This document shows, one piece after another, positions 1-30,485 of a stretch of DNA of 30,485 nt (position 1 is the first letter of the stretch; each line of letters begins with the position of its first letter). Under the pieces are notes generated by a model. That model worked only from the letters and a program-made list of their open reading frames with translations, searched no databases and was not told the origin of the DNA. The stretch spans positions 1 to 30,485 of the IMG/VR virus record IMGVR_UViG_3300025128_000212; one strand, written 5' to 3'. The position numbers were made by a program, and so were the translations under genes. The DNA comes from a virus.

Positions 1-47
1 ACCTTCTTTGCCAAATCCATTCTACTCTGTGTTTTCTTAGAAACCAT
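1..47 (-). CDS. N-terminus of an unidentified gene (runs off the left edge)
   Basis: An ATG at 47-45 opens a frame that stays open to the window edge (15 full codons, MVSKKTQSRMDLAKK). It lies downstream of a promoter-like sequence and an inverted repeat, and has AGG-type ribosome binding sequence 5 to 11 bases upstream, so it has its own expression signals. It is too short to identify. The position, after recA and in the same direction, suggests another replication or recombination gene, which is inference only. Confidence 0.45.
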   Translation of the reverse strand, partial: MVSKKTQSRMDLAKK

Positions 48-60
48 ACACCTATCTAAC

Positions 61-81
61 CTCTTTCTACTATAGAAAGAG
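61..81. promoter_or_regulatory. Perfect 9-bp inverted repeat, candidate operator or mRNA hairpin
   Basis: CTCTTTCTA (61-69) and TAGAAAGAG (73-81) are perfect reverse complements separated by 3 bases. On the minus strand the repeat overlaps the putative -10 (78-83), covers the expected start of transcription, and its 3' arm abuts the purine-rich sequence before the ATG at 47. It could be a repressor site or a translational operator hairpin. It is not followed by a U tract, so a terminator is unlikely. Confidence 0.5.
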
Positions 82-106
82 TATCACACTATACTCCGTA
101 TGTCAA
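78..106 (-). promoter_or_regulatory. Sigma70-like promoter with extended -10
   Basis: On the minus strand, TTGACA (106-101, perfect -35) is followed after 17 bases by TACTCT (83-78), preceded by TGA, giving an extended -10 TGn. The -10 itself is weak (3 of 6 consensus bases). The same architecture, TTGACA-N14-TGn-TACnnT, occurs at 2141-2113 before the gp32-like gene, and this resemblance is the main support. It would serve the partial gene starting at 47. Confidence 0.5.
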
Positions 107-131
107 CTGGAATTAATTCAACGAGGCGTGT

Positions 132-1259
132 CTACTCTTCCTCGTCTGGAATTGTGTAGAACGATTCTGCATCGCCTTCGCGCTTGTCGAATTTGAGGAT
201 GACTTCTTCTTCCATGATCTCGATCACCCTATTATAGAATTTTTCATCTTTCAACTTTTCCAGCCAATTGGCTGCTTGAAATTTAACAGTCTCGCCATTG
301 GTGTGGTGTAGAGAATACCATGCTCCCGAGGAGGTCAGATTGGCAGTGCCCTTGATAGCCTCAAGCCAACTCTCTTGGTCCTGAATGCCAACGTCGTCTC
401 CCCAAAGAATCTTAAAGGCACACTGTCGACCTTGCGTCCCAAAGCGACTCTTTTCAATCTTTGCCTTTACCTCAGAACCAATTCTGAACCCCTTGTCGTC
501 CATGACGAAACTAGCTTTTGCCTTTCGACCGGTTAGCCAGACTCTCAACGAGTAGGCATAATTTGCTGCCTTGCCTCCGGGTGTGAAATATGGTGTGGTC
601 ATAGCTTCAGCCACATTGGACGTAATGTTCGTCTTAAGCTGGTTCAATATAAGCAGTGTACTTTCCCTGTTGGCAATTCGCACTGTTAGTTTTTGAAACG
701 CTTTCGACAGAATGCGCGGCTTTACAGCCATTGAAGACTGTGGGTTGAAATCTCCCTGCAAATCGGCCATGGCTGGTGTGAATGCTAGAGAATCCCAAAT
801 GAAAAGCATTCGATTCTCGTTCAAGTTGAGTAAGCTTTCAATTTGCTCCAAAACGGTCTCGCAGTTGATAGCTTGCACATAAATAAGCTTATCCAAATCG
901 CATCCTGCACGAAGCAAGAACTCTGGGTCAATGGCGGACTCTGAATCAAAATAGATTACATCGATGTCCTTCTTTTGTGCGTTTGCTGCAATTTGAGCAG
1001 CCATGTAAGATTTGCCTGTTGATTCCAAGCCTGCGATCTCTACGATCTTGCCTGTCGGAATACCAGCCAACTTCCCTCTACAGATAATTGAATCAAGCCA
1101 GCGTGAGCCGGTTGAAATCCAATCATGCACTTCTGTAGGATTATCATCATTCAAGTTGTGGGCGACTGTTGCACCTGCACCCTTATTGAGGATGTTTTTC
1201 AGATCTTTCGGGGACAGGCGCCCCTTCTTGGTCTCATTTGATTTTTTACTCGATCTCAC
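132..1259 (-). CDS. uvsX: RecA/UvsX-family recombinase
   Basis: A 375-aa RecA-fold ATPase expected to form filaments on single-stranded DNA and drive strand exchange in phage recombination-dependent replication and repair. The Walker A motif GLESTGKS is at residues 77-84, closer to bacterial RecA (GPESSGKT) than to the degenerate motif of T4 UvsX. A Walker B-like strand LFIWDS and the following LLILNQLKTN strand fit the RecA core, and the C-terminus is acidic (DEEE). The length is like RecA and UvsX. The start is a GTG at 1259 with AGAGG about 6 bases upstream; no better in-frame ATG is near. It follows the gp32-like gene, its normal functional partner, but an intrinsic terminator lies between them, so its expression depends on read-through or an unseen promoter. 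The recombinase assignment is firm; the choice between the names UvsX and RecA is not. Confidence 0.93.
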   Translation of the reverse strand: MRSSKKSNETKKGRLSPKDLKNILNKGAGATVAHNLNDDNPTEVHDWISTGSRWLDSIICRGKLAGIPTGKIVEIAGLESTGKSYMAAQIAANAQKKDIDVIYFDSESAIDPEFLLRAGCDLDKLIYVQAINCETVLEQIESLLNLNENRMLFIWDSLAFTPAMADLQGDFNPQSSMAVKPRILSKAFQKLTVRIANRESTLLILNQLKTNITSNVAEAMTTPYFTPGGKAANYAYSLRVWLTGRKAKASFVMDDKGFRIGSEVKAKIEKSRFGTQGRQCAFKILWGDDVGIQDQESWLEAIKGTANLTSSGAWYSLHHTNGETVKFQAANWLEKLKDEKFYNRVIEIMEEEVILKFDKREGDAESFYTIPDEEE

Positions 1260-1273
1260 TATTTCCTCTCAGT

Positions 1274-1303
1274 ATAAAAAAGAAGGGGGAGCAACGCTCC
1301 CCC
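1274..1303 (-). terminator. Intrinsic terminator after the gp32-like gene
   Basis: The 8-bp stem GGGGGAGC (1285-1292) pairs with GCTCCCCC (1296-1303) across an AAC loop. Read on the minus strand it is followed by TTCTTTTTT, a good U tract. It sits only 7 bases beyond the gp32-like stop codon and before the recombinase start at 1259, so it should separate or attenuate the two genes. Confidence 0.85.
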
Positions 1304-1309
1304 AAAAAG

Positions 1310-2080
1310 CTAGCTTCCCAAAAGCTCCTGGAACGCTTGGTCAACAGTATCAGAGGTAGTTGCACTATTAGTAGTACCATACTTCTCTGTCTCTGTGGAG
1401 CGCTGTTCAGCGCCGTCGTCGCCAGACAAGAACTCGTCCAGCATACTGCCAACCTCTTCAGGGGCCTTTCGCTCGAAGAGGTCATCCATGTCAGGAATAG
1501 CCTCTAGCGTGCTAGCACACTGGTCATCATCCATGTCGTCGAACAGTTGGGTGGAACGTCGACGAGGGGTGATTTTAGTCTGCGGGAACGATGCTCCTGC
1601 AGGCTTACCATAGACAATGACCAAATCGGTACCCGATTCCGGATCAGTGATATCACCGTATTCCGGATTGAGCACCAAGTTAAGAAGAGTCTCGTATACA
1701 GTTTTGCTGTAACCCCAAACCTGGACTCCTCTATCTTCTTCGCCTCGGACAATTACCGGGGAAAAGAAACGCTGCTTTGCCATCAAATCCTTGGCTAACT
1801 TGCGACTTTCCTCAGTACCTTCTCCGAAGAGCTTACGAACGAAGGAATCAAGCGGATCATCCTCTCCAAAGTTCTTCTTTGGAGACAAAAACCCTGGCTT
1901 GGTGCCAACGTTATAATGAAACCAATAGTCCTTGAAGGGATCCCCATCGGGAGTTGGAAGAATGCGAATTGTCTGTTCGCCGTCCTGTGGGCGCCAAAAG
2001 TTAGCGTTTCCGCCATTCACCCCTCCGCGGTTTTGTAGGTTTCCCTTGCGTTGTTTCATCTTATCCATATCAATTGCCAT
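1310..2080 (-). CDS. gp32: Single-stranded DNA-binding protein, T4 gp32-like
   Basis: A 256-aa protein expected to coat ssDNA at the replication fork and work with the recombinase and polymerase. Near residues 28-57 it has the gp32-type core signature FWRPQDGEQTIRILP followed by GDPFKDYWFHYNVG. As in gp32, the C-terminal third is rich in Asp/Glu and Ser/Thr (DEFLSGDDGAEQ...), the tail that recruits partner proteins. The N-terminus is basic (KMKQRKGN). The start ATG at 2080 has AAAGGAG 7 bases upstream. It has its own promoter at 2141-2113 and its own terminator at 1303-1274, so it can be made as a monocistronic message, which suits a protein needed in large amounts. It is shorter than T4 gp32 (about 300 aa). 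The zinc-binding cysteines of T4 gp32 are not evident: only one Cys is seen. Confidence 0.88.
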   Translation of the reverse strand: MAIDMDKMKQRKGNLQNRGGVNGGNANFWRPQDGEQTIRILPTPDGDPFKDYWFHYNVGTKPGFLSPKKNFGEDDPLDSFVRKLFGEGTEESRKLAKDLMAKQRFFSPVIVRGEEDRGVQVWGYSKTVYETLLNLVLNPEYGDITDPESGTDLVIVYGKPAGASFPQTKITPRRRSTQLFDDMDDDQCASTLEAIPDMDDLFERKAPEEVGSMLDEFLSGDDGAEQRSTETEKYGTTNSATTSDTVDQAFQELLGS

Positions 2081-2112
2081 TTCATTTCTCCTTTATATTA
2101 ACAATTTCCTAT

Positions 2113-2141
2113 ACTGTAGCACAGGTAGCAGCCGTTGTCAA
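2113..2141 (-). promoter_or_regulatory. Sigma70-like promoter of the gp32-like gene
   Basis: On the minus strand, TTGACA (2141-2136) is a perfect -35, followed after 17 bases by TACAGT (2118-2113), preceded by TGC (extended -10). The gp32-like ATG is 33 bases below the -10. The layout matches the element at 106-78. This suggests the replication genes use host RNA polymerase and can be expressed apart from the upstream virion operon. Confidence 0.65.
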
Positions 2142-2149
2142 CCAAAAAA

Positions 2150-2998
2150 TTAACTTTTTTTATCGTCCTGGACATGAGAGCTATAATGCATCAAATATCC
2201 GTAATTTTTGTCATAATTGGTCGAATAAATGCCGTAACACGCAGTTACTTCGTCAGAGGTTCTGCTTTTCACGTTTTCCTTTATAGTCCTGAACAATCCG
2301 CTACTCTTATTTAATTCATCTTCATTGATAGCATAATAATACCTTATTTCTCTAGGTTTTTCAAGGGAAAAAAACATATTTTCTTTATTATTTTCCACAT
2401 CCATCACTCCGATTGTAGCAATTCTGGCTGTTTCTGGTAGGGAGGCAAGTGTGTCATCAATAGACTTGGTGTTCTCAAAAACATTTATCATGTGGATTGT
2501 TGACACCACCATTTCATTCAATTTGTTGTGGTAACCTATAATCGGAAGCTCGCCCAAAATGTTTTCCAATTCTGAATTGTCGACAATAATCATTTGCTTG
2601 AAAACTCCAGACCTTGTGTATTCTTGAAGCACCATGTAAGTTACTCGCTCTTGCAACTTTTTGGTTTCTCCCAACAAAGAAGTGTCTGGTTTGATATATA
2701 ACAAACTAACGCTTTTTGCATTTCTAGCTACTTGTTCCAAAAGCCTCAAGCACATGCCACTAATGGTTCCGCCGCCGCCTAAAACAAACAACACGTCGCC
2801 GTGCAGATCTCTCAATTCATATTCGTATGATGGGCAAGCTTCTTCGTAATCCTCGTGTTTATCTTGCTTGGGCACCAATACAGATTTTTGTGAATCGTGT
2901 GGGGACGTATCAAAATAATAACATTCGTATTGTGGATATGCCTCAAATGCTGCAGCAACGTTGCAACCCGCTTGGCCTAGGCCTACAATTTTATCCAT
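2150..2998 (-). CDS. Tubulin/FtsZ-like GTPase (phage cytoskeletal protein)
   Basis: A 282-aa protein with the elements of the tubulin/FtsZ GTP-binding domain in order. These are an N-terminal strand and T1 loop VGLGQAGCNV (residues 5-14, compare FtsZ GVGGGGGNAV), the T4 signature loop GGGGTISG (74-81, compare GGGTGTG), a KPDTSLLG segment at the KPF-x-x-EG position of FtsZ (103-110), IIVDNSEL (137-144) at the FtsZ VIPNDRLL ribose-contact site, and an H7-like helix beginning near residue 157. A T7-loop acid is less clear; D181 or D182 is the best candidate. The protein is shorter than FtsZ, TubZ or PhuZ, so the C-terminal domain is reduced. Its start overlaps the end of the polymerase gene by 16 bases, so they are probably co-translated. 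By analogy with PhuZ of jumbo phages and TubZ of plasmids/phages it may polymerise to position DNA or capsids. The fold is well supported; the function is inference. Confidence 0.8.
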   Translation of the reverse strand: MDKIVGLGQAGCNVAAAFEAYPQYECYYFDTSPHDSQKSVLVPKQDKHEDYEEACPSYEYELRDLHGDVLFVLGGGGTISGMCLRLLEQVARNAKSVSLLYIKPDTSLLGETKKLQERVTYMVLQEYTRSGVFKQMIIVDNSELENILGELPIIGYHNKLNEMVVSTIHMINVFENTKSIDDTLASLPETARIATIGVMDVENNKENMFFSLEKPREIRYYYAINEDELNKSSGLFRTIKENVKSRTSDEVTACYGIYSTNYDKNYGYLMHYSSHVQDDKKS

Positions 2999-4176
2999 AA
3001 ATCTTTCATTTCTCCAAAGTTTTTACCCGCCTTTGCGGAGGATTGAAATAATCCAAATTCAGTATCTGCAAACAAGTGAAAAATCTCATTTATTTTATGT
3101 TCGTCTTCTGGTGACATGTCCAACACGATGGAGTCATGTATCATGAATGCGATATTTGTTTTATAGTTCTCCAAAAATTTATCAAGTTTAATGGCCTGTC
3201 TTAAGACGATATCGCTACAAGTGCTTTGGATTATATAGTTCAAAGCGTGGTATTCATCTGAATCTATTTCTCTGCCGAAAGGAGTTGTTACATGTGTGTT
3301 GTGCCAATGCTTTTTCAACACCTTGTCTCTGTCATAAACGCGCTTGGAGGCGGAATCTTTTGAGTGGGGGTTATAAAGCCATGCAAATATTCTCTTTTTT
3401 GCTTCCTCGCGGGTGGTGGTTCCGTGATATACGTGTGTTGCGTTAAAATCGTGTATATCTTCTGTTGGCTGTTCTTTATCTAGCAAACCAGTCAGAGCCC
3501 TCAACTCCGCAGCATTGTAATCCAATTCAACAAACCAGCCATTTTTTGGCTTTAGAATCTTTCTATATGAACTATCCATCGTAAGAATTGGAAAACTATT
3601 TTTTCTAGTGGTAAGGCGGCCAGTCTTTGTTCCAAATATATTATAATCCACAACAGGATTTGTTGTTTTTATTTTTTTGCAGAATTGGCGAACCTTGTAT
3701 TCACTCAGTCGACTCTTCAATTCCTCGGTGTCGACATTGAGAGTTTGTGACTTTATTTTGCCAACCAACTTTGTCATGTCAAGCAAAAAATCATAATTTT
3801 CTGGACGGGAGCATATCTCCAAAGTGTGTTCTGTTATCTTGTTTTTTATCTCGCAGTATTCTTTCAAGAATTGTTCTGGTACGAGATCGAAAAAGCAATT
3901 TTTACTTAGATCAACCCTGGCCTCATGAAAGGATCTGAGAAATGCCTTTAGCCTTTCTGTTGTTTCTTTCCACTGAGTTAAAAACACGGGAGGGCACATC
4001 TCAGTTAATGACTTGCTGCCACAATAAAGACTGGCGTATTCAATATTTCTGTCTGCTAGGAAATCTGAATATTTCCATGTTTTTGTCAGGTTCTCTGGCA
4101 GCTTGTCATAAACAAGGTTCCCGTCGACGTAAACACCTACACAATGTTTTTTATCATCTAAAGCTTGAAAAAGCAT
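2983..4176 (-). CDS. polA: Family A DNA polymerase, polymerase domain only
   Basis: A 397-aa protein with Pol I-type motifs. It has FGTKTGRLTT (181-190), motif A DYNAAELRAL (219-228, the catalytic Asp and Glu), and the O-helix pattern R256-x3-K260-x3-F264-x3-Y268, exactly the spacing of E. coli R754/K758/F762/Y766. PFGREI (299-304), a Q-x-T-x-x-D-I segment (317-323) and motif C IHDS (346-349) follow. About 175 residues precede the polymerase core and show no recognisable 3'-5' exonuclease motifs, so the protein is far shorter than Pol I or T7 polymerase. Proofreading must be absent or on another gene. Position 762-equivalent is Phe, which in marine phage surveys is linked with lytic rather than temperate phages. 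T4-like phages normally carry a family B polymerase, so this combination is unusual. The ATG at 4176 follows GATAGGGA. Confidence 0.9.
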   Translation of the reverse strand: MLFQALDDKKHCVGVYVDGNLVYDKLPENLTKTWKYSDFLADRNIEYASLYCGSKSLTEMCPPVFLTQWKETTERLKAFLRSFHEARVDLSKNCFFDLVPEQFLKEYCEIKNKITEHTLEICSRPENYDFLLDMTKLVGKIKSQTLNVDTEELKSRLSEYKVRQFCKKIKTTNPVVDYNIFGTKTGRLTTRKNSFPILTMDSSYRKILKPKNGWFVELDYNAAELRALTGLLDKEQPTEDIHDFNATHVYHGTTTREEAKKRIFAWLYNPHSKDSASKRVYDRDKVLKKHWHNTHVTTPFGREIDSDEYHALNYIIQSTCSDIVLRQAIKLDKFLENYKTNIAFMIHDSIVLDMSPEDEHKINEIFHLFADTEFGLFQSSAKAGKNFGEMKDLWIKL

Positions 4177-4179
4177 TCC

Positions 4180-5397
4180 CTATCCGTAAAGTCTAAATCC
4201 GTTTGTTGCTTCGCCTTCGCCAACAATTCTCTCGCTAAAGCTTCGTACTTCCTTATCAAGATAATCAACAGATCTTTCATACTGATAGTGTTTGTATATT
4301 TTCTGCGCTTTTCTCACTTTTGCCTCGAATTGACTTTGACTCATACTTATTGTACTCTCTTTTGCTCGAATATACAAGTAAAATCTTAACCAAAAGTTCG
4401 CATCGAAGTCTGCATTGTATTTTTCCATCGTAATCGGGGCGCGGCGGAGGACGCATTTATTCGTGCTTGTCGCCGTGATTGTCGGCTTGATGTAACTTGG
4501 GTATATCAAAACATACTCATTATACCACGCAAACATTCTAGCTTTAAGCTCTGTGATATCATATACATGAGATTTTAAATAATAATCTGAAAAAAACGTT
4601 TTCGGGGTTGTTCCATCCATGGCCATGTGTTTTTTCATTGGTTCCGAAGCCAAATCGGCAACAAGCCTCCATGGTGCGTTTTTATCCACCAAGAAGCCAT
4701 GTCTTTTAGCCATGTATCGGTATGTGTTAAAGTTTGGGCTTTTAATATATTCCGTGTGCTTTACGAGATCATCGGAAAAATCACCCAAACCTATATCAAT
4801 CACCACGCCGCTAGTTCTGTGTGAGCACAGATTGGACTTTACATATGCAGTTTTGGTGATTGGCATCTTGCCGTTTGTCATATGAACCGCTTCCGCGAAC
4901 AATCTCACAAAATCCCTAAAATCCATCAAAGAGTGTTCTCTTTGGTTTTCTTTTAAAAATACCGAGCCGAGAGAGTTGAAGAACATCGTCATATGGCGGT
5001 GATATAGATTGTTGACGCCAGTCCACCCTCGGCGGGGATTGATTGACGCTAGCGGATCGTCTTCTTGCGCGTCCGGGCAACTTCGAAGGGCCATTAGAGC
5101 TTTATACTCTTCGTTGAATTCTTTAAAGGCCGCGGCTACTGGGCGCAGGGCTAGGACTTCATCTGAAGACTTGTTACCGGCAATTGTGCTGAGAAACTTT
5201 GCGCCTCCGAGGTATACCGTCTCGCCATCATAATTTATTTTTCCATATAAAGGGGCTTGGTACCAAAAGTCTATTGGCTTTGGGCCGTCAGCAGGGTAAG
5301 CGCGTTGGGCATAGAATTTTCTCTCCAAAAAACAGCCCTGGGATCCTAGGTTGTTGTTTCCTAGAGCCGTGTGATATTGTGAATTGTTATAGGCCAT
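4180..5397 (-). CDS. Conserved phage protein, probable virion structural component
   Basis: A 405-aa soluble protein without signal peptide or membrane segment, rich in aromatic residues (FWYQAPLYG, YRYMAKRHGF, RMFAWYNEYVLIYPSY). I recall similar segments (a KRHGF-VDKNAPWRLVADLAS stretch near residues 230-250) from large-genome marine T4-like phages annotated as virion proteins, but I cannot assign a defined role. The chosen start is ATG at 5397, with AGGAG 9 bases upstream. A GTG two codons earlier at 5403 is too close to that site. It sits 12 bases after the 1082-aa virion-type gene and 3 bases before the polymerase gene, so it is the junction between the virion and replication blocks. A baseplate or tail role is inferred from position only. 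Confidence 0.5.
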   Translation of the reverse strand: MAYNNSQYHTALGNNNLGSQGCFLERKFYAQRAYPADGPKPIDFWYQAPLYGKINYDGETVYLGGAKFLSTIAGNKSSDEVLALRPVAAAFKEFNEEYKALMALRSCPDAQEDDPLASINPRRGWTGVNNLYHRHMTMFFNSLGSVFLKENQREHSLMDFRDFVRLFAEAVHMTNGKMPITKTAYVKSNLCSHRTSGVVIDIGLGDFSDDLVKHTEYIKSPNFNTYRYMAKRHGFLVDKNAPWRLVADLASEPMKKHMAMDGTTPKTFFSDYYLKSHVYDITELKARMFAWYNEYVLIYPSYIKPTITATSTNKCVLRRAPITMEKYNADFDANFWLRFYLYIRAKESTISMSQSQFEAKVRKAQKIYKHYQYERSVDYLDKEVRSFSERIVGEGEATNGFRLYG

Positions 5398-5409
5398 GTT
5401 CACACTCTC

Positions 5410-8400
5410 CTAAATATAAGTTTCGTCACCCAAAAGGGATTCCACGCCGTCGCCAGGGGAAGAGGGGAGGGCTCCTATGATCTCGGTTGGCATATTATAT
5501 TCACCTTCTTCTTTCTCAAGACCGTGACTCTCCCAAAGAGCTACAATTTGAGTATCAAAGTCGCCCTCGTCAATGCTATTGTTGACCGATATGATTCTAT
5601 GATATCCCCCCAGACCCAAGGATCGAGCAATAGTTTCGCTTTGTTTTGGATTACCCAAACCCATCATTGTCGGGTTAACATATATTAACTGACCAGGTTC
5701 AAAATAAACATTTCCAAACATGGTAATCGTCACCTTATAATGTTCTCTCATATCCCTAACGCCACTGGATGCAATCTTATATGCGTGGATTGATGGGTTG
5801 TCTAGCTTAGAAAAGCTGATGTTTTTAACCAGACCCCTGTCGGCGCCGATATAAAAATGATGCAAACCTCTGCCGCGGTCGGTGTCCGGATTCGCAGTCA
5901 GTGCTCTTGGCATATAACTGAGTGCGTATATCAGCCGATAGGTGTGCCATGGTTTTTCTGGAGATGAAGACTTTTTGGCACCCTCGATAGCTGAAGCTGG
6001 TGAGGCCAAATATCTAGTTAGGGAAGATGATTCACCTTCTCTACTTTTCCTCAGTTCATCATCGAGGTCCAATACGTCCGTTCTTCCGCGGGGGCCGAAT
6101 TGTGTTCCACCCTCCGTGTCCATGCCAGTTATTTCGCTCAATGGTTGTTCAATCGTAAAGTCTTTCATAGAAATTCTAGAAATCGGCATCGCAGAGCCGG
6201 CATAGCAATTTCTACCAACGGCGACCATTACTAGATCTTCTAACAGCATTTTGACGAATCGATCAAAAGTCAAAATATCAACTTCTTTGGAAGTTATGTT
6301 TTTTGTCCACCATTGGCTGAAATAGCGCATGGAGACGGGGACGTCTGCCAAGTTAACCTCAATAGTGGGGAAGTCGTTTTCAGTTTCTGCCATTGTTGTC
6401 GAATATGGGTCATGAAAACGGATTGGGCCCAGAAGCAGTTTTGGTTCCTTGCTTTTAGCTTGGCCACCATCCTCTGCGTCTTCGGCAAACGGATTGCCCT
6501 TTAATATCTGGAGGGCACTCTCAAGTATGTCTCCTAGAAAAACAAACATTATTTGATGCCGGCCGTGGGGGACATCTCCGCAATTTATCTCCGACACCTT
6601 GACAATTTGTTCTTGAATTTCTTTTCTAAAATTTTTCCGACCCTTGCCCGAAACGAGAGCATCGATGGCGAGACCTTTTGTCGGTGATTTTGATTCCGGA
6701 TCTAGATTCTGTATCATCTTGTCATTGATTTCTTCCGTTGTCTTAAAAGGGTTTTGGATACACTTGGGCGCCCAGGAGTTCCAGCCGGCGTCGAGTCCGC
6801 CGTCTCGTCGGATCTTCATATTTTCCGGGCTCAATGGGTTTCCGCCGGGATATGCGCGGCGTTCGAGGGCCCTGTTTCGTATATCATCTAATTGTTCCTG
6901 ATCTTTGGTATCCTCATATTCTTTGGCGCCGTCGACAAGTGCTGGCTCTCCTTTCTTGTTCAATTTGTATGCGGTTTCAGCAGTGCCGGCCATTCTGACC
7001 ATCTTGTTTTGAAAGTCGTTGGAAAGTTGATAATCCTGTCCCGTTGTTTTTTGCTGATAAATGCCGACGAGGCGCTCGTCAACTTCTATTACATTAACGC
7101 CCCGGGCTGGAGTCGTGGTTTGGGCGTCATCTCCTTTGGAGAAAAAGCCGTCGTGGATGGCCGTGATCAATCTTTTGTGGTGCCGATACCTTAGTTTCAT
7201 TTTGGCCTTTTGCAGAATATGTTTTTTTTCATATGCATCTTTCAAGCTTCTTGGGGCCTTTGAGGTATGTAACAAGGTCCTGGCGTTGTGGATGCGCGTT
7301 GAGACGCGGCTTTCCCCTTGAGATTCATAAGCAATTGCGGCTGCGCTTTGGAGATTTAAATCCTTATTTTCTGACCCGAAACCGGGGGTGTTATTAGCTA
7401 CTGGCGGGGTGTCGGAAACAACCTTTTTGCCTGATGCGGCATATGGATTGTATTGTCCTTTATGCGGATGACCTTTTCCGGGCTTAGAGCGTTCTCTCCT
7501 CTTTTTGAGATCGTCGGCGTATTGCTCTAGCTTTCCAATTTGTTTTTCCAGATCTCGGATTGCCTTGGCGTCAATGTAGTCGTTGACATCATTATAAAAC
7601 AAGTCGCTTTCTTTCGAGCGCCATTGGCTATTAAGCCTCCCAACCCAGTTCACTTCTAATTCCAATGTTCCGTCTTCATGGAATGTGAATGTGTGGTGCA
7701 CCAAGGAGAGATAAAACTCTGCCTGACTATTGACAAGTGAGGAGTAAGCATCCAGATCATCTTTATCGACAAGGTTCTCCTCTTCTTGAATCTTTGAGAG
7801 ATTCTTGGCCCAACCCACAATTGCCTTGATCTCGCAAAAAGCCGGGCGGAAGTCTTCCAGGTGTGCTTTTTCGCCTTTCTCCACGTTCTTGCTCAGGTCG
7901 GCCTCCCTTATTAAACTGCCGCCGGGCTGGACGATATCCATCCATCTCCAAGGAAAGTGTGTGCCGTTTAATGGATAGGTTCTTTGCTTAACTAGGGAGT
8001 TCACACCGGTAAAATAAAAAGAAGCGTTGGCTTTAAAAATCTCTTTCTGCACCATGTCCTTTCCGTCAAAATTAAAACTAAAATTTTTAAGCCCCATGTC
8101 GTCATATACACCGCCTTCCTCTAGAATTTTATCAATAGCGCTAGCGTGAGTGTTGATGGGCAAGGGCATCGGCACGGTTAATTGTCTACTTTCTTTATAA
8201 TTTCTTCCGGTTTTAAACTCTGGTCCGAAGTCGGCGAGTACATGATTGTGATGAACCTTAAAGAACTGCACTGTGGGTACCACGTAGGACATTACATGTG
8301 GCTTAGTTTTATAAATTGCATCAGCATTGCCCTTGGAAAATAAGTTTGACATTACGTCTGGAGAGCCTTTCAACAAAATCATATTTTTGTATTCTCGGAA

Positions 8401-8658
8401 GTCGGCATTCTCCGCGGAGTCCCAACTATGAAGGGCCACCTTCTTGCTCTTTTTGCCCGGCTCTTTCTTTGTTTGTTCGATGATTCTACGTCGAGCAGTA
8501 AGACGCTCGATGTTGTCAATCAAGAAACATTGTTCTTGCCAGTTGCGTTCTTCCAGGGCTGAAACATATTCTTGCCTTTGTTCCGCGTCCGAAAGATTCG
8601 GGGCGTGAAGATTTGTAAATTCTTTAAATTTTCCGCTTTTTTTGTTTTTGCCGGCCAC
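5410..8658 (-). CDS. Large virion structural protein, probable baseplate component
   Basis: A 1082-aa protein. The N-terminus is basic and contains a coiled-coil-prone stretch (DAKAIRDLEKQIGKLEQ near residue 365), then a low-complexity Lys/Gly/Pro linker (KKRRERSKPGKGHPHKG, near 390-410). The C-terminal 200 residues look like a conserved virion domain (HHFYIGADRGLVKNISF, FGNVYFEPGQLIYVNP, LGLGGYHRIISVNNSI, then TQIVALWESHG), a pattern I recall from giant structural proteins of marine T4-like phages. The strand-rich GGYHRIISV...F-T-x-I-x-A-LWES ending resembles baseplate hub-type domains, though I cannot say which T4 protein it replaces. It follows the LysM baseplate gene by 20 bases. The ATG at 8658 has GAGGAGAG upstream. 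Confidence 0.6.
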   Translation of the reverse strand: MAGKNKKSGKFKEFTNLHAPNLSDAEQRQEYVSALEERNWQEQCFLIDNIERLTARRRIIEQTKKEPGKKSKKVALHSWDSAENADFREYKNMILLKGSPDVMSNLFSKGNADAIYKTKPHVMSYVVPTVQFFKVHHNHVLADFGPEFKTGRNYKESRQLTVPMPLPINTHASAIDKILEEGGVYDDMGLKNFSFNFDGKDMVQKEIFKANASFYFTGVNSLVKQRTYPLNGTHFPWRWMDIVQPGGSLIREADLSKNVEKGEKAHLEDFRPAFCEIKAIVGWAKNLSKIQEEENLVDKDDLDAYSSLVNSQAEFYLSLVHHTFTFHEDGTLELEVNWVGRLNSQWRSKESDLFYNDVNDYIDAKAIRDLEKQIGKLEQYADDLKKRRERSKPGKGHPHKGQYNPYAASGKKVVSDTPPVANNTPGFGSENKDLNLQSAAAIAYESQGESRVSTRIHNARTLLHTSKAPRSLKDAYEKKHILQKAKMKLRYRHHKRLITAIHDGFFSKGDDAQTTTPARGVNVIEVDERLVGIYQQKTTGQDYQLSNDFQNKMVRMAGTAETAYKLNKKGEPALVDGAKEYEDTKDQEQLDDIRNRALERRAYPGGNPLSPENMKIRRDGGLDAGWNSWAPKCIQNPFKTTEEINDKMIQNLDPESKSPTKGLAIDALVSGKGRKNFRKEIQEQIVKVSEINCGDVPHGRHQIMFVFLGDILESALQILKGNPFAEDAEDGGQAKSKEPKLLLGPIRFHDPYSTTMAETENDFPTIEVNLADVPVSMRYFSQWWTKNITSKEVDILTFDRFVKMLLEDLVMVAVGRNCYAGSAMPISRISMKDFTIEQPLSEITGMDTEGGTQFGPRGRTDVLDLDDELRKSREGESSSLTRYLASPASAIEGAKKSSSPEKPWHTYRLIYALSYMPRALTANPDTDRGRGLHHFYIGADRGLVKNISFSKLDNPSIHAYKIASSGVRDMREHYKVTITMFGNVYFEPGQLIYVNPTMMGLGNPKQSETIARSLGLGGYHRIISVNNSIDEGDFDTQIVALWESHGLEKEEGEYNMPTEIIGALPSSPGDGVESLLGDETYI

Positions 8659-8678
8659 CGCTCTCTCCTCAAATAAGT

Positions 8679-9020
8679 CTACACGTCAAAGTAGCCCAGA
8701 ACACGTTCAAGCGGCTCTGGGATTTGTAAGACATCTCCTAACTTGACATGCGACTCAGTGGGTTTCTTATTAAACCAAGCTATGATCCACCAATATCCTG
8801 GATCTCCATAATATTCAGCAGCAAGTTTCCAATATCTGTCGCCGGTCTCCCAAACATGACCGAATGTCTTTAGGTTTTTCCTTTGAGTCTTCGTTGGGTA
8901 GTTTAAAACAGGCGTTTCGAACTGCCTTATAAACCTCTTTCCACGTTTATCAAGTTGCTCATCATACAAATCGTTATCATTGTACTGAACTTTTCTGCCG
9001 CTATATCTTCCTACTGCCAT
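8679..9020 (-). CDS. gp53: LysM-domain baseplate wedge protein, gp53-like
   Basis: A 113-aa protein whose C-terminal half is a LysM fold: an ETGDRYWKLAAEYYGDPGYWWIIAWFN segment (split here as ETGDRYWKLAAEYYGD and PGYWWIIAWFN), then V-K-L-GDVLQIPEP, the usual ending of LysM modules. In T4 the baseplate wedge protein gp53 carries a LysM-like domain, and small LysM proteins occupy the same place in many contractile tails. Its ATG overlaps the stop codon of the upstream gene as TAATG, which implies translational coupling. Residues 1-45 are basic and polar with no signal peptide, so a lysin role is unlikely. Confidence 0.72.
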   Translation of the reverse strand: MAVGRYSGRKVQYNDNDLYDEQLDKRGKRFIRQFETPVLNYPTKTQRKNLKTFGHVWETGDRYWKLAAEYYGDPGYWWIIAWFNKKPTESHVKLGDVLQIPEPLERVLGYFDV

Positions 9021-10033
9021 TATTCTTTATCCTCCAGAATTTCTTCTGCGGTCTTTTGCGCCATGGCACCAACTCCGCCGGCCGCCGTCGCGAAGCCGTC
9101 GCCGTCCGTGGATCCATCATTTTGATCTAGTTGTTCTGTGAACACGTCGGCGCCGCCTTTTTTTGTGACTATCAAAGGATTATCATCGTTTTCCTGATTA
9201 TTGCTATAGTTGTCGGATACCTTCGCAAAGCCAGAGTCCATGCCATATGGGTGCAGCGGATTCATTGCGCGGCGGTTCTTTGCACTTCCTTCCCACCCCA
9301 GCGGATGTGTATGAATAACATAGAAAGTGCAGTTCAGGCCGATTGTCTTGGGATAAATCAAAGGGCCGTCGTCGCCTGGGATCACTATATACCCTGCATC
9401 ACTGTCTGGCGCCACTGTGAGGCCATCGACTCTTCCCACCAATCCACTGTCCAAGACTCCTAGTTGAGCCGGAGATCCGCCGCCGTTTGTAGCGGAAGTG
9501 GTGTCCGTTTTAAGCATATTGGTACCCTGGGTGACATCCTGAATCAAGTTGGCAAACTTAAGCTTCATCAGCGGTGGTGTGGACATAACCTTCACCTCAC
9601 TATCGGTATCACTATATGATGGGTAGAGCATTTGAATCAAGCTGCTTAGATTCTTTTGATTCTCGGCCGCTTCCATGACGCTGTTGCTTACCAAGTTCCA
9701 ACCCAAGGTGATTGATCTGGTGGTGTTCTTGAAAGTGTGGATTGGATCCATTCGTCCAAGCGCGGATTCCATGTTCCATTGCGAGTTATACTGTTCCGCA
9801 TAGTTTGTCAAAAACGCCTTGAAGCCAACAGTCTTTCCAGAAGGCAAGTGGCCGAACTCAAGCCGCAAACCGCTGTTGTACAAAAACCGGCTGTCGTCTT
9901 GCGCGAAGCCGGCGAGAACTTTCGCTACGTGGCGACGGCCTTCGGCGGTATCTGGTCCTTTCACTTCTTTGCCATCTTGCCTGTTCCTATCTAGGAGGAG
10001 TTGCGTACTTTTCTTTGGTAGATCTGCTGTCAT
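9020..10033 (-). CDS. Baseplate tail-tube-associated protein, gp48/gp54-like
   Basis: A 337-aa protein immediately downstream of the tape measure gene. In T4, genes 48 and 54, which close the baseplate and start tube assembly, follow gene 29, so synteny gives the assignment. The middle holds a conserved pattern seen in contractile-tail tube-type proteins: NSQWNMESALGRMDPIHTF, then T-R-SITLGWNLVSNS, a Glu/Asn helix, MLYPSYSD and PPLMKLKFANLI (roughly residues 80-175). The last 60 residues are Gly/Asp/Asn rich and probably flexible. It ends at the overlapping start of the LysM gene. The exact T4 counterpart is uncertain because I cannot align it to gp48 or gp54 here. Confidence 0.55.
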   Translation of the reverse strand: MTADLPKKSTQLLLDRNRQDGKEVKGPDTAEGRRHVAKVLAGFAQDDSRFLYNSGLRLEFGHLPSGKTVGFKAFLTNYAEQYNSQWNMESALGRMDPIHTFKNTTRSITLGWNLVSNSVMEAAENQKNLSSLIQMLYPSYSDTDSEVKVMSTPPLMKLKFANLIQDVTQGTNMLKTDTTSATNGGGSPAQLGVLDSGLVGRVDGLTVAPDSDAGYIVIPGDDGPLIYPKTIGLNCTFYVIHTHPLGWEGSAKNRRAMNPLHPYGMDSGFAKVSDNYSNNQENDDNPLIVTKKGGADVFTEQLDQNDGSTDGDGFATAAGGVGAMAQKTAEEILEDKE

Positions 10034-10053
10034 TCTATCTTATTCCTATTCTA

Positions 10054-12345
10054 TTAAACATTCACATCCATCATACTCGCCAGGTGATCCGACACCGCGG
10101 TACCGAACGTCTTGTTGTTCAACTTCATTGTAATGTTTACAGGGCCTCCTCGGGCCTGGCTTCCGCCGCCCTGGGAGCGGATGGCGTTGATCAATTCTTT
10201 AAGGGGGTCTCGCACATCTTGCGCTCTCACAATTGCTGCAGAGTACTGGCTCGCTGCTGAAACGAGTCGTACCGTGTTGCTGATATCTTCAAGACCTTCC
10301 AATCTAACAACTGCGTTGATTGTTTCCTTGAAATTATCCATTGCTGTGGAAACGTTGATAACTTTGTCTGTCGGCATGTTTTCAATTACTGCGCCAAGGG
10401 AGTTCATGGCGCCGGCATAGTTTTGGATGTTCTCGGTTGATTCCTGGTCACCCATTCCTCTGAACTTTCCTACCAAAAGGCCGATTCCTGCTGCTGCTGC
10501 GCCGACTCCGATAAGAAGGGCGCCGGCTTGAATTCCGAAACCCCTTAAGGCCGTGCCGGCTGCGGTGGCTGCAGGGGTCGTCGTGGCCAATGAAGCGTTG
10601 AGGCCGGCGTTTGCTCCGGTGGCAGCGGTTGCCGTAGTGGCAACGTTCGTGTTGGCCAGCGATTGTGCTGCAGCCTGGCCTGCTGCCCTGCCCATGGCTT
10701 TTCCTAGGAGCCAAGTTCCACCAGTTAGTGTCGCAAAGACACCGATAATCCCGGTAGCCACCGCCATCGTGTTGTTCAGGTAAGACATCAAGTTACTAAT
10801 TCCAGTCGATAACTGGTTAGCTCCCACAGCCAATTCCTCAACGGAAATGGCCATCTTTTGCATAATTGTTGTATTCTGCATTGAAACCTCGTTCAATCTT
10901 GCCTCTGATCCGGCGGCATTCATAGCCTCTGAACTAAACTGGCTTAAATCATTATTCAATAATCTCATGAGAGAGTCAGTGTCTTGGATTCCTGAATTCA
11001 TTGCAATTGCTTTTGCCAAGAACCTGGATTGTGCGGATCCTGCTTTGTCCGTTATTTCTGCGTACCTGCCGCTTGCGATGATTGCCTGTCTAACAACTTG
11101 CAACCTCTGCGAATCTGTAGCAGTCATCATTGTCACCGTGTTCAAATACGGGCCGCCCAAAATAGCGTTCAATGCACCTACCTTTTGGGCTGCATCTTCG
11201 AACGTATCAAATCCTTGAGAAATGCCGATCAATCTCTGCATCTCCATTCCTGTAGCCTTAGCCTGGGCGGCTAATTTTCTAAATTCATTCGTGGCAGTGG
11301 AGCCGTACTGTGCGAGGCGTGGGGCAAGGGCTCCTAGTTCCTGAGCTAATCTTTTCGGTGGGATGCCTATGTCAGTTCCCAACTGCACCATGTCCATGGA
11401 GAACTGTTTCGCCTGGCCGATTCCCATACCGAACGTCCTTGTCAGTGTATCCATATTGGCGGCAGCGGTTGATCCAGAGACTCCGGCCTTTCCCATCTTG
11501 GCAACGAGGCCCGATAGCTCTACTTGTAAGTTTCTACCTAAGTGAGAGAACTGGGACATTTCGGTGTACAACGATGACATGGCGCCCTGGGCTTCTGATA
11601 ATGAAACACCAAACTGCCTATTTGTCATGGAGACGCCCTCTAGTACTGCGTCATATTCTCTTCCTGCTCCTGTAGCTGTTCTGAAACCAACCTTTAATTC
11701 ATCAAACCTGGTAATCATCAATATGGTTGATTCGACCACTTTCATGGCAACCATCGCGATGGCGTTCATCGGGGTGGCCATGGCTGTCATCTCGCCGCCT
11801 ACAACGGAAAGAGCTTGTGAAAAGCCCCCTGTTTCTTGGGCGGCACGGGCGAAGGTGCCAATGAAAGTGGTCTGCCAAGCTGAATCCAGGCCTGTCAGCG
11901 TAGAAACAATGTTCCTAGTTGAGTTGGCCAATTCGTTTGTAAGCTGTTGGGCCCTTCTTTGTTTTGTAAGGTTGCTATCGAGGACCCTTCCCTGGTCGCG
12001 GAGTTGATCAGCCACCGCCTGGGCACTGGCGACCTCTTGCTGTTTTGTTGCCAACTGTTCCGATGATACGCCGGCAGTTTGACGCAATGTTTCCAACTCG
12101 GCGGCGGATGTGGAGGCGAGCTGTTGCTGAACTGCAGAGAGGTTTTGTATGGTGTCAAGTTGTTTTTGCCTTAGCCCCAGAACGCGCTCGTAGGCGGCCC
12201 TCTGATCTTCAATGGCTACATTGGACTGTTGTATAGCAGCAAATCTTTCTTGCTCTTGGCGCAGTTGTTCCTTGACAACAGCAAGTTCAGCTTGTCTTTT
12301 CTGAATAGCTTCTTGTAATTTGCCAATATCTGGTCCGTCTGCCAC
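10054..12345 (-). CDS. gp29: Tail tape measure protein, gp29-like
   Basis: A 763-aa protein with the usual tape measure composition. Residues 1-130 are heptad-like coiled coil rich in Gln, Glu, Ala and Leu (QEAIQKRQAELAVVKEQL and following). A long Ala/Met/Gly/Ser-rich helical region follows, then a hydrophobic stretch near 520-650 (VATGIIGVFATLTGGTWLLG and GALLIGVGAAAAGIGLLVG) that may act in membrane passage of DNA. It should set tail length and fill the tube lumen before DNA ejection. The start is GTG at 12345 with GGGGAG about 10 bases upstream. The gene lies after the gp26/gp51-like pair, where tape measures normally follow tail assembly chaperones. For comparison T4 gp29 is about 590 aa. 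Confidence 0.85.
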   Translation of the reverse strand: MADGPDIGKLQEAIQKRQAELAVVKEQLRQEQERFAAIQQSNVAIEDQRAAYERVLGLRQKQLDTIQNLSAVQQQLASTSAAELETLRQTAGVSSEQLATKQQEVASAQAVADQLRDQGRVLDSNLTKQRRAQQLTNELANSTRNIVSTLTGLDSAWQTTFIGTFARAAQETGGFSQALSVVGGEMTAMATPMNAIAMVAMKVVESTILMITRFDELKVGFRTATGAGREYDAVLEGVSMTNRQFGVSLSEAQGAMSSLYTEMSQFSHLGRNLQVELSGLVAKMGKAGVSGSTAAANMDTLTRTFGMGIGQAKQFSMDMVQLGTDIGIPPKRLAQELGALAPRLAQYGSTATNEFRKLAAQAKATGMEMQRLIGISQGFDTFEDAAQKVGALNAILGGPYLNTVTMMTATDSQRLQVVRQAIIASGRYAEITDKAGSAQSRFLAKAIAMNSGIQDTDSLMRLLNNDLSQFSSEAMNAAGSEARLNEVSMQNTTIMQKMAISVEELAVGANQLSTGISNLMSYLNNTMAVATGIIGVFATLTGGTWLLGKAMGRAAGQAAAQSLANTNVATTATAATGANAGLNASLATTTPAATAAGTALRGFGIQAGALLIGVGAAAAGIGLLVGKFRGMGDQESTENIQNYAGAMNSLGAVIENMPTDKVINVSTAMDNFKETINAVVRLEGLEDISNTVRLVSAASQYSAAIVRAQDVRDPLKELINAIRSQGGGSQARGGPVNITMKLNNKTFGTAVSDHLASMMDVNV

Positions 12346-12359
12346 TTAGTTGATCTCCC

Positions 12360-12701
12360 CTATTTTAACGGCCATTTGATGCCCGTTCTGCGCTCGAATT
12401 TGGCGATGGCCTGGTCGAGCTTATACTTATCTTTATAAGTCTGAGGATTATCCAAGCCCAGATCAACGTATGTCTCCATATATTGTTTTTCTCTGTTTAG
12501 AACATTAGCAAAAGATTTAATCTCTGCCGGGGAGCCTTTAATTTTAAAATTTGGACCTGCCGCATCGGCAAACATATAACCCAAAATACCTTTAATGGCG
12601 CCGCCAAACATTCTTAGCCAACTTTCATTTATTTCTTTTCTTCTTGCTGCGCCCAAATCAACTACAATGGGGGCAAGTTCATTCTCATTTAAGGCTGACA
12701 T
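12360..12701 (-). CDS. Small conserved protein before the tape measure gene
   Basis: A 113-aa protein, MSALNENELAPIVVDLGAAR..., ending in an Arg/Lys-rich helix (KFERRTGIKWPLK). The start at 12701 is set by the ribosome binding site: TTGAGGAG lies just upstream, and a TTG start inside that site would be spurious. A mid-protein segment (WLRMFGGAIKGILGYMFAD) could be an amphipathic or peripheral membrane helix. No family is recognised. It lies between the gp51-like segment and the tape measure, the place of genes 27 and 28 in T4, but it is far shorter than gp27. A tail assembly role is inferred from position only. Confidence 0.65.
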   Translation of the reverse strand: MSALNENELAPIVVDLGAARRKEINESWLRMFGGAIKGILGYMFADAAGPNFKIKGSPAEIKSFANVLNREKQYMETYVDLGLDNPQTYKDKYKLDQAIAKFERRTGIKWPLK

Positions 12702-12735
12702 TGAATTTCTCCTCAAAATAAACCAATACTCTTTA

Positions 12736-12743
12736 TAATTAGT
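12736..12743 (-). promoter_or_regulatory. Recurring ACTAATTA element
   Basis: On the minus strand ACTAATTA lies 35 bases upstream of the ATG at 12701. The same 8-mer (ACTAWTTA) lies at exactly this distance before the ATGs at 23801 and 24737, and at other distances before three more structural genes. It is a candidate late promoter or activator element; this is inference. Confidence 0.35.
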
Positions 12744-12773
12744 TATTTTAAAGAAAATAGACGCGGAGATGTC

Positions 12774-13008
12774 TTAAGAAGTGAACGTTTGGCTTTTATT
12801 GGATTTCGCCTGGTTTGAAGCCTTTCTATAGGAGTTTTCCATGTTTTCTCTTTCAGTATTCAGTTGTTTGCTTAAGCGGTCCAGAAACCATCGCCTAATA
12901 CTTATTGGCAAATTGTATGCTTCAGTAAAGCTCCAGCCGCCATAATACTTCATGAGGAAAAACTGTTCATAGACGTCTTTTATATAATCATCGTTGAGGC
13001 CAAAAAAA
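12774..13008 (-). CDS. gp51: gp51-like tail/baseplate assembly segment, probably made by frameshift from the gp26-like gene
   Basis: The frame is open from 13082, but the conserved part begins only at 13001, right after a run of seven T: GLNDDYIKDVYEQFF, then LMKYYGGWSFTEAYNLPISIRRWFLDRL, and a Lys/Asn/Ser-rich tail, 75 aa in all. Helical (Y/W)-S-x-x-EA-x-x-LPI-x-x-R segments of this kind are familiar from the gp51-type partners of gp26 in marine T4-like phages. No start codon with a ribosome binding site precedes the conserved part in this frame: upstream residues are a shadow of the gp26-like gene, and the first ATG inside it would remove a conserved helix. The simplest reading is a +1 (or -2) frameshift at 13002-13008, giving a fusion of about 361 aa. 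A separately initiated protein is less likely but not excluded. Confidence 0.65.
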
Positions 13009-13860
13009 GTCCGCTGTGAACGGAACCTCCATGTCACCACTATAATCACACGTATTGCACGCAAACTCCTGGGAAAGATCAACGTTGGGCGTTATCTTGG
13101 CGTAGATGCTTCTTAAGTAGCGAGAATCAATCGCCGGCATATTTTCTACAAAATTATGTATGGCAGAGCGGTCGTTAGTGCCGTTAACTGCCACAATGAT
13201 CATTCTAAGTTGATCTGTTAAACTTGAATCACCTAGATTGTGTTTCTTCTTCTGTTCTGCTAGTTTAGCAATGTTCTTCTCGTCGCGACCAGTCATTAAA
13301 CGCACAGTGGTCGTAACTTTTGACTGGGGGAGATCAATAGAGAAGGTGCCGTTGTCTTCTTCCACAACTGTGCCCGGCTCAGCAGATTCGGATCCGCCTG
13401 AATTGACAAGACCTGTTCCCAAATCAAATGCATGGTCGTTAGATGTACCACAAACAGGGCACAACACCGTTGTATTGTACTGAGTACCATAGCCGGTTGC
13501 CCTAGTTGTAACTAAAATAGAGTTCTTGTCGCCAACAAGCATATCATCAATATTGATGGACTTATCAACTATCACATTCTTTAACAACCTATCGATTGCG
13601 ATACCCTGCTTGAGAAGTGTTCTAGAAGTTAGAATATCCTCATCCTTGGCCGTCATGTGCTTGATTTCCACTGTGGTCACATTGTGTAGAGGGTGGTCAG
13701 TGGGATAGTATCTACCCCCGGATGGCAATCCAACAAATTCTGTTGGTGTTGCAAAAGAGAAGGCTGCGCCTTCGGGGGCTTGGGTTGCAATAGCTTCGAC
13801 GGGGTTGTCAACCTGCTGGTCAACTGCGCCGATTCTATCTTCATTGTTTCTTTGGGTCAT
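12988..13860 (-). CDS. gp26: Baseplate hub/tail assembly protein, gp26-like, with zinc ribbon
   Basis: A 290-aa protein. EFVGLPSGGRYYP (41-53) and KHMTAKDEDILTSRTLL (67-83) with AIDRLLKNVIVD are the conserved core of the T4 baseplate gp26 family (the LPSxGxxY motif of Pfam T4_baseplate). Two CxxC pairs, CPVC at 134-137 and CNTC at 268-271, should form a zinc ribbon. It ends in VPFTADFFWPQR. Its last codons overlap the gp51-like frame across a T7 run at 13008-13002. The position upstream of the tape measure and the overlapping second frame match the layout of tail assembly chaperone pairs in many tailed phages. The length is greater than T4 gp26 (208 aa), mainly from the N-terminal tail and the zinc-ribbon region. 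The ATG at 13860 has GAGGT upstream. Confidence 0.82.
   Translation of the reverse strand: MTQRNNEDRIGAVDQQVDNPVEAIATQAPEGAAFSFATPTEFVGLPSGGRYYPTDHPLHNVTTVEIKHMTAKDEDILTSRTLLKQGIAIDRLLKNVIVDKSINIDDMLVGDKNSILVTTRATGYGTQYNTTVLCPVCGTSNDHAFDLGTGLVNSGGSESAEPGTVVEEDNGTFSIDLPQSKVTTTVRLMTGRDEKNIAKLAEQKKKHNLGDSSLTDQLRMIIVAVNGTNDRSAIHNFVENMPAIDSRYLRSIYAKITPNVDLSQEFACNTCDYSGDMEVPFTADFFWPQR
13002..13008 (-). other. Candidate programmed frameshift site (T7 run)
   Basis: On the minus strand the zero frame reads GAC TTT TTT TGG CCT CAA CGA TGA and stops. A +1 shift after the second TTT gives GAC TTT TTT (T) GGC CTC AAC, entering the gp51-like frame. A -2 shift gives the same frame with one extra Phe. A -1 shift leads to a stop after 7 codons and is not useful. 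No downstream hairpin was examined computationally. Confidence 0.55.
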
Positions 13861-13945
13861 CTTTACCTCGTATATACATATGATAAACCATATTGGTGTT
13901 TAATTTAAATAGAAAGTGATATTTTTTTTATGAATAATAGGGCGT

Positions 13946-14530
13946 TTATAGTGCATCAACGGTGCCGTCACCTCTGGTGAAGACAAGATCTGCATAATCA
14001 TAGCGCATGGTGACAGAAATCTGTACCAACTCGTCGGAGTCGTAAGAAAGATCGCCATACTGTACTGAAGTGATAAACGGATTGTAGATAACCCACTCTT
14101 CCAAAACTCCCTTGTGGCCGGGACCATAACCATCAGTAATCTGCTTGATGGAGATCTGGCCACCAATTGAAGGTCGGAAACCGTTCTTGGTGATGATGTG
14201 CGACTCAGCAGCTTCGCGGGTCGTGGGGGGATTGTAGCCAGCGCGCTTGATGATATTCAAGAACGTCTGAGCCATGTCAGGATCAATAGGATCAACCAAA
14301 GTAACATCGATAGGAGCCCAATCCAGCTTGCCGGGGTAATAGAACGTGTGGTTCAAGAACTGGTGACCGGCCTCTGTAATAGAAAGGCTGGGCTTCGTAA
14401 CTCTCTTCACTACCCATACAGGAACGCTATCCATTGAGAGGATAAACCTAGATTGTCTTTTTGGTTCTGTTGTTCTGCCACCGGGGCCTCCGGCGCCGGT
14501 CCAAAATGTAGCATCTGAAAGAGTTGCCAT
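13946..14530 (-). CDS. gp19: Tail tube protein, gp19-like
   Basis: A 194-aa protein of the size and character of T4-like tube subunits: RFILSMDSVPVWVVKRVTKP (29-48), a pattern for the first strand and loop of the tube fold, then WAPIDVTLVDPIDPD and a C-terminal strand segment EEWVIYNPFITSVQYGDLSYD followed by E-LVQISVTMRYDYA. These correspond to the conserved beta-sandwich that stacks as hexamers inside the sheath. It follows the sheath gene directly, as gene 19 follows 18 in T4. The ATG at 14530 has ATAGGAGAA upstream and an ACTAATTA element at 14560-14553. It should be a major virion protein. Assignment is strong from sequence pattern, length and order together. Confidence 0.88.
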   Translation of the reverse strand: MATLSDATFWTGAGGPGGRTTEPKRQSRFILSMDSVPVWVVKRVTKPSLSITEAGHQFLNHTFYYPGKLDWAPIDVTLVDPIDPDMAQTFLNIIKRAGYNPPTTREAAESHIITKNGFRPSIGGQISIKQITDGYGPGHKGVLEEWVIYNPFITSVQYGDLSYDSDELVQISVTMRYDYADLVFTRGDGTVDAL

Positions 14531-14552
14531 TATTTATTTCTCCTATCTACCA

Positions 14553-14560
14553 TAATTAGT
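14553..14560 (-). promoter_or_regulatory. Recurring ACTAATTA element
   Basis: ACTAATTA on the minus strand, 23 bases upstream of the tube ATG, followed by a GATAGGAGAA context very like that before the gp13-like gene (element at 20434-20427). It could give the tube gene its own late transcript in addition to read-through from the sheath gene. Confidence 0.35.
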
Positions 14561-14572
14561 AAGTTACTTTTT

Positions 14573-17500
14573 TTAATCCTCAAAAGATGCGCCTGATCTT
14601 GTAATTACAAAGTCAAGTGCAATGAACTCAATTGCTCTCGTCGGCTTAAGAAGGATCTTTGCGTACATGATATTTCTATCAACCAAGTCTGAAGTGGTTG
14701 TGGTCTCATCCAAGATTACCTTGAAGTCTACCAATCCAAGTCTAGCCTGGACGCTCTTCAAGAACGGCTCGGCCTGTCTCTTAAACCTATCCCAAGTGGC
14801 AGCAACGTTCTGGTCGAACAGTACTGTCGAAGCCATTCTAGAGATTTCCTTCTTAACATAAATGAGAAGTCTTCTGACATTGATTCTGTCAAGAGCAGTG
14901 GCATCAGCCTGAAGCGTCTTTTGTCCGAAGATTACAATACCCTCGGCCGGGAACTGCGCAATCGGGTTGATGTTCTGCTCATAAAGTTTGTCACGTTCTG
15001 CAGAAGTCAATCTCTGGCGAAGGCCGGTGATTGTCAGACCAGCGGCTCCAGAAGAAAGCCCCCCTCTGTTGAATCCGGCAGGGGCAAACCAAAGTTCTGA
15101 ATTTGCCTCGCTGTACGACAGGGCGCCTAGGGCTGCAATCGAGGGCGGTGCCCAGAAAGAAGTTCCATCAGCGCTGTCTCTTACCTGGACCCATGGCCAG
15201 TAGCATGCCCCGTAGCTCGTGTTAAGTCGCCGGGACTTGATGTTTGTCACCACATCGTTTACAGCAGTATCAGACATTCTATCAGCCTCTGACTTGTTGT
15301 TCTCATAAGCGGGGTCGTACCCACCTTCGATATCAACAATCGCCAGAGCATCGCCGCGGGCATCACATGTGTTCAGCAAGTGGTCCGTTAGAGTTGTCTC
15401 TCTAATACCCGGCATTGCTACCAAGTTACATTCGACAACTTCGGGGTCGGCGATTGTATCAATTGCTCTCTTAATGGAATACCACTCATACGAGGTTGTT
15501 GCTGTTCCGTCGGCAGTATTTCTATCGGCGAAAGGTTCTTTTTCCAAGATATTCATGCCGTCCTGGCCGCCGTGGAAAACAGTTGTGAAACTGTCAAATC
15601 CCTGGTCGAGGACGTCATTGTAAGTCCCTGCAATAGCCGTGTAGGACATACCTGCCACTCTCTTGCCGGCGGCGTAGTCAGCGTCAGATGCGGCGCGAGA
15701 GGCCTCATCGGCGACGGAACCGGAGCCAACATCGTCCAGTGAGAAGATCCAAGAATATTCTGTTTTGGCCCCGTCTACATGTGTTAAGCCAGATCCAGTT
15801 GTTGCAGTGAAATTATCAACACTCTTTGGCATGGCCCTTAGAATATCCAGATTGCTGTCTTCAAATCGCAGGTTGCTGTTTCCAACCTGTGTAAGATCAA
15901 CTCCGAAATAAGCATCCTTCTTAGAAGTCATGTTACCGTGAGATGCCGACACCCTTAACGCAACCTTTGGGAATGAGTAAGAGCCGGTGAAGCACACGCT
16001 AGCCGCATTCGCGCCGAACGCGCCTTCGATGTGGCTTCCGAAAACTTTGAATTCCGCACTGCCGCCGAAGGCGCCGTGTGTCCCGAGGGGATCTCCACCA
16101 TGGGCGGCAGCGCTGGCCTGGCGGATGCTGGCAGTAGCTGCAATGTTGTTGGCTCCGCGTACGAAGAGGTGAGAGCCCACCGTCTGACCTAGGGCGTTGT
16201 ACTTTCCATAGTCTCCAGTTCCAGCGCCGGCTGTAATATCGTAATCATCAATTCTCGGCATCGCTCCAGAGACGGAGTTCACACCATTCGCTTGAGACCC
16301 ACTAACACACACGAATGCGGAGAATCTTAGAGGACCGTGTACGCCGAAGGGCAGGTTCAGTGGATTGGTGCTGCCGCGGTCGACCTCTGTGTTCATCTCA
16401 ATTCTGAAGTACTTTGAGTTATTCTCATAATTGCCTCTATTGACAATTCTTGCATCGTCCTCGTCCCAAGTTACATAACTGTCACCAATTTTCGTGGCAA
16501 TGTAATTGGGGGAAGCGGGATTCAAGTTACAATTTGTGTACTGCTCAACAATCTGAGGCGAATTGTCAGTATCGTGGATTCTTCTCACCTGTACAGTGAA
16601 TGTTCCGTAAGGGTTGACATCTGAATTTGTCGAAGCCTTGATATCTGCAATAGATATCTTGAGGTTGTTTTGAATCCACTCGCCATCGTCCAAGCCATGA
16701 AATTTGAATAACTTCTGCATGTTGTAGGGCTTGTAATTGGCAGTGTCAGAGCCGAGGTCCTGTGCGATAAACCAACCTGTCTGGCAAGGTGCTGCGTCTC
16801 CCTTTCTCTGGTCTCCTTTCCAAACAGCAGACCCAGAAGAAATTGACCATATTACACCATAGCTACTCGTAGTCGTGTTCATGAGCGTAGTTCCGAGCCT
16901 GGATTCCAGATGGTGATCAAAGCTTTCGCCGAGCCAATAGTTTACTTGCGAATCTTTGTCGACAAGTGCGGTGTTCGTTAGTTGTGGATTTGTGTTAAAA
17001 ACCTTTCTAATGTATTTTTCGGAGTCTCTATTAAAATTAAATCTTATTCTTTCTTTTTCCGAAGCAGAAGAACCCGTGTATTGGAAAATCACCGCCTCAT
17101 ATTCAGCATAAGTCGCCCTTGCTTGCACAAGAACGTTGGTGCCGCTTAGAGTGGCGCCGGCTTGTGTAGCTGAACCTGTTACGCCGGCGAGGCCGATGGC
17201 CCCGTTTTCAACGTACCAAACGGCTGCCAGGGCGCCGGAGGCTTCAATGCCGGTGGCGGTGACGGGGCCTGATTGGGATTTGGCGACAAAAAGACCATAA
17301 GCTCCGCCATTGCTCTCAACATGGTTGGTAGGTCCATTCGAAGTCTTCCAGCCGGCTAAACCTGCCGTAGTGGCATCTGAGTGCTCCTTACCTACAAGGC
17401 GCATGACTGTGATGGGAGAGTTATTTCGTAACCAAGCTTGTGCGGCGTATGCGGCATATGTGGGGGATGATTTATTGCCATCTCTCCAAACATCTCCACC

Positions 17501-17701
17501 CTTGCCACCGGGCTCGGGGGCTCCGAAAATGTTTACAAACTCCTCAAATGAAGAAACCTGTACAGGGCGCATCGCTGGTCCGTGCGGAAGGCGACCAATT
17601 ACGACGGGGCCGATACCTTCAGGTGTGGAAGGCAGGCGTGAATTATCAATTTCATTGGTAAAAACACCCGGAGATACAAACTTAAACTTTTTAACTGACA
17701 T
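14573..17701 (-). CDS. gp18: Contractile tail sheath protein, gp18-like
   Basis: A 1042-aa sheath subunit. The N-terminus KKFKFVSPGVFTNEIDNSRL has the SPGV-E-D start typical of sheath proteins, and FVNIFGAPEP and AAQAWLRNNSPITVMRLVG follow within 110 residues. The C-terminal 250 residues hold the conserved core: ASYG-YWPWVQVRD, RQRLTSAERDKLYEQNINPIA, GIVIFGQKTL, LDRINVRRLLIYVKKEI, VLFDQN, and A-EFIALDFVITRSGASFED at the end. It is about 380 residues longer than T4 gp18 (659 aa). The extra length lies between roughly residues 120 and 700 and is Gly/Ser/Ala/Thr-rich and beta-prone, which suggests added surface domains. The ATG at 17701 has AAGGGAGAA upstream. Confidence 0.93.
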   Translation of the reverse strand: MSVKKFKFVSPGVFTNEIDNSRLPSTPEGIGPVVIGRLPHGPAMRPVQVSSFEEFVNIFGAPEPGGKGGDVWRDGNKSSPTYAAYAAQAWLRNNSPITVMRLVGKEHSDATTAGLAGWKTSNGPTNHVESNGGAYGLFVAKSQSGPVTATGIEASGALAAVWYVENGAIGLAGVTGSATQAGATLSGTNVLVQARATYAEYEAVIFQYTGSSASEKERIRFNFNRDSEKYIRKVFNTNPQLTNTALVDKDSQVNYWLGESFDHHLESRLGTTLMNTTTSSYGVIWSISSGSAVWKGDQRKGDAAPCQTGWFIAQDLGSDTANYKPYNMQKLFKFHGLDDGEWIQNNLKISIADIKASTNSDVNPYGTFTVQVRRIHDTDNSPQIVEQYTNCNLNPASPNYIATKIGDSYVTWDEDDARIVNRGNYENNSKYFRIEMNTEVDRGSTNPLNLPFGVHGPLRFSAFVCVSGSQANGVNSVSGAMPRIDDYDITAGAGTGDYGKYNALGQTVGSHLFVRGANNIAATASIRQASAAAHGGDPLGTHGAFGGSAEFKVFGSHIEGAFGANAASVCFTGSYSFPKVALRVSASHGNMTSKKDAYFGVDLTQVGNSNLRFEDSNLDILRAMPKSVDNFTATTGSGLTHVDGAKTEYSWIFSLDDVGSGSVADEASRAASDADYAAGKRVAGMSYTAIAGTYNDVLDQGFDSFTTVFHGGQDGMNILEKEPFADRNTADGTATTSYEWYSIKRAIDTIADPEVVECNLVAMPGIRETTLTDHLLNTCDARGDALAIVDIEGGYDPAYENNKSEADRMSDTAVNDVVTNIKSRRLNTSYGACYWPWVQVRDSADGTSFWAPPSIAALGALSYSEANSELWFAPAGFNRGGLSSGAAGLTITGLRQRLTSAERDKLYEQNINPIAQFPAEGIVIFGQKTLQADATALDRINVRRLLIYVKKEISRMASTVLFDQNVAATWDRFKRQAEPFLKSVQARLGLVDFKVILDETTTTSDLVDRNIMYAKILLKPTRAIEFIALDFVITRSGASFED

Positions 17702-17749
17702 CGATCAATTCTCCCTTAATCTGAAATGATTAAAATATTTTTCTATCAG

Positions 17750-17757
17750 TAATTAGT
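17750..17757 (-). promoter_or_regulatory. Recurring ACTAATTA element
   Basis: ACTAATTACTGATAG on the minus strand, 49 bases upstream of the sheath ATG, in an 80-base AT-rich gap. A TTTCAAC sequence lies shortly upstream, as it does before the gp13-like gene. Candidate late promoter element for the abundant sheath transcript. Confidence 0.35.
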
Positions 17758-17781
17758 ATATTAATTGTTGAAACTCCTAAT

Positions 17782-18642
17782 TTACTCTCTATAAAACCCA
17801 TCTTTATCGGCCGCAGAATGACTCTCTCCGGTGATGACTCTTTCTCTAGTAAATTTAAGGGCTGCTGCTGATTCTCTGATAGTGGCCTTGGGTTGCTCGT
17901 CGTTGTTGCCCGAACCCATCAAGTATCCCAAGACGGAGACCGTAATATTAGTCTCATATTTTCTTTCCTCTTGCCCCATCATGGCGGCATTGTTGTTAAA
18001 GGACAAATCTGATTCAAAGAACGCTTCATATCTATGGTCGCCGGCATTAATGTAAAAGTGCTTAATATTACCGGTGCGGATTACGAAGGGTGCAATGATG
18101 TCATTCATTTGCTGCTGATATTCAGCCTTGATGCCTATCTTGTATACCATGTTTAAATATATCGGTTGGGGGACTGAGACGACCTCATATACAACTCTGT
18201 CATTTATTGGTGCTCCGCTATCAAATGAAACGAACGATGGACCTCTGGTCGGAAACGTATTTTGATCGAAATCTCTCGTTGCTGAAGCGTTTTGAAAATT
18301 GGCTGTTTTGTCTTGTTTGATTCTCTTGCCGACAACTACTGCTCCGCCTTTCTCGTCGCCATAATTCGGAACATTTCCCCAGGGCGCTTTCGATGTGTCT
18401 TTCGAGGCCGATACTCTATCCAAAGTTATAAGGGGTAAAATTACGGCGCCGGCGGAATCTCTCAACTCTTTCTTTCTCTTAACATGATATGCTCTTTCAG
18501 CAGAAACCCAAATAGTGGGCACCTTTTTCCACCCTTTGTTGGTGGTAGCGAAGATTGTCATGTTTTCAACAAAGTTGAACATCGCCTGGTCGACAAGCTC
18601 TAGTGTAGAAGGTTGGATCATTATTGTTTTAGCATTGTCCAT
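17782..18642 (-). CDS. gp15: Tail completion / sheath-terminator protein, gp15-like
   Basis: A 286-aa protein expected to cap the top of the tail and lock the last sheath ring before head joining. It shares a pattern with T4 gp15: VPTIWVSAERAYHVKR matches the VPITYAS region, GAVILPLITLDRV the ETILPRINLHLV strand, QPIYLNMVYKIGIKAEYQQQMNDIIAPF the PIKMIYELSIFTRYEDDMFQIVEQILPYF segment, and a strand ending in ITVSVLGYLM follows. The start is taken as ATG at 18642, with GAGAGGG upstream; a start at 18708 would overlap the preceding gene by 80 bases. Overlap with the gp14-like gene is then 14 bases. In T4 the terminase genes 16 and 17 follow gene 15; here the sheath follows directly. Confidence 0.75.
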   Translation of the reverse strand: MDNAKTIMIQPSTLELVDQAMFNFVENMTIFATTNKGWKKVPTIWVSAERAYHVKRKKELRDSAGAVILPLITLDRVSASKDTSKAPWGNVPNYGDEKGGAVVVGKRIKQDKTANFQNASATRDFDQNTFPTRGPSFVSFDSGAPINDRVVYEVVSVPQPIYLNMVYKIGIKAEYQQQMNDIIAPFVIRTGNIKHFYINAGDHRYEAFFESDLSFNNNAAMMGQEERKYETNITVSVLGYLMGSGNNDEQPKATIRESAAALKFTRERVITGESHSAADKDGFYRE

Positions 18643-19114
18643 CGAATAAACCCTCTCTTGCTCTAATACACTTTGCAGATATTTCCAACCTATGGTCAGC
18701 TTGACCAAAAAGCTCTCTTGGCTCGGCCAAACTTACGATTTCGTAGTAATATTTACCATATAAAATAAAATCACCCTCTCTCACAAAAAGGTTTTGATCC
18801 TCTGTCAGCCTTCTTTTGTGAAAGTGCGCTGTCAATTGTGCCATTTTGTCTACACCGTGAGACTGCATATCTGTTTGTGTGCCCTCCCATGCAATTAGAG
18901 CGTATACTCTCACTGGCGGGAGAAATGTCTTTTTGATTGCCTCACCATAGAGGTCATGAAAGTTTGAAGACTCCAAATCAATTGGATAATAGGCTATCTG
19001 CTGGCCTATTACCCGCTCTATAAGTTCATCATTGACTTGTTTAACCAGATTTCTCTCTTTTTCGCCAACAAACAGTGGTGGCGGAGGATTGTCCGGTTGA
19101 GACCATTTACCCAT
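18629..19114 (-). CDS. gp14: Neck / head-completion protein, gp14-like
   Basis: A 161-aa protein lying between the gp13- and gp15-like genes, the T4 order 13-14-15. The pattern NLVKQVNDELIERVIGQQIAYYPID, then LYGEAIKKTFLPPVRVYALIA and a C-terminal strand set GDFILYGKYYYEIVSLAEP, is of the kind seen in connector or neck proteins that recognise the portal-tail interface. It is shorter than T4 gp14 (256 aa). The ATG at 19114 has AGGATAA upstream. The end overlaps the start of the gp15-like gene by 14 bases, so the three neck genes form one coupled unit. Assignment rests more on order than on residues. Confidence 0.65.
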   Translation of the reverse strand: MGKWSQPDNPPPPLFVGEKERNLVKQVNDELIERVIGQQIAYYPIDLESSNFHDLYGEAIKKTFLPPVRVYALIAWEGTQTDMQSHGVDKMAQLTAHFHKRRLTEDQNLFVREGDFILYGKYYYEIVSLAEPRELFGQADHRLEISAKCIRAREGLFDGQC

Positions 19115-19121
19115 TTCTTAA

Positions 19122-20405
19122 TTATCCTGTAAAAATCGGGTTTGGAGCTTTGGTTTGAATCTTTGTCACGTTGTCGACCAGCACAGAATTGGCTTCAACA
19201 ATCTTCACATAAGTCAACTCGTCCAAAGTCGTCTTTAACTCCTCACGCAATTTATCTTGTTCTTCTTTACCCTCGGAAATCAATGCCGAGCCATTAAGTG
19301 TTACCGATTCGCCTGGGATTGGAATTGTGGCGAACTTATTTCTCACCTGCCCCAACATTTCCTTTGACAAGGCCAGGCAAAATCGCCGGATCCACTGCTT
19401 TCCAATAGCGTTGATATTTTCATAGGGAACATTGCCAAACGGCAGCGTGTTCAAGTTATTGACGCCATCCAAACCAACGTCATCAGAACTATCATCACCC
19501 CAAGAGTCTTCCGGGATGGTAAACTGAACCCACATTGTTGTTGGGCCAATAAAAGTTGGTTCTGGAAATAACCTTATTTTGTTATTTTTGATTTCATATG
19601 AAAATCGCGACAATCTAACATTTAGCGCGTCCTCAAAAGCCATACCCTGTGCCTTACTTTGCCAAGTTGGTACAAGCTGAAAAGTACTGTCATCAGAAAA
19701 CTGACCATAACTGGAAAGGTTACCTACAACATTCAATCCGCCGTAATATCCGTAAAACCTCCACATGGATTGTGGCGTTTTATAAAACACCTTCTTGATT
19801 CTAACTTTTGTATTACCCACTTTGTTAGCATAGGGTACAGAACCGGCCGCGGAGGCTGTTTCAATAATTGCCTGCAAATCATAATCCTGCTGATTCGTAG
19901 AGGTCGTGAAAGAAGCTGAATATTCGGGCAAATACCCGCCTTGTCCCACTTCTGATGAGAATTTTTCTCCCACTCTTCTTGCATAGGAAAACTCGTATCG
20001 AGGGTACTTCAACCCAACATGCGAGCCGCTCAAGGAGCCCGAGAGGGGGCCGCTTTGTAGATGGCCATCATGATTGAATGTTCCCGTCGTGTTTCCAAGC
20101 GCGTTTGGAAGCGTGTTTTTGGCTTGGTGCATATTAACAATATATGAATATTCCAAAGTGGCTTCTTCATAGGCAGCATACACTTGCCCTTCTGTTATTT
20201 CCAAGTCCAATACATCGCCGCCCAACTTTTTGTATGTATAGGCAACCTGATCGATTGCACCGGTGATAAAATATTGTGAAAAAAGTGGTGAATCGCTGTC
20301 AGAATATACACCAAAAGGCAAACTAGAAACGTTTGACAAAGCCCCTGTGACGGGCAATACTACGGCACTAGTTGTGCTAGCGGGTGTTAAAGTGGGTCTA
20401 GCCAT
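19122..20405 (-). CDS. gp13: Neck protein, gp13-like
   Basis: A 427-aa protein. QVAYTYKKLGGDVLDLEIT (about 53-71) followed by QVYAAYEEATLEYSYIVN, and the C-terminal pattern W-RRFCLALSKEMLGQVRNKFA, IPIPGESVTLNGSAL and a Glu/Lys helix ending LDELTYVKI, match the neck protein gp13 family of T4-like phages, in which the second block is the most conserved. It is longer than T4 gp13 (309 aa) because of a Gly/Ser/Asn-rich middle with a tandem GSLSGSH-like stretch. It should form the collar ring under the portal with gp14. The gene begins just beyond the strong terminator of the capsid gene and has an ACTAATTA element at 20434-20427, so it probably opens a new transcript. The ATG at 20405 has ATAGGAGAA upstream. 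Confidence 0.8.
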   Translation of the reverse strand: MARPTLTPASTTSAVVLPVTGALSNVSSLPFGVYSDSDSPLFSQYFITGAIDQVAYTYKKLGGDVLDLEITEGQVYAAYEEATLEYSYIVNMHQAKNTLPNALGNTTGTFNHDGHLQSGPLSGSLSGSHVGLKYPRYEFSYARRVGEKFSSEVGQGGYLPEYSASFTTSTNQQDYDLQAIIETASAAGSVPYANKVGNTKVRIKKVFYKTPQSMWRFYGYYGGLNVVGNLSSYGQFSDDSTFQLVPTWQSKAQGMAFEDALNVRLSRFSYEIKNNKIRLFPEPTFIGPTTMWVQFTIPEDSWGDDSSDDVGLDGVNNLNTLPFGNVPYENINAIGKQWIRRFCLALSKEMLGQVRNKFATIPIPGESVTLNGSALISEGKEEQDKLREELKTTLDELTYVKIVEANSVLVDNVTKIQTKAPNPIFTG

Positions 20406-20426
20406 TTAAAGATTCTCCTATCGTAG

Positions 20427-20434
20427 TAATTAGT
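20427..20434 (-). promoter_or_regulatory. Recurring ACTAATTA element downstream of the capsid terminator
   Basis: ACTAATTAC on the minus strand, 22 bases upstream of the gp13-like ATG and 9 bases after the U tract of the capsid terminator. A promoter is needed here if the terminator is efficient, which makes this the best-placed copy of the element. Confidence 0.42.
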
Positions 20435-20442
20435 TGAGTTGA

Positions 20443-20485
20443 AAGTAAAAAGAAAGCCCCGTTCCAACAAAAATGGAACGGGGCT
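20443..20485 (-). terminator. Intrinsic terminator after the major capsid gene
   Basis: A perfect 12-bp stem, AGCCCCGTTCCA (20455-20466) and TGGAACGGGGCT (20474-20485), with a 7-base loop. On the minus strand it is followed by TTCTTTTTACTT. It lies 30 bases beyond the capsid stop codon, the place where an efficient terminator also follows gene 23 in T4-like phages. Confidence 0.93.
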
Positions 20486-20515
20486 ACTGGGTGGCTATGA
20501 TATATAGCTCAACTA

Positions 20516-22306
20516 CTATCCAAGCATGTCTTGAACAATAACCAAACCATACATGTCAGGACGCACCATCTTCTTGCCGTAGCGCGTCATGACTCCCTTA
20601 CGGGGCACGAAGTCTTCGGTTCCAAAGATGGTCGGAGTGACTTGTAGCGGGACGTATGGAGCGTAAACAAAGCCGCTTTCTAGGAAGCTGCTTCCTCTAC
20701 GTCCAACCAGTACTACGTTACGCGGGAAGTAAGGGTCAACCCAAACATCCCACTTCTTGCTAAGACTACCCGCCTTAACAGCACCAACAGTACCGCGATC
20801 ATCATCATGAGTCACACTAGCACGGAAGCCAGAGGTAAACTCAAGAAGGTTGGCGACCTCGGGGCCGCAAACGATAAAGTTAGCACCACCGCGGAGAGTC
20901 TTGCGGTGAATCTGAGCCGAAACGTCGTTGATGGTTTCAACGAGAGTCTCATACCACTCAGATACGGTGCCTGTGAAGTCGGCACCGAGCAAACTTTCGT
21001 TTGGAGAGGTACTGATTTCCTTACCGGAATCGCGAATAACAAAGCGTCCCGGGCGGCGTGACCAGTAGTAGGTACCGGCCTTTGATCCCTTGACAAGATC
21101 TTCAAGGATCTCACGATCAATCTCAAGAGCGATCTGCTCAGAGAGAATTGATGTAAGCTCAACCTCGGCGTCGAGGTTGTGATAAGCGTTGAGATCCTGA
21201 CCGAGTTCCGGTGACCACTTAGCCTTGAGCTTCTTGGTGACTGCGGTGATGGCCACGGAGTCGACTTTCACGTCGATTTCCGGGATACCAGCTTCAGCCT
21301 CAAGTCCCCACTGCTCGGCACCAACAACAGATCCCATACCGTTACCGGTAGTAAGAGTGTCCTTGGCGGCCCAGGACCACGTAACACCAGTACTGTTGAT
21401 TCCGTTGGCCATCGATGAAGATAGCTGCACAGATGTGCGAGTACCTGAGTAGTCAACAAGGAAAAGCAGAAGCTTAGTGTTTGAAGTACCAGAAAGCTGG
21501 GTCAAACGACGGACTGAGGTTTCTCCTGCCGCCGCAGGGAAAGCACCAGAAACTGAGATCAAGTTGTTGACGTTCAATTCCTGTGTATTGGTTGCATTTC
21601 CTTCCATTGTGGCGATGGTAAGCTCACCAATACAAACAGTGGTTGTGCCAGAAACAAAGTCAGCGTCGTAACGACAAAGCCTCATTAGGTCATCAGCCTT
21701 TGTAAGATTGAGAGTTGTACCAACGAGTGACTTGTCAGCATCGGCATTAACGATACCACCGAATACGCCAGAAAGAATCGGCGTAATCACTGTCACGGAA
21801 GATGAACCAGTTACGGAAGCGTAACCCTGGTTAAGGTTGTAGAAACCCTTCTCAGCGTTGGATCCCGTCAACTGAACACCACCGGTCAACTGGCTGGCGA
21901 GGACGCCACCACCGTAAACGGATTCGTTGGTTGCATATCCTAGACGACCAGAGTTCTCATCATCATGAGTAGCTGTGGTGCTAAAGTCTAGGAAAAAGAT
22001 TAGACCTGACGGAAGGCTCATAGGCTGAACTGAAACCAGTTCATTGGCAATGAGCTTGCCGAAAACACGTCTAACAATGGGAAACGCTACAGAAGCGAAA
22101 CCCTCTACGTCACCAGCAGCCATTGTGCTAGCCTCGCGTAGTAGTTCTTTTGCTTGGTTCTCAAGCAGGACACACATTGTGTCGACATTGCGAGTTTCGA
22201 GACCTTCAAGAAGTCCGGTTGAGTTCCACTTTTCACGTAGAGCATCACCTTCCTTCGAGAGATTTCTATTCACAATGCCTTCAGTAAGTTTTTGTAAAAC
22301 AGACAT
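20516..22306 (-). CDS. gp23: Major capsid protein, gp23-like
   Basis: A 596-aa HK97-fold capsid precursor. FPIVRRVFGKLIANELVSVQPM and LPSGLIFFLDF (about residues 74-107) are the conserved gp23 N-terminal block. ITAVTKKLKAKWSPELGQDL, NLDAEVELTSILSEQIALEID and REILEDL form the spine helix and E-loop region, and the end FVPRKGVMTRYGKKMVRPDMYG is also typical. A Leu-x-Glu site at 56-58 (LLRE|AS) is the likely gp21 cleavage point that gives the mature N-terminus. The region about 115-330 is Ser/Thr/Gly-rich and carries the insertion domain, larger than in T4 (521 aa precursor). The ATG at 22306 has AGGAGG upstream. It lies 19 bases after the scaffold gene and ends before a strong terminator. Confidence 0.95.
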   Translation of the reverse strand: MSVLQKLTEGIVNRNLSKEGDALREKWNSTGLLEGLETRNVDTMCVLLENQAKELLREASTMAAGDVEGFASVAFPIVRRVFGKLIANELVSVQPMSLPSGLIFFLDFSTTATHDDENSGRLGYATNESVYGGGVLASQLTGGVQLTGSNAEKGFYNLNQGYASVTGSSSVTVITPILSGVFGGIVNADADKSLVGTTLNLTKADDLMRLCRYDADFVSGTTTVCIGELTIATMEGNATNTQELNVNNLISVSGAFPAAAGETSVRRLTQLSGTSNTKLLLFLVDYSGTRTSVQLSSSMANGINSTGVTWSWAAKDTLTTGNGMGSVVGAEQWGLEAEAGIPEIDVKVDSVAITAVTKKLKAKWSPELGQDLNAYHNLDAEVELTSILSEQIALEIDREILEDLVKGSKAGTYYWSRRPGRFVIRDSGKEISTSPNESLLGADFTGTVSEWYETLVETINDVSAQIHRKTLRGGANFIVCGPEVANLLEFTSGFRASVTHDDDRGTVGAVKAGSLSKKWDVWVDPYFPRNVVLVGRRGSSFLESGFVYAPYVPLQVTPTIFGTEDFVPRKGVMTRYGKKMVRPDMYGLVIVQDMLG

Positions 22307-22325
22307 TTTTTTTCCTCCTTATATA

Positions 22326-23801
22326 TTATGAATCTGAATGATTGTTTTTACTAATACCAGCTAAAGTTTTCCACCTATTCTTTACAGGATCGGCAGAAAC
22401 TTGATCTCCCGCACTTCTGCGTGGGAGAGTTGCTGAAGAATTTCTTTGAACCGCTTCGCTAAGTGATTTTGGCGCTCTCCTGCCGGAGACGCTCTCCACT
22501 GTGCTCTGAAGTGTTTCGAAAACTACTTTTGCTTCTTCAACAGTCTTTGAGTTGGAAATAGTTTCAGCAATTTTATTTTTTTGCCGCTCATTCAGGGAGG
22601 TATTGTCCAGTACTCTGTTTGTATAAAGCAACTTGGCATTTGAAAGATTTACTTCTTCTAGTTTATCTTTCAATTTCAATGCTAGTCCTTTATACTTTTC
22701 GTTTTCTTCTAAAGATTTGTTATATGCTTCCTGTAGGCTCGTAAGATGCCTGACAAGAGCTTCGTTCTTTTGTTCCGCATCAGCCAACGCTTCGTGGGCT
22801 GCAGCGATTTCTTCACCCTCTTCTTTTAGGGCTGTGGGCATACCGGCCCAATCCTGGGCATTCTCGGTTGCAATATCGAGGTTTACTTCCTCTTCTAGAC
22901 CATATGCTCCGCGGAGGCCGGCAATGAAACCGCCCTGGTTGGCGCGGTCTTTGGCCAATGCCTGTTCCCAAGATGCGGAAGTAGGATCGGTGGGAAGCTG
23001 AAGGCCGGCGCGTGCGCGGGTGTCCTGTGTCGATACGACATCCAAGGGGGGCATCTCAATTTCGTCGACTCCTGCGGTAGGGTCGCCTATAATGTTCATT
23101 CCGGGGTCATCGGGATCGAAAGCAAAGTTGATTTCTTCGACTCCTGCGGTAGGGTCGCCTGTAATGTTCATTCCGGGTTCATTTGGATCATAAGCAAAGT
23201 TGATTTCTTCGACTCCGGCAACCTGCTCGAACAGATTCAAAAGAGCCTCCTCTTCCAATTCAACTTCTTCCTGCACTACCTGCGGAATTACTTCTTCTTC
23301 TCTATTCACCATATCTCCTGCCTCTTCGCCTTCCTGTCTACCCATTTCGGCAGCAAGATCGGAAAAGTTGATCTCAACCTCTTCGTCCTCTTCTGGACAA
23401 GCGCCAACCTCAAGGGTTTGCTCGGGTGTTATCTTGCCACACAGTTTCTCTCCTTCTACGGCTCCCATGGGAACCTCCGGAAACTGCTCCTCTCCTGCCG
23501 GAGGCGCTTCTTGGGGCATAGCCATGGTTGGGTCCAGGCCGGCCATAGGATCCATTCCAGGATCCATACCAAGAGCTGCTTCGGGACCAGCGGCGGCTGC
23601 TTCGGGAGGGAGACCCCCGCCAGCGAGGGCGTCCATAGCGGCCGCTTCTTCTTCTGGTGGTAATTCTTGTTCTAAGATGGTGTTTAAAGAATTTTTGACT
23701 TCTTCGGAATACTTCTCAATAATCATTGTTTCCGCGTTCTTAAGAGCAGCCTCCTTTAAGGCTTCTGCATCTACGATAGCGTCCTGTAACATTGTCGACA
23801 T
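22326..23801 (-). CDS. gp22: Prohead core scaffold protein, gp22-like
   Basis: A 491-aa acidic scaffold expected to form the prohead core and then be digested by the protease. The N-terminal 45 residues are helical. A Pro/Ala/Gly/Glu-rich low-complexity region (45-130), an acidic middle with about 2.5 copies of a 24-residue repeat (195 to about 256), and a long coiled coil (about 330-400) follow. The C-terminal segment LLYTNRVLDNTSLNERQKNKIAET and VEEAKVVFETL is a pattern I recognise from gp22-type scaffolds of marine T4-like phages. It is much longer than T4 gp22 (269 aa). ILE-QELPPE near residue 43 is one of several (L/I)-x-E sites. It lies immediately before the capsid gene, as in T4. Confidence 0.87.
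   Translation of the reverse strand: MSTMLQDAIVDAEALKEAALKNAETMIIEKYSEEVKNSLNTILEQELPPEEEAAAMDALAGGGLPPEAAAAGPEAALGMDPGMDPMAGLDPTMAMPQEAPPAGEEQFPEVPMGAVEGEKLCGKITPEQTLEVGACPEEDEEVEINFSDLAAEMGRQEGEEAGDMVNREEEVIPQVVQEEVELEEEALLNLFEQVAGVEEINFAYDPNEPGMNITGDPTAGVEEINFAFDPDDPGMNIIGDPTAGVDEIEMPPLDVVSTQDTRARAGLQLPTDPTSASWEQALAKDRANQGGFIAGLRGAYGLEEEVNLDIATENAQDWAGMPTALKEEGEEIAAAHEALADAEQKNEALVRHLTSLQEAYNKSLEENEKYKGLALKLKDKLEEVNLSNAKLLYTNRVLDNTSLNERQKNKIAETISNSKTVEEAKVVFETLQSTVESVSGRRAPKSLSEAVQRNSSATLPRRSAGDQVSADPVKNRWKTLAGISKNNHSDS
23049..23219 (-). repeat. 72-base tandem repeat inside the scaffold gene
   Basis: Two full 72-base units (23219-23148 and 23147-23076) and a partial third (from 23075) encode 24-residue repeats: AGVEEINFAYDPNEPGMNIT-GDPT, AGVEEINFAFDPDDPGMNII-GDPT, then AGVDEIEMPPLDVV. 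Long stretches are identical between units at DNA level, so the duplication is recent or is kept uniform by recombination. Confidence 0.9.
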
Positions 23802-23835
23802 TTCATAACTCCCAAAATATACTTTTGATCAAATA

Positions 23836-23843
23836 TAAATAGT
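23836..23843 (-). promoter_or_regulatory. Recurring ACTATTTA element
   Basis: ACTATTTA on the minus strand, 35 bases upstream of the scaffold ATG at 23801, followed 9 bases later by AAAAGTATA. The element before the gene at 24737 has the same distance and almost the same downstream sequence. Confidence 0.38.
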
Positions 23844-23879
23844 CCTGCGAACCTTTAAATGCCATATATTGTTGTTATT

Positions 23880-24242
23880 TTAGACGATAGTCCAACTGAT
23901 TCTAAATGTGCTAGCTGCTGCTGCCGCGGTGCTGCCGCTTTCATTTTTAACCAGCACCTTAAAAGCTGTGCCGGCGGCGACGGCGATGATGGCACACGTT
24001 AGCGGCACGTTCGCGCTTTGTCCACCGCAGGTGACAGAAATTACATCATCTGCCGCAACTTCAGTACAAGCTACCGTAACTGTATGAGCACCCTGGGCAG
24101 CAATGGAATGACCGCCATCCATAGTAACTATAAAAGTTCCTGCGCTTTGGTTCTGAGTGATGGACGATGCGCCGGAGCTAGTCGAAGTAACTGCACCCGC
24201 TGCGCCCTTATCACTTACTCTTCCTGATTTAAATCCACCCAT
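23880..24242 (-). CDS. Small beta-rich protein of the head operon, candidate capsid decoration
   Basis: A 120-aa protein rich in Ala, Ser, Thr, Gly and Val with few charged residues, starting MGGFKSGRVSDKG and continuing with alternating strand-like segments (GTFIVTMDGG, HTVTVACTEV, DVISVTCGG, TAFKVLVKNES, TFRISWTIV). The composition suits a compact beta-sandwich on the virion surface. No named family is recognised and there is no signal peptide. It sits between bS21/158-aa protein and the scaffold, where the only plausible roles are head-related. The ATG at 24242 has GAGGAGAG upstream. Confidence 0.7.
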   Translation of the reverse strand: MGGFKSGRVSDKGAAGAVTSTSSGASSITQNQSAGTFIVTMDGGHSIAAQGAHTVTVACTEVAADDVISVTCGGQSANVPLTCAIIAVAAGTAFKVLVKNESGSTAAAAASTFRISWTIV

Positions 24243-24260
24243 TTATTCTCTCCTCGCTGA

Positions 24261-24737
24261 TTATTCTACACCATCTGATTGAAGGCCATAGCTTACACCG
24301 ACATTGCCACTAAGCAACAAGCCGTCGTCGATTCCTGTTAACTCTGCTGTCAATTCAAAGGCACCCGCGACACTGGGATCTGCCAAAGAAACGTAGATGT
24401 CGCGACATTTTACGTTTAGGGTCACACTGTCTTCACTGCTATTCAAAGTAATGTAGTTTCTGTGTGGCTCGATACAAGGTTGAAGATTTGACCCAACATA
24501 AGGTTGGCCAAAACTAATTCGCAAATCGCCCGAACCTGAAGATATGACTGTTATAGCTTTTGTTACAGCGGGAAAATGAACGCCCAACCATTTCTGACCT
24601 GTGGTGATATCTGATCCCGTAAGAAAAGGTCTTCCTGCAACCTGGTATGATCCTACATGGCCGATGCCCGCCTTAAAGCGGCGGTGCTGGGCGTCTGCAC
24701 TCACATTGAATGCAGATCTTTCTTCGTTGTTTGGCAT
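24261..24737 (-). CDS. Conserved head-operon protein, candidate capsid decoration or head fibre
   Basis: A 158-aa beta-rich protein without signal or membrane segment. The N-terminal part (FNVSADAQHRRFKAGIGHVG, then SYQVAGRPFLTGSD) and the middle (AVTKAITVISSGSGDLRISFG, NYITLNSSEDSVTLNVKCRDIYVSL, split here) resemble a protein I recall beside the capsid genes of marine T4-like phages with no established function. A short tail (GIDDGLLLSGNVGVSYGLQS) ends it. It is followed 18 bases later by the 120-aa gene, so the two are co-expressed. A decoration role is inferred from size, composition and place between protease and scaffold genes. Confidence 0.72.
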   Translation of the reverse strand: MPNNEERSAFNVSADAQHRRFKAGIGHVGSYQVAGRPFLTGSDITTGQKWLGVHFPAVTKAITVISSGSGDLRISFGQPYVGSNLQPCIEPHRNYITLNSSEDSVTLNVKCRDIYVSLADPSVAGAFELTAELTGIDDGLLLSGNVGVSYGLQSDGVE

Positions 24738-24771
24738 TTTGCTCTCCTAAATCGTATACTTTTGTACTAAA

Positions 24772-24779
24772 TAAATAGT
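24772..24779 (-). promoter_or_regulatory. Recurring ACTATTTA element
   Basis: ACTATTTA on the minus strand, 35 bases upstream of the ATG at 24737 and followed 8 bases later by AAAAGTATA. It lies just after a possible terminator at the end of the bS21 gene, so it is well placed to start a new late transcript. Confidence 0.38.
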
Positions 24780-24790
24780 TATATTTTCTC

Positions 24791-24823
24791 AAAAAAGGCG
24801 TTTTAAATTAAGTTTGCCTCTTT
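24791..24823 (-). terminator. Possible intrinsic terminator overlapping the end of the bS21 gene
   Basis: AAAGAGGC can pair with GCCTTTTT (8 bp with one G-U pair) around a 16-base loop that contains the bS21 stop codon. The T run (TTTTTT) forms the end of the stem and the tract. The stem is weak and the loop large, so termination would be partial at best. Confidence 0.35.
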
Positions 24824-25023
24824 TCCTGGGCTTTTTTGGCCACTCTCTTGCGTCTGATTCTTTCTTTTCTTTTTCTATCGGAAGCTTTCTCGTGATATTG
24901 GCGACTTTTATACTCTTCGATTATACCCTCTTTTTTAACCTTTTTCATGAATCGTCTAATTACACGTTCGGTTGGCTCTCTGGGGTCTCTTGGTCTTGTT
25001 TCCACGTTTATCGGTTTACCCAT
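24808..25023 (-). CDS. rpsU: Phage-encoded ribosomal protein bS21
   Basis: A 71-aa very basic protein with the bS21 layout: a short N-terminal strand (INVETRPRDPREP), then E-R-VIRRFMKKVKKEGIIEEYKS, the RRF/K-x-x-x-x-x-G-(I/V)-x-x-E-x-x-x-R helix pattern, then RQYHEKASDRKRKER, matching the (R/H)-x-(Y/F)-x-KP-S-x-(R/K)-x segment, and a Lys/Arg-rich helix to the end. E. coli bS21 is also 71 aa. In ribosomes bS21 sits near the anti-Shine-Dalgarno end of 16S rRNA, and phage copies have been reported to enter host ribosomes, so it may bias translation to phage mRNAs late in infection. It lies among head genes with GAAGAGGAAG before its ATG, so it would be made late. A DNA-binding basic peptide is the alternative, but the motif order favours bS21. 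Confidence 0.88.
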   Translation of the reverse strand: MGKPINVETRPRDPREPTERVIRRFMKKVKKEGIIEEYKSRQYHEKASDRKRKERIRRKRVAKKAQEKRQT

Positions 25024-25061
25024 TACTTCCTCTTCAAGTTACTGCTCTGCCTACTCTGCTT

Positions 25062-25505
25062 CTACTCAAGGAGCGATCCCCATTTCTTGGAAATTTCACT
25101 AAAGTTGCCAAGATCCACCCCTGCATCACCGGGGGAGACATGTGATAGTGGGGAGTCGGGTGCGGCGGGAGACCCCTCCTGGCCGGCTTTCGAGATCGGA
25201 TCAGTTCCCTCAAAAAGATTAACCCCGTTATAAGAGTCTTGCCCAATCGCCTCAAGCATCTTTCTTTTGGTTTCATGCAATTTTTGCTTTCGGCGGTCGG
25301 CCTCCAGATTTGCTTCCTTCTGCGCAACTGCTCTGGTCTCTTGTTCTCTATCTGCCTGTTCTGTTACCAAAGCTTTATTGCCAGAGTTGATTCCTCGTAC
25401 AACTTCTGTAATTATACCAGACAATAATCCACCTTCGACAAGAGTTTCATATATACACTCTTTAACCAGCGGTTTAATAATTTGCTTTAATTCAGACTTT
25501 TTCAT
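25062..25505 (-). CDS. Probable prohead core protein with an N-terminal cleavage signal
   Basis: A 147-aa protein that starts at TAATG overlap with the 698-aa gene. Residues 1-30 form an amphipathic helix (KKSELKQIIKPLVKECIYET) ending in LVE|GG at 22-26, a gp21-type (L/I)-x-E site. A coiled-coil-prone Glu/Lys/Gln/Arg-rich region (50-90) and a polar tail with an FSEISKKWGSLLE ending follow. The place between protease and scaffold genes and the cleavage-like site suggest an internal head or core protein, comparable in role (not visibly in sequence) to T4 gp67 or gp68. The family is not recognised. Confidence 0.6.
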   Translation of the reverse strand: MKKSELKQIIKPLVKECIYETLVEGGLLSGIITEVVRGINSGNKALVTEQADREQETRAVAQKEANLEADRRKQKLHETKRKMLEAIGQDSYNGVNLFEGTDPISKAGQEGSPAAPDSPLSHVSPGDAGVDLGNFSEISKKWGSLLE

Positions 25506-25837
25506 TATACCAATCCTAATCTAGCCTTTACGAGGCCAAGAGCCTCTCTATAAACGTCGTCTCCAAGGTTTTCTTCTTCGATGGCTTCAGAATGCGTTGC
25601 CAACAATTCGGCAAACAAGTTTTGAAACTCCGACATGATTGTATCCAAAGTAGTGTTTTCGTCATATACCTGTGGGGGTACTTTTCTTTCAATTGAGTCC
25701 ACGTCAACAAAGGACTGGATAACTCGGCCGGCTTCATGAAAAACCGGTTCGTGTAAGTGTTCATCTTCAATTGCAAAATTGTATTTGGCCACTAGCGAGT
25801 TGAAGACTTGTTCAAACTCAAATGAAAATACATCAAA
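25505..25837 (-). repeat. Internal protein duplication in the 698-aa gene
   Basis: Residues from 595, EFEQVFNSLVAKYNFAIEDE and PVFHEAGRVIQSF, align with residues from 658, EFQNLFAELLATHSEAIEEE and DVYREALGLVKARL, with conserved EF..x(L/F)..L.A....AIE(D/E)E and V(F/Y).EA. The similarity is at protein level, with DNA diverged, so the duplication is old. Confidence 0.7.
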
Positions 25838-27601
25838 CGGATCGCTATTGTAAGTTATGTGTCTATCTTGTTTAAATAGGTTAATTGGCATTCTCGCACC
25901 TTCGCGTGATTGAGATCCTTGGTAAAATTCTTTCATGATTGCTTTCTTAATCTGCTCAACAATCATTTCACTTGAAGCGGGATCGACGGACTCGAAGCGA
26001 AGGAACGATGGAACGTAATCACGATAGGTTTCGCTGCGACCACTTCGATTGGCTGCAGTTGCAGCCTGGCGCGCCGTTTCCTTTCTTGCTTCTTCTGCAG
26101 CACGAACCTGTTCGGCTGCCTGGGCCTCTGCTGCGTGCTGTTCTGGGCTGATCTTATATTGCATCGTTTGGCCCGGGGCGGTCTGATCGTACTTGTAACG
26201 AATTCCCTGCTCGTAGTCTTGTTTTGCCTTTACCCGGTCTTGCATCAGCTTCAAGCTGGATTGCGAAATGGCTCCCGCCGGGATGGCGCGGGACTTTGTG
26301 GCAATACCTAGGCCTTGGGCTAGGCCGGGCCAGCCGTGGGCTGCATCTTCACCCGCGAGGGCCTGCCAATAAAGCTCGGGCGCTTCGCTCCAGTCTGGGA
26401 ACCAGTCCTCTGTGTATTTGCGTTCCTCTTCTGGTGTATCATTGAACTGCTCCCAGCCCTTTTTCACCGTGTGAGCCAGAACCGAAGTTGGTGGACTGTC
26501 GGGCGCAAAATCTGCAGCTTCAAAATAATCGGGTTGCTCGTTGTCGGCCAACCTTTTGTTGATTGCAATTAATTGCCGGTCGTGGCCCGGGGCGAATTGA
26601 TCTTTAAGGCGTTCTGGTGGCGGGTGGCCCGGGGTGTCAACGAAAGCGGTAATTTCTTCAGAAGACCATCCGGGATGGGTTTTGGCCATCGTCTTTTTTA
26701 AGAACTCGCTTGTGGCCTTGGAGGTAACAATTTCCCTGGCCTTTGGGTTATCATAACCCGACTCGTCGACATATTGGCCATGCTGGGCGATGGCGCCCTG
26801 GAAGATGTAATCCTCTTCTTGATAAGCCTTTTCTAGCTTTTTGAATTCCTCGTCCCAAATATCCTGTGCCTCCTGCTCGGAAAGGCCATGCTCCTTTGCA
26901 AATTTTATAGCACCCTCCTCGTCTCCGGAGAACTCGGCGAAGGAAGGCACCAAGTTACTGGAATATGGGCGGGCCTCGGCGCCGGTTGGGAGGATTGGTG
27001 CATACTCTGGATCTTTTCTTTGATCCCATATGGCTCTTAAGCGGGGCTCAAATTCATAAGGGCGGTCGACTATCATATTTTGAATATTATTACCAAAGTC
27101 GCGTTTATACTCGTCATCGACACCTTTCGGAAAGTGTTGTCTCACCACTTTCATGAAATCGGGGTCGTTTAACCTTCTTTCCAGCGTCTTAGCATGAATC
27201 ATAAGTTCACGTTGGGCTGCCCTTTGTTGTTCTTTGTCGTTGGAATCCCAAGATTTCCACTGCTCGCGGCCCTCGTTGTTGGGTGGGGCTGGAATTTGAT
27301 AGAGTGTGCGTGTTACCATCCTCTTTTGGGATCCGGTTTGGGGAGCATCAGGATCAGGGAAAGTGATTGTCACCCCCCTTTCGAGCCTATCAGTTATTCC
27401 GAAAGGGTGATCTCCTGGGTCGGCTAGGCCGACGGGAGTTCGAACAGTATTGCGCGGGGGTGATTGCGGCGTTGTGGGCCCAATTGGAGGTGTCGCCCGG
27501 GTTGGACTGCGGGGAATACGTTGTCGCGACGTGGGGCCCATGGGTGGCGCCTGCTCTACCAACAATACGTAGTCTTTCCATTTTTTGTGGAAATCTGCCA
27601 T
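25505..27601 (-). CDS. Large head-operon protein with duplicated C-terminal domain
   Basis: A 698-aa hydrophilic, acidic protein of unrecognised family. MADFHKKWKDYVLLVE|Q carries a possible gp21-type site (L14-V15-E16). Residues 17-60 are Pro/Thr/Arg-rich and disordered. The middle (about 100-460) has many Trp, Tyr and Asp residues with no known catalytic motif. Residues about 460-560 form a Gln/Ala/Glu/Arg-rich helix. The last 110 residues contain two related helical units (589-651 and 652-698). The start overlaps nothing but lies 1 base after the protease stop, and the end is a TAATG coupling to the 147-aa gene. Its position implies a protein packaged inside the head or built into the prohead core; ejection with the DNA is possible. 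This role is inference only. Confidence 0.6.
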   Translation of the reverse strand: MADFHKKWKDYVLLVEQAPPMGPTSRQRIPRSPTRATPPIGPTTPQSPPRNTVRTPVGLADPGDHPFGITDRLERGVTITFPDPDAPQTGSQKRMVTRTLYQIPAPPNNEGREQWKSWDSNDKEQQRAAQRELMIHAKTLERRLNDPDFMKVVRQHFPKGVDDEYKRDFGNNIQNMIVDRPYEFEPRLRAIWDQRKDPEYAPILPTGAEARPYSSNLVPSFAEFSGDEEGAIKFAKEHGLSEQEAQDIWDEEFKKLEKAYQEEDYIFQGAIAQHGQYVDESGYDNPKAREIVTSKATSEFLKKTMAKTHPGWSSEEITAFVDTPGHPPPERLKDQFAPGHDRQLIAINKRLADNEQPDYFEAADFAPDSPPTSVLAHTVKKGWEQFNDTPEEERKYTEDWFPDWSEAPELYWQALAGEDAAHGWPGLAQGLGIATKSRAIPAGAISQSSLKLMQDRVKAKQDYEQGIRYKYDQTAPGQTMQYKISPEQHAAEAQAAEQVRAAEEARKETARQAATAANRSGRSETYRDYVPSFLRFESVDPASSEMIVEQIKKAIMKEFYQGSQSREGARMPINLFKQDRHITYNSDPFDVFSFEFEQVFNSLVAKYNFAIEDEHLHEPVFHEAGRVIQSFVDVDSIERKVPPQVYDENTTLDTIMSEFQNLFAELLATHSEAIEEENLGDDVYREALGLVKARLGLV

Positions 27602-27602
27602 T

Positions 27603-28208
27603 TTAACCTACTGTCCCTAATACATCGTTTAGGGCCCTATTGATTCTATCTGCTTTGGTATATACACCCTCGTCTTTACCCTCAGAAAGCATAAATGCCC
27701 CAGTTGTAGAAGGCTCAGAAACAAAGTCAAAACAAATTAGCTGAAAGTCTTCCTCTACCATTGTCTTGCCAGCGCTCTCGTGCGTTGAACCTAGGCCTCT
27801 GGAGGAGATTCCAAGTTTTACTCCACTTTCAACTAAGGAACGTAGGATCTTTCCTGATGGGGTGTCAAGTACTCTGACTGTGCCCATCACATCGTCGCCC
27901 TGCCACCACACTCTTTCTACAATGTGCGAGGCGTTTTTTAAGTTGATAACGGAATCATCTGGATGATCAAGTTCTCCCAAAGCGCGACCATCTCTGATCA
28001 TCTTTTCATAATTTTTGACTTCTCTTTTTAGGATTTTTTCAGGGTATACGCGGCCGTTGCCATTCTTGGCATCAGCCCTCTGCATCACTCCGCTTAAATA
28101 TAAGGAGCCTTCGGCCACCTTCTTCTTCTGTTCTTCAGTTAACAGGTCCTGGCAGACTCCGCCTTCACAAAGTTCGTAGTATTCGGTTAAAAGTAGTTTA
28201 TTAGCCAT
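27603..28208 (-). CDS. gp21: Prohead core protease, gp21-like
   Basis: A 201-aa serine protease of the herpesvirus-assemblin/prohead type (MEROPS S78/U9-like). LGELDHPDDSVI places the catalytic His at 82, KLGISSRGLGS the nucleophile Ser at 136 (or 135), and EEDFQLICFDFVSEPS gives Asp154 as a third member candidate, followed by the FDFVSEPS strand of the family. Segments SGVMQRADAKNGNGRVYP at the start of the fold are typical of these proteases. It should cleave the scaffold, core and capsid proteins after (L/I)-x-E during head maturation. N-terminal LTE and LCE|GG motifs (7-15) may be self-processing sites. The ATG at 28208 follows AAGGAAAAG. It is close in length to T4 gp21 (212 aa). Confidence 0.92.
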   Translation of the reverse strand: MANKLLLTEYYELCEGGVCQDLLTEEQKKKVAEGSLYLSGVMQRADAKNGNGRVYPEKILKREVKNYEKMIRDGRALGELDHPDDSVINLKNASHIVERVWWQGDDVMGTVRVLDTPSGKILRSLVESGVKLGISSRGLGSTHESAGKTMVEEDFQLICFDFVSEPSTTGAFMLSEGKDEGVYTKADRINRALNDVLGTVG

Positions 28209-28285
28209 TTCTTTTCCTTTTGACGGGCGTGACCCGTGTGAGTTACGAGCCTTTACAGCAGTGCCTGGGTGGTTGAAGCTTCCAT

Positions 28286-28618
28286 TTATTGGTCCAAGTA
28301 TTTTCGTGAAACATTATTTTCTCCCGCGTGTTCTATTTTTATGCCATGGTCTCCGAAGACCATGCTTAAGGCATAAGAAGTAGCAGAACCTAGCCATCCC
28401 AAAAGCATAAAATTGACTATACTGTACTTAAAAGTAAATAGTTCTGTTTGGTTGTTTAGACAAAACAAAAATGCACCTGTCCAAAAACCCAAACACATTG
28501 GGCAACGGAACAATTCACCAAGTTTTCCATCTTTAGGTCGGAGCGGGTCAAATATTGACCCATAGACGAGAATCTGTGTTAAACCATAAGAACAAAGAAC
28601 AAAATATATTAGATCCAT
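28286..28618 (-). CDS. Small membrane protein with CPMC motif (DUF1360-like)
   Basis: A 110-aa protein with an N-terminal membrane helix (residues 3-22, LIYFVLCSYGLTQILVYGSI), a polar loop FDPLRPKDGKLGELF, a RCPMCLGFWTGAFLFCLN segment that combines a Cys-x-x-Cys pair and a second helix, and a third helix near 66-88. The LR...LG.LF.CPMCLGFW.G pattern is that of the DUF1360 family, widespread in phages and bacteria without known function. It lies between two head-block genes and ends 77 bases before the protease gene. A role at the host membrane in prohead assembly or as an accessory membrane protein cannot be told apart from sequence. Confidence 0.72.
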   Translation of the reverse strand: MDLIYFVLCSYGLTQILVYGSIFDPLRPKDGKLGELFRCPMCLGFWTGAFLFCLNNQTELFTFKYSIVNFMLLGWLGSATSYALSMVFGDHGIKIEHAGENNVSRKYLDQ

Positions 28619-28621
28619 CTG

Positions 28622-29155
28622 TTACCAGTACCTATAAATCAGCCCATATCTCGCGAAAGGGGGCATTGCACCCTTTTCGCCCTGAGACGGGACTTCTCCC
28701 AATTCTGTTGAGTCTTCTTCTCCTGGTTCCAAGAAATATTTTTCAAGTTCTTTTTCGTAAGCCTTGTCGTGCATAAAATATGGTCTCTCATCTTCAATAA
28801 ATTTGCCAATGAGAAAAAGGGCCATTTCCAAGACATCAACCTTGTCTGATTGTCTTATCTGAGCCTCTAACGATCCGTATACACTGCCGCCTTGTATTGT
28901 TTGTTGTGATATCACCCCCTTTTTGGACAAATATTTAAATAACCTGTCCTGCGTGGCATATACATCGTCGTTCATATCTTCTTTTGGAAACGCAACAATT
29001 TTAAAAACCGAGGGCATCAACACAACATCAATGTCTTCGTGGTCAAAGACCATTATGTTGCCATCCAACGATTTTCTGGCATTTAGCTTAATGGATGCAT
29101 CAAATTCTTGCCCACTATCAGCCTCTCCGCCTATGTTCACGTTTAAATCAGCCAT
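28622..29155 (-). CDS. Conserved T4-like phage protein of unknown function
   Basis: A 177-aa acidic soluble protein. The core SLDGNIMVFDHEDIDVVLMP, KIVAFPKEDMND and YATQDRLFKYLSKKGVISQQ (about residues 29-86) looks like a conserved block that I associate with the head region of marine T4-like phages, without known function. The C-terminal part contains EKELEKYFLEPGEE and ends in an aromatic tail (RYGLIYRYW). The start overlaps the stop of the 279-aa gene by 8 bases and its stop lies 3 bases before the membrane protein gene, so all are translated as a unit. Confidence 0.65.
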   Translation of the reverse strand: MADLNVNIGGEADSGQEFDASIKLNARKSLDGNIMVFDHEDIDVVLMPSVFKIVAFPKEDMNDDVYATQDRLFKYLSKKGVISQQTIQGGSVYGSLEAQIRQSDKVDVLEMALFLIGKFIEDERPYFMHDKAYEKELEKYFLEPGEEDSTELGEVPSQGEKGAMPPFARYGLIYRYW

Positions 29156-29987
29156 CTGAATTAATCTCTTTTACCAAATTTTGAATTTTTAAAATTTGCT
29201 CAATCTTGGTTTTGTCCAACTTTTCAGTTTTAAAGTTTTCAAGCAAATGTAGCACTTTCTGGGAAGACGTTGCCATTTCTTTATCTTCGGAAATCTCTTG
29301 CATGTTTAGTGATTCATCGAGGGCGCCCTTAAGTCGGGGAATTTCTTCATTTAAAAATATTTTTAACTGTAGCCCATTATCAGCAAAAGACATGATGTAA
29401 TTGTTTAATAGGTTCTTTTGTTCGCTCAAAAGCGAATCCCCATACGACTTATTAAACTTTTCAACAAAGGTCTTGTATACCAAATTATCAATTGGCACCA
29501 TTTCTTTCTTTTCTTCTAATTTGGGGCCGCTTTTTCTTGACATTTGACTGGCTAATCTGGTTTCCAGTAGCATTCTTTTTTTGAAAGAAACATCATTGTT
29601 GAAAATCTGTGCAATTGTTGCCAGGTCCTTGTATGCGGGGACGAAGTTTGTAAAAACGTTTTTACCCAAATTTTTATTAATTGTTGATATCAACCTAGTC
29701 TGAGCGTTAAAAATTGTATTCTTATCCAGGCTTGAGTGTTCTCGTTTAGCCTCATAGATTATTTTTTCTGCTAAAATGGACTCGATATTTTTGGCATCTG
29801 AAATGGCTTTATATAGTTCTAACTCTTTGGCCAAAATCATATCCCTATCAAAGTTCTCTCGTATAATTTTAACAATTTTTGTTTTTCTAGTTACATCTTC
29901 TTGAATTATACTTTTCGTCAATTCACGAATCAAGGCTTCGTAGAGAAAAGCGGTATTTCTTTTCTTATTGTGTTTCAACTTTGTCAT
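29148..29987 (-). CDS. Conserved helical phage protein next to the portal gene
   Basis: A 279-aa, mostly alpha-helical, Lys/Glu/Leu/Ile/Asn-rich protein. KKRNTAFLYEALIRELTKSI (8-27) is a recognisable N-terminal block of a conserved but uncharacterised protein that follows the portal gene in marine T4-like phages. A central SFKKRMLLETRLASQMSRKSG and a C-terminal coiled-coil-like helix (EKLDKTKIEQILKIQNLVKE) follow. It overlaps the end of the portal-like gene by 23 bases, and its ATG at 29987 has GGAG 7 bases upstream. In T4 this position holds the small core genes 67 and 68. A scaffold or core role is possible but unsupported by motifs. Confidence 0.65.
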   Translation of the reverse strand: MTKLKHNKKRNTAFLYEALIRELTKSIIQEDVTRKTKIVKIIRENFDRDMILAKELELYKAISDAKNIESILAEKIIYEAKREHSSLDKNTIFNAQTRLISTINKNLGKNVFTNFVPAYKDLATIAQIFNNDVSFKKRMLLETRLASQMSRKSGPKLEEKKEMVPIDNLVYKTFVEKFNKSYGDSLLSEQKNLLNNYIMSFADNGLQLKIFLNEEIPRLKGALDESLNMQEISEDKEMATSSQKVLHLLENFKTEKLDKTKIEQILKIQNLVKEINSDG

Positions 29988-30485
29988 CCTTTGACTCCAA
30001 TTCTTGTATCAGTTGTCGAACGTCACGGTTCACTTTGAAGATTTCGTTTTCTTCCACATCTTCTTTGCTATAATTAGTCTCTTTCCCTTCATAAAGACTC
30101 TTAAGACCTGTTAAAGAATCTATTTCTTGATATCCCGGGAAAACATTCTTTACAGACGGGCTAGCCTTGTAGCCGCCCCCGGATGCTTTCATAGAGCGGC
30201 GGCGTGCGCCCAGGTTTCTGGCGTCGTTTGTGACTGGTAAATACCAGTTTCCCTTGGCGCCGGGGGAATGTTGTAGCGTTTTGCCGCTGCGGGATTTGTA
30301 ATACCAATTTTTATCATCTCTCTTGGCGACCGGGGGCTCTTCTCCTCCCCCTTCGGGTGGAGCCGCGAGGAGTACATCTTCTTCTCCGCCCTCTTCGCCA
30401 CCTTCTTCGTCGACGGGCGCGCCGGGTGGGCCGGCTGCTGCTGCGGCTGCGTCTTCAGGTGGCATTGGCGGTGGGCCTGGGGGGC
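29965..30485 (-). CDS. gp20: C-terminal end of a probable portal protein, gp20-like (start beyond the window)
   Basis: The frame is open to the right edge (about 172 residues visible). An internal ATG at 30465 is not a convincing start: it lies in a continuous Pro-rich stretch (PPGPPPMPPED) that goes on upstream without a ribosome binding site. The visible part is Ala/Gly/Pro/Glu low complexity, then KNWYYKSRSGKTLQHSPGAK and GARRRSMKASGGGYKASPS, then acidic residues and helices up to LIQELESKDDKVETQ. None of this belongs to the conserved portal wing or clip, so the assignment rests on order (portal, small genes, protease, scaffold, capsid) and on my recollection of similar extended portal tails in marine T4-like phages. 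Confidence 0.5.
   Translation of the reverse strand, partial: PPGPPPMPPEDAAAAAAGPPGAPVDEEGGEEGGEEDVLLAAPPEGGGEEPPVAKRDDKNWYYKSRSGKTLQHSPGAKGNWYLPVTNDARNLGARRRSMKASGGGYKASPSVKNVFPGYQEIDSLTGLKSLYEGKETNYSKEDVEENEIFKVNRDVRQLIQELESKDDKVETQ

Follow-up and report, generated by a model that had tools for sequence, protein, structure and literature searches.

Background

Phage-encoded tubulins are known from the nucleus-forming jumbo phages and from some plasmid-like phages, and we found them in the open literature just in these two groups, an earlier notice elsewhere being possible. In the jumbo phages 201phi2-1 and PhiPA3 the protein is PhuZ, a tubulin fold of ~300 aa. TubZ/RepX, which is encoded by Bacillus plasmids and some phages, belongs to type III plasmid partition; TubZ has the helices H8 and H9 and a C-terminal tail, and is accompanied by TubR and tubC. 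Alignments of FtsZ, TubZ and PhuZ contain an invariant pair of acids in each T7 loop (D201 and D204, in alignment numbering, in TubZ; D187 and D190 in PhuZ), and TubZ also keeps a glycine-rich T4 loop. A diverged branch of the superfamily is FtsZl1, which retains GGGTG(S/T)G, is not alignable on its H7 side, carries coiled-coil domains and is believed to have either a different mode of assembly or none (Makarova and Koonin 2010, PMC2875224).

The locus described here lies in a phage of the Far-T4 group. Neither the description of that group by Roux et al. (PMC4360716) nor a paper on marine Bacteroidetes phages (PMC7198788) mentions tubulin or FtsZ.

Results and discussion

The gene, its neighbours and its carriers

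The window, i.e. the whole stretch of DNA analysed, is a 30,485-bp fragment from IMG/VR. An initial annotation had placed an open reading frame at 2150-2998, with a tubulin/FtsZ-like product of 282 aa, between a DNA polymerase and a single-strand DNA-binding protein of a T4-like phage. Frame, length and setting were all recovered: the gene begins with ATG on the minus strand (the strand had not been given) and is flanked by a family-A DNA polymerase (polA; 397 aa, 2983-4176; PHROG 17, E 2.5e-20), which it overlaps by 16 nt, and by a gp32-type single-strand DNA-binding protein (SSB; 1310-2080; PHROG 1192, E 1e-24). A UvsX/RecA-like recombinase is found at 132-1259 (PHROG 97, E 7e-54), and polA, SSB and UvsX all share the strand of the tubulin-like gene. 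Adjoining polA is a clade-conserved gene of 407 aa (4180-5403, minus strand) that has no Pfam or PHROG match. Elsewhere on the minus strand (28286-28618) lies a small ORF with a weak PHROG match and a CxxCxGFWxG-like motif, which we take to recall DUF1360.

The T4-like affinity could be narrowed by means of the major head protein (20516-22306, minus strand; PHROG 138). Its best tblastn matches are Mel-JY01, LR756508 (an uncultured phage of 484 kb), immuto and Rhodothermus phage RM378, ahead of cyanophages, and because this ranking is nearest to RM378 and Far-T4 rather than to T4 or the cyanophages, the phage is placed in the Far-T4 group. The carriers are a large uncultured group of aquatic Far-T4 phages in which the tubulin-like gene is a single-copy core gene; each large relative holds one copy (8/8), and no second tubulin was found in these large relatives.

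The order polA - tubulin-like gene - SSB is present in all 131 related loci that hold both polA and SSB, some of which overlap on the same contig, and the same placement recurs in 64 of 64 loci that were retrieved independently, with the protein itself as query. The start of the tubulin-like gene overlaps the polA stop or lies no more than 20 nt from it in 97 of 134 cases. With a dN/dS of 0.081, as compared with 0.074 for polA and 0.041 for SSB, the gene is under purifying selection, as is the polymerase. Distances between tubulin-like proteins follow those of polA (Mantel r 0.83, reached in none of 500 permutations). This co-evolution could nevertheless not be taken to prove contact, since neighbouring genes correlate nearly as well (distance correlation 0.81 between the tubulin-like gene and polA, 0.76 between polA and its other neighbour); the correlation therefore points to shared inheritance or plain linkage and not to contact.

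Further ORFs occur within the block. At ~50 loci small ORFs stand between the tubulin-like gene and SSB. They are of two unrelated types (L114 3043-3327; L002 5869-6135), either with a membrane helix plus a Cys-rich part or soluble and of a GTFxKKNGDxRTM type. As these are unrelated to each other and often absent, the small neighbour ORFs were rejected as a fixed partner, and no fixed small gene that could represent a TubR-like partner was found beside the tubulin-like gene. Between polA and the tubulin-like gene, part of the clade carries an ORF of 103 aa (L002 4688-4999, and others), whose label as MazG-like is read from the sequence, Pfam giving no confident match, and an ORF of 783-850 aa is inserted there in L063 (7319-9697), L046 (4398-6746) and L079 (7229-9778). 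A phage block made up of a 407-aa-like gene, polA, the tubulin-like gene, SSB and UvsX was also met in the 'chromosome' of a WOR-3 MAG (CP070664.1; L166 5514-11236); it was rejected as a clue to the host, because it lies between runs of N and resembles a scaffolding chimera, not a prophage.

The gene is absent from all 74 loci of the sister clade, that of immuto, which consists in part of cultured Flavobacterium phages. HMM searches of whole records likewise found no tubulin-like gene in four immuto-clade genomes, RM378, LR756508 and Microcystis phage Mel-JY01; immuto and RM378 share related T4-like head proteins with the carriers and lack the gene; tblastn of two family members against 50,697 phage records gave no match. 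In Flavobacterium phage immuto the gene order of the block agrees with that of the carriers, polymerase-X-SSB-RecA-exonuclease-helicase, but X includes a protein of 151 aa. This conserved protein (L259 1346-1798) takes the place between polA and SSB both in the immuto clade and in LR756508, and its gene is absent from 15 tubulin-clade records; the same slot holds unrelated proteins in the sister clades. A tubulin split between the two small genes of immuto was considered and rejected, there being no profile match. The T4 gp45 clamp, tried as a further difference between the clades, was found in neither of them by a search that had no good positive control.

Relationship to the tubulin/FtsZ superfamily

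Homologues were collected via the neighbouring polymerase and SSB, and the resulting alignment contains 87 members of <85% identity. AlphaFold2 models of the window protein (pLDDT 96.5, pTM 0.93) and of a second, divergent member with 32% identity (pLDDT 95.0, pTM 0.90) show the same elements. In Foldseek searches of the PDB the window model retrieves nothing but FtsZ, TubZ and CetZ among its top 50 matches (best E 2e-13, to FtsZ); for the second model the list (best E 2e-12) comprises FtsZ, TubZ and CetZ entries together with a single tubulin, and is headed by a TubZ-GTPgammaS protofilament. TMq values to FtsZ/TubZ are 0.67-0.75 for the two models, in which two domains are joined by helix H7, and among viral models the closest fold is that of an uncultured Caudovirales phage protein which carries the label FtsZ (TMq 0.77).

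Single sequences are less telling, as scans against Pfam, PHROG and PDB gave no confident assignment. Pfam Tubulin (PF00091) matches the window protein alone with E 0.058 and 14.1 bits against a cut-off of 33, and among the 87 members TrkA_N was hit by 12 (best 0.0046) and Tubulin by eight (best 0.0055). This ambiguity might suggest that the protein is no tubulin and represents another Rossmann-like nucleotide-binding protein of the TrkA_N/NAD type, but such an identity is extremely unlikely, given that both models, which are of high confidence, resemble FtsZ/TubZ in the two domains as well as in H7, and that the 87-member profile, run against the whole PDB, matched one distinct sequence only, TubZ/RepX (E 0.0028). 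With hhalign the family matches TubZ at 1.1e-6, PhuZ at 9e-4 (96 columns) and FtsZ at 0.033, values to be read against TubZ-FtsZ (4e-12) and PhuZ-FtsZ (3e-6) under the same conditions; the profile alignment with TubZ is confined to the N-terminal domain and H7. Both the profile search and the structure prediction that had been proposed as checks of the initial annotation thus uphold its superfamily claim. The 282-aa protein is almost certainly a member of the tubulin/FtsZ superfamily, and its homologues form a new, degenerate family within it.

The distance from FtsZ bears on one possible function, that of an antagonist of host FtsZ, i.e. a cap or decoy that binds the filaments by one face and halts division during infection. 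The fold is the same, and the loss of T7 and H8 described below would leave a one-sided subunit; a decoy, however, should resemble its target, while the protein is very remote from FtsZ (10-15% identity, besides the hhalign value given above). Since FtsZ is the least similar of the three families compared (FtsZ, TubZ and PhuZ), and the gene has stayed in the replication block, coupled to polA in its translation, we consider an antagonist quite unlikely.

Retained and lost parts of the nucleotide pocket

All motifs named in the initial annotation occur at the residues given there (GLGQAG, 6-11; GGGGTISG, 74-81; KPDTSLLG, 103-110; IIVDNSEL, 137-144), and its H7-like helix corresponds to residues 156-175 (2474-2533, minus strand, as are all positions in this section) according to DSSP of the AlphaFold2 model. 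The T1 loop GLGQAGCN (residues 6-13; 2960-2983) is well conserved, with G6 in 85, G8 in 86 and G11 in 84 of the 87 members. On the guanine side, N141 of the S5/T6-side motif IIVDNSEL (2567-2590) is present in 83/87 and aligned with the Asn of FtsZ IPN(D/E)xL, an aromatic residue or His occupies position 157 in 79/87, and N161 of H7 is kept in 83/87, the equivalences being taken from alignments, for N141 those to TubZ and FtsZ. H7 further carries H169 (87/87) and N172 (86/87), and its pattern LHxIN is common to RepX and the phage family; with FtsZ the family shares the fold, the layout of H7 and T1 and the guanine-side Asn residues. As these T1 glycines and guanine-side positions are kept, a guanine nucleotide is probably still bound. 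A second conserved set (Y24, Q125, Y127, R129, S130, H169, M170 and N172) lies, to judge from the fold topology, on the side remote from the nucleotide, where H4 and H7 end, and may form a contact surface.

By contrast, the parts associated with catalysis have decayed. The T4 phosphate loop (2756-2779) does read GGGGTISG, as annotated, but differs from the superfamily signature GGGTG(S/T)G, which none of the 87 members contains (pattern [SAG]GGTG[SAT]G); the family instead has GxGx[IV]S[GA], with I/V at position 79 in 81/87, and T or S at the Thr position in just 10/87. In the place of the T7 loop and helix H8 (residues 176-192; 2423-2473) the models contain coil only, and the alignment has no conserved acid. 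The best acidic column, position 189, is acidic in 54/87 members including the window protein, so that a catalytic acid may survive in part of the family. Both models follow the order S1-H1-S2 ... H7-S7-S8-H10-S9-S10 (helix names are our mapping onto FtsZ), in which H8, after the T7 loop, and H9 are missing; the reduced C-terminal domain that had been suspected is therefore real in both (S7-S8-H10-S9-S10, residues 193-273; 2180-2422, by DSSP).

The family thus lacks GGGTGTG, NxDxxD, H8 and H9, all four of which FtsZ has, the glycine-rich T4 loop and the invariant T7 acids of TubZ, and the T7 acids of PhuZ. Compared with FtsZl1 it keeps H7 and has lost the loop, whereas FtsZl1 shows the reverse in the loop. 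The sequences do not support an active GTPase like PhuZ or TubZ, as neither the T7-loop acids nor the phosphate-loop Thr are conserved. The initial annotation had named missing T7 acid together with missing GTP binding as evidence against a tubulin; the former was found at family level, while the guanine-contact residues described above are kept and would allow a guanine nucleotide to be bound.

What these losses imply for assembly is less direct. The SaFtsZ T7-loop mutants N208L, D210N and D213N are impaired in filament formation (PMC8936486), whereas the TubZ mutants T100A and E200A, E200 being the T7 acid, still polymerise (PMC5322520), and in view of the latter the loss of catalysis need not mean a loss of filaments. 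A dynamic filament like that of PhuZ or TubZ, which would position or segregate replicating phage DNA with a changed catalytic site, is accordingly possible, the more so as TubZ, a DNA-positioning filament, is the nearest solved relative by profile and its protofilament the best fold match of the second member. It must, however, account for the loss of a conserved T7 acid, the T4-loop Thr and H8, for the absence of a C-terminal tail helix from the window protein and for the lack of a fixed TubR-like partner. Unlike that of TubZ, the gene adjoins polA. The resemblance to PhuZ phages is also limited, since these are chimallin phages of >200 kb, whereas the largest records of the tubulin clade measure 147-184 kb, and no homologue of chimallin, the phage-nucleus shell protein, was found in six large relatives. 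On balance we regard such a filament as unlikely.

A possible role in replication

The constant placement between polA and SSB in both sets of loci, the overlap with or closeness to polA, the polA-like dN/dS and the unrelated occupant of the slot in the sister clade together suggest a role in replication, gene order alone being no proof; the positioning of replication sites proposed in the initial annotation would likewise follow from gene order. We favour, with somewhat less than even confidence, a guanine-nucleotide-binding pseudo-tubulin, non- or slowly hydrolysing, that would act in the replication complex as a scaffold or switch. The protein would be synthesised along with the phage DNA polymerase and would hold a guanine nucleotide in its T1-T6 pocket, hydrolysis by the usual T7-loop mechanism having presumably been lost. 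Loaded with nucleotide, it might then serve as scaffold or switch by interacting with itself or with polymerase or SSB, and no dynamic, treadmilling spindle would be formed. Taken by itself, this mechanism is a tentative proposal. That a tubulin fold without GTP hydrolysis has been turned into a core subunit or regulator of the viral replisome is a rather doubtful proposition at present.

Conclusions

The family represents a third, more degenerate branch of phage tubulins, and a constant component of the replication genes in an uncultured, widespread group of T4-like phages with ordinary-sized genomes. It raises the question of what role a tubulin fold can have without the hydrolysis that drives the dynamics of tubulin and FtsZ, for which the sister clade without the gene, which includes the cultured phage immuto, offers a natural comparison. 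If the protein has indeed become a subunit or regulator of the replisome, a relative of tubulin would be at work in DNA replication itself, and not as a cytoskeletal filament.

Follow-up and report, generated by a model that had tools for sequence, protein, structure and literature searches.

A phage tail gene in the viral DNA analysed here (the window, 30,485 nucleotides of IMG/VR record IMGVR_UViG_3300025128_000212) probably yields two tail assembly chaperone (TAC) proteins, TAC-N and TAC-NC, by a +1 slip during translation. The initial annotation had proposed a programmed frameshift that fuses a gp26-like to a gp51-like part, and comparison of relatives strongly supports that proposal: the two parts are almost certainly joined by frameshifting. 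The comparison shows conserved overlapping reading frames, a shift site, selection for protein in the +1 frame and, in many relatives, the lack of a start codon from which the second part could be made on its own. The locus is very probably a TAC-N/TAC-NC gene, the equivalent of lambda G/GT.

Layout of the locus and its conservation in relatives

The features of the locus and its neighbours are as follows, in window coordinates.

13860..12988, minus strand: TAC-N, the gp26-like ORF, 290 aa by standard decoding, ending ...TADFFWPQR* (PF12322, E 1.5e-10; PHROG 150)
13002..13008, minus strand: T7 run, the putative shift site UUU_UGG, with UUU (13005-13003) in the P site and then U(GG) (comparison of loci)
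12774..13001, minus strand: TAC-C, the +1-frame extension, 75 codons from GGC (13001), stop at 12776-12774 (conserved only in the +1 frame; homology to the cyanophage gp51 extension)
12988..12990, minus strand: TGA, the frame-0 stop of TAC-N (sequence)
13026..13030, minus strand: GGAGG, Shine-Dalgarno-like, a suspected stimulator (synonymous codon bias)
13946..14530, minus strand: tail tube protein (PHROG 4542 tail tube, E 2e-20)
14573..17701, minus strand: tail sheath protein (PHROG 23 tail sheath, E 2e-66)
12360..12716, minus strand: 118-aa ORF between the TAC locus and the tape measure candidate (Phage_connect_2 match below the curated cutoff)
10054..12345, minus strand: tape measure candidate, 763 aa (position and length)

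The gp26-like ORF matched PF12322 (T4_baseplate) with 41.6 bits, above the curated cutoff of 24.5, and PHROG 150, which is annotated 'baseplate hub'. On the minus strand its 3′ end reads GAC(13011-13009) TTT TTT T(13002)GG CCT CAA CGA TGA(12990-12988), with the frame-0 stop 11 nt past the T7 run (13008-13002). The +1 frame continues from the run as TTT TTT GGC CTC AAC GAT GAT TAT ATA ... to the stop at 12776-12774 and translates as FFGLNDDYIKDVYEQFFLMKYYGGWSFTEAYNLPISIRRWFLDRL...; in the +1 reading, the fused product has 361 aa and the junction ADFF-GLNDD.

Upstream of the chaperone gene lie the tail tube and tail sheath genes, and downstream the 118-aa ORF is followed by the tape measure candidate, placing the TAC locus between the tail tube gene and the probable tape measure gene. 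ORF 10054-12345 is probably the tape measure protein by position and length; it matched no family, and its similarity to two phage ORFs placed alike was not significant. In 15 of 17 relatives, an ORF of at least 500 aa occupies this place just downstream. The overlapping frames had been described as lying directly upstream of the tape measure region, which holds insofar as a candidate identified by position is found downstream, but one 118-aa ORF intervenes. A blastn search of the locus against phages returned no match.

Relatives were collected in two scans. The first, of IMG/VR, used patterns that do not touch the shift site and returned 13 loci including the window's own copy. The +1-frame extension was present in 13/13, nearly all reading NNC TTT TTT TGG CCT; with the window's own copy left out, 12/12 relatives (39-53% identity) had the same +1 layout as the window. 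The larger set was drawn from IMG/VR, GTDB genomes, Microcystis phage Mel-JY01, Flavobacterium phage immuto and one huge phage, using two patterns; one of them spans the FFWP end, but the second, located far from it, is likewise present in nearly all loci. All 110 informative window-type loci in this set displayed the +1 layout (one further contig ends too early), and nearly all read NNN TTT TTT TGG CCT. These relatives confirm that the gp26-like frame ends just past the T7 run and that the gp51-like part lies in the +1 frame from the run onwards. Judged by pN/pS (0.59 in the +1 frame versus 0.93 and 1.30 in the other two frames), the extension evolves under protein-level constraint in the +1 frame only. 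Pfam scans of the relatives gave, beside PF12322, only zinc-ribbon side matches.

Direction and origin of the proposed slip

The initial annotation had left the choice between a +1 and a −2 shift, and the reading frame fits both. The P-site codon, the TTC TTT variants of the site and the codon upstream of it point to +1, which is the likely direction of the frameshift. Among 104 unique loci, the P-site codon before TGG is TTT in 100, CTT in 4 and TTC in none, compared with a TTC share of 23% among the Phe codons elsewhere in the same ORFs. When U follows UUU or CUU, the P-site tRNA is able to pair again after moving forward by one base, and UUU is one of the codons prone to +1 shifts (PMC10274946).

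A −2 ribosomal frameshift at the T7 run would reach the same frame with one extra Phe at the junction (ADFFFGLNDD, ADFFFGLNDDYIK). A slip of this kind is known in a tail gene of phage Mu (PMC5009743), the canonical T7 run permits it, and a Shine-Dalgarno-like element far upstream should tend to draw the ribosome backwards. Natural variants of the site nevertheless make a −2 slip unlikely. Five unique loci, some with GGAGG kept, read TTC TTT TGG, where tRNA-Phe re-pairs with UUU after a +1 slip but would be left on UCU after −2, so these variants fit +1 only. The same holds for the more distant GXN1 (TTC TTT CGT) and for Streptomyces phages such as BRock (CTG TTT CGC). A further form, TTT CTT TGG, found in four loci, fits +1 and −2 about equally.

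The codon before TTT TTT also bears on the direction. It ends in T in 0/95 loci, compared with 55 expected from residue-specific usage, although the loci are related, so that the statistics are not independent and nominal P values overstate the case. Nine different residues are encoded at this codon; for Asp, the ratio is GAC 67 : GAT 0, against 553 : 1294 elsewhere, and GAT occurs here only ahead of TTC. Absence of a third-position T before TTT TTT removes the −1 heptamer T TTT TTT, as selection for a forward slip would do. A −1 signal, consisting of an X XXY YYZ heptamer with an extension in the −1 frame, was looked for in the window type, where the extension proved to be in the +1 frame and the heptamer avoided.

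Upstream of the shift site, 66/105 unique loci have GGAGG at a constant distance of 20 nt from the P-site codon (13026-13030, minus strand, in the window). The Glu codon at this element is GAG in 67 cases and GAA in one, whereas the ratio elsewhere in the same ORFs is GAG 667 : GAA 1211 (35% GAG) and, in the same context NNG GAR GTN elsewhere, GAA 14 : GAG 1. By this codon bias, GGAGG is kept at the synonymous level, and it is a candidate stimulator of the slip. A role as Shine-Dalgarno sequence for initiation was rejected, there being no start codon 6-12 nt after GGAGG in most loci. Downstream RNA structure was not seen in the +1 group (mean z −0.69 downstream and −0.21 around the site), nor did GGAGG show any structure in its surroundings.

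The +1 signal of prfB (RF2) combines a P-site YUU followed by U with a slow A site and an upstream Shine-Dalgarno-like element. In prfB the A site holds a stop codon and the Shine-Dalgarno element is a few nucleotides away, whereas the window has UGG and a GGAGG at 20 nt; when the prfB-type signal was compared with the window, only YUU_U was common to both. We know of no +1 signal with a Shine-Dalgarno-like element at a 20-nt spacing. We tentatively suggest that the window type may use a +1 signal of new build, composed of UUU_UGG, a preceding codon without T in third position, which would prevent a −1 site, and a GGAGG stimulating at 20 nt, within a family that uses −1, +1 and duplication.

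A different origin for the second product would be slippage of RNA polymerase at the T run, giving rise to frame-restoring mRNAs. A homopolymer run is present, but it is only seven T long and is broken by a C (TTC TTT or TTT CTT) in 9/104 unique loci, and the constraints on the P-site and upstream codons match decoding rather than transcription. Polymerase slippage is thus very unlikely.

It is similarly improbable that the gp51-like part is a separate gene with its own start inside the end of gp26. Databases annotate it in this way for S-PM2 gp51 and Mel-JY01; in some cyanophages an ATG follows the gp26 stop by 5 nt, and in about half of the window-type loci an internal ATG follows the shift site at 18 nt. 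However, between the opening of the +1 frame and 45 nt past the site, 19/109 window-type loci lack any ATG, GTG or TTG (45 lack ATG), which excludes a separate gp51 start in those loci, and 19/89 cyanophage, KVP40 and jumbo-type loci likewise lack a start codon before the conserved core. Independent initiation was rejected as a general explanation on the start-codon-free loci. Moreover, the conserved domain starts at the shift site, and T4 gp51 carries this domain joined in frame to a complete PF12322 domain. In the window itself, the +1 frame contains no ATG before the conserved core and no start with a Shine-Dalgarno sequence at initiation spacing; its GTG and TTG codons lie only well upstream (the start chosen by the ORF caller is TTG 13082). 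The earlier statement that gp51 has no usable start is therefore upheld for ATG and for starts with a spaced Shine-Dalgarno, and has to be qualified by the upstream GTG and TTG codons. Both features sought across related phages were found, the shift-site run in nearly all loci and the missing gp51 start codons in the 19 loci above; relatives with an independent gp51 start, which had been named as evidence against frameshifting, were also sought, and many relatives proved to lack any start codon, although the ATG past the gp26 stop in some cyanophages is annotated in databases as the start of a separate gp51 gene.

Homopolymers are error-prone, but a sequencing or assembly error in the T7 run of a single true ORF has a negligible probability and is excluded by the +1 layout kept in 110/110 relatives from independent assemblies, among them cultured Microcystis and Flavobacterium phages, and broken-run variants exist.

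We infer a ribosomal event of the following kind and efficiency. Most ribosomes would read the gp26-like frame to its stop and produce TAC-N. In a minority, with tRNA-Phe on the P-site UUU and the Trp codon UGG in the A site, a one-base forward slip would let the tRNA re-pair with the next UUU, and these ribosomes would produce TAC-NC (361 aa, ...ADFF-GLNDD..., +1 junction ADFFGLNDDYIK). By analogy with lambda, many copies of TAC-N would coat the tape measure protein, while a few of TAC-NC would recruit tube subunits through the extension.

Homologous loci with −1 frameshifts or two genes

Homologues from S-PM2-type cyanophages, KVP40-type phages and jumbo phages (90 loci) carry the extension in the −1 frame without exception (90/90). 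The slippery sequence T TTT TTC was located automatically in 89/90 of them, and the remaining huge phage, LR756511, reads GGT TTT TTC. The codon before the slippery run ends in T and is represented by seven different codons. A G-rich GAGGG, an element given for cyanophages, stands about 10 nt upstream in most loci. On the downstream side, a 75-nt segment is more stably folded than shuffled sequence (mean z −2.42, 65% below −2), in many loci as a distinct hairpin. This arrangement is the classical one for −1 signals in bacteria. These loci resemble the window in their homologous TAC-N and extension, in the position of the shift within the gene and in a poly-T slippery site. They differ in that the shift is −1 at T TTT TTC, in cyanophages with GAGGG and a downstream hairpin, whereas the window type would shift +1 at TTT_TGG with no detectable hairpin.

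Short cyanophage genes annotated 'gp51 baseplate hub assembly catalyst', such as S-PM2 gp51 (L033 2191-2364), are probably the −1 extension of gp26 rather than separate genes. For annotation, this means that 'gp51' in many phage genomes is better called a frameshifted extension than a separate gene.

The T4 proteins gp26 and gp51 are paralogues, each of them a complete PF12322 protein (E 9e-64 and 4e-52, respectively). T4 gp26 ends (LKEFFELL*) at the position of the shift site, while gp51 continues into the extension. T4-type phages are thus like the window in having the PF12322 domain, a gp26 that stops at the place of the shift and a gp51 with a homologous extension; they are unlike it in using two paralogous genes, divergently transcribed in T4, in place of one gene with a frameshift. 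The paralogy, the gp26 end and the extension on gp51 support the earlier suggestion that T4 gp26/gp51 is the equivalent of lambda G/GT.

Homology of the extensions was assessed with hhalign. Window-type extensions matched those of cyanophages (prob 96, E 4e-9), which in turn matched the C-terminus of T4 gp51 (prob 97, E 1e-10). Compared directly by profile, the window-type extension and that C-terminus gave no significant match, and the link runs via the cyanophage extensions. A match to the window type was also obtained with extensions from Firmicute and Streptomyces phages (prob 96.6); Bacillus phage SP-15 and Streptomyces phage BRock are among the cultured relatives.

Whole records of frameshift-type phages contained one PF12322 gene wherever the profile found any. 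In the window, a search for a second PF12322 gene gave one match only, the window being a fragment. Two PF12322 genes were found in T4, RB43, a Krischvirus and seven further T4-type records, two of these T4-type records showing three PF12322 pieces, one gene being split. In one T4-type record gp51 is in two pieces (L222, G013:C1:125062-125666), with an error, an insertion and recoding as possible causes.

In the phylogenetic tree, T4-type gp26 and gp51 form one clade (99/96), within which support for the gp51s is 99/90. These sequences are most simply read as a single duplication that took the place of frameshifting in the T4 group, with at least one switch of direction in the family. The tree also placed a −1 huge phage inside the +1 group: LR756511 (L020) has a −1 site, yet its PF12322 protein falls inside the +1 clade, which points to a change in the direction of frameshifting within a homologous gene. 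One gene family appears to make the same protein pair by −1 frameshifting, by +1 frameshifting and by duplication.

Probable chaperone function and known systems

The locus has what characterises a TAC gene: its overlapping frames meet close to the 3′ end of TAC-N, and the extension is selected in the shifted frame. Structure models were made for TAC-N and for a T4-type gp51 that is naturally in frame. The AF2 model of the window TAC-N had a mean pLDDT of 90, and 797 Foldseek candidates were realigned against it. The best two matches were 3klu YqbN (Z 5.6), which we take to be an XkdN-type phage chaperone, and 2ob9 HK97 TAC (Z 5.3), followed by a next-best Z of 4.2; these scores are modest, and since a Z under 8 is weak alone, the structural matches serve as supporting evidence. 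Structural search with the T4 gp51-type model gave no TAC match, and sequence searches of solved structures gave nothing useful. The third-best match, to residues 170-264 of the TAC-N model (Z 4.2), was 5ir0, the structure of ORF19 from a PICI-like element in Vibrio cholerae; it would be notable for a satellite to encode a protein similar to a tail chaperone domain of phages.

Lambda gpG/gpGT is like the window in forming a short and a long chaperone with a common N-terminus from a gene before the tape measure (PMC5009743), but it uses a −1 shift and has no recognisable sequence similarity. Tail genes of Mu (−2) and of the haloarchaeal myovirus HSTV-2 (very likely +1) have the same two-product layout with alternate directions (PMC5009743); they have no known homology to the window, and the likeness is one of layout and use of direction. 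A 2016 review described G/GT frameshifting as widely conserved 'except T4', with −1, −2 and +1 shifts in different phages (PMC5009743). In a review of T4, gp26 and gp51 are hub assembly chaperones, gp51 being essential and of unknown function (PMC3004832). T4 26/51 as TACs are, by the title cited in PMC12846349, the subject of Vladimirov, Gautam and Davidson 2022 (Virology 566:9-15). With that publication, the TAC reading of T4 gp26/gp51 was already known. Its authors are said to describe T4 26/51 as TAC-N/TAC-NC made from separate genes, with frameshifting kept in other T4-like groups. The data presented here provide independent support for that work.

Among open papers, no description of the +1 group was found. 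Within the known TAC kind, the +1 shift and the signal for it may be a new version. Roughly one hundred naturally occurring versions of a +1 shift site are available in the +1 group, together with a signature of direction at the synonymous level, making the +1 mechanism directly testable.

A weak match (E 0.01) was observed between the fused protein of phage 121Q (L025) and PHROG 1854 'PmgB-like'. A role as tape measure chaperone has been suggested for PmgB of P1 (PMC9024508), and there may thus be a distant relationship.
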